Made by a program: the position numbers and the translations under genes. Shown one piece after another: positions 1 to 64,000 of a stretch of DNA of 64,000 bases; within the stretch, counting starts at the first letter, position 1; each line of letters begins with the position of its first letter. Where the stretch lies: positions 344,013 through 408,012 of the forward strand of contig NZ_KQ130456.1 in NCBI RefSeq assembly GCF_001046635.1. Reading direction: 5' to 3'. Source of the stretch: Novosphingobium barchaimii LL02 (GTDB lineage: Bacteria; Pseudomonadota; Alphaproteobacteria; Sphingomonadales; Sphingomonadaceae). Below the pieces are notes generated by a model that saw only the letters and a program-made list of their open reading frames with translations, did not search any database and had not been told where the DNA came from.

Positions 1-11
1 AAAGGGTAGAA

Positions 12-40
12 GACCTGGGGCCATCGCCCCAGACCCCTTT
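12..40 (+). repeat. Dispersed palindromic repeat, copy 1
   Basis: The core GACCTGGGGCCATCGCCCC followed by AGACCCCTTT forms a stem (CTGGGGC / GCCCCAG) with a short ATC-type centre. The same unit recurs near 7.6, 17.9, 18.1, 43.6 and 43.8 kb. This copy lies about 120 bp beyond the stop codon of the fumarase gene; positions 41-158 between them hold nothing I can assign. Confidence 0.75.
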
Positions 41-158
41 TATGTGGAGGTTGCACGAGCAGCTCCGGCACCGCGCACACTTCATTGCATATAGCCTGCC
101 GGCGGCAGGGGGCGCACGTCCTAGCTGCGCCCCCTACGCTTCCCCTTCACCGTATTCT

Positions 159-1682
159 TCAGTTCGCCAGCAGATGTTCTTCCGCGATCTTCGCCTTCCA
201 CTGCTGCGGGGCGAGGGTGTGGACGTTGGCCCCTTCGCTGTCGACCGCGACCGTCACCGGCATGTCCTGCACGGTAAACTCGTAGATCGCCTCCATCCCA
301 AGGTCCGCGAAGCCCACGACCCTCGATTCCTTGATCGCGCGGGCAACGAGGTATGCCGCGCCCCCGACGGCCATCAGATAGGCCGACTTGTGATTGGCGA
401 TCGACTGCGTGGCGGCCGGTCCGCGCTCCGACTTGCCGACACTGGCGAGCAAGCCAAGGTCGAGCATCGTATCGGAGAACTTGTCCATGCGCGTCGCGGT
501 GGTCGGACCTGCGGGGCCGACGACCTCGTCGCCAACCGGGTCGACCGGGCCGACGTAGTAGATCACCCGTCCCTTGAAATCGACGGGCAGTTCCTCGCCC
601 TTCGCCAGCATGTCGGCAATGCGCTTGTGCGCGGCATCGCGGCCAGTCAGCATCTTGCCGTTGAGGAGGAGGCGGTCGCCCTGCTTCCAGCTCTGCACTT
701 CTTCCGGGGTCAGCGTGTCGAGGTTGACCTTCTTCGCTTCCTTGCTGGGCGCCCAGTGGACCTTGGGCCATTCGTCGAGGTTGGGGGTTTCCAGGAAGCT
801 CGGCCCCGAACCGTCAAGGGTGAAGTGCGCGTGCCGGGTCGCGGCGCAGTTGGGGATCATCGCGACGGGCTTGCCGGCAGCGTGGCACGGCCAGTCAAGG
901 ATCTTGACGTCGAGGATAGTGGCAAGGCCACCCAGGCCCTGCGCGCCGATGCCCAGTGCGTTGACCTTGTCGAAGATTTCGATGCGCAGCGCTTCGATAT
1001 CGTTCTGGGGGCCGCGCAGCTTGAGCTGGGCCATGTCGATCGGCTCCATCAGGCTCTGCTTGGCCAGCTTGACGCAGTGTTCGGCGGTGCCGCCGATGCC
1101 GATGCCCAGCATGCCCGGCGGACACCAGCCGGCCCCCATCTGCGGCAGCATCTCTACCACCCAGTCAACAATGGAATCGCTGGGATTCATCATCTTGAAC
1201 TTGGACTTGTTCTCGGACCCGCCGCCCTTGGCCGCGACGTCTACCGAAATCTTAGACCCCGGCACCATCTCCACCGAGAGCACGCAGGGCGTGTTGTCCT
1301 TGGTGTTGCGGCGGGTAAAGGCGGGGTCGGCCAGCACCGAGGCGCGCAGCTTGTTTTCCGGGTGGTTGTAGGCGCGGCGCACGCCTTCATCGACCACGTC
1401 CTGGAGCGACTTGTCGGATTCGAGGCGGCAGTTCTGGCCCCACTCGATGAAGACGTTGACGATGCCGGTGTCCTGACAGATCGGCCGGTGGCCTTCCGCG
1501 CACATGCGGCTGTTGGTCAGTATCTGCGCGATGGCATCCTTGGCGGCCGGGCCGACTTCTGCGTCGTAGGCATCGCCCAAGGCGCGAATATAATCCATCG
1601 GGTGATAATAGCTGATGTATTGCAGCGCGTCGGCGACGGAATCGATCAGGTCGTCTTCGCGGATGGTTACCATATCTGTCAT
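159..1682 (-). CDS. fumA: Fumarate hydratase, class I (Fe-S)
   Basis: This 507-residue protein is a class I, oxygen-sensitive [4Fe-4S] fumarase, which interconverts fumarate and malate in the cytoplasmic TCA cycle. Family hallmarks seen are CQDTG at residues 69-73, GGGSENKSK near 153-161, GIGIGGTAEHC ending at Cys203 and a C-terminal half with VGKSERGPAA. Both the alpha (catalytic, Fe-S) and beta domains are present, so the single-chain form is complete. The open frame extends 128 codons further upstream, but homologous sequence begins at MTDMVTIRED, so the ATG at 1682 is used. It stands alone, divergent from the PIMT-like/tolC pair. A heat-stable class II enzyme could exist elsewhere. Confidence 0.93.
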   Translation of the reverse strand: MTDMVTIREDDLIDSVADALQYISYYHPMDYIRALGDAYDAEVGPAAKDAIAQILTNSRMCAEGHRPICQDTGIVNVFIEWGQNCRLESDKSLQDVVDEGVRRAYNHPENKLRASVLADPAFTRRNTKDNTPCVLSVEMVPGSKISVDVAAKGGGSENKSKFKMMNPSDSIVDWVVEMLPQMGAGWCPPGMLGIGIGGTAEHCVKLAKQSLMEPIDMAQLKLRGPQNDIEALRIEIFDKVNALGIGAQGLGGLATILDVKILDWPCHAAGKPVAMIPNCAATRHAHFTLDGSGPSFLETPNLDEWPKVHWAPSKEAKKVNLDTLTPEEVQSWKQGDRLLLNGKMLTGRDAAHKRIADMLAKGEELPVDFKGRVIYYVGPVDPVGDEVVGPAGPTTATRMDKFSDTMLDLGLLASVGKSERGPAATQSIANHKSAYLMAVGGAAYLVARAIKESRVVGFADLGMEAIYEFTVQDMPVTVAVDSEGANVHTLAPQQWKAKIAEEHLLAN

Positions 1683-1905
1683 GGAATTTTCGCTCCCGGT
1701 TCTGGCGGATAACGTGAATTTTCCGGTGCCATAGGCCGCGAGGGGCCTATCGTCAAAGTGCTTGATCTGATCGACCGGCGTATACGCAAATGGCTTGGCC
1801 TGACCGGCGGCTTCGCCTAGAAGCGCCCTATTAGTGCCGTCTTCGCAAGGCTTCGTTGCCCCACGCGCCAGCCGGACCTGCGAACGAATTAGGGAAATGC
1901 ACCTG

Positions 1906-2514
1906 ATGACCTTGACCGAGGAACGGTCGGCACCGACCGGCGCCGCCATCTCCGTAGCGCGCCGCGCGATGATTTCCAGCCAGCTGCGTACCAGCGGCGT
2001 GAACGAGCCCTGGGTGCTCGAAGCCATGGCCGGGATCGCGCGTGAGGACTTCGTGCCTGCCTCCATGCGGGATGCCGCCTATATCGACCGTGCGATCCCG
2101 CTGGGCGAAGGCCGCTTCCTGGCCGCCCCGCTGGTCCACGGCCGGATGCTGGCCGAAGCGGAACCTGCCAAGACCGACAAGGTCCTGCTGGTCGGTGACG
2201 GCGAAGGCTATCTCGCGGCGTTGCTGCGTCCGCTGGCCGGTTCGCTCGACGCCGTTGCTCCGGCCGATGCCGGGAATGCCGGTGAGGGCGGTTACTCGCT
2301 CGTCATCGTCGACGGCGCGGCCGAAGTCCTGCCCGAAGCCCTGGGGGCGCGGCTCGTCGACGGTGGCCGGATCGTCACCGGCCTGGTGGAACGCGGCGTC
2401 ACCCGCCTTGCCGCCGGCCGCAAGGCTGCCGGCGCGGTTTCGCTGCTGCCGTTGGCCGAAATAGGCATTCCGCTACTGACGGAGTTTGCAGCGCCCAAAC
2501 GCTGGAGCTTCTGA
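1906..2514 (+). CDS. PIMT-like protein, probably catalytically degenerate
   Basis: This 202-residue protein resembles protein-L-isoaspartate O-methyltransferase along its length: an N-terminal helix with RRAMISSQLRTSGV, then REDFVPASMRDAAY and a Rossmann-like core. Key PIMT residues are changed. The family's QTISQP active-site stretch reads GRFLAAPLV, the SAM motif E(I/L)GTGSGYQ reads LVGDGEGYLA, and the region around the usual GDG motif is shortened. I infer a pseudoenzyme or one with altered activity. The ATG at 1906 has AGGG about 11 bp upstream; an in-frame ATG at 1897 is possible. It is 2 bp from tolC, so the two are probably cotranscribed. Confidence 0.75.
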   Translation: MTLTEERSAPTGAAISVARRAMISSQLRTSGVNEPWVLEAMAGIAREDFVPASMRDAAYIDRAIPLGEGRFLAAPLVHGRMLAEAEPAKTDKVLLVGDGEGYLAALLRPLAGSLDAVAPADAGNAGEGGYSLVIVDGAAEVLPEALGARLVDGGRIVTGLVERGVTRLAAGRKAAGAVSLLPLAEIGIPLLTEFAAPKRWSF

Positions 2515-2516
2515 GC

Positions 2517-3980
2517 ATGGCCCGGTTCGCAAAGCGTGCCGGGCTGCTCGCAGGGGGATGTCTGATACTGACGACCGGCTCACCTGTGTGGGCGGATACC
2601 CTTCGCGACGCGCTGGTCACTGCATATCGGTCCAACCCCACGCTCGAATCGGCACGCGCCCAGCAGCGCGCCAATGACGAGAACGTCCCCATTGCGCGCG
2701 CCGCCGGCTTGCCATCGGCCAGCGCGAACGGGACCTACACGGAATTCCTGAAACAGAGCGAGAATTCGTTCAACGCGCCTTCGCGCACCGTGAACGCGGG
2801 CGCGGACCTGGGCGTGCCGATCTATTCCGGCGGCGCGGTGAAGAACCGGGTCAAGGCTGCCAAGATTCGCGTTGAAGCCGGCCAGGCCGACCTGCGCGGG
2901 ACCGAAAGCTCGCTTTTCTCCTCCGTGGTCGCCGCCTACATGGACGTAATCCGCACCGAGGCGATCGTCGGGCTGAACCGCAAGAACGTCAGCGTGCTGC
3001 AGACCAATCTTCAGGCCACCGGCGACCGTTTCGAGATCGGCAACCTTACCCGCACCGACGTCGCCCAATCGCAGTCACGCCTTGCCGTCGCGCAAAGCGA
3101 CCTGCGCACCGCGGAGGCGAACCTCGCCGCGGCGCGCGAAACCTATATCCGCCTCGTCGGTACAGCGCCCCAGGCACTCGAAGCCCCGCCGCCGCTCCCC
3201 AACCTTCCCGCAACCGCCGATGACGCGGCTGCCATCGCGCTCGATTCCAATCCGGACCTGATTGGCGCTCGCGAACGCACCAAGGCGGCGGACAAGGACA
3301 TCGACGTGGCAGGGGCAGGGCGCCTTCCCACTGTCCGGCTGTTCGCGCAGGGCACCTACAACAACTATCTGGGCACGCTGGCACGCGGCGTTGCCAACTC
3401 CACCGTATCGCAAAGCGATAGCTCGGCGCAGGCTGGCGCTCAGCTTTCGATTCCGATCTTCCAGGGCGGTCTTCCCGCCGCGCAGCGCCGGCAGGCGACA
3501 GCCACCGCCTCTGCTGCGCTGGAGCAGGAGATCGCCACCGAACGCGACGTCATCGCCCAGGTGCGGTCCGCCTATACCTCCTATATCGCCTCGAACGACC
3601 TGATCCGCTCGTCGCAGGTGGCCGTGGATGCGACCGCGCTGAGCCTCGAAGGCGTGAAGGCGGAGAATTCGGTCGGCAACCGCACGATCCTCGACATCCT
3701 CAACGCCGAACAGGAACTGCTCAACGCGCAGGTCCAGTTGGTGACCGCCCGGCGCAACGCCTATGTCGCCGGCTTTACCCTGCTGGCCGCGATGGGCCGG
3801 GGCGAAGCGCGCGACCTCAACCTCGATGGCGGCGCGCTTTACGACCCGGACCTCAACTACCGCCGCGTACGCAGCAGGTTCAACGACTGGGACAACGATC
3901 CTGCCCCGGTCGCCCGCTCCACCCGTACCACCGGCACCCCGGTGCAGGATGGCGAAATCCCGGGATCGCAGGAACCTTAA
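2517..3980 (+). CDS. tolC: TolC family outer-membrane channel
   Basis: This 487-residue protein is a TolC-type outer-membrane exit duct for type I secretion and multidrug efflux. A signal peptide ends near residue 26 (PVWA before DTLRDAL). Two repeated OEP domains follow, each with the YRSNP or LDSNPDL opening and long helices; GNRTILDILNAEQELLNAQ is the typical second-half motif. The length fits the family. The C-terminal 50 residues are proline- and charge-rich (VARSTRTTGTPVQDG) and extend past the barrel core. It starts 2 bp after the PIMT-like gene. No ABC transporter or membrane fusion protein is adjacent, so it probably serves several distant pumps. Confidence 0.95.
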   Translation: MARFAKRAGLLAGGCLILTTGSPVWADTLRDALVTAYRSNPTLESARAQQRANDENVPIARAAGLPSASANGTYTEFLKQSENSFNAPSRTVNAGADLGVPIYSGGAVKNRVKAAKIRVEAGQADLRGTESSLFSSVVAAYMDVIRTEAIVGLNRKNVSVLQTNLQATGDRFEIGNLTRTDVAQSQSRLAVAQSDLRTAEANLAAARETYIRLVGTAPQALEAPPPLPNLPATADDAAAIALDSNPDLIGARERTKAADKDIDVAGAGRLPTVRLFAQGTYNNYLGTLARGVANSTVSQSDSSAQAGAQLSIPIFQGGLPAAQRRQATATASAALEQEIATERDVIAQVRSAYTSYIASNDLIRSSQVAVDATALSLEGVKAENSVGNRTILDILNAEQELLNAQVQLVTARRNAYVAGFTLLAAMGRGEARDLNLDGGALYDPDLNYRRVRSRFNDWDNDPAPVARSTRTTGTPVQDGEIPGSQEP

Positions 3981-3986
3981 AGCCGT

Positions 3987-4022
3987 ATTCAGGAAAAAGG
4001 CCTGATTCAGCAAAAAGGCTTG
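3987..4022 (+). repeat. Imperfect 18-bp tandem duplication
   Basis: Two adjacent 18-mers, ATTCAGGAAAAAGGCCTG (3987-4004) and ATTCAGCAAAAAGGCTTG (4005-4022), differ at two positions. They lie just after the tolC stop codon, before popZ. No function is evident. Confidence 0.7.
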
Positions 4023-4101
4023 TGCGCGCCGGGTTTTCGTAGGAAATCCAGTCTACTGAAATCAATCGGCGCGCCCGCGCGCCAATGGGGGCGAATTCGC
4101 A

Positions 4102-4560
4102 ATGCGGCAAAACGGTGAACCTTCGGTCGAGGAGATTCTCCAGTCGATCAAGCAGGTCATCGCGCGCGATACCCTTGCCGATCCGCGTCCTGCCCGTCCC
4201 TTGCGTGATAACGCAATCGAAGCCCTCCTCGGGTCCGCCCCCTTCACGGACGATGAGGACGTGCTGGAACTGCAGGAAGCCGCACAGCTGCCTTCACAGG
4301 CCCCGGAAGACAGTGAAGAATCTCCGCTGCTCCAGCCCGATGCGCGCAATTCCATGCGCGAATCGCTGGCCGCGCTCGCCATGCTGTCCGAACCCGGCGC
4401 CCAGCCGCAAATCGTCCGCTCCGGCGAAACCTCGCTCGAAGCCCTGACCCGCGAACTTCTGCGTCCGGCGCTGGCCGAATGGCTGGACAAAAACCTGCCT
4501 CCGATGGTCGAACGCCTCGTGGCCGCTGAAATCGCGCGGATCGTCGGCAAAAAGGGCTGA
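4102..4560 (+). CDS. popZ: PopZ-like polar organising protein (DUF2497)
   Basis: This 152-residue acidic protein has the three-part layout of PopZ/DUF2497. There is an N-terminal helix (PSVEEILQSIKQVIARD, residues 7-23), a low-complexity middle rich in Asp, Glu, Pro and Ala, and a C-terminal helical oligomerisation block (LRPALAEWLDKNLPP followed by MVERLV and IARIVGKKG). In Caulobacter PopZ self-assembles at the cell pole and tethers the ParB-parS origin complex; that role is inferred here from homology and from parAB lying 20 kb away. It is shorter than Caulobacter PopZ, mainly in the linker. A run of five G lies about 10 bp before the ATG. It stands 121 bp from tolC and seems to be its own unit. 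Confidence 0.85.
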   Translation: MRQNGEPSVEEILQSIKQVIARDTLADPRPARPLRDNAIEALLGSAPFTDDEDVLELQEAAQLPSQAPEDSEESPLLQPDARNSMRESLAALAMLSEPGAQPQIVRSGETSLEALTRELLRPALAEWLDKNLPPMVERLVAAEIARIVGKKG

Positions 4561-4625
4561 TCGGGGTCGCGCTCAATTAGGGGCAGGGCTGGACCTTGGC
4601 CCCCGCGCCCCCTACCTTTCAGCGT

Positions 4626-5057
4626 ATGCCCAAGCCCGATCCCGCGCTGCTCGATCCCGCGCGCTACCCGTTCTCCTGCACTATTGAGCCGCGCTTTGGC
4701 GATCTCGATATCAACCTGCACATCAACAACGTGGCGATGGCCGGTCTTCTCGAAGACGGCCGCGTGCGATTCCACCGTGCCAGCGGATACCGCGATGCGC
4801 TGAGCGGCCAGTCTTCGATGATCGCCAGCATCGCCATCGAATATCTGGGGGAGGGCCATTATCCTGATTCGGTGACAATCCACAGCGCGGTGGAAGATAT
4901 CGGCCGCTCCAGCCACCGCCTCGTCCAGTTGCTCATGCAGGACGAACGTGTGGTCGCCTTTGCCCGTAGCGTCATGGTCATTGTCGGCAAGAACGGACCC
5001 GTTCCGCTCCCCGGCTCCTTCGCAGACCAGATAGACCAATGGAGGTTGAGGCCGTGA
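4626..5057 (+). CDS. Acyl-CoA thioesterase, 4HBT hotdog fold
   Basis: This 143-residue protein fits the 4-hydroxybenzoyl-CoA thioesterase/FadM type of hotdog enzyme, which hydrolyses acyl-CoA esters. The [18 protein letters not shown] segment near the N-terminus is the typical active-site strand and helix, with Asp in the usual catalytic area. Substrate cannot be told from sequence. The ATG at 4626 is used. An in-frame TTG at 4596 has a better ribosome site (CAGGG) and would add ten residues (MAPAPPTFQR). Its TGA stop overlaps the GTG start of the ferredoxin gene, suggesting translational coupling. Confidence 0.8.
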
Positions 5058-5452
5058 GCACCCACGCTGCAGGACACCGCGAGATCGAAAAAGCGCAAAA
5101 TGCGCTGGCCAAGACCGGCGGCGACAGCATCGAACGCCACATCTTCATCTGCGCCGAACCGCAGAAGGGCGAGTGCTGCTCACCCGAGGCTGGTCAGACT
5201 GCGTGGAAGTACCTGAAGAAGCGTTTGAAACAGCTAGGCCTCGACGGCCCCAAGTCGGGCACCGGGGGCGGCGTGGCCCGAACCAAGGCAGATTGCCTCC
5301 GCATCTGTTTCGCGGGCCCGGTCGCGGTCGTATGGCCCGACGGCGTCTGGTATCACTCGTGCAACGAGGAAGCGCTGGAAAAGATCATCCAGCAGCACCT
5401 CATCGGCGGCCAGCCGGTGGAGGAATATCGTCTGCACCCGAAGCCAGGCTGA
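5054..5452 (+). CDS. Thioredoxin-like [2Fe-2S] ferredoxin
   Basis: This 132-residue protein belongs to the thioredoxin-fold [2Fe-2S] ferredoxin family. The motif [19 protein letters not shown] supplies the first cysteines, and [20 protein letters not shown] supplies the second pair with the characteristic downstream strand. It should act as a small soluble electron carrier; its partner is unknown. The GTG at 5054 is preferred because GGAGG lies 8 bp upstream and because GTGA overlaps the stop of the thioesterase gene. An ATG at 5039 would add five residues. Confidence 0.88.
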
Positions 5453-5458
5453 CAAGCC

Positions 5459-5755
5459 CTACTCTCCGGCATTATCGTCCTCCAGCGGATCGACCACCGC
5501 CTCGTCGTGGCCACTTCCGCTCGACAGGAATACCAGCCCCATCAGCGCCGAGGCCAGCAGCATCGTGAAGCCCACTCCCAGCGCCGCCGCGATATAGAAA
5601 TGTACCGAGACCATCCCGTTCGACCGATAGAGCAGAATCGCCGAACCCGCGACAAGGCCCACGGTAATGGTCATCATCCAGCCCATTATGCGCCGGTAAC
5701 GCGCCCAGGCATAGGCAGCCCTGGCCGGATCGTCGAGAGGAGAGCGCCGTGTCAT
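5459..5755 (-). CDS. Small two-helix membrane protein, unknown function
   Basis: This 98-residue protein has a short charged N-terminus (MTRRSPLDDPARAAYAWARY), two likely membrane helices (IMGWMMTITVGLVAGSAILL and a segment from FYIAAALG to GLVFLSS) and an acidic tail ending DPLEDDNAGE. I do not recognise a characterised family; proteins of this shape are common conserved hypotheticals in sphingomonads. The ATG at 5755 begins the conserved-looking part; a 15-codon upstream extension is cysteine-rich and unlikely. It converges on the ferredoxin gene with only a 6-bp gap. Confidence 0.7.
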   Translation of the reverse strand: MTRRSPLDDPARAAYAWARYRRIMGWMMTITVGLVAGSAILLYRSNGMVSVHFYIAAALGVGFTMLLASALMGLVFLSSGSGHDEAVVDPLEDDNAGE

Positions 5756-5887
5756 GCCGCCCCATCTGGCCCCGCCGCAGCGCGCCCGCAAGCAAATCAT
5801 GGCTGGCGGCGGCGCCGGCCTGTGATACTCTTACCCCGGGGCAATCGGTAAAAACAGGGGCCCCTTGCAGATAGGGAGCGCAAGACG

Positions 5888-6313
5888 ATGACCATTGGTC
5901 GTATTATCGAAGGCCGCACCGATGTCGTTACCTGCGACATCACCACCACGGTGCGCGAAGCCGTGGCGATTCTCGCAGAGCGGCGGATCGGCGCCGTTCC
6001 GGTGATGGAGAACGGCGAGATCGTCGGCATTTTCTCGGAACGCGATGTGATCTACCGGCTCAGCGAGATCGGCGCCGGCGTTCTGGACATGCCGCTGGGC
6101 CACATCATGACCGCCTCGCCGGTAACGGTGGAAACTGATACCTCGGTAATCGCGGCGCTGTCGCTGATGACCCGCCGCCGCATCCGCCATCTTCCGGTGC
6201 TGAGCGGCACGGACATGATCGGTTTCGTCTCGATCGGCGATCTGGTGAAACACCGGATCGACATGATCGAGCACGAAGCCGCCGCTATGCGGGACTATAT
6301 CCAGACGGCCTGA
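5888..6313 (+). CDS. Tandem CBS-domain protein
   Basis: This 141-residue protein consists almost entirely of two CBS domains, adenosine-nucleotide sensing modules. The first holds TVREAVAILAERRIGAVPVM and GIFSERDVIYRL, the second SVIAALSLMTRRRIRHLPVL and GFVSIGDLVKHRI. No effector domain is attached, so it probably acts by binding another protein or a nucleotide. Such stand-alone proteins are widespread in alphaproteobacteria and their partners are mostly unknown. AGGGAG lies 8-9 bp before the ATG. Confidence 0.9.
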   Translation: MTIGRIIEGRTDVVTCDITTTVREAVAILAERRIGAVPVMENGEIVGIFSERDVIYRLSEIGAGVLDMPLGHIMTASPVTVETDTSVIAALSLMTRRRIRHLPVLSGTDMIGFVSIGDLVKHRIDMIEHEAAAMRDYIQTA

Positions 6314-6404
6314 ATCGCCCGATTTCACGGCGTCTGATTGCGCGCCGTCTATATTGCCCCGGCCGCTGCTTGCCGCAGGGGCTGTGCGCGCCTACATCGT
6401 TGGC

Positions 6405-6737
6405 ATGGAACAGCACAGCCTGACACTCAGCCCCTCGGCGGCCGCGCGCGTTGCCGCGATCGCCAGCAAGCAGGGCAAGCCCGCCATCCTGCGCCTCGCC
6501 GTAGAAGGCGGCGGCTGCTCGGGCTTCCAGTATAAATTCGGCCTCGCCGATGCCCCGGAAGGCGACGATAGCGTCACCGAAACGGACGGCGTGCGCCTGG
6601 TCGTCGATGCTGTAAGCCTCGACCTTGTCGCGGGTTGCGTCGTCGATTTCGTCGAGTCGCTGGGCGGCGCGGCCTTTAAGGTCGAAAATCCCAATGCAGC
6701 GGCAGGCTGCGGCTGCGGGTCCAGCTTCTCGGTATGA
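6405..6737 (+). CDS. erpA: Iron-sulfur cluster insertion protein ErpA
   Basis: This 110-residue A-type Fe-S carrier delivers clusters to apo-enzymes. The three conserved cysteines are visible: GGGCSGFQYKF in the middle and the C-terminal GCGCGSSFSV. Length and the LTLSPSAAARVAAI opening fit ErpA/HesB. The open frame starts 17 codons earlier, but MEQHSLTLSP is the expected N-terminus. The stop overlaps the exonuclease III start by four bases (ATGA), so the two are translated as a unit, a pairing common in alphaproteobacteria. Confidence 0.92.
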   Translation: MEQHSLTLSPSAAARVAAIASKQGKPAILRLAVEGGGCSGFQYKFGLADAPEGDDSVTETDGVRLVVDAVSLDLVAGCVVDFVESLGGAAFKVENPNAAAGCGCGSSFSV

Positions 6738-7507
6738 GAATCTCGACGTACAATATTAACGGGGTCAAGGCGCGCCTGCCCCGCCTGCTCGAATGGCTTG
6801 AAGAAACCCGTCCCGCTGTCGCCTGCCTGCAGGAGATCAAGACGCAGGACGAAGGCTTCCCGATGGCCGAGTTCGAGAAGCTGGGATACAAAGGCATCTG
6901 GCACGGCCAGAAGGGCTTCAACGGCGTCGCCATCCTGGCCGACGGCGAAGCCCCGGTAGAAATTCAGCGCGGCCTTGAGGGAGAGCCTGAGGACGAACAT
7001 TCCCGCTACCTCGAAGCGGACGTGTTCGGGGTGCGCGTCGTTTGCATTTACCTGCCCAATGGCAATCCGCTGCCTGGCCCCAAGTTCGACTACAAGTTGC
7101 GCTGGATGGAGCGCCTGCGCCGCCGCATGGACGCGATCAAAGCCGAGGAAGTGCCCGCGATCGTGACTGGCGACTACAACGTCATCCCCACCGACCGCGA
7201 CATCTGGGCCCCGCCGGCAATGGCCGCAGACGCCCTGATGCAGCCGCAATCGCGCGATGCGTATTTTCGGCTGCTCGGCGATGGGTGGACGGACGCTCTG
7301 GCCACCCACAACCCGCGCGGCGGGGTGTGGACGTACTGGGACTATCAGGCAGGCGCCTGGCAGCGCGACCACGGCTTTCGCATCGACCACTCGCTGCTCT
7401 CGCCGGAACTGGCCGACCGGCTTGTGGCCTGCGGCGTAGACAAGGAACATCGCGGTCGGGAAAAGGCCAGCGATCATGCTCCGGTCTGGGTCGAACTTCG
7501 CCAGTAA
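6734..7507 (+). CDS. xth: Exodeoxyribonuclease III
   Basis: This 257-residue enzyme is an AP endonuclease/3'-5' exonuclease of base excision repair. Motifs in order are NINGVKARL (residues 8-16), CLQEIKTQD with the metal-binding Glu, GDYNVIPTDRD, WTYWDYQAGAW and the C-terminal SDHAPVWVEL catalytic His. Length matches the ExoIII family. The ATG overlaps the erpA stop (ATGA). Nothing is missing. Confidence 0.95.
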   Translation: MRISTYNINGVKARLPRLLEWLEETRPAVACLQEIKTQDEGFPMAEFEKLGYKGIWHGQKGFNGVAILADGEAPVEIQRGLEGEPEDEHSRYLEADVFGVRVVCIYLPNGNPLPGPKFDYKLRWMERLRRRMDAIKAEEVPAIVTGDYNVIPTDRDIWAPPAMAADALMQPQSRDAYFRLLGDGWTDALATHNPRGGVWTYWDYQAGAWQRDHGFRIDHSLLSPELADRLVACGVDKEHRGREKASDHAPVWVELRQ

Positions 7508-7612
7508 TTCGAAAGGAAAGGGTCTAGCTCCGACCCATTCACGCGCCGTAGCCTGTCAAGCCCGGCTCAAGTTGCAAGCGCTTGCGAAGCCGCTCGCGTG
7601 ACCTCTGCATCG

Positions 7613-7649
7613 AAGGGGTCTGGGGCAATGGCCCCAGGTCTTCCTTTAA
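7613..7649 (-). repeat. Dispersed palindromic repeat, copy 2
   Basis: On the plus strand it reads AAGGGGTCTGGGGCAATGGC followed by CCCAGGTCTTCC; its reverse complement closely matches copy 1. It sits 12 bp past the stop of the leftward SleB-type gene and may end that transcript. The rest of 7508-7612 shows no feature. Confidence 0.75.
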
Positions 7650-7661
7650 GCCGCCAACAAG

Positions 7662-8294
7662 TCAGCGATAGAAAACGTGATTGTCGACCCGGGCCAAGCG
7701 GGTCAGGCGCCAATTGGGCGAAACCCGCGTTGCGTGGAAGAACAGGGCGCCCTTTGCCGGGCTTTTCCAGGTGCCTTCGTCAGCGATCTGCGCCACGGCG
7801 ACGGCTTCGCGCCAACTCATCGAGCCTTCGCGCACGGACGGCATAGAACGGCCGCGCACGAACGAGAACTGCGAGGGCTGATACACTACGCCGCAATAGC
7901 TGGTTGGGAAACGGCCCGACTTCGAGCGATTGACGATCACGCGGCCCACGGCCAGTTGGCCTTCGAGTGTTTCGCCGCGTGCTTCGAAGTAGATCGCGCC
8001 GGCGAGGCAACGCATTTCGTTCGACATGTCATCCGGCATCGACTGCTGCGATACCAGTTCTCGAAGCGAATCTGCGTCGGGAGAAATCTCGGTCCCGTCT
8101 GTCTCCTCGACGCCGTCTTCGGCGGGGAGGGCCTGGACCATAGGCCGGGAAACGAATTCCACGGCGGGCTTCTGTTCAGTCAGAATCGGAATCAAGTCCG
8201 ATGCAGCTGCGCCCGAGCCCTGGGCGCTCAACAGTGCGGTCAAAACCGTTGCGGCCAGCGCCATGACGCCCGCCCACTCAACCTTGGTTCGCAT
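7662..8294 (-). CDS. Cell wall hydrolase, SleB family
   Basis: This 210-residue secreted protein has an N-terminal hydrophobic segment (VMALAATVLTALLSAQGSGA) and, from about residue 90, a Hydrolase_2 domain. Recognisable parts are RCLAGAIYFEARGETLEGQL with the catalytic Glu, VGRVIVNRSKSGRFP, CGVVYQPSQFSF and the closing ALFFHATRVSPNW. This family cleaves peptidoglycan glycan strands and includes spore-cortex SleB; here a non-spore role in wall turnover is inferred. Residues 30-85 form an acidic linker. It is a single gene, leftward, followed by a palindromic repeat. Confidence 0.92.
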   Translation of the reverse strand: MRTKVEWAGVMALAATVLTALLSAQGSGAAASDLIPILTEQKPAVEFVSRPMVQALPAEDGVEETDGTEISPDADSLRELVSQQSMPDDMSNEMRCLAGAIYFEARGETLEGQLAVGRVIVNRSKSGRFPTSYCGVVYQPSQFSFVRGRSMPSVREGSMSWREAVAVAQIADEGTWKSPAKGALFFHATRVSPNWRLTRLARVDNHVFYR

Positions 8295-8459
8295 TTAATC
8301 ATATCAACGGCGGTGAACCGGTCCGACACAGGCTGGAACGAAATGCCGTATTCGGGCGTTCTGATTCCGTTGAGCCTGCCGACGATTCCCCGTCTGCGTG
8401 CTAGCCGGGCGACCGAAGTGTCGCCCATGCCGCTTTCGCGTTTGCGAGGGCGGCCATTA

Positions 8460-8478
8460 ACTTGCATGGCGTGCAAGT
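8460..8478. repeat. Short inverted repeat beyond DUF1491 gene
   Basis: ACTTGCA-TGGCG-TGCAAGT is a perfect 7-bp stem with a 5-nt loop lying 14 bp past the stop of the leftward DUF1491 gene. Without a T-run it may be a weak or Rho-assisted 3' end, or a protein-binding site upstream of the SleB gene. Confidence 0.45.
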
Positions 8479-8492
8479 CAACCTTGTTCGAC

Positions 8493-8819
8493 CTACGCGC
8501 CGATGAAGCGTTCGCCCTTCGCGACATCAAGTTCCAGGATCCATAAATCGGGGTCCTGTGCCCTCCGCCGGTCCAGGTAGTCCTGAAAGGCGAAAGGGTC
8601 CCGCGAATCGTGGGTACGGGAGCAGCGCCATGGGCGAGTCCCGTCCAGTTCCGGCATCCGTTCGAACAGGCGGGGCGCTGCGCCGTTGTGGGCAAGGACG
8701 ACAAGAATCGTCCCGGCGTCGCGCTCACCCTTTGCCAGAACCGCTGCGAACCCGCCTTCGGCGTTTACCTGGCGGATCAAAGCGGCGACTTCGAGGTGGG
8801 CGGGAAGCCGCGCGTCCAT
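8493..8819 (-). CDS. DUF1491 family protein
   Basis: This 108-residue protein begins MDARLPAHLEVAALIRQVNA and contains GTILVVLAHNG and DPDLWILELDVAKGERFI, typical of DUF1491, a small alphaproteobacterial family without known function. The open frame extends 30 codons upstream through Arg/Cys-rich sequence overlapping the neighbouring gene, so the internal ATG is used. It follows the thioesterase gene after 4 bp and is probably cotranscribed with it and ptsN. Confidence 0.82.
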   Translation of the reverse strand: MDARLPAHLEVAALIRQVNAEGGFAAVLAKGERDAGTILVVLAHNGAAPRLFERMPELDGTRPWRCSRTHDSRDPFAFQDYLDRRRAQDPDLWILELDVAKGERFIGA

Positions 8820-8823
8820 CGGC

Positions 8824-9345
8824 TCAGGCCGAAACCGGTGGGATCGAATATCCCGGCAGGCTGGACAGCGCGATCCGCGAACGCATGAACGTGCCGGTGC
8901 CGCGACCACATTCGTCTCCGTCCTCGTCGACCAACCAGGATTCGGCCACCAGCACCCGGCGGCGGCCGCTGACCCAGCGGCCTTCAGCCACGATGCGCCC
9001 GCCCTTTATGGGTTTGCTAAGGTGCATGTTGAACGAGGTGGTTAGGAGGAAACGATCGGTGACATGAGTGTTTGCGGCATAGAAGGCCGCATCGTCGAGC
9101 ATTTTGAAGTAGATTGTGCCATGCGCCGCGCCAGCGGCGTGGAAGCTGCCGGGTTCGACCAGGAAAACGATGCGCGAACGGCCCTCACCAGTGATTTCCA
9201 GTGAGGATCGGAACATATGGTTGATCGGCGCAGAGGCATAGAGGCTTTCGAGAGCCCGCCAGTGCAATCCCGCGCCGGCAGTCCCCGGAATATCTTCAGG
9301 GCTACCGGGAGCCGTCAGGTCATGCGGCATCGCGGTCGATGACAT
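8824..9345 (-). CDS. PaaI family thioesterase
   Basis: This 173-residue hotdog-fold protein resembles PaaI/YbgC-type thioesterases: HGTIYFKMLDDAAFYAANTH carries the usual active-site helix, and TTSFNMHLSKPIKGG is the typical following strand. Physiological substrate is unknown. The ATG at 9345 lies inside the end of ptsN (26-bp overlap); an alternative ATG at 9330 would remove five residues. The series ptsN, thioesterase, DUF1491 reads leftward without gaps. Confidence 0.85.
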   Translation of the reverse strand: MSSTAMPHDLTAPGSPEDIPGTAGAGLHWRALESLYASAPINHMFRSSLEITGEGRSRIVFLVEPGSFHAAGAAHGTIYFKMLDDAAFYAANTHVTDRFLLTTSFNMHLSKPIKGGRIVAEGRWVSGRRRVLVAESWLVDEDGDECGRGTGTFMRSRIALSSLPGYSIPPVSA

Positions 9346-9781
9346 TGCTAAGGAGGCCGTATAGCGCCTCGGGGCCGGGGGCGGCCATCAGGGCCTCGCG
9401 CATACGTTCGTCCCGCATCATGCGCGAGATCGCCGCCAAGGCGTGGAGGTGCGTGGCACCGGCGCCCTCAGGCGATAGCAGTCCGAACACAAGGTCTACC
9501 GGCATACCATCGGCGGAGTCGAACTCGACCGGGGATTCCAAGCGTATGAATGCGGCAACCGGACGGCCCAGTCCCGGCATACGGGCATGCGGGATGGCGA
9601 TACGACGCCCAAAGCCGGTGCTGCCCAACTGTTCACGCTCGGTGACGCGCGCCAGCACGGCCTTATGGTCAAGACCATAAACCGCCGCGAACTGCGCCGC
9701 GAGCCTATCCAAAATTACGGTCTTGCTGTCCGCGGCAGCCGTAATCACGGCGTCGGGAAGCAATGCAAAAAGCCCACTCAT
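9320..9781 (-). CDS. ptsN: PTS IIA-like nitrogen regulatory protein PtsN
   Basis: This 153-residue EIIA-Ntr domain protein is the final phosphoacceptor of the nitrogen phosphotransferase system. The phosphorylatable His lies in GRRIAIPHARMPGL, and VDLVFGLLSPEGAGATHLHALA is the usual core helix. It has no transport domain and so has a regulatory role. Family members usually lie next to rpoN and hpf; here hpf is directly upstream but rpoN is not in the window. A terminator separates it from hpf. Confidence 0.93.
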   Translation of the reverse strand: MSGLFALLPDAVITAAADSKTVILDRLAAQFAAVYGLDHKAVLARVTEREQLGSTGFGRRIAIPHARMPGLGRPVAAFIRLESPVEFDSADGMPVDLVFGLLSPEGAGATHLHALAAISRMMRDERMREALMAAPGPEALYGLLSNVIDRDAA

Positions 9782-9830
9782 TTCGATTCTGATACTAGCG
9801 TTCGACCGGTTTCCAAAGCCTCATACCCCT

Positions 9831-9861
9831 AAAAACCCCCGGCGAACCGGGGGTTTTTCTT
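9831..9861 (-). terminator. Intrinsic terminator downstream of hpf
   Basis: AAAAACCCCCGG-CGAA-CCGGGGGTTTTT forms a GC stem of seven pairs flanked by A- and T-runs, so it works on either strand. For leftward transcription it ends hpf before ptsN. Confidence 0.88.
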
Positions 9862-9928
9862 CTTCTCCTCAGAGATCAGAAGCGGTTACGCCAAAAAGAC
9901 GCAAATCCTGGGCACCAATCCTGGAGCC

Positions 9929-10498
9929 TCAATGTGGTTCGACCCAGCCAATCGAACCGTCGCCACGGCGGTAGACCATATTATGGCGTCCCGTTCCAGC
10001 ATTTTTGAAGAACAACGCTGTAGTATTACGCAAGTCGAGCATCATTACCGCATCGGAAACGGTTGCTTCAGGAACATCGACACGTGTTTCCGCAATGACG
10101 ATCGGTGCGTCAGGTTCGACGTCGCCATCCTCCGCGGCCTGCGATTCCTCGAAAATGATGTAGGCGGCTTCCTCGACCGCAGCCGTGTGTGCAGCCTGCT
10201 CGTGGCGATCCTTGAGGCGGCGCTTGTAGCGGCGAAGCTGCTTGTCGATCTTTTCGGCCGACTGGTCGAACGAGATGTGCGCGTCCTGCGCGCTGCCCGT
10301 ACCCTTGAGGACGAGGTTCTGCATCACATGCATGATGATGTCACAGCGGAAGGCGCCCGCGGGGGCCTTGCTGAAAGTGACGTGCGAGGACAGCGCCCGG
10401 CTGAAATACTTCTCGATGATCGCCGTAAGCCGTTCGTTGGCGTGGACCTGAAGGGCCTCGCCGGTTTCGACCTGGTGACCGGAGACGCGGATATCCAT
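9929..10498 (-). CDS. hpf: Ribosome hibernation promoting factor, long form
   Basis: This 189-residue protein combines the HPF/YfiA N-terminal domain (MDIRVSGHQVETGEALQVHA to about residue 100, with basic LRRYKRRLKDRH) and the C-terminal dimerisation domain (SDAVMMLDLRNTTALFFKNA, then NMVYRRGDGSIGWVEP). Long HPF joins 70S ribosomes into inactive 100S dimers in stationary phase. The linker, about residues 103-140, is Ala/Glu-rich. It has its own terminator downstream. Confidence 0.95.
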   Translation of the reverse strand: MDIRVSGHQVETGEALQVHANERLTAIIEKYFSRALSSHVTFSKAPAGAFRCDIIMHVMQNLVLKGTGSAQDAHISFDQSAEKIDKQLRRYKRRLKDRHEQAAHTAAVEEAAYIIFEESQAAEDGDVEPDAPIVIAETRVDVPEATVSDAVMMLDLRNTTALFFKNAGTGRHNMVYRRGDGSIGWVEPH

Positions 10499-10521
10499 GG
10501 GCGTATTCTCCTTTTTAGAGT

Positions 10522-11205
10522 TCAGGCACCCCAGAGTGGGGTATCGACCGACTTGAGAAACCCTGCGTGAGCAATGAGTTCCTCCTCGGAAGCCGCGTGG
10601 GGACGCGGCTGACGGAATATACGGTCCTTCGTGTTGAGAACCTTGATTTCCGTCACGATCTTGGTGGTTTCGGCGACGAGCTCGAGGCCGATCTGGCGGC
10701 CTCCGCGAAGCTCGACGTAAACTTGGGCCAGCAGTTCGGCATCGAGCAGCGCGCCGTGCTTGGTGCGGTGGCTACGGTCGATCCCGTAGCGCGAACAGAG
10801 CGCATCGAGCGACAGCTTCGCGCCAGGATGGCGCACCTTGGCCAGCGCCACGGTATCGACCATCCGGTCACGGCTGACGATGGGCATGCTGCACAGCGCC
10901 AGTTCGGCATTGATGAAGTTGAAGTCGAAATTGGCGTTGTGCGCGATCATCGGGCTGTCCCCGATGAAATCGAGGAAATCCTGTGCCGAATCTGCGAACA
11001 GCGGCTTGTCGGCCAGGAAGGCGTCGGACAGTCCGTGGACCGCCTCGGCTTCTGCCGGCATCAAACGCTGGGGGTTGAAATAGGCGTGGAAGGTCTTGTC
11101 CGTAACCACGCGATTGATCATTTCGATGCAGCCGATCTCCACCATTCGATCCCCGTTTTTCGGGTCAAATCCGGTCGTTTCGGTATCGAAGATGATCTCT
11201 CTCAT
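10522..11205 (-). CDS. dnaQ: DNA polymerase III epsilon subunit
   Basis: This 227-residue 3'-5' proofreading exonuclease of the replicase has all three exonuclease motifs: DTETTGFD (ExoI), HNANFDFNFI (ExoII) and KHGALLDAELLAQVY (ExoIII-epsilon, with catalytic His). The C-terminal region (HAASEEELIAHAGFLKSVD) should bind the alpha subunit. The longer frame begins 12 codons upstream, but MREIIFDTETTG with GGAGAGGG before it is the likely start. Position in the maf-aroE-coaE-dnaQ run is as in other alphaproteobacteria. Confidence 0.95.
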   Translation of the reverse strand: MREIIFDTETTGFDPKNGDRMVEIGCIEMINRVVTDKTFHAYFNPQRLMPAEAEAVHGLSDAFLADKPLFADSAQDFLDFIGDSPMIAHNANFDFNFINAELALCSMPIVSRDRMVDTVALAKVRHPGAKLSLDALCSRYGIDRSHRTKHGALLDAELLAQVYVELRGGRQIGLELVAETTKIVTEIKVLNTKDRIFRQPRPHAASEEELIAHAGFLKSVDTPLWGA

Positions 11206-11258
11206 CCCTCTCCATATCTGCCTCGTCTCACCCGAGCGCAAGGGCCTGAGGGGGATTA

Positions 11259-11843
11259 TTACGTTCGGGCCAGCGTCCGCACGATACCGACCACCTGTTC
11301 TCGCGTTTCCTCAAGCGAGACGCCGGTGTCGATGACGTAATCGGCGCGGGCGCGTTTCTCCGCATCGGGCAATTGAAGTCCCAGAATCTGCTCGAATTTT
11401 TCCGTCGTCATCGCTGGGCGGGCCAGTACCCGCGCGCGCTGGATGCCGGCCGGAGCGGAGACCACCACAACCGCGTCCAGCCCCTGGTCACTGCCCTTTT
11501 CGTAAAGCAGCGGGATATCGAATACGACCAACGGCGCCAGAGTATTATCCCTTAGAAAATTACTGCGCATGGCCGCCACCGCAGGGTGGACGATTCGCTC
11601 CAACCGGGCGAGTCTGTCACTGTCGCCGAAGACGGCGGCGCCCAGTTTCGGCCGATCGACACCGGCTGGCCCGGTGGTGCCCGGGAAGGCTTCCTCGATG
11701 AGCGGCAGCAGCAGGCCGTCCGGGCCTTGCAACTGATGCACGGCGGCATCGGCATCGAACACCGGCACCCCCAGATCGCGAAACATCGCGGCAACCGTGG
11801 ACTTGCCCATGCCGATCGAGCCGGTGAGGCCCATTATCTTCAT
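11259..11843 (-). CDS. coaE: Dephospho-CoA kinase
   Basis: This 194-residue P-loop kinase catalyses the last step of coenzyme A synthesis. The Walker A is GLTGSIGMGKST at residues 5-16, DADAAVHQL follows, and VFDIPLLYEKG marks the substrate-binding region. The C-terminal third contains RARADYVIDTG, a standard CoaE stretch. The start overlaps the aroE stop by four bases (ATGA), showing tight coupling. Confidence 0.95.
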   Translation of the reverse strand: MKIMGLTGSIGMGKSTVAAMFRDLGVPVFDADAAVHQLQGPDGLLLPLIEEAFPGTTGPAGVDRPKLGAAVFGDSDRLARLERIVHPAVAAMRSNFLRDNTLAPLVVFDIPLLYEKGSDQGLDAVVVVSAPAGIQRARVLARPAMTTEKFEQILGLQLPDAEKRARADYVIDTGVSLEETREQVVGIVRTLART

Positions 11844-12694
11844 GCGAAAAGAATTTCGCGCAGCGCCGCGTCCCGCTCACGCGGGGGTTTTGCGCCGAAG
11901 AAGCGGGTGAAAGCACTGTCCGCCTGGCCGATCAGCATCGACAGGCCGTCCACAGTTTCGAACCCGGCTGCCCGGGCGGTTTGCAGGAAATCGGTATCCA
12001 GCGGGTTGGTGACGATATCATAGACCACGCTGCGCGGCGGCGCGTGGCTGAAATCGAAGGGCAGGGGCGGCTGCCCGGTCATCCCCAGCGGGCTGGCATT
12101 GATGACGAGGTCGAAGCACTGCTCGCGGTCATCGAAGGCGAAGTCGGTCGGATCGGCGAAATGGCCGAGGCCGATTGCGTGGTGCTCGCCGTTCGGGGCG
12201 AGTTCGTCGAGCATCGCGCGCGCCTTGGCTGGATCGCGCCCGGCAAGGACGATCACGAACTTAGCATCGGCCAGCGCCGCCACGATCGCCCGCGCCGCGC
12301 CGCCCGTGCCCAGCACGCGCGCCATGCGGAACAGGTGGATCTTGTCGACTTCCTGCTGAATCGGTTCGAGGAAGCCCGGCGCATCGGTGTTGTATCCCGT
12401 GAGGGTGCCGTCCGCTTCGCGCACCACGGTGTTCACCGCGCCGATCCGCGCAGCCAGTGGATCGACCCGGTCCAGCAGCGGTATGATCGCCAGCTTGTGC
12501 GGCATCGTCACGTTGCAGCCGCGCCAGTGCGGATCCCCGCGACGCTGGGCAAGATAGTCGCCCAGGGCTTCCACGGTGACCAGATGGTGGTCGTAACGGC
12601 CGGGAAGCCCGAGTTCCGCCAGCCAGAAATTGTGAATCGCAGGCGATTTCGACTGCGCGATCGGGTCGCCGATCACTTCGGCATAAATGGTCAT
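11840..12694 (-). CDS. aroE: Shikimate dehydrogenase
   Basis: This 284-residue enzyme reduces 3-dehydroshikimate to shikimate with NADPH in aromatic amino acid synthesis. Visible motifs are GDPIAQSKSPAIHNFW at the N-terminus, GCNVTMPHK with the catalytic Lys, GTGGAARAIV for the dinucleotide fold, and DGLSMLIGQADSAF near the C-terminus. The frame continues 51 codons upstream within maf, but MTIYAEVIGDPI is the natural start and overlaps the maf stop (ATGA). Confidence 0.95.
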   Translation of the reverse strand: MTIYAEVIGDPIAQSKSPAIHNFWLAELGLPGRYDHHLVTVEALGDYLAQRRGDPHWRGCNVTMPHKLAIIPLLDRVDPLAARIGAVNTVVREADGTLTGYNTDAPGFLEPIQQEVDKIHLFRMARVLGTGGAARAIVAALADAKFVIVLAGRDPAKARAMLDELAPNGEHHAIGLGHFADPTDFAFDDREQCFDLVINASPLGMTGQPPLPFDFSHAPPRSVVYDIVTNPLDTDFLQTARAAGFETVDGLSMLIGQADSAFTRFFGAKPPRERDAALREILFA

Positions 12695-13275
12695 CGTCCC
12701 ATCACTCCCAAGGTACGCAGCGCCGATTGCACCATGAGCAGCGGCATGCCAAGGATGGTGAAGTAATCTCCATCGATGCGTTCGAACAATTGCACGCCGC
12801 GCGCTTCGATGCGGAATACCCCGACGCAGGCAGCGACTTCGGGCCATTCGGCATCGAGGTAGCTCTCGATGAAATCATCCGAAAGCCGCGCAACGTGAAG
12901 CTGGGCCAAAGCCGTGTCGGCCCAAAGGACTTCGCCGTCTCGCACCAGAGCGGCGGCGCTGTGCAGTTCCATCACCTTACCCGAGAAAAAGCGCAAATGC
13001 ACGGCGGCATCGGCGCGGCTTGCCGGCTTGTCGAACCGCCGGCCTTCCACCGAAACGAGCGAGTCGCTGCCCAGCACGATTTCGCCTGATGTTTCACGTG
13101 AAACAACATCGGCCTTCGCGCAGGCAAGGGCCAGCGCCACTTGCGCGGGGGGCGCATCGGCCATCGTGGCCTCGAGCGCGCGCTCGTCGATGTGGGCAGG
13201 CTGCGCACGGAACGCGATCCCGGCGGCTTCGAGCATGGCGCGCCGAGAGGCGCTCTGGGAGGCGAGAACGATCAT
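12691..13275 (-). CDS. maf: Maf nucleotide pyrophosphatase
   Basis: This 194-residue Maf/YceF-type nucleoside triphosphate pyrophosphatase probably hydrolyses non-canonical nucleotides. Motifs are LASQSASRRAMLEAAG at the N-terminus and VLGSDSLV and FDKPAS in the core, with the expected spacing. A perfect parS palindrome lies inside the gene, where it encodes part of VVSRETSG. It lies between the PPDK regulator and aroE, with a 23-bp gap upstream and a four-base overlap downstream. Confidence 0.92.
   Translation of the reverse strand: MIVLASQSASRRAMLEAAGIAFRAQPAHIDERALEATMADAPPAQVALALACAKADVVSRETSGEIVLGSDSLVSVEGRRFDKPASRADAAVHLRFFSGKVMELHSAAALVRDGEVLWADTALAQLHVARLSDDFIESYLDAEWPEVAACVGVFRIEARGVQLFERIDGDYFTILGMPLLMVQSALRTLGVMGR
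13090..13105. other. parS site (perfect), in maf
   Basis: TGTTTCACGTGAAACA, the exact 16-bp parS palindrome bound by ParB. It lies within maf, about 11 kb from parAB and 1.1 kb from the proposed origin. Confidence 0.93.
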
Positions 13276-13298
13276 GGGGCTTGTTCCGTAAATGCGCG

Positions 13299-14144
13299 TC
13301 AGATCGGTTTGGGGCCGACTTGTCCGGTTTCACCGGCGGCCTTGCGCTCGTTGTAGAGGTTGATGACCGCCGCCGCGGTTTCCTCGATCGACCGGCGGGT
13401 GACGTCGATCACCGGCCACGAGTTGTCGGCGAACATGCGCCGGGCATATTTGAGTTCGCTGTCGACGGCTTCGTTGTCGACATAGTCGGTGTCGGGCGAC
13501 TGACTGAGCGACAACAAGCGGTTGCGCCTGATCTGAATCAGCCGGTCGGGCGCGGTGGTCAGGCCAACCACTAGCGGGCGGCGCAAATCAAATAGCGAAG
13601 GCGGAGGCGGGCTTTCCACCACGATCGGGATATTGGCGACCTTGTAGCCGCGATTGGCGAGATAAATCGAAGTCGGTGTCTTGCTGGTACGTGAAACGCC
13701 TGCCAGCAGGATGTCCGCCTCCTCCCATTCCTCCCACAGAATGCCGTCGTCGTGTGCGATCGTGAACTGGATCGCATCGACGCGCGCGAAGTAGGCATCG
13801 TCGAGCCGGTGCTGACGGCCGGGGCGACCCTTGGCTTCCTGGCCGAGCAGGGCTTCGAGCGCATCGGTTACGCCATCGAGCACGGCGATGGCGGGCAGGC
13901 CCAGCGACTGGCAGCGTTCCTCCAATCGGCCGCGCGTTTCCTCATTCACCAAGGTGAAGAAGACGAGGCCCGGATTGGCGGCGATCTCGCCCATGATCCG
14001 GTCGAGGTGTTGCTGAGAGCGGACCATCGGCCAGAAATGGCGCAAAACGTCGGAATCGTCGAACTGCGCAAGCGCAGCCTTGGCGATCATCTCCAGCGTT
14101 TCGCCGGTGGAATCGGACAGTAGATGTAGGTGAAATCGCGCCAT
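13299..14144 (-). CDS. ppsR: PPDK/PEP synthase regulatory kinase-phosphorylase
   Basis: This 281-residue DUF299 protein is a bifunctional serine/threonine kinase and phosphorylase that switches pyruvate phosphate dikinase or PEP synthase on and off. It opens with FHLHLLSDSTGETLEM and carries the P-loop GVSRTSKTPTSIYLANRG in the second half. The open frame begins at 14279, but the conserved N-terminus is at the ATG at 14144. It is the first gene of the leftward run leaving the putative origin; the Caulobacter origin has an orthologue in the same position, as I recall. Confidence 0.93.
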   Translation of the reverse strand: MARFHLHLLSDSTGETLEMIAKAALAQFDDSDVLRHFWPMVRSQQHLDRIMGEIAANPGLVFFTLVNEETRGRLEERCQSLGLPAIAVLDGVTDALEALLGQEAKGRPGRQHRLDDAYFARVDAIQFTIAHDDGILWEEWEEADILLAGVSRTSKTPTSIYLANRGYKVANIPIVVESPPPPSLFDLRRPLVVGLTTAPDRLIQIRRNRLLSLSQSPDTDYVDNEAVDSELKYARRMFADNSWPVIDVTRRSIEETAAAVINLYNERKAAGETGQVGPKPI

Positions 14145-14196
14145 GGTCGGCTTTCGCAGGCCCTTTTTGCGGATGCTGTCGAAGAGCACCGCGCCT

Positions 14197-14439
14197 TGTG
14201 GATATGTCCCGGCATAAACCACGGGAGCAATCCGGTGACAACTCGCCGCCACCAATTCCTGCCCGCTAACGGGATTCAACGAGTCAGGATGTGGACAGAC
14301 CGAACGATTCCATCAACACCCTGTGGAGAAGGCGAACAAGCTTTCGTTGACTCAACTGAGTCCCAGAGTCGCATCAAGCGCTAGGGCCTGTTCATCGGGG
14401 TACAAATCGGGCAATGCGCAGCCGTCCCCGATATCCACA
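14197..14439. promoter_or_regulatory. DnaA-box-like sites
   Basis: TGTGGATAT (14197-14205) and ATATCCACA (14431-14439) are the same 9-mer in opposite orientation, one mismatch from TTATCCACA. TGTGGAGAA (14322-14330) has one mismatch and TGTGGACAG (14290-14298) has two. They flank the GANTC cluster. Confidence 0.55.
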
Positions 14440-14460
14440 GGACCAACTACTCCCATCAAC

Positions 14461-14490
14461 CTTATATAAATTCTCTATATTTTTTTGATT
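14461..14490. promoter_or_regulatory. AT-rich unwinding element and/or hemE promoter
   Basis: Twenty-six of the 30 bases are A or T (for example TTATATAAATTC and TATATTTTTTTG) in an otherwise strongly GC-rich sequence. This fits a DNA unwinding element; it also overlaps the region expected for the hemE promoter. Confidence 0.55.
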
Positions 14491-14503
14491 GGACGAAAAC
14501 GCG

Positions 14504-15553
14504 ATGCCCGGCCTGCTTCTCGACACCCTGCGCAGAACAGTTTCCAGCAGTGATTCAAACGGCGATTCAGCCGGCCGCCCGATCTGGCTGATGCGCCAGG
14601 CTGGGCGCTATCTTCCCGAGTACCGCGAACTGCGCGCGGAAAAGGGCGGATTTCTCGCGCTGGTCTACGATACCGACGCTGCGGCCGAGATTACGATGCA
14701 GCCGATTCACCGTTTCGGTTTTGACGGCGCAATCCTGTTCTCCGACATCCTGATCGTGCCTTACGCGATGGGGCAGGACCTTCAATTCCTTGTCGGCGAA
14801 GGCCCCAGGCTCAGTCCCAAACTGGTCGATCACGCGCTGGAAAGCCTTGTCGCAGTGCCCGAACGGCTGACTCCCATCTACGAAACCGTCCGGAAGGTCC
14901 GCGCGCAGCTGGCGGCCGACAAGACGATGCTGGGATTCGCCGGCTCGCCCTGGACAGTCGCGACGTACATGGTCGCAGGCGAGGGCAGCCGCGATCAGCA
15001 TGACACCCGCGCCATGGCCTACCGCGATCCCGGCGCATTTCAGGCAATCATCGATGCCGTGACCGAGGTTACAATCGAATACTTGTGCGGTCAGATTCAG
15101 GCGGGGGCGGAAGCGGTGCAGCTTTTCGATTCGTGGGCCGGCAGTCTTTCCCCCTCCCAGTTCGAGCGCTGGGTCATCGCACCCAACGCGAAGATCGCCG
15201 CCGCGGTGAAGGCGCGCCATCCCGAGACTGTGATCATCGGCTTTCCAAAGGGTGCAGGCGAAAAACTGCCTGCCTATGCCCGCGAGACGGGCGTGGATGC
15301 AGTCGGCATCGATGAGACGATCGACCCCCTCTGGGCTATGCGCGAGCTTCCGGAAGGGCTACCGGTGCAGGGCAATCTTGATCCGCTTCTCCTGCTATCA
15401 GGCGGAGCGGAACTGGAGAGCGGAGCGCTTGCGGTACTTGAGGCTTTCGCGGACCGTCCCCACGTCTTCAACCTCGGCCACGGTATCGGCCAGTTCACGC
15501 CGATCGCCCATGTCGAGCAATTGCTCGCCACCGTGCGCGGATGGCGTGGCTGA
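14504..15553 (+). CDS. hemE: Uroporphyrinogen decarboxylase
   Basis: This 349-residue enzyme converts uroporphyrinogen III to coproporphyrinogen III in haem synthesis. Family motifs are PIWLMRQAGRYLPEYRE at the N-terminus, FSDILIVPYAMG, AGSPWTVATYMVAG and VQLFDSWAGSLSP. The ATG at 14504 is chosen; a TTG at 14489 in the AT-rich element would add five residues. Residues 10-24 (RTVSSSDSNGDSAGR) are a Ser-rich insertion whose DNA carries two further GANTC sites. hemJ follows, and hemB lies 22 kb away. Confidence 0.95.
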   Translation: MPGLLLDTLRRTVSSSDSNGDSAGRPIWLMRQAGRYLPEYRELRAEKGGFLALVYDTDAAAEITMQPIHRFGFDGAILFSDILIVPYAMGQDLQFLVGEGPRLSPKLVDHALESLVAVPERLTPIYETVRKVRAQLAADKTMLGFAGSPWTVATYMVAGEGSRDQHDTRAMAYRDPGAFQAIIDAVTEVTIEYLCGQIQAGAEAVQLFDSWAGSLSPSQFERWVIAPNAKIAAAVKARHPETVIIGFPKGAGEKLPAYARETGVDAVGIDETIDPLWAMRELPEGLPVQGNLDPLLLLSGGAELESGALAVLEAFADRPHVFNLGHGIGQFTPIAHVEQLLATVRGWRG

Positions 15554-15603
15554 GACAATTTGGTAGCTGACCGGTAGGCCACAGGCACGCTAGAAGAGGT
15601 TTC

Positions 15604-16047
15604 ATGGAGCAGATTTTGTCCACCACCTATCTGTGGCTGAAGGCTGGTCACGTCATCTTCGTGATCTTCTGGATGGCCGGGCTGTTCATGCTGCCGCGCT
15701 ATTTCGTCTACCATCAGGAATCCGAACCCGGCTCGGCCGAGGAACAGCGCTGGATCGACCGCGAGGCTAAGCTGCGCAAGATCATCCTGACGCCATCAAT
15801 GATCGCCGTCTGGGTACTGGGCCTGCTCACCGCCAGCGCCATCGGAGCCTGGAGCGAGGGCTGGCTTCATGCCAAGCTGCTGTTCGTGCTTGGCCTTTCG
15901 GGCTATCACGGCTGGCTTGTGGCCTATTCGAAGAAGTTGGCCAGGGGTGAGCGTCCGCTGACCGGCAAGAAGCTGCGCCTACTCAACGAAGTTCCCGGCC
16001 TTGCCGCGGCGGTGATCGTTATTCTAGTGGTCGTTAAGCCCTTCTAA
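15604..16047 (+). CDS. hemJ: Protoporphyrinogen IX oxidase HemJ
   Basis: This 147-residue membrane protein of the UPF0093 family oxidises protoporphyrinogen IX in many alphaproteobacteria that lack HemG/HemY. It has four predicted helices. Characteristic parts are LKAGHVIFVIFWMAGLFMLP (first helix with conserved His), HAKLLFVLGLSGYHGW (second conserved His region) and RLLNEVPGLAAAVIVILVV. It follows hemE by 50 bp with AGAGG before the ATG, and the two act in the same pathway. Confidence 0.92.
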   Translation: MEQILSTTYLWLKAGHVIFVIFWMAGLFMLPRYFVYHQESEPGSAEEQRWIDREAKLRKIILTPSMIAVWVLGLLTASAIGAWSEGWLHAKLLFVLGLSGYHGWLVAYSKKLARGERPLTGKKLRLLNEVPGLAAAVIVILVVVKPF

Positions 16048-16069
16048 GACCGCGTTTAGGAGTCCTGCG

Positions 16070-16402
16070 ATGTCCCTCCTACTTGTCGCCGTCACCGCTC
16101 TTACAGGGCTTCCCAGGGCGGACGAAGACGATCTGCGGTGCCTCGCCTATCTTTCCGTTGCGGCGGGCAAGGTGGAAGGTGACCAGCGGCGCAAGGTCGA
16201 TGGCGGGGCGCTCTACTACTTCGGTCGGATTGAATCGCGCTCGCCGCAGCTGGATATCGGCGCGGAGCTGGAAAAAATCCTCCACGCCCCGGGCTATGGC
16301 TCGCAAACGTACCAGGCCGACAAGGCGCGCTGTCACGTTCAACTCGATCCCCTCGTCACTCGCTTCGATGAGTGGCGAGGGCGTTACGAGGGCGGTGAAT
16401 AG
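16070..16402 (+). CDS. Small exported protein, unknown function
   Basis: This 110-residue protein starts with a hydrophobic stretch (MSLLLVAVTALTGLPRA) that looks like a short signal peptide. It has two cysteines (DLRCLAYLS and KARCHVQLD) that could form a periplasmic disulfide, and KVDGGALYYFGRIESRSP in between. I recognise no named domain; similar short proteins occur beside hemJ/rho in sphingomonads. AGGAG precedes the ATG. It follows hemJ by 22 bp, so it probably belongs to the same transcript. The 207 bp after it, up to rho, hold no gene. Confidence 0.65.
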   Translation: MSLLLVAVTALTGLPRADEDDLRCLAYLSVAAGKVEGDQRRKVDGGALYYFGRIESRSPQLDIGAELEKILHAPGYGSQTYQADKARCHVQLDPLVTRFDEWRGRYEGGE

Positions 16403-16609
16403 CGCCCGGGGGACTAGACGCCGCCGTTTTTCCGTCCGCCCCGCTCACAAACCATTCGGCAGATTGATTCGTTGACCGCTGCGCAGGCAACGATTATCGC
16501 GATTCCGTTCCGGCACAGGGGACGCTGCTTTCGTTGGCGTGCCCGGATCTGCTTTCCCCAAGCCCATTGATCCGCCGGCCGATACTCCCATTTCCATTCG
16601 GAAACCAAA

Positions 16610-17866
16610 ATGCATCTTAAAGAACTCAAGAAAAAATCGTCGGCCGAGCTAGTCGAAATGGCCGAGGAACTGGGCGTCGAAGGCGCATCCACCCTGCGCC
16701 GCCAGGATCTCATCTTCGCCATCCTCAAGGAAGTGTCCGAGGACGGCGAGGAAATCGTTGGCCAGGGCACCATTGAAGTGCTGACCGACGGCTTCGGATT
16801 CCTGCGCAGCCCTGAGGCGAACTATCTCGCCGGCCCGGACGACATTTACGTCTCGCCCAACCAGGTCCGCAAGTGGGGCCTGCGTACCGGCGATACTGTC
16901 GAAGGCGAAATCCGCGCCCCGCGCGATGGCGAACGCTACTTCGCAATCACCAAGCTGGTCACCGTCAACTTTGACGACCCCGATGCAGTGCGCCACCGCG
17001 TCAACTTCGACAACCTGACCCCGCTCTATCCCGACCAGCGCCTCAAGCTCGATTGCCTCGACCCCACGGTCAAGGACAAGTCGGCCCGCGTCATCGATCT
17101 CATCTCGCCGCAGGGCAAGGGCCAGCGCGCGCTGATCGTCGCGCCGCCGCGCACGGGTAAAACCGTCCTGCTGCAGAACATGGCCAAGGCCATTACCGAC
17201 AACCATCCCGAGGTCTTCCTCCTCGTCCTGCTCGTCGACGAGCGCCCCGAGGAAGTCACCGACATGCAGCGCAGCGTGAAGGGTGAGGTCATCTCCTCCA
17301 CCTTCGACGAACCCGCACAGCGCCACGTCCAGGTTGCCGAAATGGTGATCGAAAAGGCCAAGCGCCTCGTCGAGCACAAGCGCGACGTGGTCATCCTGCT
17401 GGACTCGATCACGCGCCTCGGCCGCGCCTACAACACCGTTGTGCCTTCGTCGGGCAAGGTGCTGACGGGCGGTGTCGATGCCAACGCCCTGCAGCGCCCC
17501 AAGCGCTTCTTCGGCGCTGCGCGCAACATCGAGGAAGGCGGGTCGCTTTCCATCATCGCGACCGCGCTGATCGATACCGGCAGCCGCATGGACGAAGTCA
17601 TCTTCGAAGAATTCAAGGGCACCGGTAACTCGGAAATCGTCCTTGATCGCAAGGTTTCGGACAAGCGCATCTTCCCCGCGCTGGACGTCGGCAAGTCCGG
17701 TACCCGCAAGGAAGAACTGCTCGTACCGCGCGATCAGCTCTCGAAGATGTGGGTCCTTCGCCGCATCCTCATGCAGATGGGCACCGTCGATGCGATGGAG
17801 TTCCTGCTCGACAAGATGAAGGACTCCAAGAGCAACGAGGATTTCTTCGCTACCATGAACCAGTAA
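16610..17866 (+). CDS. rho: Transcription termination factor Rho
   Basis: This 418-residue hexameric RNA helicase ends transcription at Rho-dependent sites. The N-terminal Rho_N helices ([20 protein letters not shown]) precede the cold-shock-like RNA-binding domain ([20 protein letters not shown]). The ATPase core carries Walker [14 protein letters not shown] near residue 180, then [12 protein letters not shown] and [13 protein letters not shown]. Size and order are standard and nothing is inserted. A 207-bp leader precedes it and a strong terminator follows. Confidence 0.97.
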
Positions 17867-17900
17867 GGCTGGATCTGGCGGCATAGACGCAAAAGGGGGC

Positions 17901-17929
17901 GCCGGCAGAAATGCCGGCGTTTCTTTTTT
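17901..17929 (+). terminator. Intrinsic terminator of rho
   Basis: GCCGGCA-GAAA-TGCCGGC, a 7-bp stem with a GAAA tetraloop, is followed by GTTTCTTTTTT. It lies 34 bp past the rho stop codon. Confidence 0.93.
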
Positions 17930-17934
17930 GGTAG

Positions 17935-17972
17935 GAAGGGAAGATCTGGGGCCATTGCCCCAGACCCCGAAA
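17935..17972 (+). repeat. Dispersed palindromic repeat, copy 3
   Basis: AAGATCTGGGGCCATTGCCC followed by CAGACCCCGA, in the same orientation as copy 1. It faces copy 4 at 18107; the pair encloses about 134 bp without a gene. Confidence 0.78.
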
Positions 17973-18106
17973 CTGTCGTCGCCGCGCGTGCAGCGACGTA
18001 TCTTTATGCCGTGTCGTTCCGGACGACGTCCTGCCGCCGGAGGCTATAAATGTCTTCCGGCGATAAGTACGTGCGATGTCGAGGCTGCACGCGTTACCTC
18101 GACGTT

Positions 18107-18143
18107 AGAGGGGTCTGGGGCGATGGCCCCAGGTCTCCCCCTT
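18107..18143 (-). repeat. Dispersed palindromic repeat, copy 4
   Basis: GGGGTCTGGGGCGATGGCCC followed by CAGGTCTCC, the inverse of copy 3. It ends 8 bp from the stop of the leftward quinone oxidoreductase gene. Confidence 0.78.
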
Positions 18144-18151
18144 CAACATCT

Positions 18152-19120
18152 TCAGGGCAACAACACCGTAGACCCGGTAGTGGCCCGCCCCTCCAACGCC
18201 CGGTGCGCTTCAGCCGCATCCGACAAGGCAAACGTCTGTCCGATCTTCGGATCGAGCACGCCCGAGGCAATTCGGTCGAACAGCTTCTTCGCATTCGTCG
18301 CCAGCATTTCCGGCGTGGCGATGTAATCCGCCAGCGTAGGCCGCGTTGCGTAAAGCGAGCCTCCGCGCATCAGGTCCAGCACTGTTATCGGCGGCACAGC
18401 GCCCGAAGCATTGCCGTAGCTCACCATGACCCCACGCTTTGCCAGGCATGCCACCGAGGCGTCCCATGACGCTGCGCCAACGCCGTCAAAGGCGACGTGG
18501 CACATGGCTCCGCCGGTGATTTCCCGCACTGTTGCGGGCAGATCTTCGAACGAGCAGTACAGCGAATGTTCGCCGGGAACCTGCGCGGCCTTTTCCGGCG
18601 AGCCGGAGTGAGCGATCACCGTCACGCCCTTGTCGAGCAGCCACGGTACCAGCAACGAACCGACGCCGCCTGCGGCCGAGTGGACCAGCGCTACGTCGCC
18701 TGCCTTCGCCGGGAAGGTATCTTCGGCAAGGTAGCAGGCGGTCAGACCCTTGAGCATCACGGCAGCGGCTATTTCGGCTGCGATGCCTTCTGGGATGCGC
18801 ATGGCCTTGGCGGCGGGGATCACGCGGTGGGTGGCATAGGCGCCGCCGTTCTGCGTGGTGCCGACGCGGTCTCCTATGGCGAACGTGTCCACGCCTTCGC
18901 CGAGAGCGACGATCCGCCCCACGCTCTCCGAGCCGAGGCTGATCGGCAGCGCGTCGGGGTACAGGCCCTTGCGATAGTAGGTGTCGATGAAGTTGAGACC
19001 GACGGCCTCAGTTTCGATCACGACTTCGCCGGCACCGGGTGAGGGCACCGGGAAATCGTCGCGTTCGATTACTTCCGGCCCGCCGTGAGCGCGCACGATC
19101 ATGCGGTATCCGCTGGTCAT
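18152..19120 (-). CDS. qor: NADPH:quinone oxidoreductase, zinc-independent MDR family
   Basis: This 322-residue medium-chain reductase resembles QOR/zeta-crystallin, which reduces quinones with NADPH. It begins MIVRAHGGPEVIERDDFPVP, has GLNFIDTYYRKGLYP, and the nucleotide-binding loop VHSAAGGVGSLLVPWL. Structural-zinc cysteines are absent, as usual for the group. The ATG at 19120 has GAAGGA 9 bp upstream; the frame starts five codons earlier inside the neighbour. It follows the dienelactone hydrolase gene by 11 bp. Confidence 0.9.
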   Translation of the reverse strand: MTSGYRMIVRAHGGPEVIERDDFPVPSPGAGEVVIETEAVGLNFIDTYYRKGLYPDALPISLGSESVGRIVALGEGVDTFAIGDRVGTTQNGGAYATHRVIPAAKAMRIPEGIAAEIAAAVMLKGLTACYLAEDTFPAKAGDVALVHSAAGGVGSLLVPWLLDKGVTVIAHSGSPEKAAQVPGEHSLYCSFEDLPATVREITGGAMCHVAFDGVGAASWDASVACLAKRGVMVSYGNASGAVPPITVLDLMRGGSLYATRPTLADYIATPEMLATNAKKLFDRIASGVLDPKIGQTFALSDAAEAHRALEGRATTGSTVLLP

Positions 19121-19131
19121 CGTGCGGTCCT

Positions 19132-19830
19132 TCAACCGATGTTCTTGGCGAAGAATGCCTCGGTGCGTTCATCTGCCAGGGCGGCGCCGGCTTCGTCGCG
19201 GCGGGCACCGATCTCGGCAGCGAAGCCGTGGTCGAGGCCTTCGTAATCATGCAAGGTGACGCGCGGATGATCGTCCAGACCTTCATGCATGGCCTTCTGC
19301 GCTGCAGCGTCGACGAAGTGGTCGGCGGTGGGAATGTGCAGCATGAGGGGGCGGGAAATCGCATGCTTCTCGCCTAGCATCTGGTCGATCATCACCCCGT
19401 AATAGCCGACCGAGGCGTCGATGTCAGTGCGCGCGGCGGCCATGTAAGCGACCTTGCCGCCCATGCAGAAGCCGACGAAACCGACCTTCGCGACCGATTC
19501 CTCACGGCGGATCCAGTGGATCACTGCCTCGATATCGCGGATACCCAGATCGAAATCGTGGGCCATCATGTGATCCAGTGCCTGCTGCATCTCCGCTTCG
19601 ATATAGGGGCTGAGTTCGATGCCCGGCTTCTGGCGCCAGAAGCTGTCCGGAGCGACCGCGAGGTAGCCCTTGGCGGCCCAGTCGTCAGCTTTTTTGCGGA
19701 TGCCTGCATCGACGCCGAACACTTCCTGCTGGACAATGATTGCGCCGCGCGGCGTGCCTTCGGGGCGGGCCACGTAGGCCGGGATCATGGCGTTGCCGTC
19801 GAGCGTGGCGATTTCGGTGTTGGTGGTCAT
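19132..19830 (-). CDS. Dienelactone hydrolase family protein
   Basis: This 232-residue alpha/beta hydrolase has the DLH-type nucleophile Cys in VGFVGFCMGGKVAYM, Asp/His candidates in PTADHFVDAA and YEGLDHGFAAE, and the QQEVFGVDAGIRKKADDWA N-terminal signature. True DLH opens dienelactones in chlorocatechol breakdown; no aromatic degradation genes are nearby, so substrate is unassigned. The start at 19830 has GGAGAG 6 bp upstream. It is probably cotranscribed with the downstream oxidoreductase. Confidence 0.88.
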   Translation of the reverse strand: MTTNTEIATLDGNAMIPAYVARPEGTPRGAIIVQQEVFGVDAGIRKKADDWAAKGYLAVAPDSFWRQKPGIELSPYIEAEMQQALDHMMAHDFDLGIRDIEAVIHWIRREESVAKVGFVGFCMGGKVAYMAAARTDIDASVGYYGVMIDQMLGEKHAISRPLMLHIPTADHFVDAAAQKAMHEGLDDHPRVTLHDYEGLDHGFAAEIGARRDEAGAALADERTEAFFAKNIG

Positions 19831-19932
19831 CGGACTCTCCATGTTTCTCGTGGCGGGAGTTAGGCAGTTGCAATGGACTTTGCCAAGCGCATGTGTCAGC
19901 TATGCTGCGAAAACTAGCGGGAGGAGGCCGGG

Positions 19933-20202
19933 ATGAAGGTCAATGTCGAGGTCGAATGCTCCCCTGAGGAAGCCCGACGTTTTCTCGGTCTACCCGACGT
20001 CACCCGGGCCAACGACGTTTACGTCGACGCCCTGACCAAGGCGATGCAGGGCGCCGGTAACTTCGATCAGCTCAACGAACTGACCAAACAGATTGCACCG
20101 ATGGGCCAGTTTGGGCTCAAGATGTTCCAGCAGCTGATGGAAAGCGGCATGGGCATGGCCATGAGCGGGGCCGGCAAGCCCGGCAAGAAGACCGGCGACT
20201 GA
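19933..20202 (+). CDS. DUF6489 family protein
   Basis: This 89-residue protein starts MKVNVEVECSPEEARRFLGL and has a Met/Gly-rich C-terminal half (MESGMGMAMSGAGKP). It fits DUF6489, a short sphingomonad/alphaproteobacterial family of unknown role. The opening is reminiscent of proteins that act on granules or on other small partners, but nothing specific can be claimed. It reads toward mnmE, 43 bp away. Confidence 0.78.
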   Translation: MKVNVEVECSPEEARRFLGLPDVTRANDVYVDALTKAMQGAGNFDQLNELTKQIAPMGQFGLKMFQQLMESGMGMAMSGAGKPGKKTGD

Positions 20203-20245
20203 TCACACCTGGCCCGCTCAGCGCAGCGGCCCTATTGACCCTCCG

Positions 20246-21523
20246 ATGACTGATACGATCTTTGCGCTCTCCAGCGGCTCGCCGCCTGCTGCCATCGCCG
20301 TTGTCCGGTTGAGCGGACCCCGTGCGGGCGCGTGTCTATCCGCCCTTGCAGGGAGCCTGCCGGAGCCGCGACGCGCCAGTTACCGGACCTTGCGTGTTTC
20401 ACGTGAAACAGTGCTCGATCGGGCACTGGTCTTGTGGTTTCCCGGGCCGCGCACCGCAACCGGTGAGGATCTGGCAGAATTGCATTTGCACGGGGGCAGG
20501 GCGGTGATCGCGGCCGTGGAATCGGCGCTTTGCGATTTACCTGGAATGCGCCGCGCGGAACCGGGGGAGTTTACCCGCCGTGCTTTCGCCAATGGCCAGA
20601 TCGACCTTGCCGAAGCGGAAGGCCTTGCCGATCTTCTTTCCGCCGAGACAGAGCTTCAGCGGCGTAGCGCGATCGCGATGGCGAGCGGTGCCTTTTCCAA
20701 GCAGGTGGAGGACTGGCGCGACCGGGTTCTAACATCATCAGCGGCGGTAGAGGCCGTGCTCGATTTCGGGGACGAAGATGATGTGTCCGATCTCCCGCCC
20801 GAGTTCGGGCAGCGGATCGCAGCGCTTGCCGATGAGCTGTCTGCCTGGCTGTCTCGGCCCCGCGCCGAAGCGCTGCGCGAAGGTTACCGGGTGGTGCTGG
20901 CGGGTCCACCCAATGCGGGCAAGAGCACCCTGTTCAACGCATTGGTCGAAGACGAGGCGGCAATCACGGCGCCGCTTGCGGGCACCACTCGCGATGTCTT
21001 GACGCGGGCTGTGGCGATCGAAGGCGTGCCTTTCCTCTTTGCCGACACAGCAGGGCTTCGCGATGAGACGACCGACGTCATCGAGGCTATCGGTATAGAC
21101 CGCGCTCGTGCTGCACTGGACCGGGCTGACCTTGTCCTCTGGCTCGGCGCCGAGGGAGATGGCCCGGCCGGTGTTTGGGAAATTGCCGCTCAGGTCGACA
21201 GGGGCGATGGGGCTGATAAGGCTGCGCCCCGTCATGCCGTGTCAGCGTTGACGGGTGAGGGGATCGACGAATTGCGCCGCGATCTGGTTGAGACGGCGCG
21301 CCGCGCGATGCCGCGTCCCGGTGATGTCGCGCTCAATACCAGGCAGCATGGCCTTCTGGCGGATGCGGAGATTTCCTTACGAGCCGGATTGGCAGAGCGT
21401 GATCCTCTGCTGGTGGCGGAGCGCCTGCGACGGGTGAGGGTCTCGTTCGATGGTCTGGTCGGCCGTGCGACGACGGAAGATATGCTCGATACCCTGTTTG
21501 GACGCTTCTGCATCGGAAAATAA
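20246..21523 (+). CDS. mnmE: tRNA uridine-5-carboxymethylaminomethyl GTPase MnmE
   Basis: This 425-residue GTPase works with MnmG to modify the wobble uridine of certain tRNAs. It has the N-terminal tetrahydrofolate-binding domain, a P-loop GPPNAGKSTLFNAL from about residue 220, DTAGLRDETTDVIEAIG as G3, and the invariant C-terminal FGRFCIGK. A perfect parS lies inside codons for RVSRETV. mnmG follows 69 bp after the stop. Confidence 0.96.
   Translation: MTDTIFALSSGSPPAAIAVVRLSGPRAGACLSALAGSLPEPRRASYRTLRVSRETVLDRALVLWFPGPRTATGEDLAELHLHGGRAVIAAVESALCDLPGMRRAEPGEFTRRAFANGQIDLAEAEGLADLLSAETELQRRSAIAMASGAFSKQVEDWRDRVLTSSAAVEAVLDFGDEDDVSDLPPEFGQRIAALADELSAWLSRPRAEALREGYRVVLAGPPNAGKSTLFNALVEDEAAITAPLAGTTRDVLTRAVAIEGVPFLFADTAGLRDETTDVIEAIGIDRARAALDRADLVLWLGAEGDGPAGVWEIAAQVDRGDGADKAAPRHAVSALTGEGIDELRRDLVETARRAMPRPGDVALNTRQHGLLADAEISLRAGLAERDPLLVAERLRRVRVSFDGLVGRATTEDMLDTLFGRFCIGK
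20395..20410. other. parS site (perfect), in mnmE
   Basis: TGTTTCACGTGAAACA, exact 16-bp parS, inside mnmE codons for VSRET, 3.7 kb upstream of parA. Confidence 0.95.
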
Positions 21524-21528
21524 GCCGA

Positions 21529-21544
21529 TGTTTCACGTGAAACA
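21529..21544. other. parS site (perfect), between mnmE and mnmG
   Basis: TGTTTCACGTGAAACA, exact 16-bp parS in the mnmE-mnmG intergenic space, 5 bp beyond the mnmE stop. Confidence 0.96.
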
Positions 21545-21592
21545 TACATACGCACTTTGACGCGAATCCCGCACTGCGGTACAGGCGCGAAT

Positions 21593-23440
21593 ATGCATTT
21601 CTTCGATGTGATCGTAATCGGCGGCGGCCATGCCGGCTGCGAAGCGGCAGCTGTGGCTGCCCGCATGGGGGCACGGGTCGCGCTCGTCAGTTTCGATCTG
21701 GACGCGGTCGGGGCAATGAGCTGCAACCCGGCGATCGGCGGACTGGGCAAAGGCCACCTCGTGCGTGAGGTCGATGCGTTCGACGGCCTGATTGCCCGCG
21801 CCGCCGATGCGTCTGCGATCCACTACCGGATGCTTAATCGTTCCAAGGGCAGCGCGGTGCAGGGGCCGCGTGTCCAGGCTGACCGCAAACTGTTCAAGGC
21901 CGCGATACACCGGATGTTGGCAGAGCAGGGTGACCTGACCCTGATTGCCGGAGAGGCGGCGGCGCTTGTCCTCGATGGGGGCAAGGCAGTGGGCATCGAC
22001 CTTGCCGATGGCACCCGGCTCGATGCGCGGGCGGTGGTCTTGTGCACGGGCACTTTCCTTGGCGGCACGCTGTTTCGAGGTGAGGAACGTCTTGTCGGCG
22101 GCCGGATCGGCGAGGATTCGGCGCAGCGCCTTGCTGCCCAGATGCGCGAAGCGGCGTTGCCGATGGCGCGTCTGAAGACTGGCACACCGCCGCGTCTAGA
22201 TGGTCGAACCATCGACTGGGCGCGACTTGGCGAGCAGCCTTCAGACGGTGAGAGTTGGACAATGTCTGCCATGGGCTCGGTCCGCGCCGTGCCTCAGGTC
22301 TTCTGTGCCATCACCCGCACCAATGAGCGCAGCCACGAAGTCATCCGTGCGAACCTTCACCGATCGCCGCTGTTCTCCGGCGCGATCGGTGCGCAGGGGC
22401 CGCGCTACTGCCCTTCGATCGAGGACAAGATTCACCGCTTCGCAGACCGGGATGGGCACCAGGTATTCCTGGAGCCAGAAGGCTTGAGCACCCATCTGGT
22501 CTACCCCAACGGGATCAGCACCTCGCTGCCGGCGGATGTCCAACTGGCGATGCTGCGCACCATGGAGGGGCTAGAGTCGGTCGAAATGGCGGTGCCGGGT
22601 TATGCAGTCGAATACGATCACATCGACCCTCGCGCACTGCGCACCAGTCTGGAGCTGCGCGATATTCCCGGGCTCTATTGCGCGGGGCAGATCAATGGCA
22701 CCACGGGATACGAGGAAGCCGCGGCCCAGGGTCTGGTGGCAGGCCTTCATGCCGCAGCTAAGGTGATGGGCCGCGAGGCGCCGCCGCTTGACCGGGCCAA
22801 CAGCTATATGGCGGTGATGATCGATGACCTGACGCTGCACGGCGTAAGCGAACCTTACCGCATGCTCACTGCGCGCGCGGAATATCGCCTACGCCTCCGC
22901 GCCAACAATGCGACCACGCGGCTGACCCCTTTGGCCGTCGCTGCCGGTGCAGCAAGCCCCGCAAGGCGCGAATGGTTCGCTCGGCGCGAGAAATCTCAGG
23001 CGGCACTGTCGCAGGCTTTCGACGCGATCGTCCCAGCGACAGAGATGGCGGCGGCAGGCCTGCCGGTGCGCAGCGATGCGGGGCGACTGCCGCTGCGCGA
23101 ATGGCTGCGCTTCGGCGGGGTCGACATGGCAGGTCTCTCACCCTGGATCGCGTCGGCGCTGCTTGAGGATGCCGCGCTTGTCGAGGAGATGGCAGAAGAC
23201 GCGGCGTACGCGCCTTACCTCGAAAGGCAGGAGCGGGAGCTGCGCGATTTGCGGGCGAGCGAGGCATTGCTGCTCGGCGATGAATTTCCTTATGACCGGA
23301 CGCCCGGCCTCTCGCGCGAGATGGTTGAGCGGCTTACCCGGGCAAGGCCCACCACACTCGCGGCCGCTGGCCGCATTCCGGGCATCACGCCGGCTGCGCT
23401 TGCCGCGTTGCTGGTCCATGCCCGCAGGGAAGCTGCATGA
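21593..23440 (+). CDS. mnmG: tRNA uridine-5-carboxymethylaminomethyl enzyme MnmG
   Basis: This 615-residue FAD enzyme is the partner of MnmE. The dinucleotide motif is [20 protein letters not shown] at residues 7-26, followed by [20 protein letters not shown], an exact family signature. [17 protein letters not shown] is another conserved MnmG block. The open frame begins 12 codons upstream, but [12 protein letters not shown] is the natural start. The stop overlaps the rsmG start by four bases. Confidence 0.97.
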
Positions 23441-24078
23441 TCACCAATGAAGACGAAGCACGCGACTGGCTGCGTGGGCTTCCGGAATGCGACGATGCGG
23501 CGATGGCGCGTTTGGGCCTGCTCGTGGAGATGCTGGCCCAAGAGAACCAGCGCCAGAACCTGGTTTCTGCCGCGAGTCTCGATCAGGTATGGAAGCGGCA
23601 CATTGTGGACAGCGCCCAGCTACTTCCGCATGTTCCACGTGAAACAACGCTGCCCTGGATGGACCTCGGCACCGGTGCGGGCTTCCCCGGTCTGGTCATC
23701 GCGGCATTGCGACCGGAATGTGAAGTGATCATGGTCGAATCGCGCAATCGAAGGATCGAATGGCTCGATTGCGCTCGAATCGAGATGGGCCTTGAGCGCG
23801 CGCGAATTGTGGGCAGCCGTCTCGAACTTGTCGAATCGCAGCCGTGCAGCGTCATCTCCGCGCGTGCTTTTGCGCCTTTGGACAAATTGCTCGCGTTATC
23901 TTCGCGATTTTCCACAAGTGACACGATTTGGCTGTTGCCCAAAGGGCGGTCGGCCAGCCAAGAATTGGACGACCTTCGCAACTGGCGGCATGTGTTCCAC
24001 GTGGAACAGTCCTTAACGGATCCGCAGGCAGGCATCATTGTCGGCAAACTTGCCGGCGGGAAGGGTAAGACCGCGTGA
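23437..24078 (+). CDS. rsmG: 16S rRNA (guanine527-N7)-methyltransferase
   Basis: This 213-residue SAM-dependent methyltransferase makes m7G527 in 16S rRNA. Motifs are [36 protein letters not shown] (SAM motif I) and [14 protein letters not shown]. It overlaps mnmG (ATGA) and parA (GTGA). Two parS-type sites lie within it, coding for HVPRETT and HVFHVEQ. Confidence 0.96.
23631..23646. other. parS-type site, one mismatch, in rsmG
   Basis: TGTTCCACGTGAAACA differs from the perfect parS at one base (T to C at position 5). It lies in rsmG. Confidence 0.88.
23993..24008. other. parS-type site, symmetrical variant, in rsmG
   Basis: TGTTCCACGTGGAACA is a perfect palindrome that carries the C/G change symmetrically in both arms. 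It lies 67 bp upstream of parA. Confidence 0.85.
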
Positions 24079-24851
24079 TCCGCATTGCCATTGCCAACCA
24101 GAAGGGCGGCGTCGGAAAGACGACGACCGCGATAAATGTCGCTACCGCATTCGCCGCCACTGGTTGGAAGACGCTGCTGATCGACATCGATCCGCAAGGC
24201 AATGCATCGACTGGTATCGGTGTGTCTGCCTCTGAACGAGGCGCCTCCTGCTATGACGTTCTGGTGGACCGGGTGCCGGTATCGCAGTGTGTGATGCCCA
24301 CCAAGATACCCGGCCTCGATTTGCTGCCTGCGACCGTCGACCTGTCCGGCGCCGAGATCGAACTGGTCAATGCAGAGGACCGAGCCCACCGCCTTCAACG
24401 CACGTTGGGGCCGGAGCTGGGATATGATGTCTGCCTTATCGACTGCCCCCCTTCGCTGGGCCTGCTGACGCTCAACGCACTCACCGCGGCCGATACCCTC
24501 TTGGTGCCGCTGCAGTGTGAGTTCTTCGCGCTGGAAGGGCTGAGCCAGTTGCTCCAGACGGTGGAGCGGGTTCAGCAGCGATTCAACCCGGACCTCGGCA
24601 TCATCGGCATCGCCCTTACCATGTTCGACCGCCGCAACCGCCTGACCGAACAGGTTTCCGAAGACGTGCGCTCGGTGCTGGGCAAGCTGGTCTTCGAAAC
24701 GACGATCCCGCGCAACGTGCGCCTGTCGGAAGCGCCCAGCCACGGCGTTCCGGCGCTCATCTATGACCACGCCTGCGCCGGCAGCCGCGCCTACATGGCG
24801 CTCGCCCGCGAACTGATTACCCGACTGCCCGAAAAGAGGATTGCGGCATGA
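24075..24851 (+). CDS. parA: Chromosome partitioning ATPase ParA
   Basis: This 258-residue ParA/Soj ATPase moves ParB-parS complexes along the nucleoid. The deviant Walker A NQKGGVGKTTTAIN spans residues 8-21 with signature Lys10; CLIDCPPSLGLLTLNAL is Walker A'/B; LGLIGI-type helices follow. There is no N-terminal HTH, so it is the chromosomal type. It starts with GTG overlapping the rsmG stop. It is followed by parB with an ATGA overlap. Confidence 0.97.
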   Translation: MIRIAIANQKGGVGKTTTAINVATAFAATGWKTLLIDIDPQGNASTGIGVSASERGASCYDVLVDRVPVSQCVMPTKIPGLDLLPATVDLSGAEIELVNAEDRAHRLQRTLGPELGYDVCLIDCPPSLGLLTLNALTAADTLLVPLQCEFFALEGLSQLLQTVERVQQRFNPDLGIIGIALTMFDRRNRLTEQVSEDVRSVLGKLVFETTIPRNVRLSEAPSHGVPALIYDHACAGSRAYMALARELITRLPEKRIAA

Positions 24852-25834
24852 ACGACGACCCCATCATCCGCTTCAGCCTGCCGGGCAATGCCGCGGCCGC
24901 CAGTGCCGCAGGCGGCGCCAGCAAGCAGAAGCCCAAGGGCCTCGGCCGGGGCCTGGGCGCTCTGCTGGGCGAGACTCGGCGCGAGGAACCGGTGGCCGGT
25001 AATGTCGAGGGCGAGGGCAGGGCGCCGCTACGGGTTGGCGGACTGGCTGTCCTCTCGATCGCCGACATCACGCCCGATCCTCAGCAGCCGCGCCGCATCT
25101 TCGATGAAGCCGCGCTGGAGGAACTGGCCGCCTCGATCGCGCAGCGCGGAGTGATCCAACCCATCATCGTGCGCCCGCGTGATAATGGCCGCTACCAGCT
25201 CGTCGCCGGTGAGCGTCGTTGGCGCGCCGCGCAGAAGGCCCAGCTGCACGAAATCCCCGCGCTGGTACGCGAACTGACCGACCGGGAAGTCATGGCGCTG
25301 GCCCTGATCGAAAACCTCCAGCGCGAAGACCTCAACCCGATCGAGGAGGCGCGCGCCTACAACCGCCTTTCCGAACTGGAAGGAATGACCCAGGCCGAAA
25401 TCGCCCGCATGGTCGACAAGAGCCGCAGTCACGTCGCCAACTTCCAGCGCTTGCTCGCACTCCCGGAAGGCGTGATCACGCTGGTCGAAAAGAACCAGCT
25501 TTCCATGGGCCATGCCCGTGCACTGATCGGCTGCGATGACGCCGAGGATATCGCCGAAGCTGCCGTCACCAAGCAGATGTCGGTTCGCGAGATCGAGAAG
25601 CTGGTGCGTAAAAAGCAGCGCGGCGATACTGCCCCGCGCCGTGCGCGCGCCGCCCGCAATGCCACGGCGGATGCGGATATCATGGCGGTGCAGAACCACC
25701 TTGAGGAGTTCCTCGGCCTGCCGGTGAAGATCAGCGCCGATGTAGACCCGGCTTCGGGCACGGTGACGATCCGCTATTCAACCCTGGATCAGCTCGATCT
25801 GGTTTGCCAGCGGCTGACCGGCGGCGCCATCTGA
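24848..25834 (+). CDS. parB: Chromosome partitioning protein ParB
   Basis: This 328-residue CTP-dependent clamp binds parS. The N-terminal KGLGRGLGALLGE is the ParA-contact motif seen in ParB proteins. The CTPase domain includes VAGERRWRAAQKAQLHEIPA and MALALIENLQREDLNPIEEA; a helix-turn-helix follows (MTQAEIARMVDKSRSHVANF), then the dimerisation domain (LGLPVKISADVDPASGTVTI). Residues 12-25 are Ala/Gly-rich. The start overlaps parA by four bases. Its targets are the parS sites listed here. Confidence 0.97.
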   Translation: MNDDPIIRFSLPGNAAAASAAGGASKQKPKGLGRGLGALLGETRREEPVAGNVEGEGRAPLRVGGLAVLSIADITPDPQQPRRIFDEAALEELAASIAQRGVIQPIIVRPRDNGRYQLVAGERRWRAAQKAQLHEIPALVRELTDREVMALALIENLQREDLNPIEEARAYNRLSELEGMTQAEIARMVDKSRSHVANFQRLLALPEGVITLVEKNQLSMGHARALIGCDDAEDIAEAAVTKQMSVREIEKLVRKKQRGDTAPRRARAARNATADADIMAVQNHLEEFLGLPVKISADVDPASGTVTIRYSTLDQLDLVCQRLTGGAI

Positions 25835-25903
25835 CTCTGCCGCATTACCTACGCGTGTAACGAACTGGGCGGCCGCTTCTCGTCGGCCACCATTTCGTTT
25901 GCC

Positions 25904-26563
25904 CTACTGCGTCTGAATGCGCTTGTCGGGAACTATCCTGACGCGCTTGTCCGGCACTGCCCTGGGGCGTTTCGGGATTGCGCGGAAAGCGGGGCGAACC
26001 GGAGCATCTTCGTAGACGTATTCCACCGTCTCGGTGCAGCGCGGCTGCGGCTGCGCCGGATAGTAGCCTTGCTGCCCATAGCCGCCGTAGCCGGGATGGC
26101 CCCCGCTCTGGGTGTAGCGGGCATAGTAATCGTCGAGGTAGGCCTCGCACTCGTCCCGGTTACGGCCGGTGTCTTCCGCCTTGTCGATCACCGCCCCGGC
26201 AGCCGCGCCCACGGCCACGCCGGCGAGGGTGCCGACCGTCCGGTTACCGCGTCCTGCGATGCGGTTCCCGGCAAATCCGCCGACCGCGCCGCCGATCAGT
26301 GCGCCGCCCAAACCAGCGTCCCGTGCGGACAAACGCTGGCGGCAATCGGCCAGCCAGGCATCGCGCGCGGCAGGTTCGTATCCGCCGTAACGCTGAGCCT
26401 CGGCGGTTTGCTCATAGCCTTCGTTGTCCTGATATCCGGGCGCTTCGTCATAGACTTCCCCCGGGTACAGCCCGCCCGGATAGGCCGGGGCCTGCTGGGC
26501 CAAGGCCGGGGCAGCGGCAAGGGATATTGCCGCAACGGCGGTAACACGCAGAAGATGACGCAT
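25904..26563 (-). CDS. Outer-membrane-associated glycine zipper protein
   Basis: This 219-residue protein has a signal peptide (MRHLLRVTAVAAISLAAAPA with cleavage near ALAQ), a Tyr/Gly-rich linker, and a central glycine zipper (GALIGGAVGGFAGNRIAGRG then TLAGVAVGAAAGAVIDK), usual in SlyB/17-kDa-type surface proteins. The tail is basic with duplicated VPDKR. No lipobox is present, so it is not a lipoprotein. Role in envelope integrity is inferred only from the fold. It converges on parB with a 69-bp gap. Confidence 0.82.
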   Translation of the reverse strand: MRHLLRVTAVAAISLAAAPALAQQAPAYPGGLYPGEVYDEAPGYQDNEGYEQTAEAQRYGGYEPAARDAWLADCRQRLSARDAGLGGALIGGAVGGFAGNRIAGRGNRTVGTLAGVAVGAAAGAVIDKAEDTGRNRDECEAYLDDYYARYTQSGGHPGYGGYGQQGYYPAQPQPRCTETVEYVYEDAPVRPAFRAIPKRPRAVPDKRVRIVPDKRIQTQ

Positions 26564-26708
26564 CGGGAGAACCCTTTCGCGGTGTCAGAGACCAATTAGT
26601 CCCGTCAGTTAACGCGAAATTTAGCATCGTAAGGCGCACAAGACCAAGGATCTTGCACAGGCAATCGATGAATGTCCCGAATCGGTGCAGGCGGGCGAAG
26701 CGCCCACC

Positions 26709-27191
26709 TCAGATCGTTAGTGAGGCAACCTGCGCGATAAGCTGCATGCCGGCGGCATCTTCGGCGTCGAAGCGCCCGGGGGAGGGGCTATCGAGATCGA
26801 TCACCGCAATCACGCGGCCATCGCGCAGAACGGGCACGACCAGTTCCGAACGGCTATCGGCATCACAGGCAATATGGCCGGGAAAGGCGTGGACGTCCGG
26901 CACCACTTGGGTCGATCCCAGTGCGGCGGCGGTTCCGCAGACGCCCGCGCCCATGGGAATGCGGATGCAGGCCGGCTTGCCGATAAAAGGCCCCAGCACC
27001 AGTTCGTCACCGATCACCCGGTAAAAGCCGGCCCAGTTGAGATCGGGCAAGAACTGCCAGATCGTCGCCGCCAGGTTCGCCATGTTGGCGACCGGATCGG
27101 GCTCACCGCGCACCAGCGCATCGGCGGCGCGGGCAAGGCTGCTGTAGAGTTCGGGCTTGGGGAGGTCGGTCTGGGCGGCAAAGTCGTACAT
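26709..27191 (-). CDS. msrC: Free methionine-R-sulfoxide reductase
   Basis: This 160-residue GAF-fold enzyme reduces free L-methionine-(R)-sulfoxide. Its three cysteines (Cys75, Cys85, Cys109) have the same spacing as the catalytic set of E. coli fRMsr (84, 94, 118). They lie in GKPACIRIPMGAGVCGTAAA and FPGHIACDADSRSELVVPV. It stands alone, divergent from the PQQ-type dehydrogenase gene. Confidence 0.93.
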   Translation of the reverse strand: MYDFAAQTDLPKPELYSSLARAADALVRGEPDPVANMANLAATIWQFLPDLNWAGFYRVIGDELVLGPFIGKPACIRIPMGAGVCGTAAALGSTQVVPDVHAFPGHIACDADSRSELVVPVLRDGRVIAVIDLDSPSPGRFDAEDAAGMQLIAQVASLTI

Positions 27192-27251
27192 AGATGCCTG
27201 TTAGCGCAACTCTTTGTTGTCGCATAGGCGGCGTGGCCTTATCCCGTTGTC

Positions 27252-28730
27252 ATGCACCCGATCGTCAAGAAGACCGCCATCGCCTCCACCGTAATCGTCC
27301 TGGCTGCTGCCGGGCTGGTCTACTGGGGCCTGCACGCCAACAGTTCCGACCTGCCCAGCGATGCGACGGCAGGCAAGGACCCGCAGCTGGTCGAGCCTGC
27401 CAAGCAATGGATTCCCAGCATCGCGCTGGCAAAGCCGGTGGGTTGGGCCGCCGGAGAAGCGCCAAAGGCCGCCAAGGGCCTCGCCGTTGCGCGCTTTGCC
27501 GAAGGGCTCGATCATCCGCGCACGATGCTCACGCTGCCGAACGGCGATGTGCTGGTGGCAGAAACGAACGCCCCTGCGGGCAACAAGCCGAGCGGGTTGG
27601 TCGGCACGATAATGGGCATGATGATGAGCCGCGTCGGCGCCGGTGCGCCTTCGCCCGACCGCATCGTCCTGCTGCGCGATGGCGACGGCGACGGCAAGGC
27701 GGAGACCCGCGAAACCTTCCGCACCGCCGACATGCATTCGCCCTCCGGCATGGCCTATCGCGACGGCAAGCTCTACATCGCCAACCACGACAAGGTGCTC
27801 GAATTCGCCTTCACGCCGGGCCAGACCAAGCTCGAAGGCAAGCCACTGCGCACGATGATGGACCTGCCGCCCGCCGGTAACCACTGGATGCGCAACCTGC
27901 TGATGAGCGAGGATGGCAAGCACCTGTACGTCGCCGTGGGATCAGCCACCAATATCGCCGATAACGGCATGGAAGCCGAAACCGGGCGCGCCATGATCTG
28001 GGAAATCGATATCGAAACGGCCCGCCGCCGCCAGTTCGCCGCCGGTATGCGCAACCCCAACGGCCTTGGCTGGAACCCCTCCACCGGCGAGCTGTGGGCG
28101 ACCGTGCAGGAGCGCGACATGCTCGGCCCTGACCTCGTGCCCGATTACCTCACCAACGTGCCCGTAGGGGCCCAGTACGGCTGGCCTTGGGTCTATTGGA
28201 AGACGACCTTCGACGAGCGCGTCGAATGGCCGATGCAGACCTACATGCTCGAATATACCCGCAAGCCCGAATACGCGATGGGCGCCCACGTATCCTCGCT
28301 GGGCCTCACCTTCGCAAACGGCGGCAACCGCATGGGCAAGGGCTACGAAAACGGCGTCTTCATCGCCCGCCACGGTTCCTGGAATCGCCGCCCGGCAGCG
28401 GGCTACGATGTGGTCTTCGTACCCTTCGATGCAAACGGAAACCCGAAGGACGTGAAGCCGCAGCCTGTGTTGACAGGCTTCCTCAAGGACAATGGCGATA
28501 CCCACGGCCGCCCGACCTGGGTGGCCTGGGACAAGGGCGGCGCCCTGCTGGTGAGCGACGATACGGCTGGAATCGTCTGGCGCGTGATCGCTCCGGGTGC
28601 CCAGCCATCGGCGGCGATCAAGCCGGTGGTCACGGAGCATATGAAACCGCTTGAGGAAATCAAGGATCCCACCGCAGCGCCGGAGATGACCGGCGGGTTC
28701 CGTAAGGAAGACGACAAGCTGCTGCCCTGA
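27252..28730 (+). CDS. PQQ-dependent sugar/sorbosone dehydrogenase-like protein
   Basis: This 492-residue protein has an N-terminal membrane anchor (IASTVIVLAAAGLVYWGLHA), then a beta-propeller of the glucose/sorbosone dehydrogenase type: FAEGLDHPRTMLTLPNGDV, GMRNPNGLGWNPSTGELWAT, and HGSWNRRPAAGYDVVFVPF. It should be periplasmic and use PQQ to oxidise a sugar or aldehyde; no PQQ synthesis genes lie in the window, so cofactor supply and substrate are unknown. There is no gene linked to it in an operon. Confidence 0.85.
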   Translation: MHPIVKKTAIASTVIVLAAAGLVYWGLHANSSDLPSDATAGKDPQLVEPAKQWIPSIALAKPVGWAAGEAPKAAKGLAVARFAEGLDHPRTMLTLPNGDVLVAETNAPAGNKPSGLVGTIMGMMMSRVGAGAPSPDRIVLLRDGDGDGKAETRETFRTADMHSPSGMAYRDGKLYIANHDKVLEFAFTPGQTKLEGKPLRTMMDLPPAGNHWMRNLLMSEDGKHLYVAVGSATNIADNGMEAETGRAMIWEIDIETARRRQFAAGMRNPNGLGWNPSTGELWATVQERDMLGPDLVPDYLTNVPVGAQYGWPWVYWKTTFDERVEWPMQTYMLEYTRKPEYAMGAHVSSLGLTFANGGNRMGKGYENGVFIARHGSWNRRPAAGYDVVFVPFDANGNPKDVKPQPVLTGFLKDNGDTHGRPTWVAWDKGGALLVSDDTAGIVWRVIAPGAQPSAAIKPVVTEHMKPLEEIKDPTAAPEMTGGFRKEDDKLLP

Positions 28731-28744
28731 AGGGGGTAAGGGGC

Positions 28745-28767
28745 GCAGGGGGGCTATGCTCCCCTGC
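28745..28767. terminator. Hairpin between convergent genes
   Basis: GCAGGGGGGC-TAT-GCTCCCCTGC has a 10-pair stem (one G-T) between the ends of the dehydrogenase gene and the leftward ATPase gene. No T-run follows, so efficiency is uncertain. Confidence 0.45.
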
Positions 28768-28774
28768 CATGTCC

Positions 28775-29611
28775 TTAGATCGTCTTGCCAGCCCGTCCGG
28801 CCAGTTCATTCACGTACTGCCACGCCACTCGTCCCGAGCGCGCGCCCCTGCGGCGGGACCATTCCAGCGCGTCGCCCTGTTCCCATTCAAGCCCGAACGC
28901 GCCTGCGTACCCGCCGATAATCGCAAGATATGCGTCCTGATCGCAGTTGTGGAAGCCAACCGACAACCCGAAGCGGTCCGCCAGCGCGAGGCGTTCGTCG
29001 ACGATATCGCGCGGATTGATGGGATCGTCCTGCTCGGCCATCGAGCGGCCCACGATAGCGCGGCGGTTGGAGGTTACGGCAAGGCGCACGTTCGCAGGGC
29101 GCGCCTCGACGCCGCCTTCGAGCCAGGAGCGCAGGACGCGCGGGCCTGAGCCGTCGCCTTCCTCAAAACCGAGATCGTCGATGAACACGAGGAAGCTGCG
29201 GTCTACTCTGCCCAGAGCGGCGAACAGGGCGGAGACGCCTGAGAGCGCTTCCTGCGCTACCTGAACAAGCGCGATGCGGCCCCGGTGAGCAGCATCGGCA
29301 GCGCAGATGGCAGCACGCAGCAGGGCGGATTTGCCCATCCCGCGTGAACCCCAGAGCAGCATGTCGTGGGCGGCGTACCCTGCTGCAAGACGCTCGACAT
29401 TGGTGACGACGCGGTCCTTCTGGTTGTCGATCCCGCGCAGCAGGGTGAGGGCGGGAGCGTCGAGCCGCTCGACGCCGCGCGCGCTGCTTCCGGCCCATAC
29501 GTACGCGGGGTGGGCAAGCCAGTCGGTCTGGTCTGCGGTGTGCGGGGCGAGGCGTTCGAGGGCTTCGGCGATTCGGGTCAGCAGGGCGGCGTCGGGTGTT
29601 GCGGTGGTCAT
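28775..29611 (-). CDS. DUF815 AAA-type ATPase
   Basis: This 278-residue protein belongs to the DUF815/AAA family. Walker A is WGSRGMGKSALLRAA and Walker B is FLVFIDDLGFEEGDG, with a sensor-like VRLAVTSNRRAIVG and a following helical domain. Biological role is not established; such proteins are widespread single genes. The frame extends 39 codons further upstream into the threonylcarbamoyl synthase region, but MTTATPDAALLTRIAEA is the sensible start. It diverges from tsaC with a 49-bp gap. Confidence 0.85.
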   Translation of the reverse strand: MTTATPDAALLTRIAEALERLAPHTADQTDWLAHPAYVWAGSSARGVERLDAPALTLLRGIDNQKDRVVTNVERLAAGYAAHDMLLWGSRGMGKSALLRAAICAADAAHRGRIALVQVAQEALSGVSALFAALGRVDRSFLVFIDDLGFEEGDGSGPRVLRSWLEGGVEARPANVRLAVTSNRRAIVGRSMAEQDDPINPRDIVDERLALADRFGLSVGFHNCDQDAYLAIIGGYAGAFGLEWEQGDALEWSRRRGARSGRVAWQYVNELAGRAGKTI

Positions 29612-29660
29612 CTGCGCGCTTTTCCTTGGCAATCGTCGCGCGCGGCTATAGCGGCGAGGG

Positions 29661-30608
29661 ATGGACCACGCCAGTCGACCCGCCATGCTCGATACGTCCC
29701 CGGAAGGTATTTCGGCGGCGGCCGACATTCTGCGTGATGGCAGGCTGGTCGCGGTGCCTTCGGAGACGGTCTACGGGCTGATGGCGCGGGCGGACCGGGA
29801 TGCGTCCGTCGCGGCGATCTACCGTGCCAAGGGGCGCCCCAGTTTCAATCCGTTGATCGTTCATGTCTCCGATCTTGCCGCCGCGCAGGAACTGGCGCGT
29901 TTCGATGCAAGGTCCTTGCAGCTGGCGGAGGCGTTCTGGCCGGGGGCGTTGACCTTGGTGCTGCCCCTGCGTGAAGGCGCCGCCGTTGCGCAGGCGGTGA
30001 CGGCCGGCCTGCCGACATTGGCGCTGCGCTGCCCGGCCCATCCGGTCATGCGGGCGGTGATCGAGGCGGCGGGGCTGGCACTTGCCGGTCCCTCGGCCAA
30101 CCGCAGCGGCGGGGTCAGTCCGACTGATGCCGTCCATGTCGTGGCCTCCCTGGGCGCGAACGTGGATGCTGTTGTCGATGGCGGGGCCTGCGAAGCGGGG
30201 CTGGAATCGACGATCGTGGCGCTGCGCGAGGATGGCCGGTGGCAGGTCTTGCGGCCGGGCCCGATAACCGAGACACGGATCGAAGCCATCCTGGGCACGC
30301 CGAGCGAGCCGGTTACCTCGCATGAAGTCGAGGCGCCGGGGCAACTCGCGAGCCACTATGCGCCGGGTAAGCCGGTACGGCTCGAAGCCGTTTCTGCCGA
30401 GGCGGATGAGTTCCATATCGGGTTCGGCGCCGTGGCGGGGCATACCACGCTGTCAGCCAGCGGCGATCTGGCAGAGGCGGCGGCGCGGCTCTATTCTCTG
30501 CTGCATGAAGCGGCCGCTGCGCCGCACGTCCGCATCGCCATCGCCCCGATCCCCGACAGCGACATCGGAACGGCCATTAACGATCGCCTCCGCCGCGCGG
30601 CCGCGTAG
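29661..30608 (+). CDS. tsaC: L-threonylcarbamoyladenylate synthase, Sua5 type
   Basis: This 315-residue enzyme makes threonylcarbamoyl-AMP for t6A37 of tRNAs. The YrdC domain (about 25-205) has VPSETVYGLMARAD, KGRPSFNPLIVHV, and LAGPSANRSGGVSPT; a Sua5 C-terminal domain (about 220-315) begins after the linker PGQLASHYAPGKPV. The longer form with the extra domain is therefore present, not the short TsaC. An alternative start at MLDTSPEG (29685) would remove eight residues. Confidence 0.93.
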   Translation: MDHASRPAMLDTSPEGISAAADILRDGRLVAVPSETVYGLMARADRDASVAAIYRAKGRPSFNPLIVHVSDLAAAQELARFDARSLQLAEAFWPGALTLVLPLREGAAVAQAVTAGLPTLALRCPAHPVMRAVIEAAGLALAGPSANRSGGVSPTDAVHVVASLGANVDAVVDGGACEAGLESTIVALREDGRWQVLRPGPITETRIEAILGTPSEPVTSHEVEAPGQLASHYAPGKPVRLEAVSAEADEFHIGFGAVAGHTTLSASGDLAEAAARLYSLLHEAAAAPHVRIAIAPIPDSDIGTAINDRLRRAAA

Positions 30609-30615
30609 GACGAAC

Positions 30616-30939
30616 TCAGCGGGGCTGGTATGCTCTTGGGCTAATCGCCTGGATATCGGAATAATCGTCGCGGGCCTTGGCGCAGGAGGATTCCGTGCCT
30701 GCCCGGCATTCGCGCAGGTGCTTCTGGTATTGGCGGTCCAGCTTACCGCGTTCTTCCTCTTGCTTGCGCAGTTGGCGGCCGCGCTTTTCGTCGGACTCCG
30801 ATTGGCTGGTGGTGGTCCAGTCGACTGCCTTGCTGGCGACGCGGACGGGCGCGGTCACGACGCTGGCAACGGTGCGGACGCAGCCGGAAAGCATCGGAAG
30901 GGCAGCGATTGCCAGTAGCAGGGCAGGACGGTTCATCAT
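30616..30939 (-). CDS. Small lipoprotein, unknown function
   Basis: This 107-residue protein starts MMNRPALLLAIAALPMLSGC, a signal peptide with a clear lipobox (LSGC; lipidated Cys20). The mature part is charged and helical (SDEKRGRQLRKQEEERGKLD), with two further cysteines at ECRAGTESSC. I recognise no domain. The frame runs 41 codons further upstream without a signal sequence, so the internal start is used. It converges on tsaC with a 7-bp gap. Confidence 0.75.
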   Translation of the reverse strand: MMNRPALLLAIAALPMLSGCVRTVASVVTAPVRVASKAVDWTTTSQSESDEKRGRQLRKQEEERGKLDRQYQKHLRECRAGTESSCAKARDDYSDIQAISPRAYQPR

Positions 30940-31033
30940 GTGCGCACGTTCACACGCGGTTGGTAACGGCGCAACGAATGATCGAGTGATCAGTGCACGG
31001 CTCACCGCAAAAGCTTCTGTTCTGAAACGTGAA

Positions 31034-31060
31034 AGGCCGCCTCCTTGCGGAAGCGGCCTC
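31034..31060 (-). terminator. Terminator-like hairpin beyond carD
   Basis: On the minus strand AGGCCGCTTCC-GCAA-GGAGGCGGCCT forms an 11-pair stem with one mismatch, followed by TTTC. It lies just beyond the carD stop and an intervening parS-type site. Confidence 0.7.
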
Positions 31061-31064
31061 AAAT

Positions 31065-31080
31065 TGTTTCACGTGAAACG
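31065..31080. other. parS-type site, one mismatch, beyond carD
   Basis: TGTTTCACGTGAAACG matches parS except the last base. It lies 4 bp from the carD stop and 5 bp from the hairpin, 5.2 kb beyond parB. Confidence 0.85.
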
Positions 31081-31084
31081 CCGA

Positions 31085-31618
31085 TCAGGCGGTTTCAGGC
31101 GTGTCGTAATACTTCGGTGCGTGCTCGTTGAGGATCGAGAGGATCTTCTTGAGTGCAGCCGGCTCGTCCGTCTTTTCCATCGCCGCGAGTTCGCGGGCGA
31201 GGCGCGATGAAGCAGCCTCGAAAATCTGGCGCTCTGAATAGCTTTGCTCGGGTTGATCGTCGGCGCGGAACAGGTCGCGCGTCACCTCGGCGATAGACAC
31301 GAGGTCGCCGGAGTTGATCTTGGCTTCGTATTCCTGGGCGCGGCGCGACCACATGGTGCGCTTTACCTTGGGCTTACCCGTAAGCGTAGCGAGTGCTTCG
31401 CGCAGGGTCTTATCCGACGACAGCTTGCGCATGCCGATGGATTCGACTTTGTTGACAGGAACACGGAGCGTCATACGCTCTTTTTCGAACCTCAAAACGT
31501 AAAGCTCGAGTTGCATCCCGGCAATTTCCTGCTTCTGCAGCTCGATGACACGACCCACGCCGTGCTTAGGGTAAACGACGTAATCTCCAACATCGAAGGC
31601 ATCGGCCCTGGTTGCCAT
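31085..31618 (-). CDS. carD: CarD/CdnL-family RNA polymerase-binding regulator
   Basis: This 177-residue protein has the N-terminal RNA-polymerase-interacting domain (FDVGDYVVYPKHGVGRVIEL, YVLRFEKERMTLRVPV) and a C-terminal helical DNA-binding domain (KRTMWSRRAQEYEAKINSGD). In Caulobacter CdnL stabilises open complexes at growth and ribosomal promoters; the same role is inferred. AAAGGA lies 8 bp before the ATG at 31618; an in-frame ATG five codons upstream is unlikely. A 349-bp leader separates it from fdxA. Confidence 0.93.
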   Translation of the reverse strand: MATRADAFDVGDYVVYPKHGVGRVIELQKQEIAGMQLELYVLRFEKERMTLRVPVNKVESIGMRKLSSDKTLREALATLTGKPKVKRTMWSRRAQEYEAKINSGDLVSIAEVTRDLFRADDQPEQSYSERQIFEAASSRLARELAAMEKTDEPAALKKILSILNEHAPKYYDTPETA

Positions 31619-31845
31619 GTATCGTCCTTTCACCTGCAGGGTTCCCGATTGTTCTGAATTGGGAGAAAAACCGGAAGGATGCGACTCCGGAGGCGCGTCA
31701 ACGCCTCTACCGCCCGGTCAGATTACTCTCCCAACCGTCTGCTTTCGAACCCTGCCTCGCAATAAAGAATGCCTGCCGAACGAGCAGAGGGCCCGGGCAG
31801 TTGAACGATTATATAGCACCGATTTGGTAAAATTGCCAGAGGCGC

Positions 31846-31863
31846 GAAAACGATTTCGTTTTC
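31846..31863. repeat. Inverted repeat in carD leader region
   Basis: GAAAACGA-TT-TCGTTTTC is a perfect 8-bp-arm palindrome with a 2-nt centre; GGCGC/CGCC flanks extend the stem with one bulged base. It may be a regulator binding site or a terminator part. Confidence 0.6.
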
Positions 31864-31930
31864 CGCCTCCGCACTTGGCCGCTCACGGCCGGAATGGCGC
31901 ATTTCCGCGTGAAAATCGCGCTATTTCAAC

Positions 31931-31954
31931 GCAGCCGGGTAGGTGCCCGGCTGC
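31931..31954 (-). terminator. Hairpin downstream of fdxA
   Basis: GCAGCCGGG-TAGGTG-CCCGGCTGC is a perfect 9-bp stem lying 14 bp beyond the fdxA stop; the minus strand continues GTTGAAATA. T-run is weak. Confidence 0.6.
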
Positions 31955-31967
31955 GGTATCACAAAAA

Positions 31968-32306
31968 TCAGTCGCCTTCGCCCGGTTCGGGCGAGAAGAA
32001 CTTTTCGAACTTTCCTTCGACGTCCTTCATCTCGTCCGCGTCGTCGGGCGCGTCCTTTTTCGTGGTGATATTAGGCCATTCCGCCGAATACTTGGCGTTC
32101 AGTTCCATCCATTGCTCAAGGCCGCTGTCTGTGTCTGGCAGGATTGCTTCTGCCGGGCACTCAGGCTCGCACACGCCGCAGTCGATGCACTCGCTGGGAT
32201 TGATGACGAGCATGTTCTCGCCCTCGTAGAAGCAATCCACGGGGCAGACTTCCACGCAGTCCATGTACTTGCACCTGATGCAGGCGTCGGTGACGACATA
32301 CGTCAT
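31968..32306 (-). CDS. fdxA: Seven-iron ferredoxin FdxA
   Basis: This 112-residue ferredoxin binds one [3Fe-4S] and one [4Fe-4S] cluster. The cysteines are in [19 protein letters not shown] and [16 protein letters not shown], the expected pattern. The C-terminal 40 residues are acidic ([15 protein letters not shown]) and specific to the alphaproteobacterial form. It is 18 bp downstream of the S4-domain gene in the helicase-S4-fdxA series. Confidence 0.95.
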
Positions 32307-32324
32307 GAGTGCGCAATCCTTCCT

Positions 32325-32618
32325 TCAGGCGTCATTCGATTGCCGCGCTGCTATGAGATCAGCGGGCCTCCCGTCAAGCACTCTATAGCAGGCCAGCGCT
32401 TCGCTTGAAGGCCCGCGGCGGACTGGCAGGGAAAGGACTTCTATCACAAGGACACCTGTAGCTATCGGCAGTGTCAATATGTCGCCCGTGCCGATCTTCT
32501 GGTGAGCGCGGTCAATTCGGCGGCCGTTGAGGCGGATGTGGCCTTCTTCCGCCATCGCCAAGGCCAGCGGACGGCTCTTCACGAGCCGCAGGAACCAAAG
32601 TAGCTTGTCCACTCTCAT
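32325..32618 (-). CDS. S4-domain RNA-binding protein (Hsp15-like)
   Basis: This 97-residue protein starts MRVDKLLWFLRLVKSRPLAL and continues with the S4 fold (HIRLNGRRIDRAHQKIGTGD). It resembles HslR/Hsp15, which rescues stalled 50S subunits carrying peptidyl-tRNA. The frame continues 69 codons upstream into the helicase gene, but MRVDKLLW is the standard start. Gap to helicase is 19 bp. Confidence 0.9.
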   Translation of the reverse strand: MRVDKLLWFLRLVKSRPLALAMAEEGHIRLNGRRIDRAHQKIGTGDILTLPIATGVLVIEVLSLPVRRGPSSEALACYRVLDGRPADLIAARQSNDA

Positions 32619-32637
32619 GGGGCCGCTCTTGCAGGCA

Positions 32638-35196
32638 TCATCGCACCATTTCCGCCAAAGCGGCGAAGGCGCCGTCGCGGCGCGGCGGTGCAGGGCGTTC
32701 CGGTTCGATCTGACGGCGCGGTGGGCGCCAGCGCCAGCGGACCGGGGCGGGGGCACCGTGCGCTTCTGCCGCGAGGGAACGGGGCATGAGGGGCTGAAAG
32801 CCGGCAAGGCGCAGCAGCCGGGCATAGCTGGCAGTGGTCAGCCCCATGGACACCGCGCGCGCCGGATCAAGCCGGAAACCGGCTGCGGCGCGGTCTGTCC
32901 TAGCGCGCAGGTCATGGGCCTCGCGCAGCAGCTTTTCGGCTATGTCGAGGCGCACAAGCTGGTTGCCGAGGCTGCGGTAGCCCGGTGCAGCGCGGTGGTT
33001 TTCGGCCGGAAGGGTGGGCGCCATATGCGGCTCGGGCAATGGACCGGCGGGCTTTCCGGCGATCCGCGCCATTTGTCGCCAAAGCGCGATAGCCTGAGGG
33101 CGCAGCATGGCAGGTACGAAAAGGTCTAGCGCGCCGACCTTCACACCGAGACGTGCCAGCATCGTGCGGCGCCCCTTGTCGAGCCGGTCGACCCCGGTGT
33201 CATCGCGCGGGGCCATGCCGCCGCGTTCCACCAGCGTGATGAGCAGGGCGCGAAGATCCGGCCCGGCATCTGCCGCCCGGCTGGCCTCATCCAGCTTGAT
33301 GAGCGGGGCGAGCGGGCTGAACGCGGTATCCAGCCAGCCTTCCAAGGCGGCGATGAGGGCTTTGCGCGAAGGCGCGGGCACAGCATCGAGCGTGCGGTCG
33401 GGTACGACCAGCGGGGTCAGGAGCGAGCGGCCCGGCGCCAGGCTGGCCAGCTTCTGGCTATCCCAGACAAGCGCGCCATCCTCCAGCGTGATTGCAGCGG
33501 CTCCGTCCTTGCCCGCAATCGTCTCCACCAGCGCATCGGCGCGTTTCTGGAGCAGGCGTGAGAGGTGCTTTTCCGCCGCCGCGAGCAGCAGCTTGCGGTC
33601 GGACAGGCGCGCGCCCGGATCGACCTGGAAGGCGAAGCCGCGCAGGGAGCCGATGTGCTCACCCTCGACCAGCACTTCCTCGTCTTCGAGGCGTACCGAG
33701 AGCAGGCCGGCGTCCGGGCCCAGCTTTTTCATGAGCACGGCGGTACGGCGGTTGATGAAACGTTCGGTCAGCTTGCCGTGCAGGGCGTCGGACAGGCGGG
33801 CCTCCACCGCGCGGGCGCGGGCGGCCATTTCATCGCGGGCCAGGACCCAGTCGGGGCGCTGGGCGATATAGGCCCAGGAGCGGATCGCGGCGATGCGGCC
33901 CTGCAGGGTATCGATATCGCCTCCGGTGCGGTCCAGTTGGGCGATCTGCCCAGCGACGAAATCGGCCCCGAGTTCACCGCTGCGCAGGTCCTGCCAAAGC
34001 CGGGCGACGAAGCGCGAATGAGTCTCGATGCCCTGCTGGCGAAAGTCCGGCAGGCGGCACACTTCCCAGAAACGGCGTACCTGGCCAAAGCCGCGCACTG
34101 TGTCCGCCACGTCCCCCTCGTCGGCCAGGCGTTTTAGCACCGCAAGGTCGATCGCCTCGGGCGCGGGGGCGAGTTCGGGACGGTCGGGCCGGACTTCGAG
34201 ATCGGCGATGAGCGTGCCCAGGCTGTCGAAACGCGGTTCCGGTTCGCGCCAGAACAGCTTGGTCAGGGGCGTGAAGCGGTGCTCCTCGATGGCGTAGACT
34301 TCGTCCGGCTCGAATTCGGAATCGTGGCCGCCCGATCCGGTCAGGGTGCCGAAAGTGCCGTCCTTCTGGTGGCGACCGGCGCGTCCGGCGATCTGGGCCA
34401 TCTCGGCGGTGGTGAGGCGGCGGTGGCGCCGCCCGTCGTATTTGGAGAGTCCGGCGAAAGCGACATGCTCGACATCCAGGTTGAGGCCCATGCCGATGGC
34501 ATCCGTGGCGACAAGGTAGTCGACCTCGCCCGACTGGTAGAGCGCGACCTGCGCATTGCGGGTCTGGGGCGAGAGCGCGCCCATCACCACCGCAGCGCCG
34601 CCCCGGAAGCGGCGCAGCATCTCGGCAATGGCGTAGACCTGCTCGGACGAGAAGGCGACGATGGCGCTGCGCGGCGGCACCCGGCTCAGCTTCTTTGCGC
34701 CGGCATGAGTAAGCGTGGAAAAGCGCGGACGGGTGACGATCTCGACCCCCGGCACCAGTGCACGCACCAGCGGCTCGATGGTGGAGGAGCCAAGGATCAT
34801 CGTCTCCTCGCGGCCGCGCGCGTGGAGCAGGCGATCGGTGAAGACGTGGCCGCGTTCCCGGTCGGCGGCGAGCTGGGCCTCGTCGATGGCGACGAAGGCC
34901 ATCGAGCGTTCCATGACCGGCATCGCCTCGGCCGTGCAGATCAGATAGCGCGCGCTTTTCGGCTCGATCCGCTCTTCGCCGGTGATCAGCGCGACGCTGT
35001 TTTCGCCCTTGATCTTGACTACGCGGTCGTAGACCTCGCGCGCCAGCAGGCGCAATGGAAAGCCAATCATGCCGCTGGAATGGGCACACATGCGTTCGAT
35101 GGCGAGGTGGGTCTTGCCGGTGTTCGTCGGCCCGAGCACCGCCTTTACCCCGGTGGGGGTATCGTTTCGGGCAGAGGCATTCCGATCGTTAGCCAT
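32638..35196 (-). CDS. SUV3-like ATP-dependent RNA helicase
   Basis: This 852-residue protein is an SF2 helicase like the mitochondrial SUV3/MgpS group. Walker A is LGPTNTGKTH (residues 21-30) and the DEAQ box is at 105-108, followed by SSTIEPLVRALVPG and VATDAIGMGLNLDVEHVAFA, then QIAGRAGRHQKDGTFG (motif VI). A long C-terminal domain follows. The substrate is probably RNA, by homology only. It starts the leftward helicase-S4-fdxA-carD series, which I recall as common in alphaproteobacteria. The frame starts 12 codons earlier but MANDRNASARND is preferred. Confidence 0.88.
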   Translation of the reverse strand: MANDRNASARNDTPTGVKAVLGPTNTGKTHLAIERMCAHSSGMIGFPLRLLAREVYDRVVKIKGENSVALITGEERIEPKSARYLICTAEAMPVMERSMAFVAIDEAQLAADRERGHVFTDRLLHARGREETMILGSSTIEPLVRALVPGVEIVTRPRFSTLTHAGAKKLSRVPPRSAIVAFSSEQVYAIAEMLRRFRGGAAVVMGALSPQTRNAQVALYQSGEVDYLVATDAIGMGLNLDVEHVAFAGLSKYDGRRHRRLTTAEMAQIAGRAGRHQKDGTFGTLTGSGGHDSEFEPDEVYAIEEHRFTPLTKLFWREPEPRFDSLGTLIADLEVRPDRPELAPAPEAIDLAVLKRLADEGDVADTVRGFGQVRRFWEVCRLPDFRQQGIETHSRFVARLWQDLRSGELGADFVAGQIAQLDRTGGDIDTLQGRIAAIRSWAYIAQRPDWVLARDEMAARARAVEARLSDALHGKLTERFINRRTAVLMKKLGPDAGLLSVRLEDEEVLVEGEHIGSLRGFAFQVDPGARLSDRKLLLAAAEKHLSRLLQKRADALVETIAGKDGAAAITLEDGALVWDSQKLASLAPGRSLLTPLVVPDRTLDAVPAPSRKALIAALEGWLDTAFSPLAPLIKLDEASRAADAGPDLRALLITLVERGGMAPRDDTGVDRLDKGRRTMLARLGVKVGALDLFVPAMLRPQAIALWRQMARIAGKPAGPLPEPHMAPTLPAENHRAAPGYRSLGNQLVRLDIAEKLLREAHDLRARTDRAAAGFRLDPARAVSMGLTTASYARLLRLAGFQPLMPRSLAAEAHGAPAPVRWRWRPPRRQIEPERPAPPRRDGAFAALAEMVR

Positions 35197-35369
35197 TGGA
35201 GCGAATGTGGCACTGCGGCCCGCCGCTCGCAAGAGTCACCTCGCCGAAACCATCCCTACAAATCCACAATCTTAGGCGGGTCTTAACCTTGTAAGCGCAA
35301 GGGATTTACCAAGAGACCCGCAGTTGGGTTGCCGGGGCTCTCCCCGTGATGGCATAGGGACCGGGCATT

Positions 35370-37067
35370 TTGTTCAGGCCGCTTAAGCACGAGCGCAAGC
35401 ATGAGAGCAGCGATCGGGCCGAAATCCAGTATGGTGACGAGGGCGCGCAGGTCGCCCCGGTCATTCACGCCCATGCGTGCGCCGCAAAGGTGCGCGAGGC
35501 TTCAGTCGTGCTTGCATTCCCCGCGCCGTTCGCCCGCGCGCAGCCTGCCAAGGCAGAACAGGTGCAGCAGCCGGCGATGTCGCTCGGGCGGTTTACGCAG
35601 TACCGCGAGGCGGTGGAAACATGGTGCGCGGACACGGACCTCGCCCCCGACCTGGCTAACGATATAGGCAGCCGAACATGGCTGCGCGGCCTTGCCACGA
35701 TGCTGGGCCTCAGCGCCGCCGCGATTGTCCTGAGCCCTGACTTTTCGGCGCTGGAGGCAGCCACCGCGATGCCGCTCCAAACCCGGGAGCGCGATGAGTT
35801 CCGCAGCCAGTCGATCGCGCCGCTGGCGCTGGGCGCCGACAGCGGCCGCCACATGGGGGCAACGCCGCTGGTGCGCCCGCTTGCCAGCGTTCCTGAGCGT
35901 CCGGCAATCCAACTCGTCTCCACACTGGGGCAGGGCGACAGTCTTGGGCGGATGCTGGAACGTGCGGGACTGGGTGCCGGCGACATTGCACGGGTCTCTC
36001 AGCTCGTCGGGCAGGCGGTGCCGGTGGATGACATCACTGCAGGCACGCAGTTCGACATAACTCTGGGCAAGCGTCCGGCGGCCGGGGTGCCGCGCGTCCT
36101 GGATTCCCTCGATTTCCGCGCCCGTTTCGATCTCGACCTGTCGATAGAGCGCAGTGGAGGCGGGCTAGCGTTGGCGCGGCGCCCTATCCACGTGGATGAG
36201 ACCCCGCTGCGGATTCGCGGAACGGTAGGCTCCAGCCTCTATCGCTCGGCGCGTAACGCCGGCGCTCCGGTCACGGCAATCCAGTCGTATCTGCGTGCAG
36301 TGGACAAGTATCTCAGCCTCGAAAGCGACCTGAACGCGAAAGACCAGTTCGATTTCGTCGTCGCCTACAAACGCTCTGCGAAGGGTGAACGGCAGGCGGG
36401 CGACCTCCTCTACGCCGGGGTCGAACGCGCCGGAAAGCCCCGCCTGCAACTGCTGCGCTGGGGCAAGGATGGCGAGATGTTCTCTGCCGGCGCGGTTGGC
36501 CAGGCGCGCAGCGTTCAAATCGGCCAGCCGGTGGCGGGCGGGCGGATCACATCGCCCTATGGAGCGCGCAGGCACCCGATCCTGGGCTATGTGCGGATGC
36601 ACGCCGGTATCGACTTCGGCGCGCCCTATGGCTCGCCGATCTATGCGGTGGCCGATGGCACGGTGACCTTCGCGGGGCGACACGGCGGCCACGGCAACTA
36701 CGTCCGCCTTCAGCACGGCGGCGGGCTGGACACCGGGTACGGGCACATGAGCCGCATCGCGGTGGCCAATGGCAGCCGCGTGCGGGCAGGGCAGGTGATC
36801 GGCTATGTCGGCTCGACCGGGCTTTCCACCGGACCGCACCTCCATTTCGAGGCTTATCGCGGCGGGCGCACCATCAATCCATCCGGCATCGCCATCGTCT
36901 CGCGCCCGCAGATCGACGGCAAGGAGCGCGACGCTTTCATGGCGAGGCTGCGCGCCGTGCTGGATGTTGCGCCCGGCGCCGCGCTTGGTTCGGTGGCCAC
37001 TGTGCATAGCGAGGTGGCGCAAGACCAGCGCGAGATCGACAAGCTTGCGCCAGGCGGCGGTGCCTAG
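35370..37067 (+). CDS. M23 family murein endopeptidase with LysM-like region
   Basis: This 565-residue protein has an N-terminal cytoplasmic region, one membrane helix (LRGLATMLGLSAAAIVLSPD, about residues 108-127), a LysM/OapA-like segment (TLGQGDSLGRMLERAGLGAG), and a C-terminal LytM domain. The zinc ligands are visible: HPILGYVRMHAGIDFGAPYG (His, Asp) and HLHFE at residues 490-494. It should cleave peptide cross-links at the inner wall. A TTG at 35370 with AGGGA about 9 bp upstream is the likely start. It stands 173 bp from the helicase gene, in divergent orientation. Confidence 0.88.
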   Translation: MFRPLKHERKHESSDRAEIQYGDEGAQVAPVIHAHACAAKVREASVVLAFPAPFARAQPAKAEQVQQPAMSLGRFTQYREAVETWCADTDLAPDLANDIGSRTWLRGLATMLGLSAAAIVLSPDFSALEAATAMPLQTRERDEFRSQSIAPLALGADSGRHMGATPLVRPLASVPERPAIQLVSTLGQGDSLGRMLERAGLGAGDIARVSQLVGQAVPVDDITAGTQFDITLGKRPAAGVPRVLDSLDFRARFDLDLSIERSGGGLALARRPIHVDETPLRIRGTVGSSLYRSARNAGAPVTAIQSYLRAVDKYLSLESDLNAKDQFDFVVAYKRSAKGERQAGDLLYAGVERAGKPRLQLLRWGKDGEMFSAGAVGQARSVQIGQPVAGGRITSPYGARRHPILGYVRMHAGIDFGAPYGSPIYAVADGTVTFAGRHGGHGNYVRLQHGGGLDTGYGHMSRIAVANGSRVRAGQVIGYVGSTGLSTGPHLHFEAYRGGRTINPSGIAIVSRPQIDGKERDAFMARLRAVLDVAPGAALGSVATVHSEVAQDQREIDKLAPGGGA

Positions 37068-38694
<1,627 letters not shown>

Positions 38695-38782
38695 TCTGCG
38701 TTCCGCGTGCGGGTTAGGCTGTTCTTGGGCATGTTCGGCAAGTAGCCACCCTGCAAATCGGCATCAGGGGCTGAATTCGAAA

Positions 38783-41044
38783 ATGACTGAGACCGTTTCA
38801 GAATCCGCCGGCCCGGCGCCGATCGGCAAAACCGGCGGTGGACAGCGCGGGCTGTTCGTAGCCACGATTCTGGTCGGCAGCTTCCTGCTGTTCCTTGTAC
38901 AGCCGATGGTCGCGCGCATGGCGCTGCCTCGTCTGGGCGGGGCGCCTAACGTATGGAACAGCGCAATGCTGGTCTATCAGGCGCTGCTGCTGGCCGGTTA
39001 CGCCTATGCGCACCTGCTGGGCCGCTTGCCGCTGCACAAGCAGGTGATGATCCACGTCGCACTATTGGTCCTTGCCGGGCTAACCTTGCCGGTAGGGCTG
39101 GTCTCTCTGGCGCCGATCGCCGGCCTTTCCGAAGCGCTTTGGGTCCCGCTGCTGTTGGGGCTTAGCATAGGGCCGGTCTTCTTCGTGGTTTCCGCTCAGG
39201 CCCCGCTAATGCAGCGCTGGTTCGCCGCCGATCCGCAGTCAGGCGCGCCTTGGGCGCTTTATGCGGCATCGAACCTCGGCAGTTTCACGGGGCTGCTCGC
39301 CTATCCGCTCCTTGCCGAACCGCTGCTGACCCTGCGCCAGCAAAGCCTGGCGTGGACCGCCGGTTTCGGCGTGTTGATCGCGCTCGTCGTGGCCGCTGCG
39401 CTGGCCCGGCGGCGCCTTCCCGAAGCAGCTGCCACCGCCGCTGCCGACACAGGCGCAGAGGCGCCGATCGGTTGGCGCACCGTCACGCTCTGGCTGCTGC
39501 TGTCCGCGGTTCCGTCCGGCCTCATGCTGTCGACGACAACTCATCTTACCACCGACATTTTCGCGATGCCGCTGCTCTGGGTGATTCCGCTCGGCCTCTA
39601 TCTTCTCAGCTTCGTTGTCGCCTTCTCGGACCGGCGCGGCGCGGTGACGTCCATCAGCTGCGTGACACCAGTAGTCGTGCTTTTTGCCGGCGGCTACGCG
39701 ATGATGTCGAACAGCTCGGGCACGCTGTGGATGGTGGGAGGCACCTGCCTGCTTCTGTTCTGCGTGGCTGCAGCGCTGCACGGCCGCTTGTACGACCTGC
39801 GGCCAGGCACTGGCCATCTCACCCGTTTCTACTTGACGATGTCGGCGGGCGGCGCCCTTGGCGGGCTGTTCACCGCATTGCTGGCGCCTCTGGTATTCGA
39901 CTGGGCCTGGGAGCATCCTCTGCTCGTCCTAGCTGCTGCCGCTCTCATTCCGCTACGGCCGCTGCTGGGCTGGCGTGAACGGGATGGCATCGAGCCGGGC
40001 GTGGCCCGCGCCGTGCTCATCGTGCTGCTCACCCTGGCGCTGCTCCTTGCGTGGTGGATCGGCAGCAACCTCCTCGAGCCGGGCGGCGCGCTTGCTGCGA
40101 TGCTGCTTTCCGTTTTCCTGATGGGCATCGGGATCATGGTCATGGCGTGGCGCGGAGCCTTCGTGGCTATCGTGCTGATGGCGATGCTGGGGCAAGGCGG
40201 CATCTGGACGATCCGCGCGACCGTCGACGGTGAACGTACCCGCAGTTATTTCGGTATCTATACCGTCCGCGATCACGCCGAGGACAAGATGCGGACATTG
40301 GCTCACGGCACGACCCTGCACGGCGAACAGTCGCTGGATCCTGCCCGCTCGCACGAGGCTTTGACCTATTACGGACCGACATCGGGAGTGGGGCTGGCGC
40401 TCAGTGCAGTGCCGGCCATCGAAGGTCCGCATGCGCGGGTGGGCGTTGTGGGACTGGGCACCGGCTCTCTCGCCTGCCGCGCCCGCCCGGGGCAGACCTG
40501 GACGTTTTTCGAGATCGACCCGGTAATGCTGCAATTCTCCACCAGCGGCCGTTTCACCTTCCTGCACGATTGTACGCCGGACGCACGGGTGATTATCGGA
40601 GATGCGCGGCTCGAACTGGGAGAGCTTTCGCCGGGCGCATTCGACGTTCTGGTGATCGACGCGTTTTCCTCTGATGCGATCCCGATGCACCTGCTCACGC
40701 GGGAAGCGATGCAGGTCTACCTGCGGTCGCTGGCCCCGCGCGGACTTTTGCTGCTGCACATCTCCAACCGCTATATCGATCTGGCGCCTGTGATCGGCAC
40801 CACGGCGCAGGACAGCGGACTTTCCGCGCTGTCCCGGCTGGATATCCCCAAGGATGGTATGGGCTATACCCCATCGCGCTGGATCGCCCTGTCGCGTGAT
40901 GCGGGCCCGCTCAATGCCCTTGCGCGGGCGCACCCCGATACTCCATGGAAGAGGCTCGAAGAACGGGCGGCGGAGCCTTGGACGGACGACCATGCGTCCA
41001 TCCTCTCGCATGTCCGCTGGGAAAATCTGACGGGAACCCCATGA
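38783..41044 (+). CDS. Fused membrane transporter/spermidine synthase-like protein
   Basis: This 753-residue protein has two parts. About residues 20-500 contain many hydrophobic helices (FVATILVGSFLLFLVQPMVA, LLLGLSIGPVFFVVSAQAPL and others). The C-terminal third is a spermidine-synthase-like methyltransferase fold, with GVVGLGTGSLACRARPGQTW, FFEIDPVMLQFS, IIGDARLELGELSPGAFDVL and IDAFSSDAIPMHLLTREAM. The fusion is an established architecture, but substrate and transport role are unknown. No SAM decarboxylase gene is nearby. The frame begins 53 codons earlier; MTETVSESAG is the natural start. Confidence 0.85.
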   Translation: MTETVSESAGPAPIGKTGGGQRGLFVATILVGSFLLFLVQPMVARMALPRLGGAPNVWNSAMLVYQALLLAGYAYAHLLGRLPLHKQVMIHVALLVLAGLTLPVGLVSLAPIAGLSEALWVPLLLGLSIGPVFFVVSAQAPLMQRWFAADPQSGAPWALYAASNLGSFTGLLAYPLLAEPLLTLRQQSLAWTAGFGVLIALVVAAALARRRLPEAAATAAADTGAEAPIGWRTVTLWLLLSAVPSGLMLSTTTHLTTDIFAMPLLWVIPLGLYLLSFVVAFSDRRGAVTSISCVTPVVVLFAGGYAMMSNSSGTLWMVGGTCLLLFCVAAALHGRLYDLRPGTGHLTRFYLTMSAGGALGGLFTALLAPLVFDWAWEHPLLVLAAAALIPLRPLLGWRERDGIEPGVARAVLIVLLTLALLLAWWIGSNLLEPGGALAAMLLSVFLMGIGIMVMAWRGAFVAIVLMAMLGQGGIWTIRATVDGERTRSYFGIYTVRDHAEDKMRTLAHGTTLHGEQSLDPARSHEALTYYGPTSGVGLALSAVPAIEGPHARVGVVGLGTGSLACRARPGQTWTFFEIDPVMLQFSTSGRFTFLHDCTPDARVIIGDARLELGELSPGAFDVLVIDAFSSDAIPMHLLTREAMQVYLRSLAPRGLLLLHISNRYIDLAPVIGTTAQDSGLSALSRLDIPKDGMGYTPSRWIALSRDAGPLNALARAHPDTPWKRLEERAAEPWTDDHASILSHVRWENLTGTP

Positions 41045-41604
41045 GCCTGAACCGCACCGACATCACCCTGGCCGCGATCAACGGCAAGGCGCCAAGGATC
41101 CACTCCAGCGCCTTCATCGCGCCGGGCTGCCGGATTATCGGCAATGTCGAGATCGGGCCGGACGCCAGCATCTGGTATAACTGCGTGATCCGCGCCGACG
41201 TTCACCGCGTGGTGATCGGAGCGCGCACCAACATCCAGGACGGCACCGTGGTCCACTGCGACAGTCCAAAACCGTCGAACCCGGACGGTTTCCCTACCAT
41301 TATCGGTGACGACGTACTGATCGGTCATCTGGCGATGATCCATGGCTGCACGCTGGAGGACCGGGCCTTCGTTGGTCTCGGGGCGATCGTGATGGACGGC
41401 AGTTACATCGAATCGGACGGCATGCTTGCCGCCGGGGCGCAGCTTACCGGCAAGCGCATAGGCGCGCGGCAGCTTTGGATGGGCCGCCCTGCCAAGCACC
41501 TGCGTGACCTTGACGATGCGGCGGTCGCCTCGAACCAGGCCGGTGTAAAGGGCTATGTCATCAACGGCCGGCTGCATGCCGAGGCGCTTGGGCTGAAAGG
41601 CTGA
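41041..41604 (+). CDS. Gamma-class carbonic anhydrase-like protein
   Basis: This 187-residue left-handed beta-helix protein resembles gamma carbonic anhydrase. Hexapeptide-type repeats occur throughout (IIGNVEIGPDASIWYNCVIR). The metal-ligand histidines are in DGTVVHCDS and LIGHLAMIHGCTL, and LWMGRPAKHLRDL is the usual C-terminal hook. Some relatives lack activity; CO2 hydration here is inferred. Its start overlaps the preceding stop (ATGA). Confidence 0.9.
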   Translation: MSLNRTDITLAAINGKAPRIHSSAFIAPGCRIIGNVEIGPDASIWYNCVIRADVHRVVIGARTNIQDGTVVHCDSPKPSNPDGFPTIIGDDVLIGHLAMIHGCTLEDRAFVGLGAIVMDGSYIESDGMLAAGAQLTGKRIGARQLWMGRPAKHLRDLDDAAVASNQAGVKGYVINGRLHAEALGLKG

Positions 41605-41605
41605 T

Positions 41606-41887
41606 ATGGCGCGGCCGAAAGGCGAACTGCCGTCGGCCGACGCCTTGCGCGTTCTCATCGATCAGGAAGGGCGCCTCGCTCTGCGCGTGACGCCCGGCGC
41701 GAAAGTCGAAGCGCTGGAAATTGTGGAGGATCGCCTGCTGGTGAAAGTCCGGGCCAAGCCGGAGGATGGCAAGGCGAATGATGCCGTGCGCGATTTGCTG
41801 GCCCGTGCGCTGGGATTGGCACCGTCGCGCCTGGAACTGCTGCGGGGGGCTACGTCGCGCGAGAAGCAGTTCAGGATTTCGGCTTAA
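41606..41887 (+). CDS. DUF167 (YggU-type) protein
   Basis: This 93-residue protein has LRVTPGAKVEALEIVEDRLL and KVRAKPEDGKANDAVRDLLA, typical of the DUF167 fold, a small conserved family without a firm function. It follows the carbonic anhydrase gene by 1 bp and probably shares its transcript. A parS-type sequence lies 36 bp after its stop. Confidence 0.88.
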   Translation: MARPKGELPSADALRVLIDQEGRLALRVTPGAKVEALEIVEDRLLVKVRAKPEDGKANDAVRDLLARALGLAPSRLELLRGATSREKQFRISA

Positions 41888-41923
41888 AAGCGCGGCTCCT
41901 TCCGCGTCCGTCCTATCCCAAAA

Positions 41924-41937
41924 GTTTCACGTGGAAC
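41924..41937. other. parS-type core between DUF167 and ligase genes
   Basis: GTTTCACGTGGAAC matches the 14-bp parS core with one change (A to G). Flanking bases differ from the consensus. It lies in the 60-bp intergenic space before the leftward DNA ligase end, 16 kb from parB. Confidence 0.72.
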
Positions 41938-41947
41938 GTGATCGCGG

Positions 41948-43540
41948 TCAATCGCGGATCAGGGCGCGAAGGGCTTCAATCCGGTCTGCCTCATGAGCGG
42001 GCTTGTCGGCGCGGATGCGGCTGATGCGGGGAAAGCGCATGGCGACGCCCGACTTGTGGCGCTTGCTCGAATGGACCGAGTCGAACGCCACCTCGAACAC
42101 CAATGACTTATCGGTCTCGCGCACTGGCCCGAAGCGATTCAAAGTGTGATTACGCACGTAGCGGTCCAGCCATTTCAGCTCCTCGTCGGTAAAGCCGAAA
42201 TAGGCTTTGCCCACCGGCAGCAGTTCCGCCCCCGCATCGGGATCGCCGTCCCAGCAGCCGAAGGTATAGTCCGAATAAAATGAACTGCGCTTTCCCGATC
42301 CGCGCTGCGCATACATCAGCACGCAGTCGATCAGCAGCGGATCGCGCTTCCATTTGTACCACAGCCCGGTCTTGCGCCCCGCCACATAAGGGCTGTCGCG
42401 CCGTTTGAGCATGACCCCTTCGATGGCATCGTCCCGGGCACGCTCGCGGATGGCGGCAAGCTGCGTAAAGTCGTCTGCCGGGATCACGCCGCTGATGTCG
42501 AAGCGCAGCGGGTCGAGCCGGGGCACCAACTCCTCCAGCGCGGCGCGGCGCGTTGTCCAGGGCTGCGGCCGCAGGTCTTCTCCCTCGACGATCAGGGCAT
42601 CATAAAGTCTTACGAAGGCGGGATATTCCTTGCGCATTTTCTTGCTGACAGTCTTGCGGCCAAGGCGTTGCTGCAAGGCGTTGAAACTTGCCGCGCCGCC
42701 CGTTTCTCCGCCTTGATGTGCGCCGCGCACCAGCAGTTCGCCGTCCAGCACCGCGTCGATCGCCAATGCCTCGGCGATCTCGGGGAAAGTGGCGGATATG
42801 TCGTCGCCCGACCGGGAATAAACGCGCGTTTCGCCGCCCGCATGGACCACCTGCACCCGAATGCCGTCCCACTTCCATTCCGCCGCATAGTCCGCCAGAT
42901 CGACCTCGCTGTCCTCCAGCCCATGCGCCAGCATGAAGGGCCGAAACAGCGGCAGGTTTTCCGAACTGGGCGGCTCCGCCCCGTGCGCGGCCCAATCGAA
43001 CAGCGCGGCATAGGGCGGGGCCTGTCCGTGCCAATGCTCCTCCACATCCTCCACCGCGACATCGAAAGCCTGCGCGAAGGCCGTCTTGGCAAGTCGTGCT
43101 GAAATGCCGATCCGCATTGCCCCGGTCGCCAGTTTCAGCAGCGCATAGCGCCCGTTGGCATCGAGCCGATCCAGCATCCGGGGCAGCTGCGTCATGACGT
43201 TGGCGCGCGTCATGTGCGATAAGGCGTCCACTGCCTCGGACACCGTGGGCGGAGACGGTGACTCGGCAGGCTCGGGCCAGAGCAGGCTTGCGGTCTCCGC
43301 CGAATCGCCGACATATTCGCGGCTGAGGGTCCACAGGATGGGGTCGATGCGCTCGGTCAGCAGGTTGCGGATCGTGGCGCTTTTTACCGCCGGGAAGTCC
43401 AGCCCGTCAGTCAGCGCGGCGAGGGCCCAGCCTCGGTCCGGGTCGGGCGTTTCGCGCAGGTAATCGGCCAGAAGCTTGAGCTTGGCGTTGCGGCTGCGGG
43501 TGTAGACCAGAGCGTCCAGAAGGGCGGCGAAAGCTTTCAT
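41948..43540 (-). CDS. ATP-dependent DNA ligase (LigB-type)
   Basis: This 530-residue ligase has the adenylation motif with AAEWKWDGIRVQ (catalytic Lys in KWDG), DGELLVRG, EGVMLKRRDSPYV and GLWYKWKRDP, so motifs I, III, IV and V are seen. An N-terminal helical region precedes them, and an OB-type C-terminal domain follows. It belongs to the bacterial group associated with a metallo-beta-lactamase exonuclease and a large Lhr-type helicase in DNA repair clusters. The exonuclease gene is upstream, beyond two palindromic repeats. Confidence 0.9.
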   Translation of the reverse strand: MKAFAALLDALVYTRSRNAKLKLLADYLRETPDPDRGWALAALTDGLDFPAVKSATIRNLLTERIDPILWTLSREYVGDSAETASLLWPEPAESPSPPTVSEAVDALSHMTRANVMTQLPRMLDRLDANGRYALLKLATGAMRIGISARLAKTAFAQAFDVAVEDVEEHWHGQAPPYAALFDWAAHGAEPPSSENLPLFRPFMLAHGLEDSEVDLADYAAEWKWDGIRVQVVHAGGETRVYSRSGDDISATFPEIAEALAIDAVLDGELLVRGAHQGGETGGAASFNALQQRLGRKTVSKKMRKEYPAFVRLYDALIVEGEDLRPQPWTTRRAALEELVPRLDPLRFDISGVIPADDFTQLAAIRERARDDAIEGVMLKRRDSPYVAGRKTGLWYKWKRDPLLIDCVLMYAQRGSGKRSSFYSDYTFGCWDGDPDAGAELLPVGKAYFGFTDEELKWLDRYVRNHTLNRFGPVRETDKSLVFEVAFDSVHSSKRHKSGVAMRFPRISRIRADKPAHEADRIEALRALIRD

Positions 43541-43555
43541 TAGATGGGGAGAGAG

Positions 43556-43585
43556 GACCGGGGGCCATCGCCCCAGACCCCTTTA
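43556..43585 (+). repeat. Dispersed palindromic repeat, copy 5
   Basis: GACCGGGGGCCATCGCCCC followed by AGACCCCTTTA, in copy-1 orientation. It starts 15 bp upstream of the ligase ATG. The 43586-43778 interval to copy 6 holds no gene that I can support. Confidence 0.76.
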
Positions 43586-43778
43586 CCGGCAGCGAAGTGC
43601 GCGGTTCTTCGGTCTTGTGCGCATGGTGGGAGTGACGGGACGCGGCGGCGTGGAGACGCGGAGTTTATGTCGCTGGGCACCGCAGGCTTTTTGCGTGCGG
43701 CAAACGATGCGGTAGGCGCGATGCCGAGATTGGCAGGAGGCTTTAACTCAGCGCTGCTGCACGCTCGAGGACAACGGT

Positions 43779-43810
43779 AAAGGGATCTGGGGCAATGGCC
43801 CCAGGTCTCA
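43779..43810 (-). repeat. Dispersed palindromic repeat, copy 6
   Basis: AAAGGGATCTGGGGCAATGG followed by CCCCAGGTCTCA, the inverse of copy 5. Its end overlaps the stop codon of the leftward exonuclease gene. Confidence 0.76.
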
Positions 43811-44812
43811 ATCATCTTCATCCTCATACCCCAAAAGCGCCAAAGCCCGAGCCTTCCGCTGGTTCAGCTCACACCATCGCAGCATCGCTTCTTCGCGCCC
43901 GTGCGTTATCCACGTTTCCGCCGGGTTCACGTCCACCACCGTCTGCGTCAGCTCATCCCAATCCGCGTGATCGGAAATGATGAGCGGCAGTTCGACCATC
44001 CGTTGCCGTGCCCGCTGGCGAACCTGCATCCAGCCAGAGGCCATTGCAGTGATCGGGTCCGGCAGGCGGCGGCTCCAGCGGTCGTTCAGGGCAGAGGGCG
44101 GGGCAAGGACCACGCTTCCGGTCAGTTCCTCCTTGCTCGCGTCCGACATTAACCGCAGGTCGCCCAGATCGATGCCCCATTCTTCGTAGAGGCGGCACAT
44201 GCGTTCCATTGCGCCGTGGAGCCAGATTGTATCGCGGTGCCCGGCGCGGCGCAGTTCGGCGATCAGGCGCTGCGCCTTGCCCAGGGCGTAGGCGCCGACC
44301 AGTACGCAGCGCTGGGGATTGGCGACAAGGGCGGTGAGCAGCTTGCCGATTTCCTGCTCGACCGGCGGATGGCGGAATACGGGGAGGCCGAAGGTCGCCT
44401 CGGTGACGAGGATGTCGCAGGGGGTGACCTCGAAGGGCGGGCAGGTCGGGTCGGGGCGGCGCTTGAAATCACCGGTGACGACGATCCGCTCGCCCGCATG
44501 TTCAAGGAGGATCTGCGCGGATCCGAGGACGTGGCCGGCGGGAATCCAGGTGGCGTGGACGCCGCCGGGCAGGGCGATCCGCTCCCCGTAAGGCACCGGG
44601 ACTGCGCCTTCCTCGGTGGCGTAGCGCAGCTTCATGATGGCAAGGGTGGCGGGGGTGGCGAAAGTCTGACCATGGCCGCCGCGAGCATGGTCAGCGTGGC
44701 CGTGGGTTACCAGCGCGCGGTCGACGGGCCGCGCCGGATCGATCCAGCAGTCGGCAGGGACGACGTGGATCCCCCAAGGTTCGGGTCTGATCCAGGAAAA
44801 TTCGCGGGCCAT
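43808..44812 (-). CDS. Ligase-associated DNA exonuclease (metallo-beta-lactamase fold)
   Basis: This 334-residue protein carries the beta-lactamase zinc motif THGHADHARGG near residue 40, GHVLGSAQILLEH, VVTGDFKRRPDP and a C-terminal SDHADWDELTQTV with THGREEAM, matching beta-CASP-type nucleases. Members of this family are encoded with ATP-dependent ligase, and I infer a repair role. The start at 44812 (MAREFSWIRPE) is chosen over a frame that starts 111 codons earlier inside clpA. Its stop codon is shared with the end of a palindromic repeat. Confidence 0.88.
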   Translation of the reverse strand: MAREFSWIRPEPWGIHVVPADCWIDPARPVDRALVTHGHADHARGGHGQTFATPATLAIMKLRYATEEGAVPVPYGERIALPGGVHATWIPAGHVLGSAQILLEHAGERIVVTGDFKRRPDPTCPPFEVTPCDILVTEATFGLPVFRHPPVEQEIGKLLTALVANPQRCVLVGAYALGKAQRLIAELRRAGHRDTIWLHGAMERMCRLYEEWGIDLGDLRLMSDASKEELTGSVVLAPPSALNDRWSRRLPDPITAMASGWMQVRQRARQRMVELPLIISDHADWDELTQTVVDVNPAETWITHGREEAMLRWCELNQRKARALALLGYEDEDD

Positions 44813-44851
44813 GAAAAAGAAATGGGGCGGAAACCCTGCGGTTCCCACCCC
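44813..44851 (-). terminator. Intrinsic terminator of clpA
   Basis: On the minus strand GGGGTGGGAACC-GCAG-GGTTTCCGCCCC forms a stem with G-T pairs, followed by ATTTCTTTTT. It lies 24 bp beyond the clpA stop and abuts the exonuclease start. Confidence 0.85.
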
Positions 44852-44874
44852 ATCTTTATTGCTTGTTACAACGA

Positions 44875-47253
44875 TCAGTCGTCGGAGCTGGTTTCCGGCT
44901 GGATACCGGGCTTTTTCGCTGTCCGTTTTACCGGCGCCTTCTTCTTGGCTTTGGTCACCTTGGGCGGGGACGGCGTCAGCTCGAAGTTGAGCGCGTCTTC
45001 CTTGACCGAGACATGGACCTCGCCGCCGTGAGCCAGCTTGCCGAACAGCAGTTCCTCGGCGAGCGGCTGCTTGACCTTCTCCTGGATGACGCGGGCCATC
45101 GGGCGAGCGCCGTAGAGTTTGTCGTAACCGCGATCGCCCAGCCATTCGCGGGCGGTCGAATCGAACTGGATGTGGACGTTCTGGTCGGCCAGCTGGAGTT
45201 CCAGCTGGAGGATGAACTTGTCCACGACCCGGCTGATCGTGTCCTTTGCGAGATAGGCGAAGGGAATGATCGCATCGAGGCGGTTGCGGAATTCCGGCGT
45301 GAAGAGCTGCTTCACCGCTTCCTCGCCGGCATCCTGCTTGGATACGTCACCAAAGCCGATGCCGACCTTCGCCATGTCCGAAGCGCCCGCATTGGTGGTC
45401 ATGATGAGCACCACGTTGCGGAAATCGACGGTCTTGCCGTGGTGGTCGGTCAGGCGGCCGTTATCCATCACCTGCAACAGGATGTTGAACAGGTCGGCGT
45501 GGGCCTTCTCGATTTCGTCGAGCAGCAGAACGCAGTGCGGCTGCTGGTCGATCGCATCGGTGAGGAGGCCGCCCTGGTCGAACCCGACATAGCCCGGAGG
45601 CGCGCCGATCAGACGGCTGACCGAATGGCGCTCCATATATTCGGACATGTCGAAGCGCTGCATCGGGATGCCCATGACCTGGGCCAGCTGTTTGGCGACT
45701 TCGGTCTTGCCGACGCCGGTGGGACCGGAGAACAGGAACGAGCCGATTGGCTTTTCGGGATCGCGCAGGCCTGCGCGGCTGAGCTTCATAGCGGTCGAAA
45801 CCAGCTCGATCGCCTTATCCTGACCGAAGACGACGCGCTTGAGATCACGCTCAAGCGTGCCGAGCGCCTTCTTGTCATCCGAACTGACCGACTTGGGCGG
45901 GATGCGTGCCATCGTCGCGATGACCTGCTCGATCTCGCGCGCGGTGATGGTCTTCTTGCGGCGGCTAGGCGGCACAAGCATCTGCATGGCGCCCACTTCG
46001 TCGATCACGTCGATCGCCTTGTCGGGCAGCTTACGGTCGTTGATGTAGCGGGCCGACAGCTCAACTGCCGTCTTGATGGCGTCGGGGGTGTACTTGACCT
46101 TATGGTGTTCCTCGAACGCGGTACGCAGGCCCTTCAGGATCTTGATGGTGTCCTCGATCGTCGGCTCGTTCACGTCGATCTTCTGGAACCGGCGCAGCAG
46201 GGCGCGGTCCTTTTCGAAGTGGTTGCGAAATTCCTTGTAAGTGGTCGATCCGATGCAACGGATCGTGCCGCCCGACAGAGCCGGCTTGAGCAGGTTCGAG
46301 GCGTCCATCGCACCGCCGCTGGTCGCGCCGGCGCCGATTACAGTGTGGATTTCGTCGATGAACAGAACCGCGTGTGGCATCTTTTCAAGTTCCGAGACGA
46401 CCTGCTTGAGGCGTTCCTCGAAATCGCCGCGATAGCGGGTTCCGGCCAGCAGACTGCCCATGTCGAGCGAGTAGATCACCGCTTCGGTCAGCACTTCGGG
46501 CACTTCGCCCTCGACGATCTTGCGCGCCAGGCCTTCCGCTATCGCGGTCTTGCCCACGCCAGGATCGCCTACGTAAAGCGGGTTATTCTTGGATCGGCGG
46601 CACAGTATCTGGATCGTGCGGTCCACTTCGGGGCCGCGGCCGATAAGCGGATCGACCTTGCCGTTCAGAGCCTTTTCATTGAGGTTGACGGTGAACTGGT
46701 CGAGCGCGGAATCCTTCTTGTTGCCGGCGGCCGGCTTGGATTCGTTCTTGTCCTCGGGCGTGGGGGTGTTGTCGTCGGCCGCGCCCTTGGGGCTGCGGTC
46801 TTCGATCCGCTTGCCGCCCTTGCCGATGCCGTGGCTGATGAAGCTGACGGCGTCGAGGCGGCTCATGTCCTGCTGTTGCAGAAAATAGACGGCATAGCTG
46901 TCGCGCTCGGAGAACAGGGCGACCAGCACGTTGGCGCCGGTCACGGTGTCTTTGCCGGACGACTGGACGTGCAGGATGGCGCGCTGGATAACCCGCTGGA
47001 AGCCGGCGGTGGGGGCAGGATCGCCCTTTTCCTCGGTCTTAAGCGATTGGTATTCCTGGTCGAGGTACTGGCGTACCACGTCGCCCAAATCGCCAAGGTC
47101 CACGCCGCAAGCCTGCATGACCTGGGCCGCGTCCGTATCGTCGATCAGCGCGAGCAGCAGGTGCTCGAGCGTCGCGTACTCGTGGCTCCGCTCAGACGCG
47201 TGAGACAGAGCCGAGTGCAGGGTCTTTTCAAGGCTTTGCGCGAAACTTGGCAT
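44875..47253 (-). CDS. clpA: Clp protease ATP-binding subunit ClpA
   Basis: This 792-residue AAA+ unfoldase feeds proteins to ClpP. Clp-N repeats lie at the N-terminus (FAQSLEKTLHSALSHASERS). Two ATPase modules follow: GDPGVGKTAIAEGLA with LFIDEIHTVIGAGATSG, and GPTGVGKTEVAKQLA with LLLDEIEKAHADLFN. The tail after about residue 765 is lysine-rich (KVTKAKKKAPVKRTAKKPG) and then acidic, beyond the usual ClpA end. A ClpS gene is not adjacent. A possible heat-shock-like promoter is upstream. Confidence 0.95.
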   Translation of the reverse strand: MPSFAQSLEKTLHSALSHASERSHEYATLEHLLLALIDDTDAAQVMQACGVDLGDLGDVVRQYLDQEYQSLKTEEKGDPAPTAGFQRVIQRAILHVQSSGKDTVTGANVLVALFSERDSYAVYFLQQQDMSRLDAVSFISHGIGKGGKRIEDRSPKGAADDNTPTPEDKNESKPAAGNKKDSALDQFTVNLNEKALNGKVDPLIGRGPEVDRTIQILCRRSKNNPLYVGDPGVGKTAIAEGLARKIVEGEVPEVLTEAVIYSLDMGSLLAGTRYRGDFEERLKQVVSELEKMPHAVLFIDEIHTVIGAGATSGGAMDASNLLKPALSGGTIRCIGSTTYKEFRNHFEKDRALLRRFQKIDVNEPTIEDTIKILKGLRTAFEEHHKVKYTPDAIKTAVELSARYINDRKLPDKAIDVIDEVGAMQMLVPPSRRKKTITAREIEQVIATMARIPPKSVSSDDKKALGTLERDLKRVVFGQDKAIELVSTAMKLSRAGLRDPEKPIGSFLFSGPTGVGKTEVAKQLAQVMGIPMQRFDMSEYMERHSVSRLIGAPPGYVGFDQGGLLTDAIDQQPHCVLLLDEIEKAHADLFNILLQVMDNGRLTDHHGKTVDFRNVVLIMTTNAGASDMAKVGIGFGDVSKQDAGEEAVKQLFTPEFRNRLDAIIPFAYLAKDTISRVVDKFILQLELQLADQNVHIQFDSTAREWLGDRGYDKLYGARPMARVIQEKVKQPLAEELLFGKLAHGGEVHVSVKEDALNFELTPSPPKVTKAKKKAPVKRTAKKPGIQPETSSDD

Positions 47254-47287
47254 TTATGCGACCTTCATTGTGAGGGACGACTCTCCG

Positions 47288-47319
47288 TATAAGGGAGTTT
47301 GGCGGTGAGAGGTTTCAGG
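47288..47319 (-). promoter_or_regulatory. Possible RpoH-type promoter of clpA
   Basis: Reading leftward, CCTGAAA (-35-like, 47319-47313) is followed by CTCCCTTATA (-10-like, 47297-47288) with 15 bp between them. This resembles the alphaproteobacterial heat-shock promoter type. Start of clpA is 35 bp further on, which is short but workable. Confidence 0.35.
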
Positions 47320-47401
47320 ATCGATATAGGAACGATCGGGAGGGTTGCGAGGTTGTCCGTGCGGCACCTGAGCACGGGGCGTAAAAGGAAGGCTGCGCCG
47401 A

Positions 47402-47620
47402 TCAAGATGATCGCGGCCTGAACAGGGCATCGGCCGCAAGCCGGTGCGCGGAGGATGCCGTTCGGTGCGCGCGGATGCGTTCGATTTCGGTTTCCAGCAG
47501 GACGATACGTGCGTCAAGTTCGTCCAGCGAATAGCGCTCCAGGCTTTCGCTGGCGAGGAGGCTGGCGGCGCCGAAGTCACCTTCGGACGACCGCCGCCGC
47601 GGTCGATCATTATCGTCCAT
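47402..47620 (-). CDS. DUF1192 family protein
   Basis: This 72-residue protein has the short helix YSLDELDARIVLLETEIERI and the C-terminal HRLAADALFRP that define DUF1192, a small alphaproteobacterial family of unknown function. A coiled coil is likely in the middle. It is divergent from the quinone oxidoreductase gene (278-bp gap), a pairing I recall in other alphaproteobacteria. It lies 148 bp upstream of clpA, in the same direction. Confidence 0.85.
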   Translation of the reverse strand: MDDNDRPRRRSSEGDFGAASLLASESLERYSLDELDARIVLLETEIERIRAHRTASSAHRLAADALFRPRSS

Positions 47621-47898
47621 TGCAATGCAGCATCGGACTGGAACGGTGTGCTGTCAATGGGTCGCTGGTTTGGCTGTGGATGTTGGAGTCGCAAGGCCCG
47701 AGCCATGGCCAATACCTGGCCTTTATCCTGGCGAAGGCGGAACCGCTATGGTCCTATCGCGCCGGTGCTCACTCCCTGAAAATTTTCGATATTCAGCATG
47801 GCGGCCAGCGGTCCCGGCATTGACCGGAAGAATATCCTCTTTCGGCCTAGTTGTTTTCCTGTTCCCCATTCCCTGCATCCTGTGGCACAGGGAAGTTC

Positions 47899-48900
47899 AT
47901 GTTAGCTGACCTTCCTGTCGTCATGACCGCCGTTGGCTACGATTCGCCTGGCGGCCCCGAAGTTCTCCGTCCCGAAATCGTTTCGGTGCCAAAGCCCGGG
48001 CCCGGCGAAGTGCTGGTGCGGGTGGCGTTTGCCGGGGTCAATCGGCCTGACGTCGTACAGCGCACTGGTAATTATCCGCCGCCGCCGGGTGCTTCGCCGA
48101 TTCCGGGGCTGGAGATCTCCGGCACGATTGCGGCTCTGGGTGAAGGGGTGACTGAGTTCATTCCCGGCCAGCAGGTCTGTGCGCTCGTGTCGGGCGGGGG
48201 GTATGCGCAATATTGCCTGGCCAAGGCTGGACACTGCCTGGCGGTGCCGGAAGGCCTTGATATGGCTGAAGCGGCGGCACTGCCCGAAACTTTGTTCACC
48301 GTCTGGCACAATGTATTCGAGCGCGGCCATGCGCGTGAGGGCGAGACGCTGCTGGTCCACGGCGGCACCAGTGGCATCGGCACGATGGCGGCGATGCTCG
48401 GGCGCCATTTCGGGCTGACGGTAATCGTCACTTGCGGTTCGGCCGAAAAGTGCGAGGCCGCGCTGAAGATCGGCGCCACCCACGCGATCGACTACAAGAC
48501 GAGCGATTTCGTCGAAGAAGTGGCGCGTATCACCGGCGGCAAGGGGGTCGATCTCGTGCTCGACATGGTCGCGGGCAGTTATGTTCCGCGCAATCTCAAG
48601 TGCCTGGCGCCGGACGGGCGCCACGTCACCATCGCGGTACAGGGCGGGGCGAAGGCAGAGATCAACATGGCTGTCGTCATGAGCCGCCGCTACACGCTTA
48701 CCGGATCGACGCTGCGGCCGCGCTCGGATGATTTCAAGACGCTGCTCGCACAGGAAATCGTCGAATGTGCGTGGCCCCTGGTGGAGGAAGGCCTGCTGCG
48801 CCCGGTAATGGACACGCGCTTTCCGTTGGCGGAGGCCGCAGCAGCCCATACACGGATGGAAGCGGGCGACCATATCGGCAAAATCGTTCTGGAGGTTTGA
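47899..48900 (+). CDS. NAD(P)H quinone oxidoreductase, PIG3 family
   Basis: This 333-residue reductase resembles PIG3/TP53I3-type enzymes. It has VAFAGVNRPDVVQRTGNYPP, LVHGGTSGIGTMAAMLGRHF (nucleotide loop) and CAWPLVEEGLLRPVMDTRFP. No zinc-binding cysteines are evident. It is a second member of the family in this window besides 18152-19120 but is clearly a different branch. The start at 47899 has AGGGAAG upstream; an alternative is the ATG at 47923. Confidence 0.9.
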   Translation: MLADLPVVMTAVGYDSPGGPEVLRPEIVSVPKPGPGEVLVRVAFAGVNRPDVVQRTGNYPPPPGASPIPGLEISGTIAALGEGVTEFIPGQQVCALVSGGGYAQYCLAKAGHCLAVPEGLDMAEAAALPETLFTVWHNVFERGHAREGETLLVHGGTSGIGTMAAMLGRHFGLTVIVTCGSAEKCEAALKIGATHAIDYKTSDFVEEVARITGGKGVDLVLDMVAGSYVPRNLKCLAPDGRHVTIAVQGGAKAEINMAVVMSRRYTLTGSTLRPRSDDFKTLLAQEIVECAWPLVEEGLLRPVMDTRFPLAEAAAAHTRMEAGDHIGKIVLEV

Positions 48901-49071
48901 ACTGCGGCAGGCCGGGCCGGAAGTCCGCTGGGCGGTCCCACCTGGAACCTCCGGCGCTATCCTGCAAAAAACCTAGGCTTTCGCTTGCCCATTGCGCAAA
49001 ATTTCCCTAAATCGGCATGGTACGGCCACTCCGCAGGGGTGGCCCTTATTGTTTCCGCCGGGGATAGAGAC

Positions 49072-49779
49072 ATGAGCCAGCCCACTCCGCTGATGCCGCA
49101 CGCAACCGCCTCGTGGTTGGTCGACATCACTTCTTTGACTTTTGAGCAGATTGCAGAGTTCTGCGGTCTCCACATGCTTGAAGTTCAGGCCATGGCCGAC
49201 GATCTGGCCTCCAGCAAGTACACCGGACGCGACCCTGTTCGCTCTGGGGAGCTGACGATGGAAGAGATCGAAAAGGGGCAGGCCAACCCCGAATACAAGT
49301 TGCGCATGCACAAGGTGCCGGTCAACGCGAGCCGTACCAAGGGTCCGCGCTACACGCCGGTATCCAAGCGCCAGGACAAGCCGGACGGTATCGCCTGGAT
49401 CCTGCGTAACCACGCCGAGGTTTCGGACGCTCAGATCGGCAAGCTGATCGGCACCACGCGCAACACGATCGCGGCGATTCGCGACCGTTCGCACTGGAAC
49501 ATTAACAACATCACGCCAAAGGACCCGGTAACGCTGGGTCTGTGCTCGCAGCGCGAACTGGACGCCCTGGTTGCCAAGGCAGCCAAGAAGGCCGGCATTC
49601 AGGAAGACGAGAACGCGACCAACGAGCGTCTGACCGACGACCGCGACGCCCTGATCGAGGAACTGCGCGCAGAGCGTCAGGCCCAGGTACAAGCCGCCAG
49701 CGCGGCCGCGCAGGAAGCCGAAGTCGCTGCCTGGCTTGAAGCCAAGCGCGCCGCCGAGGCTGAAGAGCGCAACCAGTAA
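49072..49779 (+). CDS. trcR: Cell cycle transcriptional regulator TrcR (DUF1013)
   Basis: This 235-residue protein matches DUF1013, annotated as TrcR: MPHATASWLVDITSLTFEQI, FCGLHMLEVQAMADDLASSK, TKGPRYTPVSKRQDKPDGIA and IGKLIGTTRNTIAAIRDRSHW with a helix-turn-helix-like core. The C-terminal 50 residues are charged coiled-coil-like (EELRAERQAQVQAASAAAQE). Targets are unknown here. Frame opens 29 codons earlier; MSQPTPLMPH is the conventional start. Two hairpins follow the stop. Confidence 0.9.
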   Translation: MSQPTPLMPHATASWLVDITSLTFEQIAEFCGLHMLEVQAMADDLASSKYTGRDPVRSGELTMEEIEKGQANPEYKLRMHKVPVNASRTKGPRYTPVSKRQDKPDGIAWILRNHAEVSDAQIGKLIGTTRNTIAAIRDRSHWNINNITPKDPVTLGLCSQRELDALVAKAAKKAGIQEDENATNERLTDDRDALIEELRAERQAQVQAASAAAQEAEVAAWLEAKRAAEAEERNQ

Positions 49780-49787
49780 ATATGTAT

Positions 49788-49818
49788 AGCCGGCAGATGC
49801 TTCATGCATCTGCCGGCT
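49788..49818 (+). other. Long perfect hairpin beyond trcR
   Basis: AGCCGGCAGATGC-TTCAT-GCATCTGCCGGCT is a perfect 13-bp stem 8 bp beyond the trcR stop. There is no T-run, so it may protect the 3' end of the mRNA or act with the next hairpin. Confidence 0.7.
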
Positions 49819-49836
49819 AAGTTTGCGTATGCATAC

Positions 49837-49882
49837 AAAGCCCAGCTTCCGCCGTTCCGGCAGGGGCTGGGCTTTTTTTTTC
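49837..49882 (+). terminator. Intrinsic terminator of trcR
   Basis: AAAGCCCAGC pairs with GCTGGGCTTT across an 18-20-nt loop that itself contains CCGCCGTTCCGG, and a run of ten T follows. This is a strong terminator. Confidence 0.9.
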
Positions 49883-49990
49883 GAACCATGATCGGGCTGC
49901 CGGATAGTTATCTGGCGAAGGGCTGGGCGCGGTTCGCAGAGCCCAATCCCCGCGTCGGCGAGCGGAACGCAAGGCGCTGCAGTTCGAAGT

Positions 49991-50013
49991 GGCGGGCGGC
50001 TGAACCGCCCGCC
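49991..50013 (-). terminator. Hairpin at the 3' side of the bactofilin gene
   Basis: GGCGGGCGG-CTGAA-CCGCCCGCC, a perfect 9-bp stem, lies 5 bp past the leftward bactofilin stop. It lacks a T-run. Confidence 0.6.
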
Positions 50014-50018
50014 GGGTA

Positions 50019-50441
50019 TCATTCCGCTGCGGCGGGCAGCACCAGTTCCACTTCGGCGGCCGGCAGGCGCGCCATGGCGGGGGGAATCTGGCCGCCGCTG
50101 GGGCTGAGGCGCCCTTCGAGGCGGGCTCCCTGTTCGATGGTCAGCGCGTCATAGGCGACGTCGCCTTCGATCCGGGCGGTCTTGAGGATCACCACTTCGC
50201 GGGCGGCGACGGAGCCGCGCACGAGTCCGGCGATTCGCACCGATTCGGCACGCACGGCGCCGGTGATCTCGCTGCCTTCACCCTGGACGAGCGAATTGCA
50301 GGTGATGTCGCCCTCGACGCTGCCGTCGACGTGCAGGTCGGCGCTGGCCTGGATATTGCCGGTGATGGTGGTGTCCGAGCCCAGCATCGAGAAACTCGTG
50401 CTGGTGCCGGTTACGCGGGAGCTAATGAAGGCCTTTGCCAT
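50019..50441 (-). CDS. Bactofilin
   Basis: This 140-residue polymer-forming cytoskeletal protein has the beta-helical core: MLGSDTTITGNIQASADLHV, VEGDITCNSLVQGEGSEITG, and AREVVILKTARIEGDVAYDA. Bactofilins build nucleotide-independent filaments and place wall enzymes; a partner M23 peptidase is encoded directly upstream. The N- and C-terminal tails are unstructured. One base separates its ATG from the peptidase stop, so the pair is likely coupled. Confidence 0.95.
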   Translation of the reverse strand: MAKAFISSRVTGTSTSFSMLGSDTTITGNIQASADLHVDGSVEGDITCNSLVQGEGSEITGAVRAESVRIAGLVRGSVAAREVVILKTARIEGDVAYDALTIEQGARLEGRLSPSGGQIPPAMARLPAAEVELVLPAAAE

Positions 50442-50442
50442 G

Positions 50443-51603
50443 TCAGCGTCTCTCCTTCTGTGGCTGATTGTTGTTCTGGAGGTTGCTCTGTGCGGTTCGG
50501 GCCGCTTCGAGGAAGGGGCGCGGATTGACCGGGCGGTCGTTGACCCGCACTTCGAAGTGGAGGTGCGAGCCGGTAGAGCGGCCGGTGCTGCCCATCGCGG
50601 CGATCAGCGCACCGGCATCGACTTCCTGGCCAACGTGGGCGCGGAAGCCCGAAAGGTGGCCGTAGCGGGTCATCAGGCCGTTGCCGTGAGTCACTTCCAC
50701 GCAATTGCCGTAGCCGGACTTCTGGCCGACGAAGGTGACGCGGCCCTTGGCGGCGGCGTAGATCGGCGAACCCATGGGCCCAGGAAAATCGAGCCCGGCA
50801 TGGAACGCGGCGCCGCCGGTGAACGGGTCGGACCGGTAACCGTAGCTGGACGAGACATAGGCGACATGGGCCGGGCTGACCTGCGGGATCGAGGCAAGGC
50901 CGCTTTCCAGTGCGTCCATGCGGGCCAGGCTCTGGCCCATGCGGCGGAAGCGGGGGTCGATGCTGCCGTTGCTGGCGGTGGCCAGCTTCAACAGCGGACC
51001 GCCCTCTGCGGTGCGGCCCGATGCGATCATCGCACGCGGGTTGAGGCCGAGCTTGCGGATGGCGTCGGTGGCCGTCCGGGAGCGGTCGTTGGCATAGCGG
51101 GTCAGGCGCTCGACCAGAGCAAGCTGCCTGGCTTCGATGCCGGCGAGGGTGCCCGCTTGGGGCAACGCCGCGCTGATCTTCTTCGCTTCGAGGCCGGTTT
51201 CGTCGGTGCTTTGCGGCTGGGCGGCCTCGTCACCTTCGGGCAGTTCGCTGATGTGGGCATCGACCATCTGCTCGATGAACTTCTGGCGGCGAGCGAGGTT
51301 GGAGGCGACCGTGTCGATATTCTCGCGGTACTGCTCGACGCTGTGTTCGGCCCGGGCGACCTTGGCCTCGCGCCCGGCGAGCGCGGCCTGCGCGGTCCCG
51401 GCGGAGACCTGCGACAAAGCCAGTGCGCCTACCGAGACGCACCACGCGCCAAGGACGCCTGTCGCAACGCCCGCGGCGATCTTCTGACTCCGCGAAGAAA
51501 TGCGGATGAAACGGACCTGTCCCTGCGATCGCATGATGAACTCACGATCGGGAAACGCAGTCCTGAGGCGCTGTAAAAACGCCCCGGCTGAAGTGGATAG
51601 CAA
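50443..51603 (-). CDS. LmdC-like membrane-anchored M23 peptidase
   Basis: This 386-residue protein has a short N-terminal region (FPDREFIMRSQGQVRFIRIS), one membrane helix (IAAGVATGVLGAWCVSVGAL), a coiled coil and a C-terminal LytM domain. The ligands His and Asp are in AAFHAGLDFPGPMG, and HLHFE is at 347-351. Catalytic residues are intact. The TTG at 51603 is used because the conserved FPDREFIM part lies before the first ATG (51534). Linkage with bactofilin matches the LmdC/BacA pair of stalked alphaproteobacteria, as I recall. Confidence 0.87.
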   Translation of the reverse strand: MLSTSAGAFLQRLRTAFPDREFIMRSQGQVRFIRISSRSQKIAAGVATGVLGAWCVSVGALALSQVSAGTAQAALAGREAKVARAEHSVEQYRENIDTVASNLARRQKFIEQMVDAHISELPEGDEAAQPQSTDETGLEAKKISAALPQAGTLAGIEARQLALVERLTRYANDRSRTATDAIRKLGLNPRAMIASGRTAEGGPLLKLATASNGSIDPRFRRMGQSLARMDALESGLASIPQVSPAHVAYVSSSYGYRSDPFTGGAAFHAGLDFPGPMGSPIYAAAKGRVTFVGQKSGYGNCVEVTHGNGLMTRYGHLSGFRAHVGQEVDAGALIAAMGSTGRSTGSHLHFEVRVNDRPVNPRPFLEAARTAQSNLQNNNQPQKERR

Positions 51604-51959
51604 AACGACCCCGCTGGAAATCTAGTGTCTCAGTCCCGGCGGGCCAACTAGCAGCGGGTTATTACCAAGGCGAATCGACTGGTCCCGGCACTTTGTCGAA
51701 TCGAGCCGAGGCGGACGAGTCCTGCGGCGAGTTGAGGGATACAATGTCCATCGTCATTTCCTGGTGGGGGAAATGGGGCGGGTTAGTTGATAAAGTGCAC
51801 GCTTGAAACGCCTGTACCAGGGCGGTTTAGGGGCGGCGGCGACAACGATGTGAAAGACCCTGCGCGAATGTAGCAGCGCTCGGCGATGTAGGAAAATGCG
51901 CGCGTTTCGCCCTTTCTCGGTCGGTGACAGGGGGACCGCGCGGTGCTAGCGATCCGGTC
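51604..51959. other. Intergenic region between LmdC-like gene and proA
   Basis: This 356-bp stretch must hold the promoters of the leftward LmdC-like gene and the rightward proA. It contains one credible tiny ORF (51745-51807) and no recognisable RNA element. Confidence 0.6.
51745..51807 (+). CDS. Putative 20-residue Trp-rich peptide
   Basis: The sequence GAGGG lies 7 bp before an ATG that encodes a 20-residue peptide: MSIVISWWGKWGGLVDKVHA, then TGA. Three tryptophans, two lysines and a hydrophobic start would give an amphipathic or membrane-active helix. It has no match I can name and could be a chance ORF, but the ribosome site is good and the composition is unlike random reading of this GC-rich genome. 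It is upstream of proA, in the same direction. Confidence 0.35.
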
Positions 51960-53249
51960 ATGAACCTTCAGACTTCCCTGTCCGCCGACCCTGCCGCAGT
52001 TTCTCCCGAAGCGCTGGTCGAACAGCTGGCCCGCGATGGCCGCGCAGCGCAGCGCGTGCTGGCGCGGATCAGCGATGCGGACAAGGCAGGCGCCCTGCGC
52101 GCCGCCGCGAAGGCCCTGCGCGCGGCGGAATCCGAGATTCTCGCCGCCAATGCGCAGGATATCGCAGCGGGCGAGGCGAAGGGCCTGTCCGCCGCGCTCC
52201 TCGACCGTCTGCGGCTGGATGCCGGACGGCTGGCGGGCATTGCCGACGCTGTGGAACAGGTTGCCGCGCTGCCCGATCCGGTGGGCGAGGTGATTTCCGC
52301 CGATGAACGTCCCAACGGCCTGAAACTGTCGCGCGTGCGGGTGCCGATCGGCCTGATCGGGATCATCTACGAAAGCCGCCCCAACGTGACCGCCGATGCC
52401 GCCGCGCTATGCCTGCGTTCGGGCAATGCGGTGATGCTGCGCGGGGGCACCGAGGCGCTCCATTCCAACCGCGCGATCCGCGCCGCGCTGGCTGCGGGCC
52501 TCGAAAGCGTCGGCATTCCCGCCGCCGCGATCCAGCTGGTGCCGACGCAGGACCGCGCCGTCGTGGGCGCGATGCTGACCGCCGCCGGGCTGATCGACAT
52601 GATCGTGCCGCGCGGGGGCAAAAGCCTTGTCGCGCGGGTTCAGGCCGATGCGCGGGTGCCCGTGCTGGCCCACCTCGATGGCATCTGCCACACGTATGTT
52701 CACGCCGCAGCCGATGCGGACATGGCGCGAAAGCTGACCGTCAACGCCAAGCTGCGCCGCACCGGCATCTGCGGCGCGATGGAGACGCTGCTGCTCGACA
52801 CCCAGTTTCCCGAGAGCGCTTCGGTGGTGGGCGGGTTGATCGAGGCGGGCTGCGAAGTGCGCGGCGATGCGCGCGCGCAGGCGCTCGATTCCCGCGTGCT
52901 GCCCGCGAGCGGTGAGGACTGGGACACCGAATATCTCGACGCCGTGCTTTCGGTCGCCGTGGTCGACGGGCTGGACTGCGCCATCGAGCATATCGCCGCC
53001 CATTCCTCGCACCACACCGATGCGATCGTCACCGATGACGCCGAAGCGGCCGAGCGATTCCTCGACGAGGTCGACAGCGCCATCGTCATGGTCAACGCCT
53101 CCAGCCAGTTCGCCGATGGCGGCGAATTCGGCCTTGGCGCCGAGATCGGCATCGCCACCGGGCGGCTCCACGCACGCGGCCCGGTCGCGCTGGAAGGGCT
53201 GACGACCTACAAGTGGCAGGTGCGCGGCTCCGGGCAGGCCCGGCCCTGA
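51960..53249 (+). CDS. proA: Gamma-glutamyl phosphate reductase
   Basis: This 429-residue enzyme makes glutamate semialdehyde in proline synthesis. Motifs include VPIGLIGIIYESRPNVTADA, LRGGTEALHSNRAI, the catalytic Cys in RRTGICGAMETLLLD, and FGLGAEIGIATGRLHARGPV. ProB is not beside it in this window. The frame starts 12 codons earlier; MNLQTSLSADP is the natural start. It is followed closely by nadD. Confidence 0.96.
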   Translation: MNLQTSLSADPAAVSPEALVEQLARDGRAAQRVLARISDADKAGALRAAAKALRAAESEILAANAQDIAAGEAKGLSAALLDRLRLDAGRLAGIADAVEQVAALPDPVGEVISADERPNGLKLSRVRVPIGLIGIIYESRPNVTADAAALCLRSGNAVMLRGGTEALHSNRAIRAALAAGLESVGIPAAAIQLVPTQDRAVVGAMLTAAGLIDMIVPRGGKSLVARVQADARVPVLAHLDGICHTYVHAAADADMARKLTVNAKLRRTGICGAMETLLLDTQFPESASVVGGLIEAGCEVRGDARAQALDSRVLPASGEDWDTEYLDAVLSVAVVDGLDCAIEHIAAHSSHHTDAIVTDDAEAAERFLDEVDSAIVMVNASSQFADGGEFGLGAEIGIATGRLHARGPVALEGLTTYKWQVRGSGQARP

Positions 53250-53272
53250 TTCAAGCGGCCCTGATTCGAGCG

Positions 53273-53947
53273 GTGCAGAAGACCCGCTGCGGCCCGCTCA
53301 CCGGCCTGCTGGGCGGCAGTTTCAACCCGGCGCACGGCGGGCACCGGCGGATCACCTTGTTCTGCATCGACGCGCTGGGGCTGGATGAGGCATGGTGGCT
53401 GGTGTCGCCGGGCAATCCGCTCAAACCGGCCGCCGGCATGGCGCCGCTGCCCGCGCGAGTCGAATCGGCCCGCAAACAGGCCCGCCGCGCGCGGATTCGC
53501 CCCACCGCGATAGAGCGTGAACTGGGCACCCGGTACACGGTCGATACGCTGAAAGCGCTGCTGCGGCGTTACCCGAAACGGCGCTTCGTTTGGCTGATGG
53601 GGGCGGACAATCTCGCCCAGTTGCACCGCTGGAAAGACTGGCGAACGATCGCCCGACTCATGCCGATTGCGGTAATCGCCCGTCCGGGGTATGATGGCGC
53701 TGCCCTCGCGAGCCCCGCGATGGCCTGGCTGCGGCGTTACCGGACGTCCATGACCAGTCTTCGCGGCCCGGAAAGGTGGAGCGCACCTGCGCTAGTGACG
53801 TTGCGATTCGACCCCGATACGCGGTCGGCCACGGCTATACGCCAGGCGGATCCGGAGTGGGCACGGAAGTCCTCAGGTGGATTTTCGCGAGATGCGGTCA
53901 CGCACAGGCCCCTATGTGGAACGCCCATCAACGGATCGGCAGCGTGA
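53273..53947 (+). CDS. nadD: Nicotinate-nucleotide adenylyltransferase
   Basis: This 224-residue enzyme makes deamido-NAD from nicotinate mononucleotide. GLLGGSFNPAHGGHRRITLF gives the nucleotidyltransferase HxGH motif, WWLVSPGNPLKP and FVWLMGADNLAQLHRWKDW follow, and RSATAIRQADPEW stands where the family's ISSTxIR does. The GTG at 53273 is chosen because it comes after proA ends and starts near the conserved part; a GTG at 53213 overlapping proA is possible. The C-terminus is 25 residues longer than typical. Confidence 0.9.
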   Translation: MQKTRCGPLTGLLGGSFNPAHGGHRRITLFCIDALGLDEAWWLVSPGNPLKPAAGMAPLPARVESARKQARRARIRPTAIERELGTRYTVDTLKALLRRYPKRRFVWLMGADNLAQLHRWKDWRTIARLMPIAVIARPGYDGAALASPAMAWLRRYRTSMTSLRGPERWSAPALVTLRFDPDTRSATAIRQADPEWARKSSGGFSRDAVTHRPLCGTPINGSAA

Positions 53948-54061
53948 GAGGCTTTTCGGCCCTTCTCCTGCACAACCGGCACATCAAGAAAACGATCGCT
54001 CGCGCCGCGGTGGCTTCCACCGCGTACGGTCGATCCCTGAAAGGAGCAGACCTACACTAAG

Positions 54062-54466
54062 ATGCCACAGGCACAGATACAGCCGGCCGCAACCGGCGCA
54101 ACGCCCCCGCTGAGCCCCACGGTTCAGCATGAAGATCCGCTGCTGAACCTGATCCTCCAGTCGCTGGATGACGATCAGGTGCAGGATCTCGTGACCATCG
54201 ACCTCGATGGCAAGTCCAGCATCGCGGACTTCATGGTGATCGGTTCCGGTCGTTCCACCCGTCAGGTCGCGGCCATGGCGCAGAAACTTGGCGAACGCCT
54301 CAAGCAGGGCGGCTTCGGCGGCCCGCGCATCGAAGGCCTGCCCGCAGCCGACTGGGTTCTGGTCGATGCCGGCGGCGTGGTGGTTCACCTGTTCCGCCCC
54401 GAAGTGCGCACGTTCTACAACCTGGAACGCATGTGGGGCTTCGACGGACCGACCGGCGCAGCCTGA
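54062..54466 (+). CDS. rsfS: Ribosome silencing factor RsfS
   Basis: This 134-residue protein of the Iojap family blocks 50S-30S joining by binding L14 in starvation. Core motifs are VTIDLDGKSSIADFMVIGSG, RSTRQVAAMAQKLGERLKQ, and DWVLVDAGGVVVHLFRPEVR then TFYNLERMWGF. A 25-residue N-terminal leader rich in Pro and Ala precedes the domain. It lies in the nadD-rsfS-rlmH series. Confidence 0.95.
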   Translation: MPQAQIQPAATGATPPLSPTVQHEDPLLNLILQSLDDDQVQDLVTIDLDGKSSIADFMVIGSGRSTRQVAAMAQKLGERLKQGGFGGPRIEGLPAADWVLVDAGGVVVHLFRPEVRTFYNLERMWGFDGPTGAA

Positions 54467-54479
54467 CCGCTGCGCTGCA

Positions 54480-54554
54480 AGGCTCCCTTTCAGGGGAGCC
54501 TGCTGGAGGATGAGCCCCGGTCGTCGCAAGTGACGACCTGAACGACCGGGCACC
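54480..54554 (+). other. Structured intergenic region between rsfS and rlmH
   Basis: Several stems are visible. AGGCTCCC/GGGAGCCT (54480-54501) is a hairpin. GGTCGTC (54519-54525) can pair with GACGACC (54532-54538), while the overlapping CCCGGTCGT can pair with ACGACCGGG (54542-54550), so two folds compete. No family match is known to me. Confidence 0.45.
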
Positions 54555-54607
54555 CTTTCGAAAGGACTCTGCGCGCAGGGCCACGCTGTCCTGTGCGTAC
54601 ATGGATC

Positions 54608-55033
54608 ATGCTGCTTCACATCATCGCCCGCGGCAAGATCGCCCGCTCGCCCGAGGCCGACCTGCTCGACCGCTATGCGAAGCGCATTGCCTGGCCGTTC
54701 CGCCACAGCGAACTGCCCGATGTCGGCGGCAGGATTCCTCCTCCCACCCAGACTCCCAGCCGCGATGTGCTGCTGGACGAACGCGGCAAGACGATGAGTT
54801 CGGAGGAATTCGCCGCGCTGCTCGGCCGCTGGCGCGATGAAGGCGTGCGCGAATGCCGCTTTCTGATCGGCGCCGCCGATGGCCACGGCGACGAAGCGCG
54901 GGGGCGGGCCGATCACCTGCTTTGCTTCGGACGGATGACCTGGCCGCACATGATGGCCCGGGCGATGCTGGCCGAACAGTTGTGGCGGGCCACGGCAATT
55001 CTGGCCGGGCATCCCTATCACCGTTCGGGCTGA
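54608..55033 (+). CDS. rlmH: 23S rRNA pseudouridine1915 N3-methyltransferase RlmH
   Basis: This 141-residue SPOUT-type methyltransferase acts on 23S rRNA pseudouridine 1915. It begins MLLHIIARGKIARSPEADLL, has FLIGAADGHGDEARGRADHL with the knot-type SAM site, and ends ILAGHPYHRSG, the usual HPYHR tail. A frame five codons longer starts with GTG at 54593; ATG is preferred. It is part of the cluster running to ctpA. Confidence 0.95.
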   Translation: MLLHIIARGKIARSPEADLLDRYAKRIAWPFRHSELPDVGGRIPPPTQTPSRDVLLDERGKTMSSEEFAALLGRWRDEGVRECRFLIGAADGHGDEARGRADHLLCFGRMTWPHMMARAMLAEQLWRATAILAGHPYHRSG

Positions 55034-55155
55034 CGCGGATTCGTGGCTGAATCTGCGATGAACCGGGAAACCTATTTGTCGTCAGTGCGTTAAGCAGGAA
55101 GAACGAATTCGGCCGTGCCTTTTGGAGAGCGCCGCCTGCTCCGGGAGCCTGTTAA

Positions 55156-55440
55156 GTGCAAACCGAAATGACCAATCGCCGCCTCGCAGGCGTCACCTCC
55201 ATTTCGCGCGCGGAAGCAGAGCGTGCGCCGATCCGCCGACAAGTGAGCGACGATGCCGTTCCGCCGCACCTCCTGCGTGATACGGCGCGTACCGCCGGTA
55301 TGTTCCAGCGCTCCGTGCTTGGCCATATGGACCACAAGGAATGGCTTGGCCGCGTGCGTGCGGATGGCCAGCGGCTGATGGATCTTCTGTCGGAAATGGG
55401 TTTCAACCCCAGCGAAGCGCGCGGCGACACCGGGTCGTAG
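55156..55440 (+). CDS. Hypothetical protein
   Basis: This 94-residue basic-to-neutral protein (QTEMTNRRLAGVTSISRAEA, then VRADGQRLMDLLSEMGFNP) has no signal peptide or membrane helix and no domain I recognise. GGGAG is 8 bp before the GTG at 55156; an ATG at 55168 is the alternative. It sits between rlmH and the EnvC gene, 122 bp after the former. Given the good ribosome site and codon pattern it is probably real. Confidence 0.55.
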   Translation: MQTEMTNRRLAGVTSISRAEAERAPIRRQVSDDAVPPHLLRDTARTAGMFQRSVLGHMDHKEWLGRVRADGQRLMDLLSEMGFNPSEARGDTGS

Positions 55441-55517
55441 GCACGGCGGGGAGGTAATGGCCTGCGCCATGTTCTTCCCTCTTCCCGGCTGACTCGCGGT
55501 GCCCTAGTTAAGCCTGC

Positions 55518-56747
55518 GTGAAGCCTGTCGCTCGTTACCTCCTGATCGTTTCCGCCGTTGGTGTTGCGGTATTCGCCACGCAGGCGATGACGCAGCAGCT
55601 TTCGGTGCTCGACCCTGCGGTGGATGCCCGGCGCGCGCAGGCGGACATGCTGGCCGCCCGCCGGGACGGTGCGGCGGCGCGGGGCCGGGCCGAAAAGCTG
55701 GAGGCGCGCGCTCGCCAGGTCACCCAGCAAGCCGACCGTACCGCGCGCGAAGCCGCCGCGATCGCCGCGCGCATTCAGGAAACGGAAGCGGCCATTGCCG
55801 GGCAGCGCGCGCATATGCGCCTGATCGCCTCGCAGCGGGCGGATCTTCGCGCGCAGTTGGCCCAGCGTCAGGGCCCGCTCGCCCGGCTAACCGGTTCGCT
55901 CCAGCGGCTTTCGCGTCGACCGCTGCTGTTGGCGCTGCTGCGCCCCGGTTCGGTGCGCGATGCCGTCTACATGCGCGCCATGCTCGACACCATGCTGCCC
56001 GAGGTGGAGCGGCGCACGGCCTCTCTGCGCGGTGCGATAGAGCGAGGCCGCGCACTGGAAGGGCAGGCCCGCGCCGCCGCCGCCGGTCTTGCCCAGGCGC
56101 AGGGGCAGATGCGCGAACGCCGGCGCAGGCTCGCCGTGATCGAATCGCGGCAGCGCCTCGCCGGGCGGGAGGCCAGCGGCATCGCCGCGCGTGAGGGCGA
56201 CCGTGCCGTGGCGCTCGCCGAGAAGGCCCGCGATCTGGGCGATCTGGTCAAGGAAGTGGATCGTCAGGGTACTTTGCGCGAACAGCTCGCAGCGCTGCCG
56301 GGGCCGATCGTACGCCCGCCGCGACCGGAGGACTCGCGCGTTGCCGAAGCCTCGCAGTTCGTGCCGCCGCCCGCCGGGCTGTCCAGCTACATGCTGCCCG
56401 TCATCGGGCGGCTGGTCACGGGGTTCGGCGAGGAGGCTCCTGGTCAGGCGCGCTCGGGCGGGCTGTTGCTGGCGCCGCGCGAACAGGCACAGGCGGTTGC
56501 CCCGGCGCCGGGCCGGGTGGCCTTTGCGGGACCTTATCGCGGCTACGACCGGATCGTCATCATCGAACATGCCAGCGGCTGGACGTCGCTCGTCACGGGT
56601 CTTGCGCGGCTGAACGTGGCGGTGGGCGACACGGTGGTGGCAGGCTCTCCCATAGGGATGTCCGGCCCGCGCAATCCGCGCATCATGGTCGAACTGCGGC
56701 AACACGGGGTTCCTGTTAATCCCCTGCAATATATCCGCTCACTATGA
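55518..56747 (+). CDS. EnvC-like murein hydrolase activator
   Basis: This 409-residue exported protein has a signal anchor (LLIVSAVGVAVFATQAM), two long coiled-coil stretches (about 33-130 and 175-260) and a C-terminal LytM domain. The zinc residues are absent: the HxxxD site reads SGGLLLAPREQ and HxH reads RIMVEL, so it must be an activator and not a peptidase, as EnvC is. GTG at 55518 is the start. It is followed by ctpA in the usual alphaproteobacterial order. Confidence 0.92.
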   Translation: MKPVARYLLIVSAVGVAVFATQAMTQQLSVLDPAVDARRAQADMLAARRDGAAARGRAEKLEARARQVTQQADRTAREAAAIAARIQETEAAIAGQRAHMRLIASQRADLRAQLAQRQGPLARLTGSLQRLSRRPLLLALLRPGSVRDAVYMRAMLDTMLPEVERRTASLRGAIERGRALEGQARAAAAGLAQAQGQMRERRRRLAVIESRQRLAGREASGIAAREGDRAVALAEKARDLGDLVKEVDRQGTLREQLAALPGPIVRPPRPEDSRVAEASQFVPPPAGLSSYMLPVIGRLVTGFGEEAPGQARSGGLLLAPREQAQAVAPAPGRVAFAGPYRGYDRIVIIEHASGWTSLVTGLARLNVAVGDTVVAGSPIGMSGPRNPRIMVELRQHGVPVNPLQYIRSL

Positions 56748-56937
56748 CGGCCCGGCGCGGCGTTTTTTTCCGCCTTTCCGTTCCGGCGGGGGATGGGGAT
56801 CGGCGCGGCAATACCCATATCAGCCGGAAACCCCGCCGATCCGCTGGCGTTTGCCGCCAAGGCTCGGTAGGATCACGGTCAAGAACCCCCCGTCCGGCAT
56901 ATAGGCCGGATGACGTTGAAAAGAGGCACATCGCCCG

Positions 56938-58293
56938 ATGAAGATCGCCCCGTTCCTTCGCGCCACGGCGCTGGTGTCCGCCGTTGCGGTGCTGCCGATC
57001 GCGACCTCCGGGCTGGCCGCGGTGGACACCCGCGCGAGCCATGAATTCGACAAGCTCTTCACCATCTACGAGATCGTCAAGGACAACTACGTAGATCAGG
57101 TGGACGACGACAAGCTGCTCAAGGGCGCCATCGACGGTATGCTGGCCAGCCTCGACCCGCATTCGAACTATCTCGATGGCCCCTCGCTGCAGCGGCTCGA
57201 GACGATGATCGACGGCAAGTACACGGGCCTGGGCCTCTCGGTGATCGAGGATGAGGGCGCGGTGAAGATCATCTCGCCGTTCAAGGGCAGCCCGGCCGAA
57301 AAGGCGGGCCTCAAGGCGGGCGACTACATCACCCACCTCGACGGCGTGCTCTATTACGAGCGCGACCTGGACGAGGCGGTGTCCAAGATGCGCGGCGCCG
57401 CCGGCACCTCGATCCGCCTGACCATCTTCCGCAAGGGCCGCGATGCGCCGTTCGACGTCACCGTGACGCGCGGCGTGGTGGAACTGGAGCCGGTGACGTC
57501 CGAGCTGAAGGACAATGTCGGCGTGATCTCGGTGAACGAGTTCTCGCGCGATGTCGGCAACGACGTGAACATCGCGCTGGCCGATCTCAAGAAGAAGGCG
57601 GCGCTCAAGGGCGGCAAGCTGTCGGGCCTGGTGCTTGACCTGCGCTCCAACCCCGGCGGTTCGCTGGACGAGGCGGTGGCGCTTTCCGACCTGTTCCTGG
57701 AAAAGGGCGACATCGTTTCGCAGCGCGGCCGCAACGCCAGCGAGAACCAGTTCTACCGCGCCGAATCGATGTTCAAGGGCGATGCGGCCAAGAACCTGCC
57801 GATCGTCGTGCTGGTCGATGCCGGCTCCGCCTCGGCTTCGGAGATCGTCGCGGGCGCGCTGCAGGACCAGCACCGCGCGGTCATCATGGGCGAACGTACC
57901 TTCGGCAAGGGCTCGGTCCAGACCTTCCTGCCGCTCGACGCGAAAAGCGCGGTGAAGCTGACCACGGCCCGCTACTACACGCCTTCGGGCCATTCGGTGC
58001 AGGAGGGCGGGATCACCCCCGACATCAAGGTGCCGCAGTTGTCCGATCCCGATGCGCGGGCCCGCGCCGAGCGGGCGGTGCGCGAATCCGACCTTCGCGG
58101 CCACCTCATCAACGAGGCCTCGCTCAAGGACAAGGACCTCGAAACCGACAAGATGGACGATCCGCGCTTCAAGGTGACGGCCGCCGAGCTGGAGAAGCAG
58201 GGCATCAAGGACTTCCAGTTGCACTATGCGATCAGCACGCTGGAACGTACCGCCGGCAAGCCCGCGCTCGCCGCCGCTACCGCCAAGCGCTGA
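56938..58293 (+). CDS. ctpA: C-terminal processing peptidase, S41 family
   Basis: This 451-residue periplasmic protease has a signal peptide (FLRATALVSAVAVLPIATSG), a PDZ domain (IISPFKGSPAEKAGLKAGDY), and the S41 core. The catalytic Ser is in DAGSASASEIVAGAL and the Lys in ERTFGKGSVQTFLP. Targets are probably murein hydrolases, inferred from its neighbour EnvC. The 190 bp upstream shows no gene. Confidence 0.95.
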   Translation: MKIAPFLRATALVSAVAVLPIATSGLAAVDTRASHEFDKLFTIYEIVKDNYVDQVDDDKLLKGAIDGMLASLDPHSNYLDGPSLQRLETMIDGKYTGLGLSVIEDEGAVKIISPFKGSPAEKAGLKAGDYITHLDGVLYYERDLDEAVSKMRGAAGTSIRLTIFRKGRDAPFDVTVTRGVVELEPVTSELKDNVGVISVNEFSRDVGNDVNIALADLKKKAALKGGKLSGLVLDLRSNPGGSLDEAVALSDLFLEKGDIVSQRGRNASENQFYRAESMFKGDAAKNLPIVVLVDAGSASASEIVAGALQDQHRAVIMGERTFGKGSVQTFLPLDAKSAVKLTTARYYTPSGHSVQEGGITPDIKVPQLSDPDARARAERAVRESDLRGHLINEASLKDKDLETDKMDDPRFKVTAAELEKQGIKDFQLHYAISTLERTAGKPALAAATAKR

Positions 58294-58315
58294 CCGGCAT
58301 CAGGAGCACGTTTTG

Positions 58316-58816
58316 ATGTCCGTTCCTGTTGCCCCCCGTCTGCGCGCCGCGCGCTGGCTGGCTTTCGGTATTCCCACGGTGCTGCTCGGCGGGGCGCTGG
58401 TCAGCCAGTACGTCTTCGGGCTGGCGCCGTGCGAGATGTGCTGGTGGCAGCGCTATCCGCACATGTTCGCGATCCTGCTTGGCGCCCTGGCCTTTTTCTG
58501 GCGGCCGGTGCGTCCGCTGGTGGCGGTTGCGGCGCTGGCCGTGCTTGTTTCCGGGCTGATCGGCGGGTTTCATGCCGGAGTCGAATATGGCTGGTGGCAG
58601 GGCGTCACCGCCTGCACGGCAAGTCCCTTTGCGGCGGGCGGCGATCCGCTTGCCGCGATCATGGATGCGCCGGTGATCCGCTGCGACGTGGCGCCGTGGT
58701 CCTTGCTGGGCATCTCGCTGGCGGGCTGGAATTTCCTGATCTCGACGATCGGGGCGCTGGCCGTGTTCGCTCTGGTGGCAGCAAGCGGTAATGCAGGTGG
58801 AAGGATCAGGCGATGA
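58316..58816 (+). CDS. dsbB: Disulfide bond formation protein DsbB-like
   Basis: This 166-residue inner-membrane oxidase has four predicted helices. The quinone-side CEMCWWQRYPH pair and the second periplasmic pair (VTACTASPF and VIRCDVAPWSLLG) are visible. No DsbA is adjacent. The frame starts 30 codons earlier within ctpA; MSVPVAPRLRAARWLAFG is natural. Its stop overlaps the coq7 start (ATGA). Confidence 0.92.
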   Translation: MSVPVAPRLRAARWLAFGIPTVLLGGALVSQYVFGLAPCEMCWWQRYPHMFAILLGALAFFWRPVRPLVAVAALAVLVSGLIGGFHAGVEYGWWQGVTACTASPFAAGGDPLAAIMDAPVIRCDVAPWSLLGISLAGWNFLISTIGALAVFALVAASGNAGGRIRR

Positions 58817-59334
58817 CTGCTGTTTCCAGGCGCAGCGAACGGATGCTGCGGGTAGACCAGGCGGGTGAATTCGGCGCGACGCGCATTTATGCAGGCCAGC
58901 TTGCGGTGATGGGAACGCGCGGGCCCCACTCCACCGAGATAGCCGGCATGGCCGCGCAGGAGTTGGAGCATCAGGCCCGCTTCGATGCCATGATCGCGCA
59001 GCGCGGCGTGCGCCCGACGCTGCTGCAGCCGGTGTGGTCCGTCGCCGGATTCGCGCTCGGCGCGGCGACGGCGTTGATCGGGCCGGAAGCGGCGATGGCC
59101 TGCACCGCCGCGATCGAGACCGAGATCGACCGGCACTATACCGAGCAGTTGGATGAACTGGGCGAGGAAGACCCGGAACTGGGCGAAGCGATCCTGAAAT
59201 TCCGCGACGAGGAACGCCAGCACCGCGATGCCGCGCTGGCCGCCGGGGCGGAAAAGGCACCGGCCTATCCACTGCTGTTCCACGCCATCCGCATGGGCTG
59301 CCGCGCCGCGATAAAGCTTTCGGAACGGATCTGA
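58813..59334 (+). CDS. coq7: Demethoxyubiquinone hydroxylase Coq7
   Basis: This 173-residue di-iron enzyme hydroxylates the ubiquinone precursor. The iron ligands are in VDQAGEFGATRIYAGQ, MAAQELEHQARFDAM, and the second-half EIDRHYTEQLDEL and FRDEERQHRDAAL. Quinone synthesis and DsbB quinone use fit together; cotranscription is shown by the four-base overlap. Length is typical. Confidence 0.95.
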   Translation: MTAVSRRSERMLRVDQAGEFGATRIYAGQLAVMGTRGPHSTEIAGMAAQELEHQARFDAMIAQRGVRPTLLQPVWSVAGFALGAATALIGPEAAMACTAAIETEIDRHYTEQLDELGEEDPELGEAILKFRDEERQHRDAALAAGAEKAPAYPLLFHAIRMGCRAAIKLSERI

Positions 59335-59451
59335 CGGTTCGCGGGTTGACCTGATACAGGGATAAGCCCGCAGCTTAAGCTATCGTTCAACCCGGTACGT
59401 ACCTATGTCGGTTATGTACCCTGCCGTTACCGACCTGTTGGAGCCTTCGCG

Positions 59452-60039
59452 ATGACCCGCCTCCTGATCTCTGCCGTATGCGGCGCCGCCCTGGCGCTGA
59501 CGGCTGCGCCTGCCTTCGCGCAGCAGAGCGTCCCGGTGGATGCCGGCGCGGGCAACAGCGACGAGAAGGTGAATCAGCTCATCATCTACGGGCAGGATGC
59601 CTGCCCGCCGTCCAGCGACAGCGAACTGGTGATCTGCGTGCGCAAGGGCGAAGGGGAGAGATTCCGTATCCCCGAGCCGCTGCGGGGCATCGATTCGCCC
59701 AAATCGGAAGCCTGGGCCAACAAGGTGCAGGCCTATGAAACGGTTGGCGCCTTCGGGACGCTGAGCTGCTCGCCCGTTGGCGCAGGCGGTTCGCTCGGCT
59801 GCACCCAGCAGCTGATCGACCGCGCTTCGGCGGAACGCAAGAACGGCTCGGAAGTGCGCTTCGGCGAACTGATCGCGGCAGAGCGCCAGAAGCGCCTCTC
59901 CACCATCGACGAAGATGCCGCCGCCCAGCAGGCCCGCGTCGAGGAGGCGGAAAAAGCCTACTTCGACCAGCGCCAGCGTCAGGAAGCGGCCGAAGACGCC
60001 GCTCTGGGCCAGGCGACTACCCCGCCCAAGCCGAAGTAA
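59452..60039 (+). CDS. Periplasmic protein, unknown function
   Basis: This 195-residue protein has a signal peptide (MTRLLISAVCGAALALTAAP, cleavage near AFAQ). The mature part has DACPPSSDSELVICVRKGEG and RFRIPEPLRGI, and two further cysteines (TLSCSPVGAGGSLGCTQQLI), suggesting disulfides. The C-terminal 50 residues are a charged helix. I recognise a conserved sphingomonad hypothetical protein, but no function. Confidence 0.78.
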   Translation: MTRLLISAVCGAALALTAAPAFAQQSVPVDAGAGNSDEKVNQLIIYGQDACPPSSDSELVICVRKGEGERFRIPEPLRGIDSPKSEAWANKVQAYETVGAFGTLSCSPVGAGGSLGCTQQLIDRASAERKNGSEVRFGELIAAERQKRLSTIDEDAAAQQARVEEAEKAYFDQRQRQEAAEDAALGQATTPPKPK

Positions 60040-60214
60040 GCGGCGCGGGGCCGGTTTGTCCCGCCCCGGCTCTTTCGTATATCAAGTCCCGCTTCACGCC
60101 CTGAAACGTGAATGCGCTTGTCTTGCGTGCACAATCCGGCACAGAGGCACCGCGCGGGCTTCGGCTCAGGCTTTCCCGCGCAGGGTCGCCAGTTGAAGGG
60201 AGCGGGTACGCGCT

Positions 60215-61072
60215 ATGGGCGTAACGGGGTCGATTGATATCTTCCATGCCGTGGCCGGCCTGCTGGTCGGCGTCCTTGTGGGCCTGACCGGCGTCGGCGG
60301 CGGTTCGCTGATGACGCCGCTGCTGGTGCTGCTGTTCGGAGTCAGCGCCAAGACCGCCGTCGGCACCGACCTGCTGTTCGCCGCCATCACCAAGATCGCC
60401 GGTTCCGCCGTCCACGGGTCGCGTGAGACGGTGGAATGGAAGATCGTGAAGCGCCTTGCCATGGGCAGCATCCCCGCTTCGCTGGTGACGCTGGCCGTGC
60501 TGGCGAGTTTCGGCAAAGTGGGCAAGTCCACCGAGCACGTCATCCTGATCTCGCTGGCCACGCTGCTGGCGCTGACGTCGCTGGCGGTGATCGGCCGCAA
60601 GTGGCTGTTTCGCCATGCCCACGATTTCGACGCGGTGCGCTCCCCCGGGCGGGTGCTGGGCGGTACGGTGGCGCTGGGCGCGCTGATCGGCGCGGCGGTT
60701 TCGGTGTCCTCGGTGGGCGCGGGCGCGATCGGCGTGACGGTGCTGCTGATGCTCTATCCCCGCCTGCCGATGTCGCGGATCGTCGGGTCCGACATCGCCC
60801 ATGCCGTGCCGCTGGCGCTGATCGCCGGCACCGGCCACTGGATCATGGGGGGCGTCGACGGCGGGCTGCTGACCAACCTGCTGATCGGCTCGATCCCGGG
60901 CGTCATCATCGGCAGCTATCTGTCGACCAACGCGCCGGACAAGGTGTTGCAACCGCTGCTGGCCGCGGTTCTGGCGATCTCGTCGTGGCAGCTGTTCGTC
61001 AAGGCCTACACACCGGAGAAGGTCAAGGTCGAGGTCATCGCACCGGCCAGGGCGGCTGCGCCTCAGCCCTGA
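60215..61072 (+). CDS. TauE/SafE family sulfite/organosulfonate exporter
   Basis: This 285-residue membrane protein has about eight helices in two halves. GVLVGLTGVGGGSLMTPLLV and VSSVGAGAIGVTVLLML are the duplicated TauE/SafE motif. Family members move sulfite, sulfoacetate or other small anions; the substrate here is unknown. No sulfur genes are near. GAAGGGAG lies upstream of the ATG and a strong terminator follows. Confidence 0.9.
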   Translation: MGVTGSIDIFHAVAGLLVGVLVGLTGVGGGSLMTPLLVLLFGVSAKTAVGTDLLFAAITKIAGSAVHGSRETVEWKIVKRLAMGSIPASLVTLAVLASFGKVGKSTEHVILISLATLLALTSLAVIGRKWLFRHAHDFDAVRSPGRVLGGTVALGALIGAAVSVSSVGAGAIGVTVLLMLYPRLPMSRIVGSDIAHAVPLALIAGTGHWIMGGVDGGLLTNLLIGSIPGVIIGSYLSTNAPDKVLQPLLAAVLAISSWQLFVKAYTPEKVKVEVIAPARAAAPQP

Positions 61073-61091
61073 GGGGCGGGGTACCTTGCGG

Positions 61092-61135
61092 CAAGGAAAA
61101 GGGGCCGGAGGATAACCTCCGGCCCCTTTTCCTTG
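61092..61135. terminator. Bidirectional terminator between TauE and fabI
   Basis: CAAGGAAAAGGGGCCGGAGG pairs with its exact complement across an ATAA loop (20-bp perfect stem); A- and T-tracts within the arms let it act in both directions between convergent genes. Confidence 0.95.
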
Positions 61136-61155
61136 GCTCGTCCGAGTATCACGCC

Positions 61156-61959
61156 TCAGGTGAGGGCGATATCCGGTGCGTCTTCCTGCTTCATGCCGAC
61201 GACGTGATAGCCGCAGTCCACATGATGGGTTTCGCCGGTCACGCCCGAAGACAGGTCGGACAGCAGGTACAGACCCGCGCCGCCCACGTCCTCGATCGTC
61301 ACGTTGCGGCGAAGGGGCGCGTTCAGCTCGTTCCACTTGAGGATATAGCGGAAATCGCCGATGCCGCTGGCCGCCAGCGTCTTGATCGGTCCGGCGGAGA
61401 TGCCGTTTACGCGGATGCCCTGCGGCCCCAGGTCGTTGGCAAGATACTTCACCGAGGCCTCAAGCGCGGCCTTGGCCACGCCCATGACGTTGTAGTGCGG
61501 AACCACCTTCTCGGCGCCGTAATACGTCAAGGTCACGATCGAACCGCCCGCCGACATCATCGGCAGCGCCCGCTTCGTCACCGCGACCAGGCTGTAGGCC
61601 GAGATGTTCATGGTCATCAGGAAGTTGTCGAGGCTGGTGTCGACGTATTTCCCGCGCAGTTCGTTCTTGTCGGAGAAGCCGATGGCGTGGACGAGGAAGT
61701 CGATCTTCCCCCACCGTTCCTCGATCTGCGCGAAGGCAGTGTCGAGCGCTTCCATGTTGGACACGTCGCAATCGATGAGGAAATCGCTGCCCAGGCTCTC
61801 GGCCAGCGGCCTCACCCGCTTGGCCAAGGCTTCGCCCTGGTAGGAAAAGGCGAGTTCGGCGCCTTGTTCGTGCAGCTTCTTGGCGATTCCCCAGGCCAGC
61901 GACTTGTCATTTGCAAGGCCCATTATGAGGCCGCGCTTACCGTGCATCAGACCGGTCAT
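61156..61959 (-). CDS. fabI: Enoyl-ACP reductase FabI
   Basis: This 267-residue NADH-dependent reductase does the last step of fatty acid elongation and is the triclosan target. Motifs are GLIMGLANDKSLAWGIAKKL (nucleotide-binding start), HAIGFSDKNELRGKY, and the catalytic Tyr/Lys set TYYGAEKVVPHYNVMGVAKA. The C-terminal HHVDCGYHVVGM is typical of the family. Its start overlaps the BrkB gene's stop (ATGA). Confidence 0.96.
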   Translation of the reverse strand: MTGLMHGKRGLIMGLANDKSLAWGIAKKLHEQGAELAFSYQGEALAKRVRPLAESLGSDFLIDCDVSNMEALDTAFAQIEERWGKIDFLVHAIGFSDKNELRGKYVDTSLDNFLMTMNISAYSLVAVTKRALPMMSAGGSIVTLTYYGAEKVVPHYNVMGVAKAALEASVKYLANDLGPQGIRVNGISAGPIKTLAASGIGDFRYILKWNELNAPLRRNVTIEDVGGAGLYLLSDLSSGVTGETHHVDCGYHVVGMKQEDAPDIALT

Positions 61960-62999
61960 TCGTTTCTTCCTGTACTTTCCTTGTCGTTCGGCCCGGAGGG
62001 GATACCTCTGGCCGTGGCGGGGCTTGCGGGTGTGTCAGGCACTTCGGGAGCCCCCGCGAGCGCCGCATTGAGTTCGGCACCTACCACCATCCCTAGGCCC
62101 ACAAGCCAGAAAAAGAAAAGCGCGATCATCACTCCGGCGAGACTTCCATACGTAAGATCGTATGAGAAAAACGTCTGGAGGACTTTCGGCAGGGTATATG
62201 CGACGAGCAGCCACCATGCCGTGACCAGCACCGCACCCGGCCATTTCGGGCACTTTTGCTTCTGATAGGCGGACGGCGTGAGCAGGTAGAACAACAGGTA
62301 GATCGACCCGAACAGGGCGCCCGCGCTGATGGCGCTGGAAATCGCGATCTGCCCGGAAAGGTCGTCGAGCCTGGGGAAAAGTACCGAAATGATCGTCTCG
62401 CTGGCCGAGATCAGCACTTGCGAAGACAGCGATATCAGCAGCAGCAGCACCGATCCAAAGATCAGCGCGGTGGAGATCAGCCGCGCGCGCCAGAAGCGCG
62501 GGCGCTTGGAGGTGTTGTAGGCGCGGTGCAGGATATCGCGGATCGTCTCGACCAGACTGGTGGTGGTCCACAGCCCGAAAATGCCGCCGATCCACAGCAG
62601 ATGGCCGTGGCGCGCGGCGGCGACATCGTGACCTACCGGCCCAAGCACTTCGGAGACGCGCGGGGGCAGGGCGCGCAGCACCGCGTCGATCGAGGCGCCC
62701 AGCTGGTCCTGTTCGCCCAGCGCCGAAAAGATCGCGGCCAGGGCGATGAAGAACGGGAACAGCGCCAGCAACGTCATGTAGGCCAGGTTGCCCGCATGGA
62801 TGAAGCCGTCGTCCCAGGTGCCGTTTATGACGCGCATGAGGACGCGGAAAAACCGCGTGCCCGGTCCGGCCTTTCGCTTCAGCTTGCGGCGCAGCGGTTC
62901 GTGCCGGTGTGGCTCGGAGCGGTGTGGCTCGGAGCGGTGCGGCTCGGAGCGGTGATGACCGCCCGCGCCATCCGCCGCGCCGGGCGCGTCAGACGCCAA
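61956..62999 (-). CDS. YihY/BrkB family membrane protein
   Basis: This 347-residue protein has six helices of the YihY/BrkB family, for example AGNLAYMTLLALFPFFIALA and AGALFGSIYLLFYLLTPSAY. Function is unsettled. The N-terminal tail includes three near-identical RSEPH units from a 15-bp DNA tandem repeat. The C-terminal tail (PEVPDTPASPATARGIPSGP) is unstructured. It overlaps the DnaJ gene's end by 11 bp and fabI by four, so a three-gene unit DnaJ-BrkB-FabI is likely. Confidence 0.87.
   Translation of the reverse strand: MASDAPGAADGAGGHHRSEPHRSEPHRSEPHRHEPLRRKLKRKAGPGTRFFRVLMRVINGTWDDGFIHAGNLAYMTLLALFPFFIALAAIFSALGEQDQLGASIDAVLRALPPRVSEVLGPVGHDVAAARHGHLLWIGGIFGLWTTTSLVETIRDILHRAYNTSKRPRFWRARLISTALIFGSVLLLLISLSSQVLISASETIISVLFPRLDDLSGQIAISSAISAGALFGSIYLLFYLLTPSAYQKQKCPKWPGAVLVTAWWLLVAYTLPKVLQTFFSYDLTYGSLAGVMIALFFFWLVGLGMVVGAELNAALAGAPEVPDTPASPATARGIPSGPNDKESTGRNE
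62906..62950 (-). repeat. 15-bp tandem repeat, three copies, in BrkB gene
   Basis: Three adjacent copies of GGTGTGGCTCGGAGC (third with one change) give a repeated HRSEP in the N-terminal tail of the BrkB-family protein. Copy number is likely to vary between strains. Confidence 0.85.
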
Positions 63000-63936
63000 G
63001 TTTCGCGCGCACGTCGCGGGGATCGCTCCAGCCTTCGAGGCGGCGGGCTAGCTCTGCGCTGGCTTCGGCGTCTGCTTCGGGCAGGACGATCTGGAGGGCG
63101 ATGAGCAGGTCGCCGCGGCTGGCGTCCTTGCGGGTCATGCCGCGGCCCTTGAGACGCAGCACCTTGCCCGAGCTTGCGCCCGCGGGAACGGAGAGCATGA
63201 CGGCGCCGGCTGCGGTGGGGGCCTTCACCTTCGCCCCGGCCAGCGCTTCGTCCAGGGTGATCGGCAGGTCCACGCGCAAATCGTCGCCGTCCTGCCTGAA
63301 GAAGGCGTGGGGCTGGATCTGGATGGTGACGGTGGCGTCGCCGGCGCCGCCGGGGCCGACCTCGCCCTTGCCGCCGAGGCGCATCTGGGTGCCGTCCTCG
63401 ACTCCCGCAGGCAGCTTGAGGTCGATCGTCTTGCCGTCGGACAAGGTGATGCGCTGCGATTTCAGCTCGGCCGCATCGGGAAGCGGCACGGCAAGGCGGT
63501 AATTCACATTAGCGCCGCGCGGCGCGGCCCGGCCGCGCCCGCCGCCCATTCCGCCCATGCCTGCACCCGGCCCGCCGCGTCCGCCGCCGCCGAAGATGCC
63601 GCCGAAGATGTCTTCGAGGTCGATCCCCTCGTCATTGCCGAAGCCGCCGCCGAAACCGCGCTGGCCGCCAGGATGCCCGCCGCCGAAGCCGCCGCCAAAG
63701 GGGCTGGACGGATTGCCGTCGGCGTCAATCTCGCCCCGGTCGAACTGGGCGCGCTTGGCCTTGTCCGAAAGCAGGTCGTAGGCCTGCGTGATCTCGCTGA
63801 AGCGTTCGGACGCCTTGGGGTTGTCCTTGTTGGCGTCGGGGTGGAATTCCTTCGCGAGCTTGCGGTAGGCGGACTTGATGTCCTTCTCGCTCGCGCCGCG
63901 GGTTACGCCAAGGGTGGTATAGGGATCTGCTGCCAT
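62989..63936 (-). CDS. DnaJ-like co-chaperone (CbpA type)
   Basis: This 315-residue protein has the J domain (YTTLGVTRGASEKDIKSAYR with HPD in AKEFHPDANKD), a Gly/Phe-rich linker (about 78-135), and two C-terminal peptide-binding domains (LAVPLPDAAELKSQRITLSD and VDLPITLDEALAGAKVKAPT). It lacks the Cys-rich zinc domain, so it is the CbpA type. It should stimulate DnaK. It probably starts the DnaJ-BrkB-FabI unit; the remaining 64 bp of the window show nothing. Confidence 0.93.
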   Translation of the reverse strand: MAADPYTTLGVTRGASEKDIKSAYRKLAKEFHPDANKDNPKASERFSEITQAYDLLSDKAKRAQFDRGEIDADGNPSSPFGGGFGGGHPGGQRGFGGGFGNDEGIDLEDIFGGIFGGGGRGGPGAGMGGMGGGRGRAAPRGANVNYRLAVPLPDAAELKSQRITLSDGKTIDLKLPAGVEDGTQMRLGGKGEVGPGGAGDATVTIQIQPHAFFRQDGDDLRVDLPITLDEALAGAKVKAPTAAGAVMLSVPAGASSGKVLRLKGRGMTRKDASRGDLLIALQIVLPEADAEASAELARRLEGWSDPRDVRAKLGV

Positions 63937-64000
63937 AATGCCTGTCTAGCTAGGTTGCGTTCAGGCTTTGGACAAGCGCGACGATGGCTTGCGGGCAGCC

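Follow-up and report, generated by a model that had tools for sequence, protein, structure and literature searches.

Where does replication of the chromosome of Novosphingobium barchaimii LL02 start? This question is raised by a short interval between two divergent genes in the window, that is, the whole stretch of 64,000 nucleotides analysed here, and an earlier note had proposed this interval as the likely chromosome origin beside hemE. We concluded that a Novosphingobium-like sphingomonad very probably has its chromosomal oriC here, and that this oriC is of the known alphaproteobacterial type; it is not a new kind of origin and its location is largely the expected one. The earlier proposal is supported by what was observed directly: the location and its synteny, the cluster of DnaA boxes with its conservation in near relatives, the AT-rich minimum, the parS sites and the skew switch in some relatives. 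With this, the likely origin of the window's chromosome is placed.

Gene neighbourhood of the interval

The interval (14145..14503, 359 bp, 53.5% GC) extends from just past the start codon of ppsR (complement 14142-14144) to just before the ATG of hemE at 14504. Its left boundary gene, ppsR (13299..14144, minus strand), encodes a kinase/pyrophosphorylase of the DUF299 or COG1806 family (PF03618, NF003742), and its right boundary gene, hemE (14504..15553, plus strand), encodes uroporphyrinogen decarboxylase (PF01208, TIGR01464). On the left side the leftward genes are raiA/hpf, dnaQ, coaE, aroE, maf and ppsR; on the right side the rightward genes are hemE, a hemJ-like gene, an ORF without a name, rho, mnmE, mnmG, rsmG, parA and parB, where the labels mnmE and mnmG are presumed from the sequences of these genes. 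This gene map agrees with the earlier description of an interval lying where a leftward run from ppsR to dnaQ diverges from a mostly rightward run from hemE to parB. Two leftward ORFs at 18152-19842 break the latter run.

A parAB-parS system lies close to the interval, as had also been stated. Three exact parS sites were found at 13090..13105 (inside maf and about 1 kb from the interval), 20395..20410 and 21529..21544, together with two one-mismatch sites (23631-23646 and 31065-31080) and three weaker matches, giving a total of 8 sites where 0.05 were expected. The exact and one-mismatch sites span about 18 kb and flank the origin on both sides. The parAB genes, which like parS are looked for near an origin, occupy 24075-25834 on the plus strand: parB lies at 24848-25834, and the parA-like gene at 24075-24851 was named from sub-cut-off ParA-family matches and from its position before parB.

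Relatives were collected by a HemE search of genome contigs, from which the best 80 of 573 loci were used; the nearest of them are mostly Novosphingobium. The gene ppsR divergently precedes hemE in 70 of these best 80 of 573 loci, across Alphaproteobacteria. Among the 70 loci maf adjoins ppsR in 62, and within the fetched stretch dnaQ is present in 59, rho in 64 and parA in 29, counts that include many loci ending at contig edges. The 10 loci having no ppsR match (L027, L046, L048, L052, L059, L061, L072, L073, L078 and L079), in four of which (L059, L061, L072 and L078) the hemE match begins at most 151 bases from a contig edge, were excluded from the motif scans of relatives. A "sphingomonad set" was chosen from the loci by title or HemE identity; it consists of L001-L031 and L045, including L023, whose title gives Alphaproteobacteria only, and 31 of its 32 members carry ppsR. 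On two contigs of the genomes used, G105 C1 and G104 C2, the hemE match is less than 2 kb from the contig start (positions 1616 and 340, respectively), as though these contigs had been cut at the origin.

The hemE contig of the closest relative amounts to 3.45 Mb of 6.6 Mb, which might be taken to mean that the window comes from a secondary replicon with a copied chromosome-type origin. We consider this extremely improbable, since dnaQ, coaE, aroE, rho and parAB stand in the order seen in relatives and a HemE match is present in 145 of the 149 genomes of the genus, one per genome.

DnaA boxes, GANTC sites and AT-rich element

Four DnaA-box-like sites are present in the interval. Three of them differ from TTATCCACA by one mismatch, namely the left box (ATATCCACA, 14197-14205, minus strand), the middle box (TTCTCCACA, 14322-14330, minus strand) and the right box (ATATCCACA, 14431-14439, plus strand); a weaker box (CTGTCCACA, 14290-14298, minus strand) differs by two. 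The core TCCACA is intact in all four. The 64-kb window contains 5 one-mismatch 9-mers in total, 3 of which are inside the interval. When the interval was subjected to 2,000 dinucleotide shuffles, three one-mismatch boxes and four TCCACA cores were each reached in none (0/2000), and so the DnaA-box cluster is above chance. Six GANTC sites, starting at 14273, 14281, 14306, 14349, 14358 and 14366 (14273..14370), were equalled in 7 of the shuffles. Placements of 359 bp across the window matched the box count in 0.2% and the GANTC count in 0.5% of cases. The interval also contains, at 14455-14494, the 40-mer with the lowest GC content (22.5%) of the 64-kb window, and the right box points into this AT-rich element. 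The site scan and the shuffles thus confirmed the DnaA-box-like sites, the AT-rich element and the GANTC cluster noted earlier. From its composition, the AT-rich element is a candidate for the unwinding element.

The imperfection of the boxes had been regarded as the weak point of the proposal. It is true that none of the four is an exact copy of TTATCCACA, but this objection is weaker than feared, because the strong DnaA box of Caulobacter is itself one base away from the E. coli box (PMC4285127) and because the cores of the outer boxes are retained in 41 of 41 aligned intergenic sequences. As described in the same paper, DnaA sites of the Caulobacter origin are strong in a few cases and weak in several, the weak W-boxes having the consensus TCCCCA (PMC4285127). 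Box by box, the window has ATATCCACA and TTCTCCACA where the published Caulobacter box is TGATCCACA.

The orientation of the right box towards the AT-rich element resembles the basal unwinding system, which is composed of a DnaA box, a spacer and DnaA-trios. Taking as criterion at least three NAN trios not more than 16 bp from a DnaA box, beyond chance, we found minimal three-trio runs adjoining the left and middle boxes and none at the right box. Over the 41 intergenic sequences there was no enrichment of trios at boxes: runs occur at 28 of 200 boxes, as compared with 13.9% of all positions. Scans of the window with Rfam (gathering threshold) and for tRNAs gave no match.

Conservation of the interval in relatives

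The alignment of 41 sequences comprises the window, 20 of the 31 ppsR-bearing loci of the sphingomonad set, and 20 further HemE-matched loci, the last being near matches and large contigs picked by hand from 145 HemE matches. The remaining 11 loci of the set, which are more distant, were kept outside the alignment and inspected separately. The elements conserved in the 41 intergenic sequences are the core of the left box, the 13-bp element ATAAACCACGGGA, a GACAA, the GANTC at 14366, a GGCA, the core of the right box and the AT-rich end. The left core, TGTGGA, lies within the first 110 bp in 41 of 41 sequences, the right core, TCCACA, is invariant in the alignment, and the GANTC at 14366 is kept as GANTC in all sequences of both the 21- and the 41-sequence alignments. 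At the column of the middle box, a number of relatives have the W-box-like core TCCCCA. Of the 11 more distant loci, 7 have TGTGGA near ppsR and 2 have TCCACA near hemE; set against 41 of 41 in the nearer sequences, this indicates that the architecture drifts with distance. A second block, ACAAATCGGGCA (14402-14413), lies between the middle and right boxes and its conservation is moderate.

If the interval works as other origins of this type do, DnaA would bind the conserved outer boxes at 14197 (facing leftward) and 14431 (facing rightward) and the weaker inner sites, and would assemble across the interval, opening the AT-rich DNA at 14455-14494 next to hemE. The helicase would then be loaded at the opened element for two divergent forks, an order of events which we infer. 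ParB bound to the nearby parS sites would help to segregate the copied origins, and the GANTC sites may have a role in timing.

GC skew and the position of dnaA

Inside the 64 kb alone the GC skew is shallow and its cumulative minimum is broad, at about 8-19 kb; it was dropped as evidence, being too shallow and too broad. A strong local AT skew (-0.20 to -0.24) was observed at 38001-41000, away from the origin.

The earlier note had suggested a skew analysis as a check, with the dnaA locus as an alternative site for the switch. Skew was sampled in six relatives with large contigs, chosen by ourselves, using 20 stretches of 20 kb each and a two-level model. In the closest relative (G077, HemE 96% identical) the switch was placed at 10-182 kb with hemE at 126 kb, and 1 of 300 permutations fitted as well; an alternative switch at 354-526 kb nearly equals this best fit. 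For G139 the switch is at 2562-2794 kb and hemE at 2782 kb (0/300 permutations as good), and for G013 the respective positions are 3325-3520 kb and 3477 kb (7/300). The switch of G053, at 2474-2650 kb, leaves hemE (2414 kb) about 60 kb outside (0/300). No significant two-level fit was obtained for G116 and G102 (42/300 and 217/300 permutations as good), whose best fits are 1734 and 810 kb away from hemE, respectively. In three of the six relatives the switch brackets hemE and in one it misses by about 60 kb; the other two gave no significant fit. The contigs G116 C1 (5.70 Mb) and G102 C1 (3.74 Mb) show no significant two-replichore fit, yet both carry hemE and the 13-bp element at the usual position; this anomaly possibly reflects rearrangement, replicon fusion or assembly error.

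As to dnaA, its distance from the fitted midpoint is 424-1324 kb in the four informative genomes, which speaks against the dnaA locus as the site of the skew switch. With contigs treated as circles, a distance of 144-1242 kb separates dnaA from hemE in all 12 genomes measured. In a symmetric model, hemE ranked 21st, 1st and 301st among 400 positions in G077, G139 and G116, respectively, as against 61st, 241st and 61st for dnaA.

These results bear on whether the interval is nothing but the divergent promoter region of ppsR and hemE, the true origin being elsewhere, at dnaA or at another locus. Divergent genes do require promoters, the left side of the interval shows promoter-like spacing, the AT-rich DNA adjoining hemE could serve as the hemE promoter, and the skew of two of the six relatives has no significant fit. 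A promoter region, however, does not account for a box cluster that exceeds shuffles, for outer boxes that are retained, for the parS cluster, or for a skew switch that falls at or near hemE, away from dnaA, in four of the six relatives; we therefore regard this explanation as very unlikely and the interval as the probable origin.

Comparison with known origins

The earlier note pointed out that the Caulobacter origin also lies beside hemE. This is correct, and the likeness is stronger than was claimed, for the partner gene on the other side, COG1806/DUF299, is common to both: the mapped origin of Caulobacter crescentus (Cori) is described as lying between hemE and CC0001/COG1806 and as containing, besides DnaA boxes, about 40 bp of AT-rich sequence (PMC1914354). 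The interval in the window is likewise bounded by hemE and COG1806/DUF299 and has DnaA boxes and, at 14455, its lowest-GC 40-mer as an AT-rich element, whose unwinding is predicted; for Caulobacter, these shared features are taken from the papers. At the level of genes, the likeness extends to the origin of Rickettsia prowazekii, which is reported to be bounded by the same hemE/COG1806 pair (PMC1914354).

Closer to Novosphingobium, the oriC of Sphingopyxis granuli TFA and of most Sphingomonadaceae in DoriC is predicted beside hemE (DoriC/Ori-Finder; PMC4741004). That of S. granuli TFA is described as having a conserved gene organisation with intergenic DnaA boxes and a DUE (PMC4741004), and so, compared by description, it matches the present interval in another genus. 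A survey of Sphingomonadales states that dnaA is not conserved close to the origin and suggests parAB as the anchor, a picture which the interval fits as far as that survey describes it (PMC8116508). A literature search for a Sphingomonas replication origin with marker frequency found no paper.

The main difference from Cori concerns CtrA. No CtrA site, strict or relaxed, was found in the window, and none, strict or half-relaxed, in 31 relatives of the sphingomonad set. Full sites, TTAA-N7-TTAA, occur upstream of hemE in 4 of 39 other relatives (L032, L033, L035 and L040). We take CtrA sites as a feature of Caulobacter regulation and not of the origin's place; the Caulobacter address is kept in the window without recognisable CtrA sites. 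Since such sites are not recognisable at these sphingomonad origins, timing may be set differently there. For Sphingomonas melonis the survey reports that growth was not impaired, a statement taken here to concern loss of CtrA (PMC8116508). The exact general IHF consensus WATCAANNNNTTR is absent from the window and from 29 relatives in a scan for exact matches.

A conserved 13-bp element behind the left DnaA box

No other 13-bp stretch of the interval is as well conserved as ATAAACCACGGGA (14214..14226, plus strand), which has a mean conservation of 0.98 over the 41 sequences and an exact copy in 34 of them. An exact single copy was found in 10 of 13 chosen genomes, none of which contained the reversed control word (0/13), and in 109 of 149 genomes from the genus of G001, where the control word appeared in 4. 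Nearly all of the genus copies (107 of 109) precede the HemE match by 268-358 bp and share its strand; one of the other two is on a different contig and the other is in a genome without a HemE match. Among 149 genomes from the family of G004, 53 carry the element once each and 8 carry the control word. As the exact element is absent from 40 of 149 genomes of the genus and from 96 of 149 of the family, it is lineage-bound.

What the element is conserved for can be read in more than one way. There is about an even chance, judging from sequence patterns, that it serves as a second, weak DnaA box which forms a tandem with the left one and bears an extension specific to the lineage. When it is counted as a box ending in ATAA, 37 of 41 sequences place its start 11 or 12 bp, or one helical turn, behind that of the left box; in four more distant loci (L022, L028, L029 and L031) this position is taken by a fusion of TGGGGATAA with ATAAATCAAGG, and L019 and L024 carry TGTGGACAA-CA-TGGGCRTAA. 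This spacing and the fusion in the four loci suggest a weak second box. Against this, the candidate box is three or four mismatches off TGTGGATAA in 38 of 41 sequences, and a DnaA box leaves the conserved ACCACGGGA unexplained.

The conservation might instead be due chiefly to a leftward ppsR promoter whose -10 region and spacer the element would provide, which we consider possible but rather doubtful. A candidate promoter towards ppsR (TTGTCA, 17 nt, TTTATG) can be drawn at 14213..14241 on the minus strand; the pattern ATAAA-N18-[GC]ACAA has equal spacing in 39 of 41 intergenic sequences, and transcription would start close to the left DnaA box. Against a promoter, the spacer half is conserved nearly like the rest, the -10 fits the consensus at 3 of 6 positions, a strict sigma-70 scan of 14000-14700 found no promoter, and inspection by eye revealed no comparable -35 in L022, L028, L029 and L031. 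The same region contains one terminator-like site (14149-14162), against 0.7 expected.

Both features might also be combined. Somewhat speculatively, and with the odds against it, ATAAACCACGGGA together with the TTGTC-like hexamer at fixed distance would be an origin control site in this group of sphingomonads, a leftward promoter laid over a weak tandem DnaA box. Were this so, transcription towards ppsR and DnaA loading would interfere with or prime each other, and the element would fill the regulatory place that CtrA sites have in Caulobacter.

When the text of open papers was searched for the letters of ATAAACCACGGGA, the single match came from an unrelated paper on a virus matrix protein and was taken as chance. 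The element is possibly unreported so far; it could be visible in the supplement with the Sphingopyxis box alignment (PMC4741004). For near relatives, draft genomes included, ATAAACCACGGGA provides a practical tag with which to locate the origin.
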